DNA of 40,622 bases from positions 1-40,622 of the forward strand of contig JADFHF010000004.1 of NCBI GenBank assembly GCA_022567305.1. The letters run 5' to 3'. The notes below the pieces were generated by a model. It did not search any database and was not told the origin of the DNA. It worked only from the letters and a program-made list of their open reading frames with translations. This stretch comes from Bacteroidota bacterium. Its GTDB lineage: Bacteria > Bacteroidota > Rhodothermia > Rhodothermales > UBA10348. The translations under genes were made by a program, and so were the position numbers. Of this stretch, positions 1-40,622 are shown piece after piece (within the stretch, counting starts at the first letter, position 1; the number at the start of each line of letters is the position of its first letter).

Positions 1-2724
1 GATCGTGCGTACTTGACGCATGGTTTCGAGTCCTGCTGCAAGTTGGCCGCGAGCGAACATTATCTCGGCCTCGGCAAGATGTCTTCCGAAGTCACCGTTC
101 CTAATCCCTTCTGGCACGAGTTCGTGATATTCCTCGAGAAGTTGTTCGGCGCGTTCAATCTCACCAAGTCGGGCATAAATTACTATCAGGGAGGAGTACG
201 GTCTGGCATATGCGTGCAATGACTCAAGCGGAATAGCGCTTAATCCATCTTCAACGATCTGCAACGCTCGCTCGGGGTCGCGCAGAAGATCCAATGTAAT
301 TCGAGCTTGAAGAGCGTAATTCTCCAGCGCCGTTGCCGAAACACCTCTTTCGATGCTTGCCGCAATCGTTCGAGCTGATTCTGTTTCCCAATCGGATAAC
401 TCGCCTCGAAAGCTCTTGAAAACGGCTCTGGCCCTTGCGTCCCGCCACTTCCAAACCAGGTCGTCGCTAAACGAGGATGATCTGATGAGCGTGTCCGAGC
501 CTTCATACTGATCTTGCGCCATGGCTGCCGTAAATCTATACAAAGTCCCAGCCGGGTGATCTGGGTGCGCCTGCTCAAATTCTGCTATCACCTCGTCTAA
601 TTCATCCCAACGTTTTTGGCCAGCGAGTGAGGCAATCAGTTTGTCGTAGAAGAGTTCCAGGTCTCCCATGGTGAGCGCCCTACGAGCATATTTTTCTGCT
701 CTCTCAAATTCCCAATTGAGCAAATAATCGATGGCGACATTATTGAGGGCAGTCAAATTGTCCGGACGTCGCTCAATCAAGTTTTCGTACTCTCCGACTC
801 GTTTTTCGCGGTCAATTTCGACCATCGAATAATAGTTTGCGATTGTCAGACTTCGCTCCCTTGCTGGCAGCCGATCGCGCAGTTGATATGCTTTCGCTGC
901 TGCTTCAATTTGAAGCTCGGGGGAGGCACCGGAGTTTGAGTAGACTACTGCTAGCTTTCGATACGCCATCGCAAACGTGGAATCTCTCTCCACGGCTTGC
1001 TTCAACAGCTCCAGGGAACGACGGTAATTCCCACCGAATTCTGCAGTTCGACCCTGAGAATACAATCTCAGGGCATCGAGCGAACTCGTTGTAACGTGGG
1101 CTAAGTTATTTGCAGAACGGATCGTTTTGATGGATTCTCCTATCCGCTCACGGAGATCCTTGGACAGGCGATCCATGGCGGCAATAATCTCTCCGTCGTC
1201 CTTGGCTGACTCCCTCAGCGCTAGGAGCTCAGACCCGTCGTACGCGGCGAGCAAGCGAGCAGACAATACATAGCCCGACCCCAGTTGGCTTATCTCACCT
1301 GCTACAACCGCTTCAGCGCCCTCGCGTGCGGCAATCTCCATAGCCGTATTCAGGTCAATCTTGGCATTCGCCTCACGATTCATGCGGTTGAGTACGGACA
1401 GGATGTCAGATCTGTCCATGACATTGATCGCCGCCGATTGGGACAGATCGATCCTCAGTAGCTCCGATACGGATTCCGAAAGACCCGGATCACTTGTACT
1501 GTTTTCAAACTCCGCCACAATGAGCTTCGCGTTTTCTTCCAGCACACCCGATGACTGAAGCGTGGCTGCTGGTCCAATTCCCATGATCCGCATGATCATG
1601 AAACCGGCGGTGACGAGCGACAGCCCTGATATCGAAATCACTCCGCCCCAAACGGCGCGTTTAAACGTCAGCCACGAAGGGCCGCTCGAGTTTCGTTCGC
1701 TATGAGCTGCAAACAGAAGGATGGGAAGTCCGAGCACCATGAGAACCACGCTCGCCTGGAAAACCCAGTCTGGTAGTCCAAAACCAATCATCACGGCGTA
1801 AACGAAGCCTAATATGAGAGCGGTAATGGGAGCATAGGCACCGGCAATCTTGGCTGGCGATGGAGCTTGGGGAGGCGGGGACGATGCAATCGTTGCGGCA
1901 GCCGCATGCCGCGCGCCAGATGGACTGAGGAAGGGGTCGAGAGCGCTTGATAAATCAGCGCACACCTGATACCGATCGCCAGGTTGTTTGCTCAGGCATT
2001 TCGAAACGATATCGGCGAGGCCGTCGGGCAGCGCGGCCTTAATAGGTCCCGGCTCCTCATTCATGATCGCATAAACGAACGCTGCCTCGTACGTGCCGCC
2101 AAAAGGACGTTCACCGGCAAGCATCTCGTAAAGCAATACCCCGATCGACCAGATGTCAGCCCGCGCGTCAACTTTTTCACCGCGAGCCTGTTCGGGGCTC
2201 ATATATGCGGCTGTTCCGATCGTTGAACCTACTTTTGTAAGATCAGCCGACTCACTCAGTTTCGCGACACCAAAGTCGAGAATCTTCACCTCACCCCGGT
2301 TGGTGACCATGATATTCGCCGGCTTAAGGTCTCGGTGAACGATGCCTGCTTCGTGCGCGCGAGAGAGCCCGGCTGCGATCTGGTGGGCGATGAGGACAGC
2401 TTCGCTGGGCTCAATCCTTCGTTCATCCAGAATGTACTTGAGCGTCTGACCTTCGTAGAAGGCCATCGCTATGAAGAGCTGGCCGTCGTCCGCTTCGCCG
2501 ATCTCGTAGATCGTGCAGATATTCGCATGATCTAGCGCCGAAGCGGCCCGTGCCTCCTGCATAAAACGTTCCTTCGCGTTTTCGTCTGCACTAAGGTGGG
2601 GCGGAAGAAACTTGAGCGCGACTTCCCTTTGCAATCGGGTGTCGATTGCCATGTAGACAATACCCATCCCGCCGGAGCCAAGTTGCTCCTTGATTTTATA
2701 CTGCCCTACAGTGCGCCCGATCAT
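1..2724 (-). CDS. Membrane serine/threonine protein kinase with TolB-like and TPR region (C-terminus beyond left edge)
   Basis: Reading from ATG at 2724 the frame stays open for 908 codons to the window edge. The N-terminal Hanks-type kinase domain (about residues 8-275) has the glycine loop GSGGMG, the ATP lysine in VALK (K38), the catalytic loop HRDLKPAN (H130, D132), DFG (150-152) and MSPEQARG, so it should be active. A hydrophobic stretch of several membrane segments follows (about 290-365). From about 395 comes a TolB/FlgO-like nucleotide-free domain of the type fused to such kinases, then a long helical TPR-like region from about 530 to the edge. Kinases of this architecture are common in Rhodothermota and Acidobacteriota; the TPR part is thought to bind partners, and substrates are unknown. 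It lies downstream of the phosphatase/STAS pair on the same strand but behind a terminator, so it is probably transcribed separately. The C-terminus is not visible. Confidence 0.93.
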   Translation of the reverse strand, partial: MIGRTVGQYKIKEQLGSGGMGIVYMAIDTRLQREVALKFLPPHLSADENAKERFMQEARAASALDHANICTIYEIGEADDGQLFIAMAFYEGQTLKYILDERRIEPSEAVLIAHQIAAGLSRAHEAGIVHRDLKPANIMVTNRGEVKILDFGVAKLSESADLTKVGSTIGTAAYMSPEQARGEKVDARADIWSIGVLLYEMLAGERPFGGTYEAAFVYAIMNEEPGPIKAALPDGLADIVSKCLSKQPGDRYQVCADLSSALDPFLSPSGARHAAAATIASSPPPQAPSPAKIAGAYAPITALILGFVYAVMIGFGLPDWVFQASVVLMVLGLPILLFAAHSERNSSGPSWLTFKRAVWGGVISISGLSLVTAGFMIMRIMGIGPAATLQSSGVLEENAKLIVAEFENSTSDPGLSESVSELLRIDLSQSAAINVMDRSDILSVLNRMNREANAKIDLNTAMEIAAREGAEAVVAGEISQLGSGYVLSARLLAAYDGSELLALRESAKDDGEIIAAMDRLSKDLRERIGESIKTIRSANNLAHVTTSSLDALRLYSQGRTAEFGGNYRRSLELLKQAVERDSTFAMAYRKLAVVYSNSGASPELQIEAAAKAYQLRDRLPARERSLTIANYYSMVEIDREKRVGEYENLIERRPDNLTALNNVAIDYLLNWEFERAEKYARRALTMGDLELFYDKLIASLAGQKRWDELDEVIAEFEQAHPDHPAGTLYRFTAAMAQDQYEGSDTLIRSSSFSDDLVWKWRDARARAVFKSFRGELSDWETESARTIAASIERGVSATALENYALQARITLDLLRDPERALQIVEDGLSAIPLESLHAYARPYSSLIVIYARLGEIERAEQLLEEYHELVPEGIRNGDFGRHLAEAEIMFARGQLAAGLETMRQVRTI

Positions 2725-2828
2725 ACTCGAATTGATTCTGAAATCTAAATGGTGGGTATTCAGATAGTATAGCAGTTCAGACGGTAGTTCTCAACGAAAA
2801 AGTGCCCCCAAACGAGCCGGACAGGCAC

Positions 2829-2863
2829 AAAAAAAGGAGTGCCGATCTTAGATCAACACTCCT
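2829..2863 (-). terminator. Rho-independent terminator after the STAS gene
   Basis: On the minus strand a hairpin with outer arms AGGAGTG/CACTCCT (2857-2863 with 2835-2841) and an inner GATC/GATC pair is followed by seven T (2829-2835). It lies 20 bases past the STAS stop codon and separates that gene from the kinase. Confidence 0.85.
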
Positions 2864-2882
2864 GAATCTTATGCGGGAGAGG

Positions 2883-3227
2883 CTACATATTCATCGACGC
2901 GGCGGCATCTTCTACTGTATCGTAATCTTCGAAAACGGGACCCAGTAAACGCGTAAGGAGAAACAGGTTTTTAATCCTCTCCTTCATGCATGCCAGCTTA
3001 ACGTTGCCCCCCACTTTCCGCATGGTCGTCAGAGCGCCGATGAGCGTTCCGATTCCTGATGAATCCATGAAATCAGCTTTCGAAAGATCAATCACGATCT
3101 TTGTCTTTCCAGCGTCCTTCAACTCTTCCAATTTCTCTTTGAAAGCGGGGCCTTCTATGCTGCCCAGAAACTTTCCGGTCAGTTCAAAAACGATGGCTTC
3201 GTAACTCTCTCGCGTCTTGAAGGGCAT
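2883..3227 (-). CDS. STAS-domain anti-sigma factor antagonist (SpoIIAA/RsbV type)
   Basis: A 114-residue single STAS domain. In the SpoIIAA/RsbV family the unphosphorylated protein sequesters an anti-sigma kinase and so frees a sigma factor, or acts in another partner-switching circuit in the cytoplasm. The hallmark loop MDSSGIG is present around residues 54-60; by alignment with SpoIIAA the second serine (S57) is the phosphorylation site. I prefer ATG at 3227 because it starts directly before the first STAS strand; an in-frame GTG at 3266 would add 13 residues without family resemblance. Neither has a clear ribosome site. It lies about 100 bases downstream of a GAF-PP2C phosphatase on the same strand, which is the expected enzyme for dephosphorylating this serine. 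No RsbW-type kinase is seen in the window. Confidence 0.9.
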   Translation of the reverse strand: MPFKTRESYEAIVFELTGKFLGSIEGPAFKEKLEELKDAGKTKIVIDLSKADFMDSSGIGTLIGALTTMRKVGGNVKLACMKERIKNLFLLTRLLGPVFEDYDTVEDAAASMNM

Positions 3228-3330
3228 GGCTGATAACGTGTTCTTCGGTTTTGGAGTCTGGAACACTACCGCCTATCAGACTAATAAGCAAGAGGGGAGT
3301 TGACGTTTTCGAGGAACTACTTAGATACTC

Positions 3331-4623
3331 TTACTTAACTCGTCGGACTACAAGCATGGTGATGTCGTCGTTCTGGGGGAAGCCGGCGGCGTGCTTGGTA
3401 ATTGCTTCGTTGACGCTCGAAATGATTTCGTCGGCGGAGGTGCTTCCCAATGTTTTGAGGAGATCTTCCAATCGTTCTTCGTCGAACAGCTCCCTATTTT
3501 CATTCATCGCTTCGGTCACGCCGTCAGAAAAGACAAAGAGCATATCACCTGCTTCAAACGTTGTTTCGGCCTCGCTATATGTCTGCGTTCCCAAAAATCC
3601 AAGCACCAAACCACCCAGCGTCAGCGTCTCCAACGTGCCATCTGCTCGCAAGAAATACGGTCGATTATGCCCCGCGTTCGCATAGGTGAACTTGTGTGAA
3701 ACGGGATCGAGAACACCGTAAAAGAGCGTCACAAAGGTACCACGGCGGACACTTTGAGTCAGCAGATGATTGGACCTTTCAAGTGTCTCATGAACAGCCA
3801 CGTTAAATTGAGCCTGACCGCGCAAGGTTGCCTGAACGTTCGACATCATGAGCGCGGCGGGAAGACCCTTTCCGGACACGTCTCCAAGCACCAGGGCTAG
3901 CTTTCCATCATCGATCGGGATATAGTCGAAGTAGTCGCCTCCAACACTTTGCGCCGGAATACTGATTCCAGCCAGATCGTAGTGGTCGATTGGGGGGGCC
4001 TTGGCTGGAAGCAAGTTAGTTTGAATCTCGAATGCGAAATTCAACTCCTGCTGGACTACCACCAGCTTTTTCTCTTCCTCGACAAGGCGGGCATTTTCAA
4101 CGACCTGCCCCGACTGACCCGCGAGAATAGACAAGAGTCGTTGGTCCTCGGTCGAGAAGCCATCGTCGTGCTTCTTGTTGTACAGCGTTAGGATTCCGAT
4201 GAGGTTCGAATGGACCAGCATGGGTACAACGAGAATAGATCGAACCGCATCAGGCCAGGCGACACCCTGAAAACGGGAATCATTCTGCGGGTCGTTGATA
4301 ACAAGAGGCTTGCGATTTAAATGCATCCACCCCAGAAGGTTTTGGTCTGGGCTGTAGGCTTCGCGATCACTCGAGCTTGCCATGGTTCTAACGAGCGTTT
4401 TCGTCGGATCCCCTTCATCCTCACCCACCAATGAGATCACTCCCTGTTCAGCTCGAATCGCCTTAATGGAGCGGCGGATGATCGTCTTGATCAAATCTTC
4501 CATCCCGCGGGATGCCCCGATTGCTGCCGAGAGCTCGTTTAATATCGAAAGCTCATCGACAGCTCGTCGTAGCTGTGAGTTTTCACGCTGTAAAGCCTCA
4601 AGTTGGGCGGACGGGTCGGCCAT
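3331..4623 (-). CDS. GAF-domain PP2C-family serine phosphatase (RsbU/SpoIIE type)
   Basis: A 430-residue cytoplasmic protein. Residues 1-25 form a short coiled coil, about 25-185 a GAF sensor domain (signal unknown), and about 205-430 a SpoIIE-type PP2C phosphatase domain. Metal-binding acidic motifs are all visible: GGDYFDY, LGDVSGKG with GLPAAL, FSDGVTE and QNDDITML near the C-terminus. In the RsbU family the enzyme removes phosphate from a STAS protein serine, switching on a partner-switching pathway in response to the sensor. The STAS gene just downstream on the same strand is the obvious substrate. Start ATG at 4623 gives a normal family N-terminus; no strong ribosome site is seen. Length is typical for GAF-PP2C proteins. 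Confidence 0.92.
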   Translation of the reverse strand: MADPSAQLEALQRENSQLRRAVDELSILNELSAAIGASRGMEDLIKTIIRRSIKAIRAEQGVISLVGEDEGDPTKTLVRTMASSSDREAYSPDQNLLGWMHLNRKPLVINDPQNDSRFQGVAWPDAVRSILVVPMLVHSNLIGILTLYNKKHDDGFSTEDQRLLSILAGQSGQVVENARLVEEEKKLVVVQQELNFAFEIQTNLLPAKAPPIDHYDLAGISIPAQSVGGDYFDYIPIDDGKLALVLGDVSGKGLPAALMMSNVQATLRGQAQFNVAVHETLERSNHLLTQSVRRGTFVTLFYGVLDPVSHKFTYANAGHNRPYFLRADGTLETLTLGGLVLGFLGTQTYSEAETTFEAGDMLFVFSDGVTEAMNENRELFDEERLEDLLKTLGSTSADEIISSVNEAITKHAAGFPQNDDITMLVVRRVK

Positions 4624-4687
4624 GGATGGGAAAACGAATTATAGGCAAGCCTCTCAATGTACTCAATTCGAACCTTCATACCATTAG

Positions 4688-4726
4688 TTGACACACTCGA
4701 AAAGTGAACCTACGTAGTTATACGTA
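4688..4726 (+). promoter_or_regulatory. Possible promoter and operator before the ABC exporter genes
   Basis: TTGACA at 4688-4693 is followed after 17 bases by TACGTA (4711-4716), a poor match to a -10 box. TACGTA recurs at 4721-4726, so the two palindromes with the four-base spacer form a 6-4-6 inverted repeat. The arrangement would suit a repressor site over a promoter, but no regulator gene adjoins it and the -10 match is weak. Confidence 0.35.
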
Positions 4727-4851
4727 CTCCTTGAATGTTGTGCGAAAAGGCGGGATCCCCGCGTGCACCGGATCTACCGGTAGGGAAACGCGTTTTGAAA
4801 CGTTTCCCCCCTGAAAGAGCTCAACCCCACCTATTCTCCGAATCATTTCCG

Positions 4852-6654
4852 ATGCGAGTCCTAGCCAGACTGAACAGATTTTTCTGGAAGTACAAACGAC
4901 TCTTTATTCCGGGCCTTTTGGCGGCCCTAGTCTCGTCGGGGTTTGCAATCGTTGTCCCGATAGTCGTTCGGATGTCGGTAGACAGCATTCCTCGATTTGT
5001 AACACTCTACAAGTCGTATCAGGGGACTCCCTTTGCTGACGCACTCTATGCGGAATTTTTCGTTTCGCTACTCTTTTTCGGAACGGTCATTATTGTTTTG
5101 TCCCTCTTGAGTGGCGGTTTTTCTTTTCTCATGCGACAGACGGTCGTCGTCGCATCGAGGCATATTGAATATGATCTTAGAAATCAACTATATGATCACT
5201 TACAGAATCTGTCGCACGATTTTTACCTCCGTCACGCCACGGGGGACTTGATTACGCACGCGACCAGCGACATCGAACAGATTCGCAGATACGTGGGTCC
5301 CGCCATTATGTACAGCGTCCGAGCCGTTGTAATTATCGTTACGGCGATGACGGCCATGTTCATCATCTCGCCCCAGCTCACGTGGTACGCTTTGATTCCG
5401 ATGCCATTTCTAGCGGTCTCGATCTTCTTCGTGGCTCATATGGTGCACTCGAGAAGCGACGCGCTTCAGAAACAGTATTCCGTTCTGACGAGTCGCGTGC
5501 AGGAAGCGCTCGCAGGAATTCGCGTTCTGAAGGCCTACGTCCGAGAGGAAATGGAAGCCACGGCCTTTGAAGACGAGAGTCGAACCTATCGCGACCGAAG
5601 CCTTGATCTCGCGCGAGCGGAAGCTGCCTGGCGGCCCATTTTTCTGATTCTTGTCGGCTCCGCGTCGATCATCGTCGTTTGGATTGGGGGTCGACTGGTG
5701 ATGGAAGGGGCGGTTACGATTGGAAACATTGCGGAATACCTCATCTACGTTGCGCTCATGACGTGGCCTGTCGCCGCGATGGGGTTTGTGATCACGATGG
5801 TTCAACGGGCGGCCGCGTCAATGGATCGACTCTCTAAGATTCTGGATGAAAAACCTTCGATTGTAGATGGCGATCAAACGGACCCAAGTATTGACACAAT
5901 TACCGGCGCGATTCGATTCGAAAATGTCACCTTTCGGTATGAGACAGAAGGCGCGACCATACTAAAAAACGTCGAGTTTGACGTTCGTGCAGGAACAACA
6001 TTGGCTATCGTAGGGCGCACAGGCTCGGGAAAAACAACGCTAGTGGAGATGATTCCGCGACTTCTTGACGCCTCAGAAGGGACCATTTTGATTGACGGGC
6101 GTGACGTCAAAACCATCCCGGTCGATGTGTTGCGCCGAGCTATTGGATACGTTCCACAGGAAGTCTTTCTTTTTTCAGACACGATTGCGAACAACATCGC
6201 CTTTGGAAACATGGATGCGGATTCAGCGGCCATCGAGGCTGCAGCCGAGGAGGCCGATCTGCTGGAGAACATTCAAGATTTTCCGGACGAGTTCGAGACG
6301 TTCGTTGGAGAGCGTGGGATTACGCTTTCCGGGGGACAGAAACAGCGGACTTCGATCGCTCGTGCCCTGATTCGGAATCCGGATATATTGATACTGGACG
6401 ATGCGCTTTCGGCGGTAGACGTAAATACCGAACGAACTATTCTTCAACATCTTCGCCGGCATTATGGTAAGCGTACGATCGTAATCGTCAGCCACCGAAT
6501 CTCAGCCGTTCAGGACGCCGATCATATTCTTGTGCTGGATGACGGGGCTGTGGCGGAAGCGGGTACACACGATCTGCTTCTTAGCATGAACGGGATCTAC
6601 GCTTCACTGCACCGGAAACAGTTACTGGAAGCTGAGCTGGAGGCGATTGAATGA
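4852..6654 (+). CDS. ABC exporter half-transporter, degenerate-site partner
   Basis: With start ATG at 4852 the product has 600 residues: a six-helix exporter membrane domain (about 15-320) and a nucleotide-binding domain (about 345-600). Walker A is GRTGSGKTT (K394), the signature is canonical LSGGQ (492-496), and the Walker B end reads LILDDALSAVD, so the catalytic glutamate is replaced by aspartate (517). That substitution marks the degenerate subunit of heterodimeric exporters such as TM287/288, BmrCD or LmrCD. The frame stays open to ATG at 4735, but the additional 39 residues are proline- and charge-rich and unlike the family, so I start at MRVLARLNRFFWKYK. It is followed 10 bases later by its probable partner. 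Substrate is unknown; multidrug or lipid export is usual for the family. Confidence 0.93.
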   Translation: MRVLARLNRFFWKYKRLFIPGLLAALVSSGFAIVVPIVVRMSVDSIPRFVTLYKSYQGTPFADALYAEFFVSLLFFGTVIIVLSLLSGGFSFLMRQTVVVASRHIEYDLRNQLYDHLQNLSHDFYLRHATGDLITHATSDIEQIRRYVGPAIMYSVRAVVIIVTAMTAMFIISPQLTWYALIPMPFLAVSIFFVAHMVHSRSDALQKQYSVLTSRVQEALAGIRVLKAYVREEMEATAFEDESRTYRDRSLDLARAEAAWRPIFLILVGSASIIVVWIGGRLVMEGAVTIGNIAEYLIYVALMTWPVAAMGFVITMVQRAAASMDRLSKILDEKPSIVDGDQTDPSIDTITGAIRFENVTFRYETEGATILKNVEFDVRAGTTLAIVGRTGSGKTTLVEMIPRLLDASEGTILIDGRDVKTIPVDVLRRAIGYVPQEVFLFSDTIANNIAFGNMDADSAAIEAAAEEADLLENIQDFPDEFETFVGERGITLSGGQKQRTSIARALIRNPDILILDDALSAVDVNTERTILQHLRRHYGKRTIVIVSHRISAVQDADHILVLDDGAVAEAGTHDLLLSMNGIYASLHRKQLLEAELEAIE

Positions 6655-6664
6655 GTCAGCGAGA

Positions 6665-8470
6665 ATGAGTGAGGATACATCAAACGAGACGAAAGGGATA
6701 GACGGCCCATTGCTTCGCCGGATTATCACCTACCTGCTTCCCTATAAAGGGTGGGTGGCGCTGGCGTTCGTATCCGTCATGACGGCTGCGTTTCTGGGAC
6801 CCCTGAAACCGAAACTCGTCCAGATTACGATCGACCGGGATATCCTCACGGGAGATTTGGAGGGCCTGCAGGGCATGATCATGCTGCTGTTCGGTATCCT
6901 GGTTATTGAAGGAATTCTCTCCTTTGTCAATGCCTACTTGACCCAGTGGATCGGACAGCGAGCGATTTATGACCTCCGAACCAAGGTTTATCGACACATC
7001 CAACGCCAGCCACTCCGCTTTTTTGATCGAACTCCAATCGGGAAACTTATTACACGGACGACGAGCGACGTCGAATCGCTGAGTCAGGTCCTGTCCGCCG
7101 GGGTTGTGACCATCATGGGAGATCTGTTTAAGCTGATCTTCATCTCCTATTTCATGTTTACGCTTAGCTGGGTCCTCGCGGTCGTCACTCTCGCCGTGAT
7201 GCCGCTTATGCTGATCGCATCGTTCTGGTTCAAAAAGAAAGTCCGCGAACAGTATCGCGAAACCAGGAAACAGGTTGCGAGGCTCAATTCATTTCTTCAG
7301 GAGCACGTGACCGGAATGAAGATTGTTCAGATCTTTGGCCGTGAGCGCGAGGAAATGCGAAGGTTTACCGATATCAACGACAGCCATCGCCAAGCGCATA
7401 TCAAAACCATTTTCTATTTCGCTCTTTTCTGGCCGATGATCGATATCGTTGCTACGACGGCCCTCGGACTGATCATCTGGTTTGGCGGATTGAACGCAAT
7501 GTCGGGCACCCTCACGCTCGGAGTGTTGATTGCTTTCATTCAGTATGCCCGCCAGTTCTTCGAACCGATTCGAAACCTTTCGGACCAGTTTAACACGCTG
7601 CAGTCCGCCATGGCCGGAGCGGAGCGAATTTTTGGACTGCTTGATCGGGATGATTCACTGAAGGAACCCGAAGAGCCGGTAAAAAAGGATAAAGTGTTTG
7701 GTCGCATAGAATTCCAGCACGTCTGGTTCAGCTACAACCCTGATGCCGATCCCGACGATAAAGAGGCGGAATGGGTGCTCAAGGACGTATCTTTTTCCGT
7801 TGATCCGGGCCAATCTCTTGCGATCGTTGGAGCCACTGGAGCCGGGAAAACGACCGTTATAAGCCTTCTGCTACGTTTTTACGACGTTCAGAGAGGTGCG
7901 ATCCTGGTCGATGGAACGGATGTGCGGGATCTACTGCTGACGGATCTTAGAAACCAGATTGGGCTGGTGCTCCAAGATGTATTTCTATTCTCTGGATCCA
8001 TCGAGCGGAATATCACACTGGAAAATCCGGAGATCACGATGGATCAGGTGAAAGCCGCTACCGAAGCGATCGGCGCCTCCGACTTCATCAACCGGCTTCC
8101 ACAGCAGTACGAATATGACGTGAGGGAGAGGGGGATGTCGCTTTCTCATGGCCAGAGACAGTTGCTCTCCTTTGCACGGGTACTGGTGTACGATCCGGGT
8201 ATTCTCGTATTGGATGAAGCCACCTCGAGCGTGGATACGGAGACCGAAGAAGTCATTCAGCGCGCCCTCGAAAAGTTGATGGAAGGGCGGACGACGGTGG
8301 CGATTGCTCACCGTCTGTCAACCGTTCAACACGCAAACCAAATTCTGGTCATGCACCGGGGAGAAGTGCGCGAGAGAGGAAGCCACCAGCAGCTCATAGC
8401 CCAGGATGGTCTTTATCGACGGCTGTACGAATTGCAGTATCGAGAGCAAGAGCAGTCGATTTCAGCTTGA
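6665..8470 (+). CDS. ABC exporter half-transporter, catalytic-site partner
   Basis: A 601-residue exporter half: six membrane helices (about 20-325), then the nucleotide-binding domain. Walker A is GATGAGKTT (K395), Walker B LVLDEATSSVD keeps the catalytic glutamate (E518), whereas the signature is altered to LSHGQ (493-497). Combined with the upstream gene this gives one consensus site (this Walker A/B with the partner's LSGGQ) and one degenerate site, the usual plan for a heterodimeric exporter in the inner membrane. I start at ATG 6665; a TTG at 6647 overlapping the previous stop would add six residues. The two genes are almost contiguous and surely cotranscribed. About 120 bases separate it from arsR, without a clear terminator. 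Confidence 0.93.
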   Translation: MSEDTSNETKGIDGPLLRRIITYLLPYKGWVALAFVSVMTAAFLGPLKPKLVQITIDRDILTGDLEGLQGMIMLLFGILVIEGILSFVNAYLTQWIGQRAIYDLRTKVYRHIQRQPLRFFDRTPIGKLITRTTSDVESLSQVLSAGVVTIMGDLFKLIFISYFMFTLSWVLAVVTLAVMPLMLIASFWFKKKVREQYRETRKQVARLNSFLQEHVTGMKIVQIFGREREEMRRFTDINDSHRQAHIKTIFYFALFWPMIDIVATTALGLIIWFGGLNAMSGTLTLGVLIAFIQYARQFFEPIRNLSDQFNTLQSAMAGAERIFGLLDRDDSLKEPEEPVKKDKVFGRIEFQHVWFSYNPDADPDDKEAEWVLKDVSFSVDPGQSLAIVGATGAGKTTVISLLLRFYDVQRGAILVDGTDVRDLLLTDLRNQIGLVLQDVFLFSGSIERNITLENPEITMDQVKAATEAIGASDFINRLPQQYEYDVRERGMSLSHGQRQLLSFARVLVYDPGILVLDEATSSVDTETEEVIQRALEKLMEGRTTVAIAHRLSTVQHANQILVMHRGEVRERGSHQQLIAQDGLYRRLYELQYREQEQSISA

Positions 8471-8523
8471 CTCGGTGACGGGAGAAAAAATTGAATGCGA
8501 TGAAACTTTCTGTCTATTAATCG

Positions 8524-8538
8524 TATATCGACGATATA
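8524..8538. promoter_or_regulatory. Probable ArsR operator
   Basis: TATATCG-A-CGATATA is a perfect 7-1-7 inverted repeat, 60 bases before the arsR start codon. The location, the AT-rich core and the presence of a metalloid-sensing ArsR gene right behind it fit an autoregulatory site. Confidence 0.65.
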
Positions 8539-8597
8539 TATTTATGACGGTTTAGGCGACATTTTTTACATCAGATTCTATTTACGTCTCATTTGAC

Positions 8598-8927
8598 ATG
8601 GCATATCCGAGAAGCGAAGCATTTGTCGAGCGCCAGTTGGATCTGGCCGAAGCCGCGAGGGCACTCGGCCACCCGGGTAGACTTGCTATCCTCGAGGTAT
8701 TGGCCAGCCGCAATACGTGCAACTGTGGCGAGCTGGTGGACGAGATTCCTCTGGCGCAGGCAACCGTTTCTCAACATCTCAAGGTGTTGAAGAGCACCGG
8801 ATTGATTCAGGGTACGATTGAAGGTCCTCGCACGTGTTATTGTATCGATTGGGACGCGGTAAGGAGCGTTGGGGAGGCCTTCGAGAAATGGTTTATGGAA
8901 ATTGGTGAGGCCGGGCAGTGTTGCTGA
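8598..8927 (+). CDS. arsR: ArsR/SmtB-family arsenic-responsive repressor
   Basis: A 109-residue winged-helix repressor. The helix-turn-helix is visible at about residues 44-68 (GELVDEI...ATVSQHLKVLKSTGLI). The metal site of classical ArsR proteins, a Cys-x-Cys at the start of the recognition helix, is present as CNC (C41, C43). A second pair, C80-Y-C82, lies in the wing, and the protein ends in C108-C109, so it is unusually cysteine-rich and could bind As(III) with three or more thiols. It should bind DNA as a dimer and be released by arsenite. The palindrome at 8524-8538 is its likely operator, and the methyltransferase arsM starts 30 bases after its stop, making an arsRM unit. Confidence 0.92.
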   Translation: MAYPRSEAFVERQLDLAEAARALGHPGRLAILEVLASRNTCNCGELVDEIPLAQATVSQHLKVLKSTGLIQGTIEGPRTCYCIDWDAVRSVGEAFEKWFMEIGEAGQCC

Positions 8928-8957
8928 AATCACCACAACTCATTGGGGGGAAGAGTC

Positions 8958-9848
8958 ATGCATGAAGAAATCAATATCGCAGGATGTTGCAACCAGGCAA
9001 CGACGGTCGAACGGACTTCGAGTAGCGTCGACGAAGCTCGCGAAAATCGTATTGATCCGACGGATGGAGAGCAAATCAAACAGCTTGTGAAAGAGCGTTA
9101 TGGGCACGCGGCAACACAAGGCACAGGATGCGGATGCGGCACCGATAGCAATGAACCAGAATTTTCATTCGTCGGGACGGAGTATGAAGGCCAGGAAGGG
9201 TATGTGGCCGAAGCCGATTTGGGTCTCGGCTGTGGCGTGCCGACTGAATTGGCAGACATAAAGCCAGGCGATACGGTTCTCGACCTCGGATCGGGCGCAG
9301 GCATCGACGCCTTCATCGCGCGAAATGAAACTGGCGAAGAAGGCGAAGTCATTGGTGTGGACTTTACCCCCGAGATGATTCAAAAAGCCACAGAAAATGC
9401 CACGAAACTAGGCTTTGACAATGTCAGATTCCTGGAAGGGGACATTGAGAATTTGCCTATCGACGACGAGAGTGTTGACGTCATTATCAGCAATTGTGTT
9501 CTCAATCTTGTGCCGCACAAACAAAAGGCATTTTCTCAGATGTATCGCGTGCTGAAAACCGGCGGGCATTTTACTGTCTCCGACATCGTCGTCGAGGGGG
9601 ATCTTCCGGATCCGCTAAGGGAATCTGCCGCGCTCTACGCCGGGTGTGTATCGGGAGCCAGTGAACGCGAGGACTATTTGCAACTGCTGCGAGAGGCGGG
9701 ATTCGACGAGGTCAGTGTCGTACGAGAGCACACGATCAACATTGCCGATGAAATCCTGTTGGAAATGGCCACAGAACAAGAAGTGGCTGTATTCAGGGAA
9801 TCGGGGGGACTATCGAGTGTGACCGTGACGGGTTTTCGTCGGGACTAG
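8958..9848 (+). CDS. arsM: Arsenite S-adenosylmethionine methyltransferase
   Basis: A 296-residue class I SAM methyltransferase that converts As(III) to methylated, partly volatile arsenicals. The SAM loop VLDLGSGAGID lies at 107-117 with the acidic VIGVD at 131-135. Cysteines C92 (GLGCG), C180 (ISNCVLN) and C230 (YAGCVSGA) match the three conserved arsenic ligands of the family (C72, C174, C224 in Cyanidioschyzon ArsM). Extra cysteines occur at the N-terminus (C10, C11; C58, C60). Start ATG 8958 follows a purine-rich GGGGGGAAGAG; a TTG at 8943 would add five residues. It follows arsR closely and is surely in its operon. No arsenite efflux gene is near, so detoxification here seems to rely on methylation. 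The stop codon overlaps the convergent neighbour's stop in CTAG. Confidence 0.95.
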   Translation: MHEEINIAGCCNQATTVERTSSSVDEARENRIDPTDGEQIKQLVKERYGHAATQGTGCGCGTDSNEPEFSFVGTEYEGQEGYVAEADLGLGCGVPTELADIKPGDTVLDLGSGAGIDAFIARNETGEEGEVIGVDFTPEMIQKATENATKLGFDNVRFLEGDIENLPIDDESVDVIISNCVLNLVPHKQKAFSQMYRVLKTGGHFTVSDIVVEGDLPDPLRESAALYAGCVSGASEREDYLQLLREAGFDEVSVVREHTINIADEILLEMATEQEVAVFRESGGLSSVTVTGFRRD

Positions 9849-10657
9849 GTCAACCACATGTCGAATGTGCGGCGGTACTTCCGGGTCAAAGGATGGGCTT
9901 CGCCAAGCAAAGTAAATAGGGCAACGCCAATCTTTCTGGCTCCGTCATCGTCTATGATTCGATTTATTTTCAATACTTCGATAATCGAAACCAGCACTCC
10001 TTCCAGGTCGCCTTCTTCCATGGCCTTGGAAGCGTTCAGGTATTCGTCTCGTCCTTCTTCGGCCGCTTGCATGGCCGGATCTTGGTGCTTGGATTTGAAC
10101 TCGACGAGCAATTGAACGGATTCTTCAAGACCACTGAAACGGGGATCATCAGAAATCGATTTTGCGAGTTCGGCTGCCCGATCAAGATCCTGAAAGACGA
10201 GTAATCGCGCGAGTAGACCTGCAGCATGAACGTCGTTCGGGTTTTCCTCTCTAAGCGATTCGAGGATTCCGATCGCTTGCTCATCCTGTCCGTTCGCAAT
10301 GAAATCTTCCGCCTGTGCAAGCTGAGTTTTCGTTTCACTCGGAACGGCCTCCTCAAGCCATTTCCGGACCGCGATTTCGGGAAGGGCCCCAGTAAATTCG
10401 CTTACAACGATGCCATCGACGAACAGCTTTACGGCCGGAATTCCACGTATTCCATACTGCATCGATACTTCGGGGTGCTGATCCGTGTCGACTTTGGCGA
10501 GTCTCCACTCGCCGTTTTGCTCAGCTTCAAGTTTCTCGAGTACGGGGCCCAGAACCCGGCAGGGACCACACCACTCAGCCCAGAAATCCACCAGAATGGG
10601 GACTTCAGAACTGGCTTCAATCACGTCTTCTTGAAAGTTTTGAACCTCAACACTCAT
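9845..10657 (-). CDS. ybbN: Thioredoxin-domain protein with C-terminal TPRs (YbbN/CnoX family)
   Basis: A 270-residue protein with an N-terminal thioredoxin fold (about 1-108) and a helical TPR-like half (about 115-270). The active site is a full WCGPC (C30, C33), followed by the cis-proline segment GIRGIPAVKLF. In E. coli the homologue CnoX/YbbN has lost the second active-site cysteine and serves as a holdase working with GroEL; here the intact pair suggests real oxidoreductase activity next to any chaperone role. Cytoplasmic; no signal peptide. Start ATG at 10657 sits directly before the beta strand of the fold. It is convergent with arsM and shares the four bases CTAG with its stop. Length is close to the family norm (about 280). 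Confidence 0.9.
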   Translation of the reverse strand: MSVEVQNFQEDVIEASSEVPILVDFWAEWCGPCRVLGPVLEKLEAEQNGEWRLAKVDTDQHPEVSMQYGIRGIPAVKLFVDGIVVSEFTGALPEIAVRKWLEEAVPSETKTQLAQAEDFIANGQDEQAIGILESLREENPNDVHAAGLLARLLVFQDLDRAAELAKSISDDPRFSGLEESVQLLVEFKSKHQDPAMQAAEEGRDEYLNASKAMEEGDLEGVLVSIIEVLKINRIIDDDGARKIGVALFTLLGEAHPLTRKYRRTFDMWLT

Positions 10658-10741
10658 TGTGAACGTAGCTTAGGGCGCTCTTTCGGATAATTCGAGAAAC
10701 GGACCCAATAGGCTATTTATTTTATTATTTAAGTCTGAATT

Positions 10742-11872
10742 ATGATTACACCGGGAATACGGACAGGATTCCTGTTCACGGCTTCTTTGATGTTGCTTGT
10801 GGTGACTGGCTTTGACCCACAACCTCAAGAACACCCTTACAATCCAACCAGCGATTCACTTCGATACGAAGGGGAGGTGCACATCAGAAACGTCAAGCAG
10901 CTGACCTTTGGGGGAAACAACGCAGAAGCCTATTGGAGCTTCGATGACGAGCATCTCGTTTTCCAAAGTGATTGGGCGGACATCAATGGCCAGGGATGCG
11001 ATCAGATTTATATCATGGATCCTGAAACGGTGGGTACTGGCGGGTCGAGCGATTATCAATTGGCTTCGACGGGACTCGGCCGCACGACGTGTTCCTTTTT
11101 CATGCCGGGTAATGAGAAGGTGATTTATGGTTCGACCCACGAATCATCGCGGGAATGCCCTCCACCTGTAATGTTCGGTCTAGGCAGGTATGTTTGGCCG
11201 ATTTACGAAGCGTACGATATATATATCGCCAACACCGATGGGAGCGAAGTTGAACTTTTTATAGGAGGATCCGGATACGATGCAGAAGCAACCGTTTCTC
11301 CTGACGGAAAGTACATCGTTTTCACGTCGACACGATCCGGAGATCTGGAGTTATGGCGCTACGATATGAAAACCGGAGACCTGCTTCAATTGACAGATGA
11401 TCTGGGTTACGACGGAGGTGCGTTCTTTTCCAGGGACTCACAACAGATCGTCTGGCGTGCAAGTCGGCCTACCGGAGAACATGCCGAGGTCTATAAGTCG
11501 CTACTACAGGATAATCTCGTAGAACCGAGTGAATTGAATATTTTTGTTGCGGACATCGACGGTTCTAATGTCCGCCAGGTGACGAATCTACCGGGGGCGA
11601 ATTGGGCACCGTTTTTTCATCCGGACGGTGACCGTATTCTTTTTACGTCGAATCATAACTCCTTATCCGAAGGCGGGCGTCTGTTTGCGGTCTTTATGAT
11701 TGGGACCGACGGGGAGGGGCTGACACAAATCACTCACTCCGGTCGGTTTGATGCCTTTCCCATGTTTTCCTACGATGGAACGCGCCTTGTATTCTCATCG
11801 AACAGAAATGGCTCGCGTACAGACTCCGATGACACGAACGTATTTGTAGCAGATTGGGTAGAAAGTCCGTGA
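10742..11872 (+). CDS. Secreted PD40/TolB-like beta-propeller protein
   Basis: A 376-residue protein with a signal peptide at residues 1-24 (hydrophobic core LFTASLMLLVVTG) and no lipobox. The rest is a series of PD40 blades, recognisable by the pattern aspartate-glycine followed by an ILFTSNR-like strand: FDDEHLVFQS, SPDGKYIVFTS, SRDSQQIVWRA, HPDGDRILFTS and SYDGTRLVFSS. At least five or six blades are present, so it should form a periplasmic or secreted propeller. Such proteins are abundant in Bacteroidota/Rhodothermota; some accompany peptidases or Tol-like systems, but no partner adjoins here, so the role is open. The AT-rich stretch before ATG 10742 (TTATTTTATTATTTAAG) fits a promoter without a ribosome-site motif. 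Convergent with the receiver gene 15 bases downstream. Confidence 0.85.
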   Translation: MITPGIRTGFLFTASLMLLVVTGFDPQPQEHPYNPTSDSLRYEGEVHIRNVKQLTFGGNNAEAYWSFDDEHLVFQSDWADINGQGCDQIYIMDPETVGTGGSSDYQLASTGLGRTTCSFFMPGNEKVIYGSTHESSRECPPPVMFGLGRYVWPIYEAYDIYIANTDGSEVELFIGGSGYDAEATVSPDGKYIVFTSTRSGDLELWRYDMKTGDLLQLTDDLGYDGGAFFSRDSQQIVWRASRPTGEHAEVYKSLLQDNLVEPSELNIFVADIDGSNVRQVTNLPGANWAPFFHPDGDRILFTSNHNSLSEGGRLFAVFMIGTDGEGLTQITHSGRFDAFPMFSYDGTRLVFSSNRNGSRTDSDDTNVFVADWVESP

Positions 11873-11887
11873 GTGGCTTGCCCCAAT

Positions 11888-12277
11888 CTAATTCTTTTCA
11901 GCAGCTCGATTGAGCGACTCGGCCGCAACCCTTAGCTTTTCTCTGAGCGTTTCCAGGACGAAGGGCTTGGAAATGTAATCGTCCATTCCAGCTTCCAGGC
12001 ATCGAAGGCGATCTGCATCCATTGCATTCCCCGTAAGTGCAATGATGTGTGCCCGATGCCCCGACGATTCCTCGCTTCGGATAACTTCGGAAGCTTCTAT
12101 TCCGCCCATCGTTGGCATATTGACGTCCATCAGGATGATGTCATATTGAGTCGAGCCGGTTGCCTCGACCGCCAACGTACCATCGGATACGACGTCGGCC
12201 GGATAGGCTAATTTCTCAAGCATTCTCGCGACAACCTTCTGATTGATAAGGTTGTCTTCGGCTACAAGTATGTGCAC
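11888..12277 (-). CDS. Stand-alone response-regulator receiver domain
   Basis: A 129-residue CheY-like receiver without an output domain. The acidic pair E7-D8, phosphoacceptor D51 (IILMDVNMP), the switch threonine in ALTGNAM and the lysine in SKPF are all present, so phosphotransfer should work. The sequence style (MDVNMPTMGGIEASEVIR, AMDADRLRCLEAGMDDYISKP) resembles the C-terminal receiver of hybrid histidine kinases rather than CheY, so it may be a detached phosphorelay module. The only plausible start is GTG at 12277. No histidine kinase is in the window. It lies 178 bases downstream of ccmF on the same strand. Confidence 0.88.
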   Translation of the reverse strand: MHILVAEDNLINQKVVARMLEKLAYPADVVSDGTLAVEATGSTQYDIILMDVNMPTMGGIEASEVIRSEESSGHRAHIIALTGNAMDADRLRCLEAGMDDYISKPFVLETLREKLRVAAESLNRAAEKN

Positions 12278-12455
12278 GGTAGGTATGAGGAGTGATCATC
12301 GGACAAGGGCATGCCGACCGGGCTTCAGATAACTAATTAGAACGAATACCGTCAGGAAAAGCAAAATTCGAGCCCGATCGTCGACCGCTCAGAATGGGCT
12401 CAGAGCGGGTTCAACCGATCTCGAAAGAGGACTTGAACCAGGCTCCCAGAAAAGA

Positions 12456-14918
12456 CTATGCGGCTCGGGGTCCCCTGGAAACGTCGAATCGGACGTCGAG
12501 TGCGCGACGGTAAATCGAAAGGCAGAATCCGAAGGAAAGAATGATAAATCCGATCCAGACAAAATTGATGAAGGGTTTCTCCGAGGCCTGGACCACCAGC
12601 CAGTCTTCAGGTACGGATTCGATACCCTCGACCTGCAGGGTGATGGCTCCGTTGTCGACATTCATTCCCGTAAAGCCCAGTGCCAGGCCCCATTCCTCAT
12701 CTCGGACGGGGATGATGTTCACGGAGCGATTTTGCATGATCATGTAGACCGGTTTCAACTCACGCGTTTCCAGCGTCTGCAGATTGGTAATCTCAAGTAC
12801 GGCTCCGACTGCGATTTCGGTCGAATCCGTCTGATGGGCTTGAACGCCGTCCACGTCGTAATCAACAAATTTGATCAGGAACGCATTGTCACCGACGACG
12901 GCAGAATCTCCGCGGGCGAGATTCAACTGCGTGCCTCCTGATTCATCGCCGGAGGAGAACATGATATTTGGCGTTACGGTGATGAATAGGTCTTTCTCCA
13001 GAAACGTGTGCGTATCCGGATTCTGAATCCACTGGTCGCTACTGCTTTTATAGACGACCGGGGATGACGTGAAGGACCGCCCCCTTGGATCTACAAATTC
13101 AAGCTCATACGTCGGTTTACCTTCCTCGTCGGTGCCGTGCCCCGTGTAGCTCACGGTGTACCCGTTAATGACTCTTGTTTCCCCAAGTGCCAGGATGAAA
13201 TTGTCTCGGCTCTCCCCAATTTGAACACCGGTATCTCGAACGATCGGGTTGCTGAATCCCGAAGAGGCGATGATCCCCAGGACAAATACAGCAAATCCTA
13301 CATGAGCTAAGGAACCACCGGCCATTTTCAGATTCCCTCGAACCACCCGCCAGAACACAATTAAATTGCCGTAGAAGGCGAAAAACGCCACGAATGTCAG
13401 GAGGAGAAGCAGTATGCCGAGCGCATTCGTGCTCCAAAACGAGGACAGACCGTCAAGTAGCGATGCCTGATTGAGCGAGCCGGACGTACTCGCTGCCGCC
13501 CTCGTCATCATGGCGGCGCGCTCCGAGAAAGGCGAGAAAATCAAGATCGCGAGCGTACTGAATAATGAAAGCAAAACCGGCTTGATCATCACCTTGTTTA
13601 CATTGGCGACGGTCATCCGATTCCACCAGAATAGCTGCCCGATCCCGGCCAGGAAAACGACCAGGATCATCAGCGGTAGCGTCCACCTGTTATAAAAAGC
13701 GAGCGGTACACTGGACGGATTGTCTCGAAAAATTCGCCCGATAATGGGAGCGCTGGTGCCGAGCAGTACGACGGCAGCAACGGCCATGAGGATCATGGCT
13801 CCCGCGAAAGTCAGGAATTCCCTGGACAGCAATTCGGGTTCGTTTTCGGGGACGGGTAACTCCTTCATTCGATAAACAAAGAGACCGAATCCGAGGATGC
13901 CGATCGTGAGAATCCAGACGAGAAGTTGATTGTAAAGACCCAGGTCTACGAAAGAGTGAACCGAAATATCACCCAGGATCCCGCTACGCGTAAGAAACGT
14001 CGAGTAGATGACCAATATGTACGCCAGGATGCAGAGGAATAGTGACGCCTTCTGGCTGTGGCCGCTTCGCTTCTGGATGATCATCGTGTGCACGGCGCCA
14101 ATGCCCACGAGCCACGGCACGAGGGACGAGTTTTCGACCGGATCCCAGGCCCAGTATCCACCGAACGAGAGCGTGATGTACGCCCAGTATCCACCCAGTA
14201 TAATTCCGATCCCAAGAGCCAGTACACCAAATAGTGTCCAGGGCAATGCGGGGCGTACCCACTGGGTATATCGCTTCTTCCAGAGCGCGGTTATCGCAAA
14301 TGCGAAGGGCACCATCATGGCGGCAAAGCCGGAAAAGAGAATCGGCGGGTGAATAACCATCCAGTAGTTTTGAAGCAGGTCATTCAGACCCTGTCCATCT
14401 GTAGGAATAATACCGGCCTGAATCATCGGGGCACTAGGAAACTTCTGAATCAGCGTCACGAACGGTGAAATCCCGAGGGTGAATGCGCCGAGGTCGAGTC
14501 CGGCGACCATGGTGAGAAGAAAAAATTGGGACAGGGCCATGACCGCCATCACGGGGCCTTCGTACGCTTTGGCTAGTCGAATGACCGCCAGACCTACAAA
14601 GCCGTTCATCACGATCCAAAGCAAGAAGGAGCCTTCCTGGCCGGCCCAGCTTGCGGCGACGAGATAGTCGAGTGGTAAGCTGACAGACGTATGCTCGTAG
14701 ACGTACGCGTACTGGAACTGATGGGTCACATTGAGAAACATCAGTAAGCCGAATGCGGCCGTGGAGGCGAGCGCCGAGAGCGCCCAGAGATATCTGCCAT
14801 ACCGTTTCCACTGATCGACGTGGTCGTCGATTTCAGATCGTTTCAGATAGGCGTATCCCGAAAGCGCCGTGCCCGTGAGGGCGATCAGGAGTAGAATTTT
14901 TCCGGCGATTCCAATCAT
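12456..14918 (-). CDS. ccmF: Cytochrome c haem lyase subunit CcmF
   Basis: An 820-residue polytopic inner-membrane protein that, with CcmH-type partners, joins haem to apocytochrome c at the outer face of the membrane. The tryptophan-rich haem-handling motif is clear (YWAWDPVENSSLVPWL at about residues 252-268), as is the early WAGQEGSFLLW (about 90-100). Numerous membrane helices follow to about residue 560, then a large periplasmic domain (about 575-780) and a last helix near the C-terminus before a short arginine-rich tail. At 820 residues it is longer than E. coli CcmF (647), as is usual in Bacteroidota/Rhodothermota because of the enlarged periplasmic domain. Other ccm genes are not next to it. 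The start ATG 14918 lies about 45 bases past the terminator-like end of the structured RNA. Confidence 0.93.
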   Translation of the reverse strand: MIGIAGKILLLIALTGTALSGYAYLKRSEIDDHVDQWKRYGRYLWALSALASTAAFGLLMFLNVTHQFQYAYVYEHTSVSLPLDYLVAASWAGQEGSFLLWIVMNGFVGLAVIRLAKAYEGPVMAVMALSQFFLLTMVAGLDLGAFTLGISPFVTLIQKFPSAPMIQAGIIPTDGQGLNDLLQNYWMVIHPPILFSGFAAMMVPFAFAITALWKKRYTQWVRPALPWTLFGVLALGIGIILGGYWAYITLSFGGYWAWDPVENSSLVPWLVGIGAVHTMIIQKRSGHSQKASLFLCILAYILVIYSTFLTRSGILGDISVHSFVDLGLYNQLLVWILTIGILGFGLFVYRMKELPVPENEPELLSREFLTFAGAMILMAVAAVVLLGTSAPIIGRIFRDNPSSVPLAFYNRWTLPLMILVVFLAGIGQLFWWNRMTVANVNKVMIKPVLLSLFSTLAILIFSPFSERAAMMTRAAASTSGSLNQASLLDGLSSFWSTNALGILLLLLTFVAFFAFYGNLIVFWRVVRGNLKMAGGSLAHVGFAVFVLGIIASSGFSNPIVRDTGVQIGESRDNFILALGETRVINGYTVSYTGHGTDEEGKPTYELEFVDPRGRSFTSSPVVYKSSSDQWIQNPDTHTFLEKDLFITVTPNIMFSSGDESGGTQLNLARGDSAVVGDNAFLIKFVDYDVDGVQAHQTDSTEIAVGAVLEITNLQTLETRELKPVYMIMQNRSVNIIPVRDEEWGLALGFTGMNVDNGAITLQVEGIESVPEDWLVVQASEKPFINFVWIGFIILSFGFCLSIYRRALDVRFDVSRGPRAA

Positions 14919-14961
14919 CTCGGTCTGGTCGTAAACGCAGTCTTATGCACGGCGATTGAGC

Positions 14962-15172
14962 AAAAAAAAGCACCACCCGCCACGGCGGATATGAAGAACC
15001 TCTTCATATCACAGTGGGTACCGCTCATTTTCTTCTAACTTCCTCGGCAACGCGAACACGTCGCGTTAGATCCACGAAGGACTTGAGGCCTGTCGTCTAA
15101 ACCTGAAGGATGGTTCCCAATAAGAAATTGTTAGGTTCTTACTATTGCGCCCGAAGCGGGGTAGTGCCAGAT
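14962..15172 (-). ncRNA. ssrS: Structured RNA after zapA, probable 6S RNA
   Basis: No ORF fits this stretch, yet the minus-strand RNA is highly structured. The 5' arm (15156-15167) pairs with the 3' arm (14970-14980) over 11 base pairs with one bulge, and the 3' arm is followed by eight U (14962-14969). Inside, CTAAC...GTTAG extends a long rod with internal loops, and apical hairpins include AACGCG/CGCGTT and a 10-bp GATATGAAGA/TCTTCATATC stem. Length near 200, a rod with bubbles, and position right after zapA (as ssrS in proteobacteria) fit 6S RNA, the inhibitor of RNA polymerase holoenzyme. I did not recognise a diagnostic primary sequence. The 5' arm can also fold locally with TACTATTG/CAATAGTA (15140-15181), so a leader/attenuator of ccmF is the alternative. 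Confidence 0.55.
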
Positions 15173-15209
15173 CCAATAGTACGCCCGAACCTGCCTGGAA
15201 TCAAGGCGA

Positions 15210-15503
15210 CTAGCTGGCTACAAGCGCCGCAGACAACGTCTTCTCCAGTTCATCAAGCTGTTCGTTAACCTCTTCTCCTGGATCGTGATTCGACGAGTGC
15301 TCGATGAACAGCTCTTCGGTAATGGCCAGCGCCGTGATGACCGAAGCGGTTAGATCGGACTGTTCCGGATGGGCTACCTTGAATGCCTGCATTTTCTCAT
15401 CCAGATACTCGGCCATCTCTTCCGTTGCTGTTTCCTTTCCTTCTGCCACGCGCAGCGTGTATTCTTTGCCGAGTAATTGTATCCGAACCGGAATCTGTGT
15501 CAT
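15210..15503 (-). CDS. zapA: Cell division protein ZapA
   Basis: A 97-residue cytoplasmic protein of the ZapA family, which bundles FtsZ filaments at the division ring. The N-terminal beta segment is typical (IPVRIQLLGKEYTLRVAEGKE), followed by the long dimerisation helix beginning TEEMAEYLDEKMQAF and an acidic coiled-coil tail. Length is normal. Start ATG 15503 is the first possible. It follows the small coiled-coil gene by 23 bases and pheT before that, an order common in Bacteroidota, so it probably belongs to the pheST transcript. A structured RNA follows. Confidence 0.9.
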   Translation of the reverse strand: MTQIPVRIQLLGKEYTLRVAEGKETATEEMAEYLDEKMQAFKVAHPEQSDLTASVITALAITEELFIEHSSNHDPGEEVNEQLDELEKTLSAALVAS

Positions 15504-15526
15504 GATTATCAGGCGGGCTGGTTTAT

Positions 15527-15931
15527 TCAGTCACTGACTTGACCCGAAGGCGAGGGGCTTGAATCGGAATGTTTGACCAGATCGATGGATCGGTCGATGG
15601 CTTCGATATACCCCTCAATCTGCGACCGAAGCACATCAGGGCTCTCGGTAAACACGATTGAAGTACCATCGACAGAACCCGGTTCCTCTGCGCGTAGCGA
15701 ATCGATCTGCTTGTGAAGCGAGGTATTTTCTTCCCGAAGTCGATAAAGCTCTTTTACGGTGAAATCAATTCGATCTTTCAGTCTTCGTAAAGAGTTGGCG
15801 CCCTTCTGACGAGAAGAACCTCGAGATTTCTGGTCAGTCTGACCCGCGTTCGATCCGTTGGAGCCTTCAAACATATTCTGCTGAGCAGGTGGTTGAACCT
15901 CAGGTTCGCTCGCTTCGCGCTCGATTGTCAT
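15527..15931 (-). CDS. Small coiled-coil protein between pheT and zapA
   Basis: A 134-residue soluble protein. Residues 1-45 are low-complexity (Ser, Gly, Gln) and probably disordered; residues about 47-80 form a coiled coil (LRRLKDRIDFTVKELYRLREEN...); a short helical region with ESPDVLRSQIEGYIEAIDRSIDLV follows before a Ser/Pro-rich tail. I do not recognise a named domain. Bacteroidota often carry a coiled-coil gene at this very place before zapA, and a role alongside ZapA in division (ZapB-like) is a reasonable but unproven inference. Confidence 0.75.
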   Translation of the reverse strand: MTIEREASEPEVQPPAQQNMFEGSNGSNAGQTDQKSRGSSRQKGANSLRRLKDRIDFTVKELYRLREENTSLHKQIDSLRAEEPGSVDGTSIVFTESPDVLRSQIEGYIEAIDRSIDLVKHSDSSPSPSGQVSD

Positions 15932-16002
15932 TCCAGTTCAAGTAATCTTGGAGTCGAGAGAGCCGGTGGGTTGTTCGGCAGCGTGTTGAGGAATATAAGG
16001 TC

Positions 16003-18477
16003 TTATTGCCGAAGTTTGGCACCATGATTTTTTTCAAGCGAAGAAATGATTTGAGTCACTTCCTCATCCACTTCTTCATCGCGGAGCGTTCGATCTGCTG
16101 CAAACGTCATCGCAAATGCGACGCTCTTTAGGCTGGCATCAATCTGATCTCCCGCATACAGGTCGAACACACTTACGTTAACCAAAAGCTCACCGCCTGC
16201 ATCCCGGATCGATTTGACCATCGGACCTACGGCTTCGGACCTGGATACGGTAACCGCAATATCTCTGTCGACAACGGGATGACGGCTAAATGCGTCGTAG
16301 TGTTTTTTTAGAAAAGGCGCAGAAAACTCCGATATAGAGCTCCAATCCACCTCGAGAAAGAAAATATCGCCACGCAGGTCGAAAGCTGAAGTCACGCTGT
16401 CCGTCAACTGTCCAAGCACCCCGAGTCTTTCATGACCCGAATATATATCAATATGGTGGGTCGATACTTTCGACGCTTCGTATATCGGGACGAAGCGAAC
16501 GTCCGGTAGATGAACGGAATCCAGCACGACTTCAGCAATTCCCTTCAAGTCAAAAATGTCTTCCACGCGGGCGCTGGTGTCCCATCCGGGTAAATCATGC
16601 TGGCCGGAGGACAGAATGAGCAAACACTCTCGCTCGGTGTAGTTCTCGAGGATAGAGTGTTCGGTATGGACGCGCATTTGTGAGTTTCCGAACTCGAAAT
16701 ATTTGAGCGACAATCGGCCCCGGTTTAAGTTGTGCGCAGCTACACGAATAACTCCCGGAAGAACGCTAGGCCTGAGCGTAGCCATCTCCCTGGATACCGG
16801 ATTTAACGTGTCCACTACTTCTCCACCAAATCGAGCCCCCGGCAAGATCGGGTCGCAAAATGACTCCGCCACTTCTCGGCTGAGCATGCTGTTCGTCACC
16901 ACTTCCTTGAAACCTAAGGAGCTGAGAAGATTGCTCACCTGCTCTCGTAGTTGTCTCTGCGGCGAGATAGAGACGGGGTGGTTGGGGATAGCGGAACGAG
17001 AAGGTTCCGGAATAGCGTCGTATCCAACGAGCCGTGCGACTTCTTCGATCATATCGATCTCGCGCTCTACATCAGGGCGGAAGGAGGGAATCTCACATTT
17101 CAGGGCACCATTTTCGCTCGAGATATTGAATCCGATGCTCGTGAGAAGACTCTGAATTCGATCTTCCGGCACCACCAAGCCCAAAACATGACTAACACGC
17201 TCGGGGCGGAGAGTTGCAAAGCGGGGCTCATACGGGGCTGGATTCGCGTTGACACAGCCGTCGATTTCACCGCCAGCGAACTTTGCCATCAACTCGGCAG
17301 CTCGTGCAGCCGCTCGAAGCTGAGCGGTTGGGTCGATTCCGCGTTCGAATCGATACGAAGCCTCGGTCTGCAGCTGCAGGGCCTTGGCCGTGCGCCGAAT
17401 CTGGGCCGGATTAAAATAGGCGCTCTCGATGAGAACATTTTTCGTGTCCGCCGTGACCTCTGAATTCTGCCCTCCCATGACGCCGGCAATCGCTACATCG
17501 CGATCTCTGTCGGCAATCATTAGCGTTCCGATCGGTAGCTCCCGCTCGACGTCATCCAATGTCGTGAATTTGGTTTCGGTACTCGTTTCACGGACGATAA
17601 TCTTTGCTCCGGCCAGCAGTTCGAAGTCGAATGCATGAAGCGGCTGCCCCACCTCGTACATGACGTAATTGGTAATATCAACCACGTTATTGCGGGGACG
17701 CAGTCCGATCGCCGAAAGTCGCTGCTGCATCCAGACGGGGGATTCCTTGATTTCGACGCCTTTCACCAGAATAGCCGCATAGGTCGGGCACCCCGCAGGG
17801 GCGTCGATCTGAACGGAGAAGTCGGCTGTTGATTCCTTGCAGTCAAGGGAAATCGAAATGGATGGCGACTTAAGTTCTTTACCCGTGATTGCTGCGACAT
17901 CGCGGGCCACTCCGATGTGAGAGATGGCGTCCGGCCGGTTCGGTGTGATGGCGATATCGATTACTGTGTCCGCCAGTGGTACATTCTTATCACTGACGTA
18001 GTCTTCCAAGGACGTCCCTGCGATCGCACCTTCGTCAAGGACCATGATTCCCGTATGATCCTCTGAGAGTCCGAGCTCGTTTTCGGCGCAGATCATCCCG
18101 TGTGACACTTCCCCACGGATCTTGGACTTCTTGATCTCGATCCTTTCAAGGGCGTCGTCGTCGGTTCGGCTGGGCAGGTGTAGAATCGTTCCGATGGTCG
18201 CTACGGGGACCTTCTGTCCGGCGGCGACATTCGACGCTCCACATACAATCGAAAGGGGCTCTCCGTCACCCACGTTGACCGAGCAGAGTGTGAGTCGGTC
18301 GGCATTTGGATGAGGATTGACTTCAAGTACCTCGCCCACGATGATGCCGTCGAGCCTGGGCCCGATCTGTTCAACGTCTTCAACCTCGAGTCCGGCCATG
18401 GTCAGTCGATCGGACAGTTCCTCGATGGACAGTCCGTGATCAACGTAATCTCTGAGCCAGTTGGCGCTGATTTTCAT
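16003..18477 (-). CDS. pheT: Phenylalanyl-tRNA synthetase beta subunit
   Basis: An 824-residue protein, the standard length for the long bacterial beta chain. The N-terminus MKISANWLRDYVD is diagnostic, followed by the tRNA-binding EMAP-like domain (about 38-150, VGEVLEVNPHPNADRLTLCSVNVG), the B3/B4 editing domain (with VDITNYVMYEVGQPLHAFD), the B5 domain, the catalytic-like core and the C-terminal anticodon-binding fold ending near FDLYAGDQI. With PheS it forms the alpha2-beta2 enzyme that charges tRNA-Phe and hydrolyses Tyr-tRNA-Phe. It starts about 56 bases after the pheS stop and shares its transcript. Confidence 0.97.
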   Translation of the reverse strand: MKISANWLRDYVDHGLSIEELSDRLTMAGLEVEDVEQIGPRLDGIIVGEVLEVNPHPNADRLTLCSVNVGDGEPLSIVCGASNVAAGQKVPVATIGTILHLPSRTDDDALERIEIKKSKIRGEVSHGMICAENELGLSEDHTGIMVLDEGAIAGTSLEDYVSDKNVPLADTVIDIAITPNRPDAISHIGVARDVAAITGKELKSPSISISLDCKESTADFSVQIDAPAGCPTYAAILVKGVEIKESPVWMQQRLSAIGLRPRNNVVDITNYVMYEVGQPLHAFDFELLAGAKIIVRETSTETKFTTLDDVERELPIGTLMIADRDRDVAIAGVMGGQNSEVTADTKNVLIESAYFNPAQIRRTAKALQLQTEASYRFERGIDPTAQLRAAARAAELMAKFAGGEIDGCVNANPAPYEPRFATLRPERVSHVLGLVVPEDRIQSLLTSIGFNISSENGALKCEIPSFRPDVEREIDMIEEVARLVGYDAIPEPSRSAIPNHPVSISPQRQLREQVSNLLSSLGFKEVVTNSMLSREVAESFCDPILPGARFGGEVVDTLNPVSREMATLRPSVLPGVIRVAAHNLNRGRLSLKYFEFGNSQMRVHTEHSILENYTERECLLILSSGQHDLPGWDTSARVEDIFDLKGIAEVVLDSVHLPDVRFVPIYEASKVSTHHIDIYSGHERLGVLGQLTDSVTSAFDLRGDIFFLEVDWSSISEFSAPFLKKHYDAFSRHPVVDRDIAVTVSRSEAVGPMVKSIRDAGGELLVNVSVFDLYAGDQIDASLKSVAFAMTFAADRTLRDEEVDEEVTQIISSLEKNHGAKLRQ

Positions 18478-18533
18478 GGGTCAGTAGGTACGGGCTAAGT
18501 CGCTCGGCTAAGCAGTTTGGTCAAGAAATTTGG

Positions 18534-19544
18534 TCAGGCAAATTGGTCTAGAAAACGCTCGTCGTTCTCGAATAAAATCCGGATGTCGTCGATGCCGTAG
18601 CGGAGCATGGCGATCCGATCGATCCCCATTCCGAACGCATACCCGGTGTATTTCTCAGAGTCGATGTCGACGGCCTCAAGCACGTTGGGATGCACCATTC
18701 CGCACCCCAGAATCTCTAGCCATCTGCCCCCACCGGGAAGAGATTCATCGTTCCACCAGATATCGACCTCGGCACTGGGCTCGGTAAAAGGAAAGAAGCT
18801 GGGTCTGAAGCGCATTTGAACATCGTCTCCAAAGATGGTTTGAGCAAAGGCATGTAGAATTTGCTTTAAGTCAGCCATTGTAACCCCTTCATCTACAAAG
18901 AGTCCTTCGACCTGATGGAAGAGGCAGTAAGATTTGTATGAAATGGATTCGTTCCGATATACACGTCCCGGTGCGATAATCCGAAATGGGGGTTCACCGT
19001 CCTTCATAGTTCGGATTTGAACGGGAGATGTGTGGGTTCGGAGCATGATTCCACCGTGTTCAAGGTCCGTCGGCTCGATGAAGAACGTGTCTTGCATGTC
19101 GCGCGCCGGATGGTCGGCGGGAAAATTCAACGCAGAGAAATTGTGCCAGTCGTCCTCGATCTCCGGGCCTTCTTCAACGGTGAATCCGTAAGACTCAAAT
19201 ACACGATTGATCAGATGGCGCGTCTGTGTGATAGGGTGGAGGGAACCCATTTTCGGAGCGCGGCCCGGCAGCGAGAGATCGATGTCTCGCTGATCCGACG
19301 CGGACGAACCCAGTTTAGTTTTTGCATCTTTGATCTTTGCATTGGCCAGCGTCTTCAACTCGTTCACTCCCTGACCGTACGTACCACGCTCCCCGGGGGA
19401 GACGTCCTTGATCCCCTTCATCAAGTCGGTGATCTTTCCCTGCTTCTTGCTCAGGTAGCGAATCCGGAATGAATCGACGGCGTCGGCCGAGTCCAGCGAC
19501 TCGGCTTCAATCTCTTTTCGAAGCGAATCAAAAACTTCCGTCAT
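18534..19544 (-). CDS. pheS: Phenylalanyl-tRNA synthetase alpha subunit
   Basis: The 336-residue catalytic subunit, normal length. An N-terminal coiled coil (about 1-85) is followed by the class II core: motif 1 region with [19 protein letters not shown], motif 2 with [12 protein letters not shown] and [13 protein letters not shown], and motif 3 with [22 protein letters not shown] at the end. I choose ATG at 19544 ([11 protein letters not shown]); the frame opens further upstream to 19622, but that stretch overlaps the attenuator hairpin and cannot be coding in practice. The upstream leader carries a Phe-rich peptide and an intrinsic terminator, so its expression probably responds to charged tRNA-Phe. 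Confidence 0.97.
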
Positions 19545-19566
19545 CGTCGGTCGATCGGTTGCACTC

Positions 19567-19607
19567 AAAATAAAAAGTCCCGCCGACCTGTCTGGCAGGG
19601 GCGGGAC
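19567..19607 (-). terminator. Attenuator terminator in the pheS leader
   Basis: On the minus strand GTCCCGCC (19600-19607) pairs with GGCGGGAC (19577-19584), with an inner CCTG/CAGG stem, followed by TTTTTATTTT (19567-19576), 22 bases before the pheS start. The segment GCCGACC (19638-19644 on the minus strand) is fully complementary to GGTCGGC in the 3' half of the terminator (19582-19588), which offers a competing antiterminator. Confidence 0.85.
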
Positions 19608-19654
19608 TCTAAGCTGTCTCAAGCAGTTCTTCTAGTCGGTCGGCACCACCTACG

Positions 19655-19705
19655 TTACAGGACGGTCGCGTCGCCGCTAAAAAATCGTAATAGAAGAAAT
19701 TTCAT
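19655..19705 (-). CDS. Phe-rich leader peptide of pheST (PheM-like)
   Basis: A 16-codon ORF (ATG 19705, TAA 19655) reads MKFLLLRFFSGDATVL. Three of 16 residues are phenylalanine, two in tandem after a Leu/Arg run, similar in idea to E. coli PheM with its FRFFF stretch. It sits between rplT and pheS, exactly where pheM lies in the E. coli thrS-infC-rpmI-rplT-pheM-pheST operon, and about 50 bases before an intrinsic terminator. The known mechanism in E. coli is that ribosome stalling on Phe codons when charged tRNA-Phe is scarce favours an antiterminator and raises pheST transcription. That this works here is inference from arrangement. The peptide itself has no expected function beyond translation. 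Confidence 0.65.
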   Translation of the reverse strand: MKFLLLRFFSGDATVL

Positions 19706-19767
19706 TTGAATAAAATGGCTCTTCGCTCAGGCGATTGTCGCTGAAGATTTCTGCTCACGATTGCTGC

Positions 19768-20115
19768 TTATGATTGCGCTGCAGCAACCACTTTCGTGAA
19801 TGCATCAGGATCGTGCATCGCCAGGTCGGCAAGTACTTTTCTGTTCAGCTGAATGTCTGATTTTCGGAGCGACCCGATGAGCTGAGAGTACGTCGTGTCG
19901 TTCTGTCTTGCAGCTGCGTTAATTCGAGCGATCCAAAGGCGGCGGAATTGACGCTTGCGTTGACGGCGATCCCGGTACGAGTACTGGAGGGCTTTGTCGA
20001 CAGCGTGTTTCGCAACCGTGTAAATACTTCCCCGACGGCCCCAGTAGCCTTTGGCCATTTGGAGGACGCGCTTACGGCGACGTCGGGAAGCTACTCTATT
20101 TCTTGAGCGTGGCAT
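19768..20115 (-). CDS. rplT: 50S ribosomal protein L20
   Basis: A 115-residue ribosomal protein with the highly basic, extended L20 N-terminus ([28 protein letters not shown]) and the globular C-terminal domain with [17 protein letters not shown]. It binds 23S rRNA early in large-subunit assembly, and in other bacteria represses its own operon by binding the messenger. It lies 26 bases after rpmI; the pheS leader follows. Confidence 0.98.
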
Positions 20116-20141
20116 TAAATTCTAATCCTTCGCGGGTGTTG

Positions 20142-20336
20142 TCAGGAGCTGATCAGACGCTTCATTCGTTTCTCGTCCGCCTTGTCCACCAATGTAGTTT
20201 CGCGGAGACCGCGTTTGCGTTTCGGAGATTTCTTCGTAAGAATATGACTGTGATACGCTTTTTTGCGTTTCAATCTACCGGAAGCCGTCAGCTTAAAACG
20301 CTTCTTTGCCCCGCTATTTGATTTCATTTTGGGCAT
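20142..20336 (-). CDS. rpmI: 50S ribosomal protein L35
   Basis: A 64-residue basic protein beginning [20 protein letters not shown], the classical L35 signature, with [15 protein letters not shown] in the middle. It is a large-subunit protein, cotranscribed with rplT 26 bases downstream. The 192-base spacer before it, after infC, is longer than usual and strongly structured. Confidence 0.98.
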
Positions 20337-20383
20337 TTACCCACCTGCAAATCGTGGCCCGAGTGGAATTCTGTTCATTTTTG

Positions 20384-20474
20384 GGGCGAAGTTGCTGTAA
20401 GATTCATCGCCCAAACGTTCAAAACGTAAAAATTACGCAATCCCCGGAGCCGGTGCAATACAAATAGGTCCGGC
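20384..20474 (-). promoter_or_regulatory. Structured infC-rpmI spacer, candidate autoregulatory leader
   Basis: In the 192-base gap between infC and rpmI the minus-strand RNA can form at least three hairpins: GCCGG...CCGGC (20449-20474), CGTAA/TTACG with a three-base loop (20425-20437), and GGGCGA/TCGCCC with a 17-base loop (20384-20412). L20 represses rpmI-rplT in other bacteria by binding a structured RNA in this region. I cannot show that the fold copies the L20 site of 23S rRNA. Confidence 0.35.
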
Positions 20475-20528
20475 AACGACTCAGATTGTGGGGAATTTCA
20501 GTGAAACGTGAGCTGAAAAACTCTGCTT

Positions 20529-21053
20529 TCAGGTCCTTTTCTTAACCGGACTTAGGATCGTAGTCATCCTTCGGCCCTCCATTCGGGGTTCCTGGTCAAT
20601 TTTCGCGACGTCGGACAACTCTTCCAAAAACCTCCCAAGGAGATCCATTCCGTGGTCCTTATATATAATGTCACGGCCCCGGAATTGGACGTATGCACGC
20701 ACTTTATCGCCGTGCATTAGAAACTTGCGAGCATGTCTTGTCTTGAAATCGAAGTCATGCGTGTCGGTGTGGGGTCGAAACCTGATTTCTTTCAGCTCGA
20801 CAACGTGCGATTTCTTTCGGGATTCCTTCTCCTTTTTCTGCTGTTCGTACCGGTATTTACCATAATCCATGATCTTGCAAACCGGTGGGTCGGCGCCAGG
20901 TGATATCTCTACCAAATCAAGGTCCTGGTCATCTGCCATTTTGATGGCTTCTTCCGTCGAATATATTCCGTGTTCTCCTTTTGGGTCTACGACTCGAACT
21001 TGTTCTGCGCGTATCTGATCATTTACGCGTACTCGTTGTTTAGCGATGGTAAT
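20529..21053 (-). CDS. infC: Translation initiation factor IF-3 with a rare ATT start
   Basis: Read from ATT at 21053, the product is a normal 174-residue IF-3: N-terminal domain (residues about 6-75; RVRVNDQIRAEQVRVVD and LVEISPGADPPVCKIMDYGKYRYE) and C-terminal domain (about 85-174; RPHTDTHDFDFKTRHARKFL, KVRAYVQFRGRD). IF-3 binds the 30S subunit, checks the start codon and prevents premature subunit joining. Between the preceding in-frame stop and the conserved N-terminal motif there is no ATG, GTG or TTG; only ATT (21053) and ATC (21047) are available. E. coli infC also starts with AUU, which lets IF-3 repress its own synthesis. A caller limited to standard starts would begin at ATG 20939 and lose 38 residues of the N-domain. 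It follows thrS with a 147-base spacer. Confidence 0.93.
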   Translation of the reverse strand: MTIAKQRVRVNDQIRAEQVRVVDPKGEHGIYSTEEAIKMADDQDLDLVEISPGADPPVCKIMDYGKYRYEQQKKEKESRKKSHVVELKEIRFRPHTDTHDFDFKTRHARKFLMHGDKVRAYVQFRGRDIIYKDHGMDLLGRFLEELSDVAKIDQEPRMEGRRMTTILSPVKKRT

Positions 21054-21200
21054 TCGTGTTTGTTTTGGGTGATGTCAATCGTTGCATGGTGAAAAACACA
21101 ATGCAACATAATAATGTAGTGTTTTCGGTCGAAAGAGACTACGAATCCGCGTGAAGCGACTCGCGCTACTCAGTCGGGTATCGACGAATGCACGGCGGAC

Positions 21201-23147
21201 TCAATTCTGGCTGAAGGCGCTGCTTATCTCTTCGAGAATCGCAGAAGTAAACTGATCCGTTGTCTGAGCGCCCAGATCACCCTCTCCATGGCGTCTTACG
21301 GCTACCGTACCCTCGTCCATTTCCCTTTTTCCAACGATGAGCATATAGGGAATTTTTTGAATCTCGGCCGCTCGGATTTTGTAGCTGACCTTCTCGTTAC
21401 GTTTGTCCGTTTCGGCGCGAATACCGGCTTCCAACAGATGCGCGGTGACTTGGTCTGCATAATCCTCGAAGTCCTGGCCTACGGGGAGGACGGCCACCTG
21501 TACGGGAGCCAGCCAAGTCGGGAAGTTGCCTCCACAGTGTTCGAGAAGAACTGCTATAAACCTTTCCAGCGATCCAAATGGTGCCCGATGGATCATGACC
21601 GGGCGGTGTTTTTGATTGTCCTCGCCGATGTAGGTTAGGTCGAATTGTTCCGGCATATTATAGTCCAGCTGGATCGTTCCCAATTGCCATTCTCGACCGA
21701 GTGCGTCTTTCACGATGAAGTCCAGCTTGGGACCGTAAAAGGCAGCTTCGCCTACAACTTCTTTAGATTCCAGATTCATCTCGGCGGCTGCTTCGCGGAC
21801 GCTCTGTTCGGCTGTCTCCCAGACGTCGCGATCTCCGACATACTTCTTCGTATCGTTTGGATCGCCAAGGGAGATTTGCGCGGTAAAATCGTCAAACCCA
21901 AGCGATCTGAACACCTTCAAGGTCAAATCAATGACGTCTTTGAATTCATCCTTGACCTGCTCATGCGTGCAAAAAATATGTGCGTCATCGACCGTGAAAC
22001 CGCGAACCCGAGTGAGTCCACCCAATTCACCAGACTGCTCGTAGCGATACACCTGTCCAAACTCGGCCAACCGTACGGGCAGTTCCCGATAAGATCTAGG
22101 CCGGTACCCATAGATCTGGGTGTGATGCGGACAGTTCATCGGTTTCAGGAGATACCCTTTGTCCTCGCCTTCGAACATCGGCGGGAATTGACTGTCACTG
22201 TAGTAGGGGTAGTGACCGCTCGTCTTGAACAGTTCCAACTTCGCGATGTGTGGAGTGACGACCGGTTGATAACCGCGTTTGAGCTGCTCGTCTTTCAAGA
22301 AATTGACGAGAGTTTCTCTGAGCGTGGCACCTTTGGGCAGCCAGAGGGGCAGACCCGGACCCACCATGGGACTGAACATGAAGAGTTCGAGCTCTTTTCC
22401 CAGCTTGCGATGATCGCGCTGCTTGGCAAGCTCACGCATCTCAAGAAACTCATCTAGCTCCTTCTTCTTCGGAAACGTAATGCCATAGAGCCGGGTGAGC
22501 TGGGCGCGCTTCTCGTCGCCGCGCCAGTAGGCGCCGGCGATGTTGAGGAGTTTGGCATACTTGATGTTCTTCGTGCTCGGCACGTGCGGACCGCGGCAGA
22601 GATCCGTAAAATCACCCTGTGAGTAAAACGTAATCGTCCCGTCCTCGAGCTCATCAATCAGCTCCAGCTTCAACTCGTCGCCCTTTTTAGTGAAGTAGTC
22701 CAGGGCCTCCTGTTTGGGGACTTCCCGGCGCTCAAAAGATGAATCCTGTTTTGCCAGTTCCATCATTTTATTCTCGATGGCGGCCAGGTCATCCTGACCG
22801 ATGGTCCGGTCTCCAAGATCCACATCGTAGTAAAAACCATGATCGATGGGTGGTCCGATGCCGAATTTAACGCCTGGATACAGCGCTTCGAGCGCTTCAG
22901 CCATCAAGTGGGCAGAGGAGTGCCAGTAGGTATTCTTCCCTTCGGCGTCGTTCCAGGTGAAGATGCGAATGTCGGCGTCCTGGGTAATAGGCCGGGAGAG
23001 ATCGCGAACCTCGCCATTCACGCCCACGGCGAGCGCGTTACGAGCGAGTCCCTCGGAAATGCTTTTGGCGACTGTTGCGCCGGTTACGCCAGTTTTGTAG
23101 TCACGAGACGAGCCGTCCGGGAATGAAAGTGTGATCTTGTCTGACAT
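21201..23147 (-). CDS. thrS: Threonyl-tRNA synthetase
   Basis: A 648-residue class II synthetase, usual length. Domains in order: TGS (about 1-62), the editing domain with HSSAHLMAEALE (about 75-86) and the later zinc-binding CRGPH, the catalytic core with motif 2 around RYEQSGELGGLTRVRGF and the zinc cysteine in MKPMNCPHH, and the C-terminal anticodon-binding domain (about 545-648, APVQVAVLPVGQDF). It charges tRNA-Thr and edits Ser-tRNA-Thr. Start ATG 23147 (MSDKITLSFPDGS) lies directly at the TGS domain and follows TCAGGA; an upstream in-frame start at 23192 would add 15 residues without homology. It heads the translation operon. Confidence 0.97.
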   Translation of the reverse strand: MSDKITLSFPDGSSRDYKTGVTGATVAKSISEGLARNALAVGVNGEVRDLSRPITQDADIRIFTWNDAEGKNTYWHSSAHLMAEALEALYPGVKFGIGPPIDHGFYYDVDLGDRTIGQDDLAAIENKMMELAKQDSSFERREVPKQEALDYFTKKGDELKLELIDELEDGTITFYSQGDFTDLCRGPHVPSTKNIKYAKLLNIAGAYWRGDEKRAQLTRLYGITFPKKKELDEFLEMRELAKQRDHRKLGKELELFMFSPMVGPGLPLWLPKGATLRETLVNFLKDEQLKRGYQPVVTPHIAKLELFKTSGHYPYYSDSQFPPMFEGEDKGYLLKPMNCPHHTQIYGYRPRSYRELPVRLAEFGQVYRYEQSGELGGLTRVRGFTVDDAHIFCTHEQVKDEFKDVIDLTLKVFRSLGFDDFTAQISLGDPNDTKKYVGDRDVWETAEQSVREAAAEMNLESKEVVGEAAFYGPKLDFIVKDALGREWQLGTIQLDYNMPEQFDLTYIGEDNQKHRPVMIHRAPFGSLERFIAVLLEHCGGNFPTWLAPVQVAVLPVGQDFEDYADQVTAHLLEAGIRAETDKRNEKVSYKIRAAEIQKIPYMLIVGKREMDEGTVAVRRHGEGDLGAQTTDQFTSAILEEISSAFSQN

Positions 23148-23590
23148 TTCCTGAGAATCCGAGCCGATTATTGCGGAAAAATATACAATCACCCTGCCTG
23201 GCAGAAGGCGAAGAATCGGCGTAAACCAGTGACGGGTAAAAAGGTGCCGGAGCTAGCGGATGAGCGAGAGGCTCGTTCTCTCTTGGAAGGTGTCCGGGCT
23301 AGCGAACGAGCAAGAGATAGTCGTGGCTGTCTTCGTTTCGAAAGTCAAATTGGCTGCGCAGGAGGAAAACTCTTGGAGTCACGAAATAATGTCAGTTGAA
23401 GACTGGCGATCAATTACTTCAGCGTAGACAAATTTTCGGAAACGGATATAGGCCTGAATATCACCGTGGGGACTTGGTTGAAAACGTCGGGAATGGTCTC
23501 ACCTTTTGGACGCGGTCAGTATATCGCGATTAACGATTTCCTCAATAGATCCCTCGAGTCTATTGGAGTAGATGTGGTTCTCGGAATGGA
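23148..23590. other. Intergenic stretch upstream of thrS with a possible gene relic
   Basis: No intact gene. On the minus strand it must hold the thrS promoter; GTATATTTTTCC just upstream is a fair candidate for the Bacteroidota -7 box, and CTGCC-T-GGCAG is a small palindrome beside it. On the plus strand GTG 23466 to TAA 23594 encodes 42 residues (VGTWLKTSGMVSPFGRGQYI...SIGVDVVLGMD) that look like a protein C-terminus without a gene in front of it. Its stop overlaps the convergent gene's stop in TTAA. I could not name its family. A diverged 30-base direct repeat is listed separately. Confidence 0.4.
23241..23316. repeat. Imperfect 30-base direct repeat, 46-base spacing
   Basis: The segments 23241-23270 and 23287-23316 both begin AAGGTG and share CTAGCG, GAGC and AGAG in the same places, with 24 of 30 positions identical. 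They lie in the spacer upstream of thrS. Meaning unknown; a remnant intergenic repeat is the simplest reading. Confidence 0.5.
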
Positions 23591-24502
23591 TTAATCGAGT
23601 TCAAGGATCCGATTCATGCGTGTCGCGATCTCGGTCAAGCGTTCAGTATCGCCTCCAGGAATTTCAGCGGTGGCCCAGCCGTCGTACCCAATCTCGTCCA
23701 ACGCATTTAATACTTCAGGCCAATTGCAGTCGCCTTCGCCCAGCGCTACTCGGAATCCAGCGTACGGACCTTCCTCATCCCGCTTGGCACGACTGTACTC
23801 TTTGATGTCCAGTTTCAGGACTCTATGACCGAGAATTCGAATCCACTGCTCCGGCCAACTGAACGTAACGATGTTGCCGACATCCATGTACCAGCCGATC
23901 ATATCGCTTTCAAACTCGTCGACATACCGGGCCGCTTCCAAAGGACTCAACAAGAACCGATTCCAAACATTTTCGATCGCGATCTTCACACCCAGCTCGT
24001 TCGCCATCGGGAGTACTTTTCGAATTTCGGTCTGTGACCGGGAGTAGGCATCATCATACGAAACGTCTTTTTTGACCACGGCCGGGACCAGAAGTACTGT
24101 AGAAGCGCCAAAAGCGTGAGCATCGTTCAGTGCGATTTTCAGTCCATCCAGCCCTGCTTCTCGGACCGCCGAATCCGCGTCGGAAAGCGTCTGCCGCCAG
24201 TGAACAGAATCCACAACACCATGGATAGGTAGACCCGCCGTATCGCGCGCAGCTACAACTTCATCGACATCCAGATCAGACGGACTGTCCATTTCGACTC
24301 CGTCAAATCCGAGGCTCTTCAAGAGCTCGAACTTTTGAAGGATGGTCAAGTCCTCTTCAATCATCCCGAATTTGACGGCCTTCTTGAGAGCGACTCGATT
24401 GCCTGATCCTAGTGCGTATTCGGCACTTGCCAGTGCATTGGCCATCAGAGTAGTGCTTGCGATTCCCATTCCTGTGAGTTGCACGAATTGTCTTCTGTTC
24501 AT
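23591..24502 (-). CDS. Tat-exported sugar phosphate isomerase/epimerase family protein
   Basis: A 303-residue protein with a twin-arginine signal (NRRQFVQLTGMGIASTTLMANALA, residues 2-25) followed by a TIM barrel of the xylose-isomerase-like/AP-endonuclease-2 superfamily. Metal-ligand-type strands are visible: DGVEMD, KIAIENVWNR, GWYMDVGNI, LKLDIKEYSR and GWATAEIPGGD. Family members isomerise or epimerise sugars or cyclitols; with the signal the site is the periplasm. Start ATG 24502 is fixed by the Tat motif and the coupling: its ATG overlaps the TGA of the upstream Gfo/Idh gene (ATGA), so the two proteins are made together and probably act on one sugar derivative. The exact substrate cannot be read from sequence. 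Confidence 0.88.
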   Translation of the reverse strand: MNRRQFVQLTGMGIASTTLMANALASAEYALGSGNRVALKKAVKFGMIEEDLTILQKFELLKSLGFDGVEMDSPSDLDVDEVVAARDTAGLPIHGVVDSVHWRQTLSDADSAVREAGLDGLKIALNDAHAFGASTVLLVPAVVKKDVSYDDAYSRSQTEIRKVLPMANELGVKIAIENVWNRFLLSPLEAARYVDEFESDMIGWYMDVGNIVTFSWPEQWIRILGHRVLKLDIKEYSRAKRDEEGPYAGFRVALGEGDCNWPEVLNALDEIGYDGWATAEIPGGDTERLTEIATRMNRILELD

Positions 24503-25854
24503 TGCTTTACCTTCAGGAGGTCTGACGTGGCGGTATTCGAGGCCCACGGAGCGCGATTCAAAATCGTTCGGCCGGGTTCTGCGACGGCTGGAACGGGCAT
24601 ATCACCAAACGCGAATTTCCTTGGAACGAGGTCGTTGTTCGCCGCGAGAAGTTCGTCCCACGCAATCGCCTGCCCCGTATACGCGCTTTCGCGTCCGATG
24701 ACCGCTGTGAGCGTGCTTTCTGCAATCTGTTGCGCCTCGTTGATCGGTGTCCCGCTACGAATGCTGGCGATCAGATCGGCGTGCTCCTGAACATATCCAT
24801 TGTTCCCCCGCTCTGGATGATCATACAGAATCTCTCCGCCGTGGGAGCGAATCTGAGCGCTTCCCGGATGCAGATCGGCTACGCCCTTGGTTCCAATAAT
24901 TCGATTCGTATTGCGCGTCGTGCATTCCGCGATCTGTCGGCATTTGGCTTCTACTTTCACGCCATTTGCGTACTCATATTCGACACTAAAATGATCGTAG
25001 ATGTGCCCGTAGGACGGATCGACTCGTGAAATGCGGCCGCCCATGGCGAGCGCAGACTGTGGGTGTCCCTGGAGTACCCAGTTGATGACGTCCAGATTGT
25101 GGACGAACTGCTCCACGATGTGATCGCCCGAGAGCCACGTAAAGTAGTACCAATTCCGACACTGCCATTCCATATCCGACATACCGGGTTTCCGTCGACG
25201 AAGCCAGATCGGACCGGTCATGTAGTACTCCTGCGCGCTGACGATTTCACCAATCATCCCATCGTGAATACGCTTAACGCCTTCGACGAAACTGTTTTGC
25301 CGGCGATAAAGCGTCCCCGCAACCACAGACAGTCCTTTCTCTGTGGCCAATTTCCCCGTATCCATTATCTCGAGCGCACCGGCAACGTCTACGGATACCG
25401 GTTTCTCCATGAACACGTGTTTGTCGGCTTCAATGGCCGCGCGAAAGTGTATCGGACGAAAACCCGGTGGCGTGGCCAGAATGACTATGTCTACGTCTGT
25501 GTCGAGGACCTTTTCGTAGGCATCAAAGCCAACAAAAGCCGTTTCGTCGGTTACTTTCAGGTTCTCTCCGATCGCATCGAGAAGACCCGAGCGCGACCGA
25601 TCAAGGCGATCTTCAAAGAGATCTCCCAAGGCTGAGATTTCGACATTTTCAGACGACACGACGGCGTCGCGGGCGGCGCCGGTTCCTCGACCACCACAAC
25701 CGATCAGCCCAACCTTTAGTGTGTCTGATCCACCGAAATGAGCAAATGCAGCAGGAGATGTAAGTCCTGAGGTGAGTCCAAGAGTTGTCATCGCTGACGC
25801 CTTAAGAAAAACCCTGCGAGATACGTTGTCGAGTGGGCGCTGATTTGTTGACAT
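24499..25854 (-). CDS. Tat-exported Gfo/Idh/MocA-family oxidoreductase
   Basis: A 451-residue protein. The twin-arginine signal (SRRVFLKASAMTTLGLTSGL, about residues 12-31) is followed by a Rossmann domain beginning VGLIGCGGRGTG (about 50-61), the family motif with EKPVSVDVAGA (the lysine of the EKP motif), then the alpha/beta substrate domain of glycoside-type Gfo/Idh proteins. Such enzymes oxidise or epimerise sugars with tightly bound NAD(P), and exported members are frequent in Bacteroidota, Rhodothermota and Planctomycetes. I start at ATG 25854 (MSTNQRPLDNVSRR); an upstream in-frame start would place 21 further residues before the Tat motif. It is coupled by a four-base overlap to the isomerase gene. 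Confidence 0.9.
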   Translation of the reverse strand: MSTNQRPLDNVSRRVFLKASAMTTLGLTSGLTSPAAFAHFGGSDTLKVGLIGCGGRGTGAARDAVVSSENVEISALGDLFEDRLDRSRSGLLDAIGENLKVTDETAFVGFDAYEKVLDTDVDIVILATPPGFRPIHFRAAIEADKHVFMEKPVSVDVAGALEIMDTGKLATEKGLSVVAGTLYRRQNSFVEGVKRIHDGMIGEIVSAQEYYMTGPIWLRRRKPGMSDMEWQCRNWYYFTWLSGDHIVEQFVHNLDVINWVLQGHPQSALAMGGRISRVDPSYGHIYDHFSVEYEYANGVKVEAKCRQIAECTTRNTNRIIGTKGVADLHPGSAQIRSHGGEILYDHPERGNNGYVQEHADLIASIRSGTPINEAQQIAESTLTAVIGRESAYTGQAIAWDELLAANNDLVPRKFAFGDMPVPAVAEPGRTILNRAPWASNTATSDLLKVKQ

Positions 25855-26133
25855 TCGATATACCGATTCAGAACTGAAGAACCCAAGCAAGATCGTGGTC
25901 CTGGCAGGACCGATCAACTTGCTGCATTGTGATTTTCGGCAGAGGCACCGAGTGAAGAAATATTGAGAATCTTTCGATCAGCCCTCGTAAAGAAATGACC
26001 CGCTATATGCGTAGATCGAGCTTCGCAGACCGAGTTGGGAAATTTCGCACAGTTAAACGAATCCAATTCTTGTATCTCCAACAAAAAATCTCCAAATTCA
26101 CCTGTTCCTCTCAACATCATCCCTTAAGACGCC

Positions 26134-26700
26134 ATGAATTCAAAGACTCTTATAGCTGCCTTACTCGGTGGACTCACCCTTTTCGTATTCGGTTATGTCG
26201 TATACGGACTTCTACTCGCAGATTTCTTTGCTACTTCCGTCGACCGGGCAGAGCCTCTCCTTCTCTACATCGGTCTAGGTGAACTCGTATTCGGGTACTT
26301 GATCGTCAGGGTACTCTCGCAAACGGATACGTCAACAGCCGCAGATGGAGCAAAAGCTGGTGCGATTCTCGGCTTACTCATTTTTCTGGGCCTCGATTTG
26401 ATTTTTTATGGTGTCAGCACAATATCCGAATTGAGCACGAGCCTTGTTGACGTCTTAATCGGAACGGTTCAATTCGGAGTCGCCGGCGCCGTGGTTGGTT
26501 GGTATCTCGGACGAGATGCCTCAGAAAGCGCCAGCTCGGAAAGCACGAGCTCGGACCGTGCCAGTACAGAAAGCACCAGCTCGGAAAGCACCAGCACGGA
26601 AAGCACCAGCACGGAAAGCACCAGCACGGAAAGCACCAGCACGGACAGTGGTAGCTCGGACAGCGGTAGCTCGGACAGTGCCAGAGAAGGAGGATTTTAA
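26134..26700 (+). CDS. Small membrane protein with Ser/Thr/Glu repeat tail
   Basis: A 188-residue protein, not recognised. Residues 1-130 form four hydrophobic helices (about 5-28, 42-62, 75-95, 105-126) with short loops, a complete small membrane domain. The tail (about 131-183) is made of eleven five-residue units of the type ESTST/ESTSS/DSGSS and ends AREGGF; being acidic and serine-rich it is surely disordered. The tail is encoded by a 15-base tandem repeat, so its length may vary between strains. The start ATG 26134 follows an AT-rich leader. The gene stands alone, divergent from the Gfo/Idh gene. Confidence 0.8.
   Translation: MNSKTLIAALLGGLTLFVFGYVVYGLLLADFFATSVDRAEPLLLYIGLGELVFGYLIVRVLSQTDTSTAADGAKAGAILGLLIFLGLDLIFYGVSTISELSTSLVDVLIGTVQFGVAGAVVGWYLGRDASESASSESTSSDRASTESTSSESTSTESTSTESTSTESTSTDSGSSDSGSSDSAREGGF
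26524..26688 (+). repeat. 15-base tandem repeat, 11 units, inside the membrane protein gene
   Basis: The unit GAAAGCACCAGCACG recurs in frame. Four units (26584-26643) are perfect; flanking units differ in single bases, and the last three start with GAC instead of GAA. The gradient from perfect centre to diverged edges suggests recent slippage in the middle. Confidence 0.92.
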
Positions 26701-26946
26701 TCAGCCGAGGCCTGATTCGGACTAACTCTTTCTGAATCGACCGCGAGCGACGGGTAGACTGATTTTATCAAAGGATACGAATGCCTTTTCCGGACCCTCA
26801 TCAGAGGGTTCGGGGCTGGCTGAATAGGCTCTTCAATCGACCGTGGCAGCTTCACGTCCTGCCAGGTAGCTTGGCAAGAAGTGCGAATTCGTTGCACTTC
26901 CGGGCAAAACCGCGTTTCTTGGAGATTGACAAATCTTTGATTCCTC

Positions 26947-27285
26947 ATGGTTGGTAAGACCTTATCCCACTACGAAATCGTCGCGGAAATCGGCCGAGGC
27001 GGTATGGACGTTGTCTATAAGGCCGAAGACACAAAGCTCGACCGGACGGTGGCTAATAAAGTGCTTCCATCTGCACCACTGGCTTCCTAAGACGATCGAG
27101 TCCGGTTTTAGGGCGAGGCATCGGTTACCGCTCGGCTTCATCATCCGCATATCGCTTCCATTTTCGAAATCGATGAAGTTGTTCCGTCCAATGCTCCTCT
27201 TGGTACGAAGCCGGGCCCTTTCATGGTGATGGAGTTCGTCGAGGACCAGAGGATTAACGTGACACAGCATGCTCTGAATAACTGA
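26947..27285 (+). pseudogene. Relic of a serine/threonine protein kinase N-terminus
   Basis: One frame of 112 codons carries recognisable kinase sequence broken by two in-frame stops (TAA at 27088, TAG at 27109). It begins MVGKTLSHYEIVAEIGRGGM with the glycine loop, continues VVYKAEDTKLDRTVANKVLP with the ATP lysine, and after the stops reads ARLHHPHIASIFEIDE and PFMVMEFVE, the hinge region. It then loses similarity and stops before the catalytic HRD loop. One glycine-loop residue is changed (GMD for GMG). So it is a truncated, decayed copy of a kinase like the one at 1-2724, but with sequence that differs from it, so not a recent duplicate. Confidence 0.85.
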
Positions 27286-27719
27286 GTTCCGTCCATCCCT
27301 CGAGTTGTGCTAATTGGAACTATCACCATTAGATAGAATACTCCCACCGATACGAGCTTCGGATCCGCACACCTCGTCACCCCCTGACTGCTAACCACCA
27401 ACTGTTTCGTAATTGCTTCAGAATCGGTTTCCAAGCACACGTAATAGACGCTGGGGTGAGGTTACTAACATTGATCTGGAGGTCATGAATGCCGACCCAA
27501 GTCTCTATAGAGTGTACTTGTCTTACCCGCCTATCAAGCGTGTCGAAGAGAGCGAGAGGTGTGGACGGAGGGTTGGATAAGGCGTACCGAATCGAGACAT
27601 CATCAAGGGCCGGATTTGGAAAAACGTATAAGTCGACTCAGCGCCTTGCTCGACGGCATCAGTTGCTATAATGGCCCTGTTTTTGGAGTTTGCTTCCCCA
27701 ATGACCCCTATAGTCTGAT
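27286..27719. other. Gene-free stretch with a weak coding remnant
   Basis: No intact gene. In the plus frame about 27467-27580 a segment reads NIDLEVMNADPSLYRVYLSYPP and ends at TAA; the VMNAD run faintly resembles PD40 propeller blades, which often form the rear part of kinases of this group, so it may be further debris of the kinase relic. I see no RNA gene or clear promoter besides an AT-rich leader before the next gene. Confidence 0.35.
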
Positions 27720-28937
27720 ATGCTGTTACTGAATCTGTTTCTGAAGAAGCTCATTAAGACCGGGCAACTCACCGTCATCGCGTCGAGCGGACGACAATAT
27801 GTGTATGGAGACAGCTCGGGCCTGAAAGCGACGATGCGACTGCATACGAGGTACTTACCGTGGCGTCTAGCCCTCTTCCCAGAGCTCGCGTTAGGAGAGG
27901 CTTACATGAACGGCACGTTGACTATCGAGTCAGGATCGCTACATGAATTCCTCGATCTGGTCACCGGCAACATCGGATGGAAACCGGACAACCGCCTGAA
28001 TGCGAACAACGCACGTCTCAAAAGACTGAAAAACTACTATCGCCAAATCAATACGCGAGAGCGTTCGAAAAAGCTCGTTTCCCACCACTATGATATCAAG
28101 GCTGACGTTTATGCGTCCTTCCTGGACAGAGACTTGCAGTACACATGTGCGTATTTCACGGACGAGAATGTGGAGCTGGATCTCGATCGTGCCCAGCGAG
28201 ACAAGACTGCGCTGATTACTCGAAAGCTACTCGCCACATCAGAACACAAAATCCTCGACATAGGGTGTGGGTGGGGCGGTCCCGCTTTACACATGCATAA
28301 ACTGACGGGGGCACACGTGACGGGGATAACGCTCTCGAAAGAGCAATTGGCATCGGCAAAGGCACGTGCAGCGCGGGAGGGCGTTTCTGGCAAAGTCGAA
28401 TTTCGGCTCCAGGATTACCGGGATGTAGCGGATAGTTTCGATCGGATCACCGTCGTGGGAATGTTAGAGCATGTCGGACTGCCTCAGTACAAGAGGTTCT
28501 TCAGAAAGTTATACCAGATTCTGGAGGACGACGGCATTGCTCTTCTACACACAATCGGTCGAGCTGATGGACCGGGCATTACGGATGCATGGACGGCCAA
28601 GTACATATTTGCGAACAGTTACGCGCCATCGCTTTCAGAAATTGTCCGTGCTGTTGAGCAGACGGGATTCTACATCGCCGACGTGGAAGTGCTTCGGACT
28701 CATTATGCGAAAACGATTTCTGAATGGAGTCGCCGCTTCGAATCGGTTCGGGATCGAATTATCGATGAGTACGACGAATCGTTTTTTCGGATGTTTGAAT
28801 ACTACCTCAAAATCAGCGAATTCGCTTTCAGAAATATTGGTCACGTCGTCTTCCAGATTCAACTGACCAAGAGGCAAGACGCCGTCCCTATCACGCGGGG
28901 ATACCTAGCGACCCCGCCGTCCTCTATAAACGATTAG
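27720..28937 (+). CDS. cfa: Cyclopropane-fatty-acyl-phospholipid synthase family methyltransferase
   Basis: A 405-residue enzyme of the CFA synthase family, which transfers a methylene from S-adenosylmethionine onto unsaturated phospholipid acyl chains at the inner face of the membrane. The N-terminal lipid-binding domain covers about 1-115. The catalytic part begins KLVSHHYDIKADVYASFL, then YTCAYF, the SAM loop ILDIGCGWGG (about 178-187), GITLSKEQLA, the bicarbonate-region VGMLEHVG, and YIFANSYAPS in place of the usual YIFPGG. The loss of that PGG run makes a variant substrate or product possible. Length matches the family. ATG 27720 has no evident ribosome site. Confidence 0.9.
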   Translation: MLLLNLFLKKLIKTGQLTVIASSGRQYVYGDSSGLKATMRLHTRYLPWRLALFPELALGEAYMNGTLTIESGSLHEFLDLVTGNIGWKPDNRLNANNARLKRLKNYYRQINTRERSKKLVSHHYDIKADVYASFLDRDLQYTCAYFTDENVELDLDRAQRDKTALITRKLLATSEHKILDIGCGWGGPALHMHKLTGAHVTGITLSKEQLASAKARAAREGVSGKVEFRLQDYRDVADSFDRITVVGMLEHVGLPQYKRFFRKLYQILEDDGIALLHTIGRADGPGITDAWTAKYIFANSYAPSLSEIVRAVEQTGFYIADVEVLRTHYAKTISEWSRRFESVRDRIIDEYDESFFRMFEYYLKISEFAFRNIGHVVFQIQLTKRQDAVPITRGYLATPPSSIND

Positions 28938-28960
28938 GATTGTGCGTGCCTTTCGTCGAG

Positions 28961-28983
28961 GAGCGTATGGTTACTACACGCTC
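28961..28983 (+). terminator. Weak hairpin between convergent genes
   Basis: GAGCGT (28961-28966) pairs with ACGCTC (28978-28983) over an 11-base loop, followed by TATTCTT. It lies between the cfa stop and the convergent GWxTD gene. The short stem and poor T tract make it a doubtful terminator. Confidence 0.3.
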
Positions 28984-29006
28984 TATTCTTGACCGCCAGA
29001 CGTTGA

Positions 29007-31244
29007 TTACTGAAGCATAATCGTCCGCATGGATGACGCCGTTTTTCCGGTGAGCCCATCCTTTATTCGTATGGCCAGGTCGTATTCTCCCGGTTCGACA
29101 TTGTCCGTATCCAGCAGGATGTAATAGGGAACGACAGCGGTATTGCCCTCAGCAGCAAAGGTTACGGACACTGCTGCGGTACGTTTTCGGCTTAAAAGAC
29201 GGGAAAACAGCCCGCTTACTCCACCCCGTTCTCTTTCTGCAGGAACAAGAACAGTCTCGATGCTGAATGTTGAACGCCCGGCGTTCCCGGATGTCAGGTC
29301 GTACACCTCGAAATAGACATACAGAGGTTCTCCGGGTGAAAAAAGCACATCAGGAGCAGGAAACATTTCGTGCCCGTATCGCCGAAAGCCCTGCTCCGTA
29401 AATTCCGAATTCTGGAGACCTTCTTCAACATAGTAACAAAGCAGCAGATCGCTGACGGCAGGACCTCCGTCTTCGTCCGTTCCCGCCAACGGGGCAACGT
29501 CTGTTCTTTCAACTCCGTAAACGGCTCCACTTGGCAAAGATTGATACTCGACTGAAAGCGTGTATGTGTCGTCCGACGGGACACGCAACGTATTTGAGTG
29601 GGACCAGAACATCGTATTGTCCAGCGAGACGATAGAGTACGATTCGAGTAATTCGAACTCTTCTGTATATCGACCTGCCATACCATGTCGGAGACCGGTC
29701 AGAAATGATCCGATACGGACCGGTGAATTCAACGCGCCCTGACGCGGCCGGTAGGGTACCGGTACACCCTGGGCAACGATCACGTCCATTTCTGCATCTG
29801 AGGATTGATCAGGTGTTTTGCCCTCTACGCGCATACGCGTTGAAACGAACGTCAAAGGGATACGGGCTCCTGGCAGCCTGAAATGGGTACGCATGGGCTC
29901 TTTTACGAAGTAGTTTCTCGCTTCGATCACATCGTCCCTCAGATTTGGGATTCTGGAAAAGGCGAATGCCGAGGGCGAATACAATACATAGGTTCCGGTC
30001 CACCAGGTATCGTAAAATTGAAAACTCTCGTCCCCGTACACCCACTTCTCGAATCGATCTGAGGTCTTCGATTCCTTTAGCAGATCGTCTTCGAGGGTTT
30101 CAGGCATAGGCCGAAACATTTCTTCTCGGCGTTGGGCTTCACTCAGGTCGAAAATCGAGAAACCTGGCTCTTTCCTTGTTACCCTTGCAACAAGATCAGG
30201 CTCACCGTATCGAGCGATAAACTGTCCACGATCGGTCTCCCATCCAATTCGATCCGAATACACATCGGAATAATAAAGGTCCGCATAGGTCAATCGAGCA
30301 AAATGTTCGAGCATGCGCTCATTTACAGGCGTCAGATGGAGCGGATCGTTGTCAACCCAGTAGTTCAGAGAAAATGCTACCGAATCCTGCCCGCTTTGTC
30401 CCGCGACATCATCCCGGAAGTACGAAGTTGCGTCGATATAAGCACGGCGAAGGTCGTATGTCATTCTCTCCAGAGCCGCCTGGAACTGTGTCTCCGCCCG
30501 TTCCAAGTTGCGTTGTCTGAAGGCGGAATAGCCCGCCATGGTCCACCCATATGGGTTTTCCGGTAACATTTCCTGCATTTGCGCAGAAAGCACATCGATC
30601 TCGTGAAACCGCTTAGATTCTGCAAGTATTCGAAACTTCATCACGTAGGCCTGGTGAGATCGAGGATCTAATTCCAGGGCAGATTGAGCGTAATCGCTGA
30701 CCTTCTTTAGATCATTGAGTATCAACGCTTCAGTGGCTCGTTCCAGAAGGGCCAGAGGATGAGATAGATCACGCTTGAGTAGATCCGAAGCTGCCTGCGC
30801 ACGCCTCCTGTCCATCGCACTGGCAGACTTAATCGGCGACAACGTGAGCTGAAGATGGCGCAGACGTAGTTCGAGTACTAAGGAGTCGCCGTTTACAATC
30901 AAATCATCTTTCGGAAGTCGTTGGAGCTGCCGCGACAGTGCGAGAGCCTGTCCTTTCGATCGCAAATAGCTGTCCTGTCTGAGTCTGAGAAGAAGAACGC
31001 GGCCTTCAACATGATGTGTTGAGTCCGAAACAAGCGATTCGAGAATTGACGCGGCGCTTGTGAATCGTCCTGTCGACAACAATTCGCGCGCCATACCAAT
31101 TCTGTTGCCCGGCACCGTATCCGTATTTCCGGACTGCGCAAATGCCTCGCTCGTTCCTGCAGAGATGGCCAGGCATAATCCCAGGCACAACGTCACGCCA
31201 AGTCGCGCGAGACATTGCCGGGGATTTGTCACTGCTGAATACAT
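29007..31244 (-). CDS. Exported GWxTD-domain protein with N-terminal TPR region
   Basis: A 745-residue protein with a signal peptide (residues about 14-36, LGVTLCLGLCLAISAGTSEAFAQ). Residues about 45-290 are helical and TPR-like, including a unit with ALELDPRSHQAYVMKFRIL. The GWxTD motif region is clear at about 330-350 (IGWETDRGQFIARYGEPD), and the C-terminal half is rich in beta strands (YVYFEVYDL, VEPGEYDLAIRIKDGLTG). GWxTD domains occur in Bacteroidota, Rhodothermota and Acidobacteriota; their biochemical role is unknown, and most members are thought to be periplasmic. It stands alone, convergent with cfa, flanked by gene relics on both sides. Confidence 0.9.
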   Translation of the reverse strand: MYSAVTNPRQCLARLGVTLCLGLCLAISAGTSEAFAQSGNTDTVPGNRIGMARELLSTGRFTSAASILESLVSDSTHHVEGRVLLLRLRQDSYLRSKGQALALSRQLQRLPKDDLIVNGDSLVLELRLRHLQLTLSPIKSASAMDRRRAQAASDLLKRDLSHPLALLERATEALILNDLKKVSDYAQSALELDPRSHQAYVMKFRILAESKRFHEIDVLSAQMQEMLPENPYGWTMAGYSAFRQRNLERAETQFQAALERMTYDLRRAYIDATSYFRDDVAGQSGQDSVAFSLNYWVDNDPLHLTPVNERMLEHFARLTYADLYYSDVYSDRIGWETDRGQFIARYGEPDLVARVTRKEPGFSIFDLSEAQRREEMFRPMPETLEDDLLKESKTSDRFEKWVYGDESFQFYDTWWTGTYVLYSPSAFAFSRIPNLRDDVIEARNYFVKEPMRTHFRLPGARIPLTFVSTRMRVEGKTPDQSSDAEMDVIVAQGVPVPYRPRQGALNSPVRIGSFLTGLRHGMAGRYTEEFELLESYSIVSLDNTMFWSHSNTLRVPSDDTYTLSVEYQSLPSGAVYGVERTDVAPLAGTDEDGGPAVSDLLLCYYVEEGLQNSEFTEQGFRRYGHEMFPAPDVLFSPGEPLYVYFEVYDLTSGNAGRSTFSIETVLVPAERERGGVSGLFSRLLSRKRTAAVSVTFAAEGNTAVVPYYILLDTDNVEPGEYDLAIRIKDGLTGKTASSMRTIMLQ

Positions 31245-31649
31245 TCGATTTTAAATAATGCGGGCGATCGAATGATTTCTAATGTTTATAGAAATATAAA
31301 CGCATGCGGCCGGGATGCAACGCAATGCGATGATCGGTTGATTGATGTCCCTTGCAAAACGTCATCTGTTATCGAGCTGATCAGCATGAATTGGATTAAA
31401 AACGTCGTTATAGACGTCGCTGAGACCGTCGTCATCGCCCACGGCGAGGTTCGACTTGAGGGTGCGACGCCAATCAGAGAAATCGACTTTCTGCTCTATC
31501 AACCAGCAACGTAATTCGATGTCGTGAATCAATCTCTAAGTGATGAGCCCGTTATTTTCGACCGCCGGCCGTATGTAGTTGATTTGGTGTGGAGGGAAAT
31601 GCATTAACGTTTGGTGAAAGAAACTCTTATTTTTTAGCCGAGAGAAAAA
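31245..31649. other. Gene-free stretch with an unassigned short ORF
   Basis: The minus strand must hold the promoter of the GWxTD gene. A plus-strand ORF at 31272-31514 (80 codons, ending EIDFLLYQPAT) resembles no family I know; its last 40 residues have more protein-like composition (NVVIDVAETVVIAHGEVRLEG) than the first 40, so it may be the tail of a lost gene. I would not annotate it as a functional protein. Confidence 0.35.
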
Positions 31650-31805
31650 ATGCGAATTCTAGCTACTGTTCTTCTCGCGCTATTAAATGCTGCGCGTGTC
31701 GACCAGATCAGATTCAAAGTCGCCGTCCTGTCTTACGGCCAAGAGACGAGCACTTTCTACCCGGGTGGCGATGTGACGGTCGACGATTGGACGCGATCGA
31801 TCTGA
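31650..31805 (+). pseudogene. N-terminal stub of an M81-family metallopeptidase
   Basis: A 51-codon reading frame starts with a signal-like segment (MRILATVLLALLNAA) and continues FKVAVLSYGQETSTFYPGGDVTVDDW, which matches the start of M81 (MlrC-like) peptidases, where the motif is GHETNTF. The metal-binding histidine is glutamine here, and the frame ends at TGA after 51 of the roughly 500 residues normal for the family. The rest of the gene is absent from the following 230 bases. I read it as a decayed fragment. Confidence 0.6.
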
Positions 31806-32033
31806 ATCAAGCATCTCAAGGCACCTCACTCAAAACTGCCCAGGCTAGATGTTGCTGGTGACCACACGTGTAGCGGGAGTGATTTTCCCTAATGGGTACC
31901 CCCTTATCGCAATTACTGAAAGAAGGACAAAAGAATAAAGTAGAACACCCGGCGAACGATCACATTGTTCTCCTTGGATTCTACTCTTGTTTCTGTAAGT
32001 ACTTGTGTATAACAGACTTACAGATATTATATG

Positions 32034-32107
32034 TGGGTCATAGTGGATTCGAACCGCTGACCTCTACGATGTCACCGTAGCGCTCTAGCCAACTGAGCTA
32101 ATGACCC
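32034..32107 (-). tRNA. tRNA-Val (anticodon GAC)
   Basis: A complete 74-base cloverleaf on the minus strand: acceptor GGGTCAT/ATGACCC (7 bp), D arm GCTC/GAGC with AGTTGGCTA loop, anticodon stem CTACG/CGTAG with loop GTGACAT, variable AGGTC, T loop TTCGAAT, discriminator A; CCA is not encoded. Anticodon GAC reads valine codons GUC and GUU. Two oddities: loop position 32 is G, and the T stem has a C-A mismatch (AGCGG opposite CCACT). Nothing recognisable lies in the 228 bases downstream of it (31806-32033). Confidence 0.93.
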
Positions 32108-32234
32108 TTCACACGGCTCCATTCTGAACGGGCTCGGAAGATAGACTCCCTTTCGTTAGCGTGTCAAGTCCATCGTTCGCGGGTATATTGACGGGCTTTC
32201 AAGGACGCTCTCGACCTCATCTCCCATACCCCAG

Positions 32235-32813
32235 ATGACCGATCTCTTCCCAACCGCTATTGAAAAAGACGCCGTGTCGCGCGTGATTCGCACACGCAGA
32301 TCTATCCTAATTTTTCTACCTGAGAAACCCGATTCCGCCCTGATTGAGCAGGCGATCGACCTCGCACGGTGGGCTCCGAATCACAAACTCACCGAACCCT
32401 GGCGGTTCTACGACTTAGGCCCGGAGTCACACCGACGTGTCGCCGAGCTCAATGCAGAACTGGTCCGCGCGGAACGCGGAGATGGGGCCGCAAAGAACAA
32501 GTTAAATCGATGGTTGGGAATTCCGGGATGGCTCGCGCTCACGTGTAAAAAATCAGATGATTCGTTCCGCGAAAAAGAAGATTATGCGGCGTGCTGTGGC
32601 GCCGCTCAGAATATGATGTTGTTTCTTTGGGCTCACGGCGTGGGCATGAAATGGTCGACCGGTCCGGTGACGAGAGACCCCGAGTTTTACAACATACTGG
32701 GTATTTCAGGAGAGCGCGAATTCGTGGTAAGCCTCTTCATGTACGGCTATCCGGCCAAGACGCCCGATCCGAAAAGAGCGGATGTACGTGAGCATTTCAC
32801 CCTGCTTCCGTGA
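32235..32813 (+). CDS. Nitroreductase-family flavoprotein (YdjA-like)
   Basis: A 192-residue protein of the single-domain nitroreductase family, which binds FMN as a homodimer and reduces nitro compounds or quinones with NAD(P)H. The FMN-binding N-terminus with RTRRSILIF (about 19-27) is followed by LARWAPNHKLTEPWRFY, a motif typical of the small YdjA/TdsD subgroup, and by GAAQNMMLFLWAHGVGMKW in the dimer core. Size fits that subgroup (about 185). Physiological substrate unknown. Start ATG 32235 follows a tRNA gene on the opposite strand. The stop is two bases from the stop of the convergent gene. Confidence 0.9.
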   Translation: MTDLFPTAIEKDAVSRVIRTRRSILIFLPEKPDSALIEQAIDLARWAPNHKLTEPWRFYDLGPESHRRVAELNAELVRAERGDGAAKNKLNRWLGIPGWLALTCKKSDDSFREKEDYAACCGAAQNMMLFLWAHGVGMKWSTGPVTRDPEFYNILGISGEREFVVSLFMYGYPAKTPDPKRADVREHFTLLP

Positions 32814-32815
32814 AC

Positions 32816-33547
32816 TCAGAATCGAATCTTGAGCTGAGCCTTTGGAAGCGACGAAAACTTTGGCGGCGCGCCCAACTGGATCGTCATCGATTCTGTTCTG
32901 AATCGCGATGCACGCCACGCGGCCATGATCCCTGAGATAATTCGATTGGCTACGAGTGACGCGATGATGATCCCGCGCCGACGCCGGAGGGATTCGGCAT
33001 CTTCTCTAAGACCCCGAAATCGAAGGAAATCCGAGTCACTACTCCAATTCCACTGAAACGAGGGACTGTCTACGTAGTCAATCTGGTCCCAGGCCCTGTT
33101 TCTCAACACGGTTTCCAGATAGTCATCGGAAGATCTATACGTGGCCAGGTTCAAGAAGAAGGTCCGATCCTTACCGTCCACATCGGCACTGGCACCACCG
33201 ACCGCCAGGGACTTGTAGCTCTCGACAAGCTGATCCCGATGCCACTCGCCTCCGAACAGCGCGATCCATAGACTCGCATCGGTAATTGCAAATGCCGTTC
33301 CCCATCCGCCCCAGAATCCACTATTCGCGTATCGCTGGCCCAGGCCAGGAAGGATCAGGCTCAGTCCAAAGGCCTTCGAAGCAGAAAGGGCTGCATCCGA
33401 TCCGCCGCGTCGTGGTTGATTAAATTCTGTGGGAGTCATATCAAGCTGAGGCCGCAGCTCTCTGACTGATCGTGCCGGCTGAGCGAATGCCTGAATACCA
33501 GATAAGGCCCCCAGCAGAATAAAAAACAGAGTGCAGCTGGTGCGCAT
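32816..33547 (-). CDS. Exported DUF5683-like membrane protein
   Basis: A 243-residue protein. A signal peptide occupies residues 1-23 (CTLFFILLGALSGIQAFAQ); hydrophobic segments with small residues follow (SLILPGLGQRYANSGFWGGWGTAFAITDASLWIALFGG, about 65-105) and a further one near 195-215 (IIIASLVANRIISGIMAAW). The LPGLGQ-Y-N segment with the paired hairpin helices is like the DUF5683 family of Bacteroidota. Function is unknown. I choose ATG 33547 because it starts the signal peptide; two upstream in-frame ATGs (33646, 33598) would hide it. Confidence 0.75.
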   Translation of the reverse strand: MRTSCTLFFILLGALSGIQAFAQPARSVRELRPQLDMTPTEFNQPRRGGSDAALSASKAFGLSLILPGLGQRYANSGFWGGWGTAFAITDASLWIALFGGEWHRDQLVESYKSLAVGGASADVDGKDRTFFLNLATYRSSDDYLETVLRNRAWDQIDYVDSPSFQWNWSSDSDFLRFRGLREDAESLRRRRGIIIASLVANRIISGIMAAWRASRFRTESMTIQLGAPPKFSSLPKAQLKIRF

Positions 33548-33674
33548 TGAGTTTGCTACAGAGATTCTGCGACCTTCGAATAACGACGTACGTGACATTC
33601 CGAGATGTGCAACCGAGATTGGGGTGGAGCATCTACGACGATGCATTTGCTCGGATCCAGACCCCTTCTATTTT

Positions 33675-34352
33675 ATGCTCGAGCCAACATTTACACATGA
33701 TTGGGATATCTCACCCAAGCAAGCCGTAGCGCTTCAGCGGTCGCTCGTTAACCGAGTCGTCGTCGAACCGCTTCAAACCGATATCCGGTTGATCGCCGGA
33801 ATAGACGTATCGGTCAAGGACAATCACGTTCGAACGGCGATTGTAGTTCTGGACATGGGTAGCTTGAGTCTCGTCGACTCGGCGACGTGGCAAGGGCCTG
33901 TTGTATTCCCCTACGTACCCGGTCTGTTAAGCTTTCGGGAGATACCGGCAATTTTGCCGGCTCTAAAACTTATATCTGTAGTGCCAGACGCCATCATGCT
34001 CGACGGCCATGGTTTGGCGCACCCGCGACGGTTCGGGCTGGCTTGTCATCTGGGGGTGCTTTTGGACATTCCTTCGCTCGGGGTGGCAAAGTCCAGATTG
34101 ACAGGTACGCATAAAGAGCCCGGCATGACGAAAGGAGATTCGTCGCCGCTCATGGACAAAGACGAGCTCATCGGGACGGTTCTTCGGACTCGGACGAACG
34201 TTAATCCTGTATTCGTGAGCGTCGGCCACAAAATGGAACTCGCTGACGCGTTGAAATTGACACTTGCGTCTACGGTTCGGTATAAACTTCCTGAGCCCAC
34301 CCGGTTGGCACATCACCTTTCCAAGAGGGGTAAGGTGGCGATCAGCTCTTAG
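33675..34352 (+). CDS. nfi: Endonuclease V
   Basis: A 226-residue repair nuclease that cuts DNA one phosphodiester 3' to deoxyinosine, starting repair of deaminated adenine. Catalytic acids can be placed: D44 in AGIDVSV, the glutamate in PYVPGLLSFREIP (about 90), and the aspartate in MLDGHGLAHPRRFGLA (about 115). The lysine segment GVAKSRLTG is also typical. Start ATG 33675 (MLEPTFTHDWDISPKQA) is the first that gives a family-like N-terminus; further upstream the frame only overlaps the divergent gene. Its TAG overlaps the convergent lipoprotein stop in TTAG. Confidence 0.95.
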   Translation: MLEPTFTHDWDISPKQAVALQRSLVNRVVVEPLQTDIRLIAGIDVSVKDNHVRTAIVVLDMGSLSLVDSATWQGPVVFPYVPGLLSFREIPAILPALKLISVVPDAIMLDGHGLAHPRRFGLACHLGVLLDIPSLGVAKSRLTGTHKEPGMTKGDSSPLMDKDELIGTVLRTRTNVNPVFVSVGHKMELADALKLTLASTVRYKLPEPTRLAHHLSKRGKVAISS

Positions 34353-35203
34353 TACCGAGCCAGTCTCTTTAGGCGTCTTAATGAGATGCGGTCTACTACG
34401 TCTTCGATGATGTCACGATCCAGGTCGCGACCTTCGGCTTCGATGGCGATCATAAATCGTTCGGCTACCATGATCAGTGCGGTATACCGCTTTCCTCTTC
34501 CCCGTTTTTCAACTTCTACAAATGCCGGGTACCCATTGATTTCGGTTGTTTTCTCGAATCCATCCTTAAACTCGCGATCGATTTTGGCGTCTATGAAATC
34601 CATCCCAAGTGCGGCCACTCCGCTAATTGAACCGAGGTCCACAATTGCGATGGTCATGTCTTTGTGGGATCCTTCGTATTTGCCTTCGATTTTCGAAACG
34701 CGAATCCCGAGAACACTATGTGATGAACCATCCGTGTCGTAACGCGCCATCCCGGCAACTTCTCGGGGCAAAAGATCGCGCAGCTTTCGATGAGGGACTG
34801 GCTCAATATCAGAGTCGTCCTTTAACGCTTTTCCGATCTGCTCCAGTGCAGATCCGAGATCCTGCATGGCCAACTCAAAGTCTTTGTCGCTATCTCTGAG
34901 TTCTTCCTGAATCCGTCGCGCCGATTCATGGATGCGAGTTCGAAGTTCTTCTAATTCCTCCCTCGTGACAGTCTCGTCGTCTTCAAATTCTTCCAGTTCA
35001 TCCCGAATGGCTTCCTCCGCCTTTTCCAGTCTCTCCTCTAACTCTTCGCGTGTCCGTTCAAGGTTTTCTTCTACCTCGTGAAGCTGATCACGAATCTCCT
35101 CGGAAATGCGTTCGCCGTCGGTTCCGTATTCGCCGGAGTCGTCGCAGGCGCTAACGAGGAACGCGAGGAAGAGAATGGATATAAGTGCTGTTCCTAATCG
35201 CAT
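34349..35203 (-). CDS. Lipoprotein with long charged coiled coil
   Basis: A 284-residue protein with a lipoprotein signal: hydrophobic core LISILFLAFLVSAC with C20 as the lipidation site. Residues about 33-110 are a Glu/Arg-rich single helix or coiled coil (repeats like EELEERLEKAEEAIRDELEEF). The C-terminal half (about 130-284) is a compact alpha/beta domain with EVAGMARYDTDGSS, AIVDLGSISG, and KGKRYTALIMVAERFMIAIEAEG-like strands, not one I can name. An envelope-anchored protein of unknown function. It lies 109 bases downstream of icmF on the same strand and is convergent with nfi. Confidence 0.85.
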   Translation of the reverse strand: MRLGTALISILFLAFLVSACDDSGEYGTDGERISEEIRDQLHEVEENLERTREELEERLEKAEEAIRDELEEFEDDETVTREELEELRTRIHESARRIQEELRDSDKDFELAMQDLGSALEQIGKALKDDSDIEPVPHRKLRDLLPREVAGMARYDTDGSSHSVLGIRVSKIEGKYEGSHKDMTIAIVDLGSISGVAALGMDFIDAKIDREFKDGFEKTTEINGYPAFVEVEKRGRGKRYTALIMVAERFMIAIEAEGRDLDRDIIEDVVDRISLRRLKRLARY

Positions 35204-35312
35204 GATATTCTTCTCTCGGGAAACACCGAGTTTGGGCTAAAGAAGTTTTTCGGGTATCGCCACACTACGAACCAATTTCAAAAAGGTGTCGGTCTGGGAC
35301 GAGACAACAAGA

Positions 35313-38300
35313 TTACATATTTCGCCGGTATTGGCCACCCACGTCAAACAAGGCATGGGTTATCTGACCGAGTGAACAGACCCTGACGGCGTCCATGAGC
35401 GATTCAAACGTATTCTTACCCGATTTTGCCGCGTTTTGCAAGGCGACGAGCGCCGAATCACTCTGATCGCGGTGAGCAGCCTGAAATTCCTCGACATGTC
35501 GGATCTGCCGTTCTTTTTCATCGGTGGTCGAGCGCATGAGGGCAACTGGGCCATCAGACTCTGATTCTGACTCCAATCCCATAAACGTATTCACCCCGAT
35601 GACGGGAAGCTCTCCCGAATGCTTTTTACTTTCGTACATCAGGCTTTCATCCTGAATTTTTCCGCGCTGGTACATAGTCTCCATCGAGCCAAGGACTCCG
35701 CCCCGGTCATTCAGGCGATCGAATTCCACCAAGACGGCCTCCTCAACCAAGTCCGTAAGATCATCGATGATATACGAGCCCTGAAGCGGATTTTCATTCT
35801 TGGCCAGTCCCAGTTCCCGATTGATGATCAGCTGAATCGCTATCGCCCGACGGACGCTCTCTTCGGTCGGGGTGGTGATGGCTTCGTCGTATGCATTGGT
35901 GTGCAGTGAATTACAATTATCATAGACGGCAAGGACGGCCTGGAGTGTCGTTCGAATGTCGTTGAACTGAATTTCTTTGGCGTGAAGACTCCGACCTGAT
36001 GTCTGAATGTGATACTTGAGCTTTTGGCTCCGTTCGTTGGCACCATATCGATCCCTCATGGCAACTGACCATATTCGTCTCGCAACCCGGCCGATCACGC
36101 TGTATTCGGGGTCCATTCCATTCGAGAAAAAGAACGAGAGGTTCGGCGCGAATTCGTCGATGTCCATGCCCCGCGCGAGGTAATACTCTACAAACGTAAA
36201 GCCGTTTGAAAGTGTAAACGCCAGCTGGGAGATGGGATTGGCGCCTGCCTCCGCGATGTGGTAGCCCGAGATGGAGACCGAATAAAAATTCCGAATCGTG
36301 TTGTCGACAAAATATTGCTGGACATCACCCATCATTCGGAGGGCGAATTCCGTCGAGAAGATGCAGGTATTCTGTGCCTGATCTTCTTTCAGAATATCCG
36401 CCTGCACGGTTCCTCTCACCGCCGTCAACGCAGTCGTTCGAATCTGATCATAATCCTGATCGTTCAAGAGGTCCCATTCGACCAGTTGTCGGGCGTGGGT
36501 CCCCATGAGTCCGAGTCCTGAGCCGTCGTGGGATCGCGGTAACTGGGATTCAGGACCATTTGGGCCATAGGGTTCATACTGCGGCCTACTCGCTCCCAGT
36601 TTCTTTTCGATTTCGGACGAAACGCGGTCCCAATCTCCAGCGGCTCGTAGGTGTTTTTCCACCTGCTGATCAATGGCGGTGTTCAGAAACATGGCCAGAA
36701 TCATCGGTGCCGGTCCGTTGATGGTCATGGAAACGCTCGTGGCCGGATCGCAAAGATCAAATCCAGAATACAGACGCTTCATATCGTCAAGCGTGCAGAT
36801 GGAGACACCTGCATTCCCGACCTTGCCATAAATGTCAGGTCGTCTATGGGGGTCGAATCCATAAAGGGTCACGGAATCGAAGGCGGTGGATAGGCGTTTC
36901 GCCGGCATTCCTTCAGAAACAAGATGGAATCGGCGGTTCGTGCGCTCGGCGCTTCCTTCACCGGCAAACATTCGAGTCGGGTCTTCGCCTTCTCGTTTGA
37001 AGGGGAATACACCTGCCGTAAACGGAAACTTGCCGGGGACGTTCTCGAGGAGACTGAAACGAAGTCGGTCTGCTGCGCTCTTTGTGCGAGGGAGCGAAAC
37101 ACGCGGGATCTGTAGTCCAGAGAGCGACTCCGAAACCAACGGGACGGTGAAATCTTTTCCCCGAACAACATAGGTGAAGGATTCGGCGCGGTACTGACGA
37201 CTCATTTCATCCCACGAATCAAGGGCGTCTCTCGAGTCTGTCTCCAGCGCTTCCCAACGCTCTTTCATTAGCCCTGTGAGAATCGCGACTGTTTCTTCGG
37301 CACCCGATTCCTGTTCGAGTTGTTCCAGCGAGATGCCGAGTGCGTGCCATTTTCGAGCGATCTCAATCTGCTCTTCCGCCTTCTCTCGGTAATCTCGACA
37401 GGTCGCAGAAATCGCACCCAGATAATCCTGTCGTCGCGCCGGGATAAGCGCCTCCTCCTGAGCCGATGCTACAGTAGGATCCGTGTCGACTTCGAGATCC
37501 GACGTGCGCCCAAATTCAAAATCCTGATTCAATCGATCCAGAAGCGACAGATATAGCTCGGTTACCCCCGGATCGTTGAAATGGGACGCCATCGTAGGAT
37601 AGACGGGCATCTCGTCGGGGCGGGCATCAAATTCTTCCCGATTCCGCTGCATTTGCTTTCGGACATCGCGAAGCGCGTCTTCGCTCCCCCGTTTTTCGAA
37701 TTTGTTCAGCACAACGAAATCCGCGACGTCCAGCATGCCGATCTTTTCGAGCTGCGTCGGCGCCCCAAACTCCTGGGTCATGACGTAAATCGAAAGGTCG
37801 GTCAGGTCCGTAATCTCCGTATCGCTCTGACCAATTCCGGCTGTCTCAAGGATGATCAAGTCAAATCCGGCAATCCGGCAGACGTCAATGCTATCTCGAA
37901 GCGCCCGTGATGTGGCACGGTTGGCCTCGCGCGTGGCGAATGAGCGCATGTAGACGCGATTTCCATCCTCTCCGAAGATAGCGTTCATGCGAATGCGATC
38001 TCCGAGGAGCGCTCCACCTGTTTTCGGGCGCGTCGGATCAACCGAGAGGACGGCGATATGCACATCGTCAAAGTCCAACAGGAACCGACGAACGAGTTCA
38101 TCGGTGAGGGTAGATTTCCCAGCACCGCCGGTACCGGTTACGCCAATGGCGGGAATGATTTTGGTTTCTTTCGAAGAGATACCATCGCTGTCGGTCGCCA
38201 CCGCGACCCCGTTTCTACCCGCCTCGATCAGGGTCAGCTCACGGGCCAGTTCACCGACCGCTTCTACGGATACAGATGTCGAATCGGCATTGGGCGAAGA

Positions 38301-38744
38301 ATGGGTTGTGGAGAAATCACACTCCTGAAGCATCACCTGAATCATCCCCTTCAGACCAAGGTCCATCCCGTCATCCGGCGAGAAAATCCGGGTAATGCCA
38401 TATTTCTGCAGCTCTTCAATCTCTTCGGGCACGATCACGCCTCCACCGCCGCCGAAAACCTTAATGTGTCCCGCGCCTCGTTCTTTCAACAAGTCAAGCA
38501 TGTACTTGAAGAATTCCATATGCCCGCCCTGATAGGACGAGACGGCAATTCCCTGGGCGTCTTCCTGGATGGCCGTATCTACGATTTCCTGAACCGAACG
38601 ATTGTGTCCAAGATGAATGACCTCGGCTCCTCCGGCCTGCAAGATGCGCCGCATGATGTTAATCGCAACGTCGTGACCGTCGAAAAGACTGGCCGCTGTT
38701 ACGAAGCGGATCACGTTTTCTGGCTTGTAGGCCGTCTGTTCCAT
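35313..38744 (-). CDS. icmF: Fused isobutyryl-CoA mutase (IcmF) with built-in G-protein chaperone
   Basis: A 1143-residue single-chain adenosylcobalamin mutase. Order: B12-binding domain (about 10-140; [11 protein letters not shown] with the ligand histidine H24, and [15 protein letters not shown]), linker, a MeaB-like GTPase (P-loop [12 protein letters not shown] with K210, then [20 protein letters not shown] and LNKFEKRG), and the large substrate-binding TIM-barrel domain from about 560 ([57 protein letters not shown]). This plan is that of IcmF, which interconverts isobutyryl- and n-butyryl-CoA (some relatives act on isovaleryl- or pivalyl-CoA), while the G domain guards cofactor loading. 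Start ATG 38744 ([19 protein letters not shown]) is preferred; an earlier frame start at 38828 adds 28 low-quality residues. Length is normal for IcmF (about 1090-1130). Confidence 0.95.
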
Positions 38745-38831
38745 GGAGCGGTTGGGTGAGTCGCAGCTTGACGATTTCTGGATTGCCGTGAGAGAAGCGC
38801 TAACCTTCGTCAGGCGTTCAGAATACACATT

Positions 38832-38851
38832 CTATACAATCTCTAGACAAT
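38832..38851. repeat. Short direct repeat in the icmF upstream region
   Basis: CTATACAAT (38832-38840) and CTAGACAAT (38843-38851) repeat with an 11-base step, one helix turn, in the 177-base gap upstream of icmF. A regulator site is possible. AGAATA/TATTCT form an inverted repeat just beyond (38858-38881). Confidence 0.4.
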
Positions 38852-38921
38852 TTCTGGAGAATATGCATAGAACGCTATTCTTATCGACAGGTTTACCGGG
38901 AGACCCGTTTTCCTCGGCCGA

Positions 38922-39551
38922 CTATTCCGCCGGTTCAACCGCAACAGCGAGCATATAGTCCTCCTGTTGTTCGAAACGCACTTCCCACAGGAATCCTTCG
39001 TCCTCTTTTACATTTGCGCGTCCCAAATCGTAGGATATTTCTAATTTGACCGTTTTCGGTGAACGCAGAAGCCCCGTGCCGATGGCCTTCAAAACGGCCT
39101 CTTTCAAGGTCCAACAGAGGAAAAGTCGCTTGTTATTCGGGACCGGTAGTGAATTTACATGTTCAATTTCGTCTTTGTGAAGAACGAATCTCAAGAGTGC
39201 TTCAGGTTTCTCAACAATTTGTTCAATGTCCACCCCCACCCGGCGTCTAGAAGCGATGGCAACGGCCCGATCTCCACTATGGGCAATCGACACATGATAA
39301 GGGGTTTTCGGAGCGACCACGCGGCCGTCATCCAAAACCTTGAGCTCGATTGCCGCCGGGGCTGCTCCGGTCAACTCTCCCAATAACGATCGAAGAGCAG
39401 CTCGACCCAGAAGAAAGGACTGTTTCCTCGACTCGGCTTTCATGAGGCCGCGGCGCTCTACTTCCTCCGTTGATAGATAGCTTCCCCAGCGAGCTACTTC
39501 TTGCAATTCATACCTGAGCTGATAGAAGTGAATGTCGTCGGGGAGTTGCAC
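38922..39551 (-). CDS. 4'-phosphopantetheinyl transferase (Sfp-like superfamily)
   Basis: A 209-residue cytoplasmic enzyme transferring phosphopantetheine from CoA to a carrier-protein serine. Both family motifs are visible: the magnesium-binding VGVDIEQI (about 108-115) and WTLKEAVLKAIGTG (about 148-161), with HVSIAHSGDRAV before them as CoA-contacting segment. The length is that of the two-half Sfp/AcpT-type rather than the short AcpS. No carrier-protein or polyketide gene is present here, so it probably serves fatty acid ACP or a distant cluster. It lies upstream of icmF on the same strand with a 177-base gap, likely a separate unit. Confidence 0.92.
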   Translation of the reverse strand: MQLPDDIHFYQLRYELQEVARWGSYLSTEEVERRGLMKAESRKQSFLLGRAALRSLLGELTGAAPAAIELKVLDDGRVVAPKTPYHVSIAHSGDRAVAIASRRRVGVDIEQIVEKPEALLRFVLHKDEIEHVNSLPVPNNKRLFLCWTLKEAVLKAIGTGLLRSPKTVKLEISYDLGRANVKEDEGFLWEVRFEQQEDYMLAVAVEPAE

Positions 39552-39604
39552 GAGCGCCCTGAATGTCCGATAAAAAACCTGTCCGGTCGATGCAGTCCGG
39601 CATC

Positions 39605-40216
39605 TTAACCGGCGTTTTTAAAATTATGAGCGACTTCTTCCCAATTGACCACGCTCCAGAAAGCCGAAACGTAGTCCGGGCGCCTATTCTGATAGTTGAG
39701 ATAGTAGGCATGCTCCCAGACGTCAAGACCCATCACAGGCGTATCCCCTTGCATATACGGACTGTCCTGATTGGCTGTCGAGTAGACCTGCAGATCTCCA
39801 CTTGCAGTTCGTACGAGCCATGCCCACCCGCTGCCAAATCGGGTACCTGCTGCTGTCGAAAACGAGCTTTTGAATTCTTCGAATGAACCGAAGGCCGAGT
39901 CGATTGCTCCGGCTAGGTCACCCGAGGGTGTACCACCGCCGTTCGGAGACATGATGGTCCAGAACAAACTATGATTGGCATGTCCTCCGCCGTTGTTTCT
40001 CACCGCGGTTCGAATGGATTCCGGCACGCTGTTAATCTCGCGAAGCACTTTTTCAACTTTTTCTGCTGCGAGGTCTCCTTGATCGGCAAGGGCAGCATTG
40101 AGGTTGTTTACGTATCCCTGATGGTGTTTTCCATGGTGAATCTCCATGGTCCGCGCGTCGATGTGCGGCTCAAGGGCGTCGTGAGCGTAGGGTAAGTCGG
40201 GTAATGTGTGTGACAT
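39605..40216 (-). CDS. sodA: Superoxide dismutase, Fe/Mn family (Mn-type residues)
   Basis: A 203-residue enzyme that dismutates superoxide to oxygen and peroxide. Metal ligands are H27 ([12 protein letters not shown]), the histidine in [10 protein letters not shown], and the aspartate and histidine of [15 protein letters not shown]. The residues before the second ligand are [11 protein letters not shown] and the later site reads [10 protein letters not shown]; this Gly plus distal Gln pattern marks Mn-dependent (or cambialistic) enzymes rather than Fe-SOD. No signal peptide, so cytoplasmic. Start ATG 40216 ([20 protein letters not shown]) is canonical. It lies upstream of the phosphopantetheinyl transferase gene by 53 bases. 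Confidence 0.96.
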
Positions 40217-40300
40217 GAGATCCGGGTTTTTGATAGTCGGTTAATTTGCTCAGGGCATTTAGTTTTTCGCTGCCGAACTCTTTTAGAAAAGAGACCCCTT

Positions 40301-40622
40301 TTATGGTAATGTCGCCAGCATGTTGCCGTCAAAAAAGGAGGCAGTTACGTCTAGAAACGTGGGAACGATTCCCAACACGATAAGCATTATTACGCAGAGT
40401 ACGATCACGGCCGCTGACATTCCAGGCACGCTGAATGTGATGTTGTCTGTGGCAACATCCGGGTTGGATTCCTTCATGAAAAAGACGACCAGGACTCTCA
40501 AGTAGTAATATGCCGAGACCGCGCTCGTAAGCACGCCCACGATGGCCAGCCACGTGAGTCCGGAATGGATCGCGGGGCCGAATACGGCCACTTTTCCAAT
40601 AAAGCCACCCAGCGGCGGAAAA
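40301..40622 (-). CDS. nuoN: NADH-quinone oxidoreductase subunit N, C-terminal part (starts beyond right edge)
   Basis: The frame enters from the right edge with PPLGGFIGKVAVFGPAIHSG, the conserved proline-glycine segment before the late helices of NuoN, and ends at the stop at 40301. The 106 visible residues contain two or three helices (LAIVGVLTSAVSAYYYLRVLVV with the AYYYLR-V motif; SAAVIVLCVIMLIVLGIVP). NuoN is one of the proton-pumping antiporter-like membrane subunits of complex I. The rest of the nuo operon should lie to the right. NuoM/NuoL are alternatives, but the FPPLGGFIGK-YYYLR combination fits NuoN best. Confidence 0.88.
   Translation of the reverse strand, partial: FPPLGGFIGKVAVFGPAIHSGLTWLAIVGVLTSAVSAYYYLRVLVVFFMKESNPDVATDNITFSVPGMSAAVIVLCVIMLIVLGIVPTFLDVTASFFDGNMLATLP

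Follow-up and report, generated by a model that had tools for sequence, protein, structure and literature searches.

A candidate phenylalanine-codon attenuator between rplT and pheST in the Rhodothermales

Among the gamma-proteobacteria, the pheST operon of E. coli is named as a classical attenuator, and for tRNA synthetase genes outside the Proteobacteria classical attenuation is known from trpS and leuS of Streptomyces (PMC1262725). The classical ribosome-mediated attenuators of trp, his and phe share one logic, in which control codons act together with four RNA segments (1-4), and the element described here follows the same logic and adjoins a tRNA synthetase operon. It differs from the Streptomyces attenuators in amino acid, phylum and gene context. 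For Rhodothermota and Salinibacter, a literature search returned no account of a Phe leader or of attenuation by a leader peptide; such a mechanism may have been mentioned before for Bacteroidetes. A study by Vitreschak et al. from 2004 reportedly dealt with attenuators. We analyzed a stretch of 40,622 nucleotides of Rhodothermales DNA (the window) together with the rplT neighbourhoods of 60 relatives, then 114 genomes of the order, and named contigs. The spacer between rplT and pheS very probably encodes a ribosome-mediated transcription attenuator of pheST.

The genes of interest lie on the minus strand of the window in the order thrS-infC-rpmI-rplT-pheS-pheT. The gene for ribosomal protein L20, rplT, occupies 19768..20115 (an ORF for which 58 of 60 relatives gave an L20 match and whose stop codon ends at 19768), and pheS, encoding the alpha subunit of phenylalanyl-tRNA synthetase and putatively the controlled gene, occupies 18534..19544 (Pfam PF01409, 335.8 bits; ATG at 19544). 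Directly downstream of pheS follows an 824-aa ORF (16003..18477, minus strand), the second gene of the operon, which from its position and general knowledge we take to be pheT, the gene for the beta subunit. The rplT-pheS spacer is 220-odd bases long and holds a leader ORF and an intrinsic terminator. The likeness to the E. coli rplT-pheM-pheST order that had been pointed out from the sequence alone was borne out: the gene order (thrS-infC-rpmI-rplT-leader-pheS-pheT), the Phe-codon leader between rplT and pheS and the terminator before pheS are the same. When E. coli pheM was read as a control, it showed the same plan, with CCAGGAGGCU after the leader stop pairing with AGCCUCC of the terminator 5′ arm. 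The leaders have no sequence kinship beyond Arg-Phe-Phe, the number of Phe codons is five in E. coli pheM versus one to four in the Rhodothermales, and the terminator lies 22 bases from pheS in the window versus about 200 bases in E. coli.

The leader ORF of the window is located at 19655..19705 (minus strand) and encodes MKFLLLRFFSGDATVL in 16 codons, three of which specify Phe (ATG AAA TTT CTT CTA TTA CGA TTT TTT AGC GGC GAC GCG ACC GTC CTG TAA). It is the 16-residue Phe-containing ORF that the sequence-only reading had placed between rplT and pheS. A lone ORF of 16 codons is weak evidence, but by sequence comparison across genera it is lifted far above chance. A Phe-containing mini-ORF before the terminator was found at the same site in 57 of the 96 Rhodothermales genomes having rplT followed by pheS, covering 24 genera and 9 families. 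Two further genomes on broken contigs also had a Phe leader, including the nearest relative (G006, MNIRRTRFFVSSASRL). Examples are MKPLRAIRFFRVRAAGL in Rhodothermus sp., MTQYLPNAFFFFGTLPG in f15, MPLIRAPFRFAFAFRVSPNPQGH in f13 and MSNPIQYRFFTITPIAC in f8. Measured against dinucleotide shuffles of the spacer, Phe was the most over-represented residue in the leader ORFs (z 15.4; the runner-up, Thr, reached 8.2), and 15 of 29 genera had Phe-Phe in an ORF that starts with ATG and precedes the terminator, versus 0.26 expected, with a maximum of 3 in any of 300 shuffles. When the order was searched with a covariance model of the element (R1), all matches with E below 1e-9 fell within the spacer between rplT and pheS, with a single one per genome; matches elsewhere in the genomes and across the remainder of the phylum were weak and terminator-like only. 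The switch is dispensable, since 39 of the 96 genomes lack the leader. Genus g6 holds one species with the leader (L005) and one with the terminator only (L004), apparently a recent loss by deletion. In family f4 (L203 and L204, corresponding to G053 and G029) and in two f13 genomes (L171 and L176, corresponding to G106 and G105) pheS no longer adjoins rplT, and in the two f4 pheS upstream regions that were read there was no terminator and no clear Phe leader.

The control codons CGA TTT TTT (Arg-Phe-Phe) are found at 19679..19687 (minus strand). Across genomes the leader peptides had little in common except (Arg-)Phe, as expected if function depends on the codons rather than on the peptide, and the leader stop codon was mostly located 5-9 codons past the last Phe and 19-53 nt ahead of the terminator. 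The Arg codon directly before the Phe codons of the window is CGA (19685-19687), and the same position in relatives is nearly always CGA, a Rhodothermales feature that E. coli pheM lacks. The bias was strong: CGA was used in 34 of 38 Arg-Phe cases, whereas in the pheS genes of these genomes it accounted for 164 of 1384 Arg codons (12%). Together with the 18 of 56 leaders that have a single Phe codon, which is few for a classical attenuator, this speaks for a pause with a cause other than, or besides, uncharged tRNA-Phe, be it slow decoding of CGA, peptide-dependent arrest or a need to synchronize ribosome and polymerase, with Arg(CGA)-Phe as the conserved element. We regard such a pause as improbable, since lineages without the Arg retain two to four Phe codons (SFFF, AFFFF in family f15), which makes Phe the common denominator, and since no other peptide conservation was seen. 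It is conceivable, if rather unlikely, that a minimal attenuator evolved in the Rhodothermales, in which the dicodon CGA-UUU would be the whole sensor and a slowly read Arg codon plus one Phe codon would suffice. The sufficiency might possibly be due to re-initiation at the rplT stop setting ribosome and polymerase in step. The leader start was within -20..+8 bases of the rplT stop in 33 of 57 genomes, with an ATGA overlap in 13 of the 57 (e.g., L020, L010 and L012), an arrangement that differs from E. coli pheM and suggests translational coupling, with re-initiation by ribosomes finishing rplT. Among tRNA-Arg genes of the draft genome, which is probably incomplete, only the anticodons CCG and CCT were found and none reading CGA. 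Whether CGATTT might pair, as RNA, with the base of the terminator was judged by eye; such pairing was conceivable in f1 (GAUUU with AAAGUC) and impossible in f3 and f11, and was discarded.

The intrinsic terminator (3:4) with its U-tract occupies 19567..19610 (minus strand). Its stem, 19610-19574, had a folding energy of -24.4 kcal/mol, and folding of 19560-19625 gave a z of -4.4, with none of 200 shuffles as good, which confirmed the strong terminator that had been proposed 22 bases ahead of pheS. The hairpin was missed by a simple terminator scan of the window, probably because its stem is bulged, and is clearly shown by folding. Among relatives the stem CCCGCC/GGCGGG is conserved. Around the leader stop codon there is complementarity to the terminator 5′ arm and loop that recurs genus by genus, as CUGUAGCAGGCGG with CCGCCUCCUUCUACAG, GUUGAAGGUGG with CCGCCUCCUUCAAC and CUGUAACCGGGGCG with CGCCCCUGUUACAG. 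In the window, segment 2 (19644..19663, minus strand), the 5′ side of the putative antiterminator, includes the leader stop TAA (19657-19655) and forms 14 bp with segment 3 (19590..19603, minus strand), the 3′ side, which consists of the terminator 5′ arm and loop. Helix 2:3 and the terminator are mutually exclusive. Segment 2 also takes part in hairpin 1:2 (19628..19684, minus strand; 19684-19664 with 19650-19628, -21.5 kcal/mol). The stretch 19637-19650, GGTGGTGCCGACCG, is identical letter for letter in three genera (the window, L003 and L021), perhaps beyond what the helices need.

Helix 2:3 of the window alone was only moderately better than shuffles (16/200). Across genomes, each leader found a better partner in its own terminator arm than in arms swapped in from other genomes, and none of 20,000 permutations was as good, both for the whole leader and for the region from stop-9 to stop+26. 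The same test on nine genera without a leader gave no signal (7821/20,000), and with one genome per family the signal was weak (831/20,000, 9 families), as it was in the corresponding test of hairpin 1:2 (861/20,000). At the contact between segment 2 and the terminator loop there were compensatory changes, with U-A in 6 and A-U in 5 cases at one pair and G-C in 11 and A-U in 1 at another. As the loop is unpaired in the terminator, which itself imposes no constraint there, this covariation tells for 2:3. Consensus folding of a cross-family alignment returned the terminator only, because the other helices shift in register, and ungapped and permutation tests were used for this reason. The sequence-only reading had proposed another antiterminator, the 7-mer GCCGACC (19644-19638) paired with the terminator 3′ half. 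As stated there, the 7-mer is perfectly complementary to GGTCGGC (19588-19582), but this pairing was not supported: a local hairpin of 15 bp would have to yield to 7 bp, the competing hairpin 1:2 (19684-19628) has the 7-mer in its 3′ arm, and the partner GGTCGGC is absent from the closest relative, G006, where the 3′ arm reads CCAGGCGGGACT. The spacer comparison in relatives that the reading had called for thus showed a recurring Phe ORF and a conserved terminator and did not show the 7-mer's complement kept in G006. Conservation and RNA-structure tests in the Rhodothermales support a Phe-codon leader and attenuator before pheS as claimed, and the true antiterminator, as judged from co-varying sequences, is 19663-19644 with 19603-19590.

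A constitutive terminator ending the rplT operon, with a Phe ORF that is chance or decayed sequence and a pheS with its own promoter, would fit the bare terminators that most of the 39 leaderless Rhodothermales genomes, as well as Balneolales and other Bacteroidota, have at this site. We consider it very improbable in view of the Phe specificity of the leader ORFs, the confinement of 2:3 complementarity to genomes with a leader, and the regular distances that separate control codons, stop codon and terminator. L20, the product of rplT, autoregulates in other bacteria, and the spacer follows its gene; still, a translation-independent sensor (T-box, riboswitch or L20 binding) acting on the same terminator is the least probable reading and hardly credible, as the Rfam search of the window matched nothing in the rplT-pheS spacer and no T-box model upstream of pheS (its sole match being a tRNA gene at 32034-32107, minus strand), and as the Phe reading frame is the only conserved feature besides the terminator and partner segments.

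Three of the features by which a ribosome-mediated attenuator is recognized are found at this locus: a short leader ORF with control codons cognate to the controlled gene, an intrinsic terminator between leader and first gene, and a predicted antiterminator, begun at or near the leader stop codon and completed by the terminator 5′ arm. In the proposed mechanism, RNA polymerase, arriving from rplT or starting at a promoter closer by, would transcribe the Phe leader with a ribosome translating the transcript behind it. With ample charged tRNA-Phe, the ribosome would get to the stop codon and, because this codon lies inside segment 2, leave segment 3 free to pair with segment 4, so that transcription would end 22 bases short of pheS. 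If charged tRNA-Phe were scarce, the ribosome would wait at the Phe codons and cover segment 1, upon which 2:3 would pair, the terminator would be blocked and pheST would be transcribed. If the leader were not translated, hairpin 1:2 would occupy segment 2 and the terminator would stay on. These states were modelled by folding only the RNA left free by the ribosome. A ribosome placed on the stop codon let the terminator form in 21 of 21 genomes, and one placed on the Phe codons before segment 4 had been made gave helix 2:3 in most of the 21; no clear 2:3 helix was folded for G012 and G030.

The gene order is shared by Balneolales and several other Bacteroidota, in which the terminator stands bare and the leader is absent. 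With regard to common descent with enterobacterial pheM, the same chromosomal position was found, and presence in the intermediate lineages sampled (Balneolales and other Bacteroidota) was not. The absence from Balneolales points to an origin independent of E. coli pheM, and from the lineages compared within Bacteroidota the switch probably arose within the Rhodothermales, at the same locus. The tree of L20 and PheS required the leader to be gained or lost at least 14 times, a count that alone does not tell gain from loss. Our reading is that one gain near the base of the Rhodothermales may have been followed by repeated losses that left the terminator (e.g., G005 versus G012 in one genus).

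These results extend ribosome-mediated attenuation, with comparative support, to the Rhodothermales (Rhodothermota/Bacteroidota). The conservation across the order indicates that in these cells the ribosome itself would serve to sense phenylalanine, as in E. coli at the same place. The same switch is suggested to have arisen twice at one intergenic site, in E. coli and in the Rhodothermales, and a suggested route is the addition of a Phe reading frame to a pre-existing terminator. To our knowledge, transcription-translation coupling has been little studied in the Rhodothermales. As the switch would work only if the ribosome follows the polymerase closely, it offers a natural probe of this coupling in the order, and since Rhodothermus carries the element, it is testable in culture.
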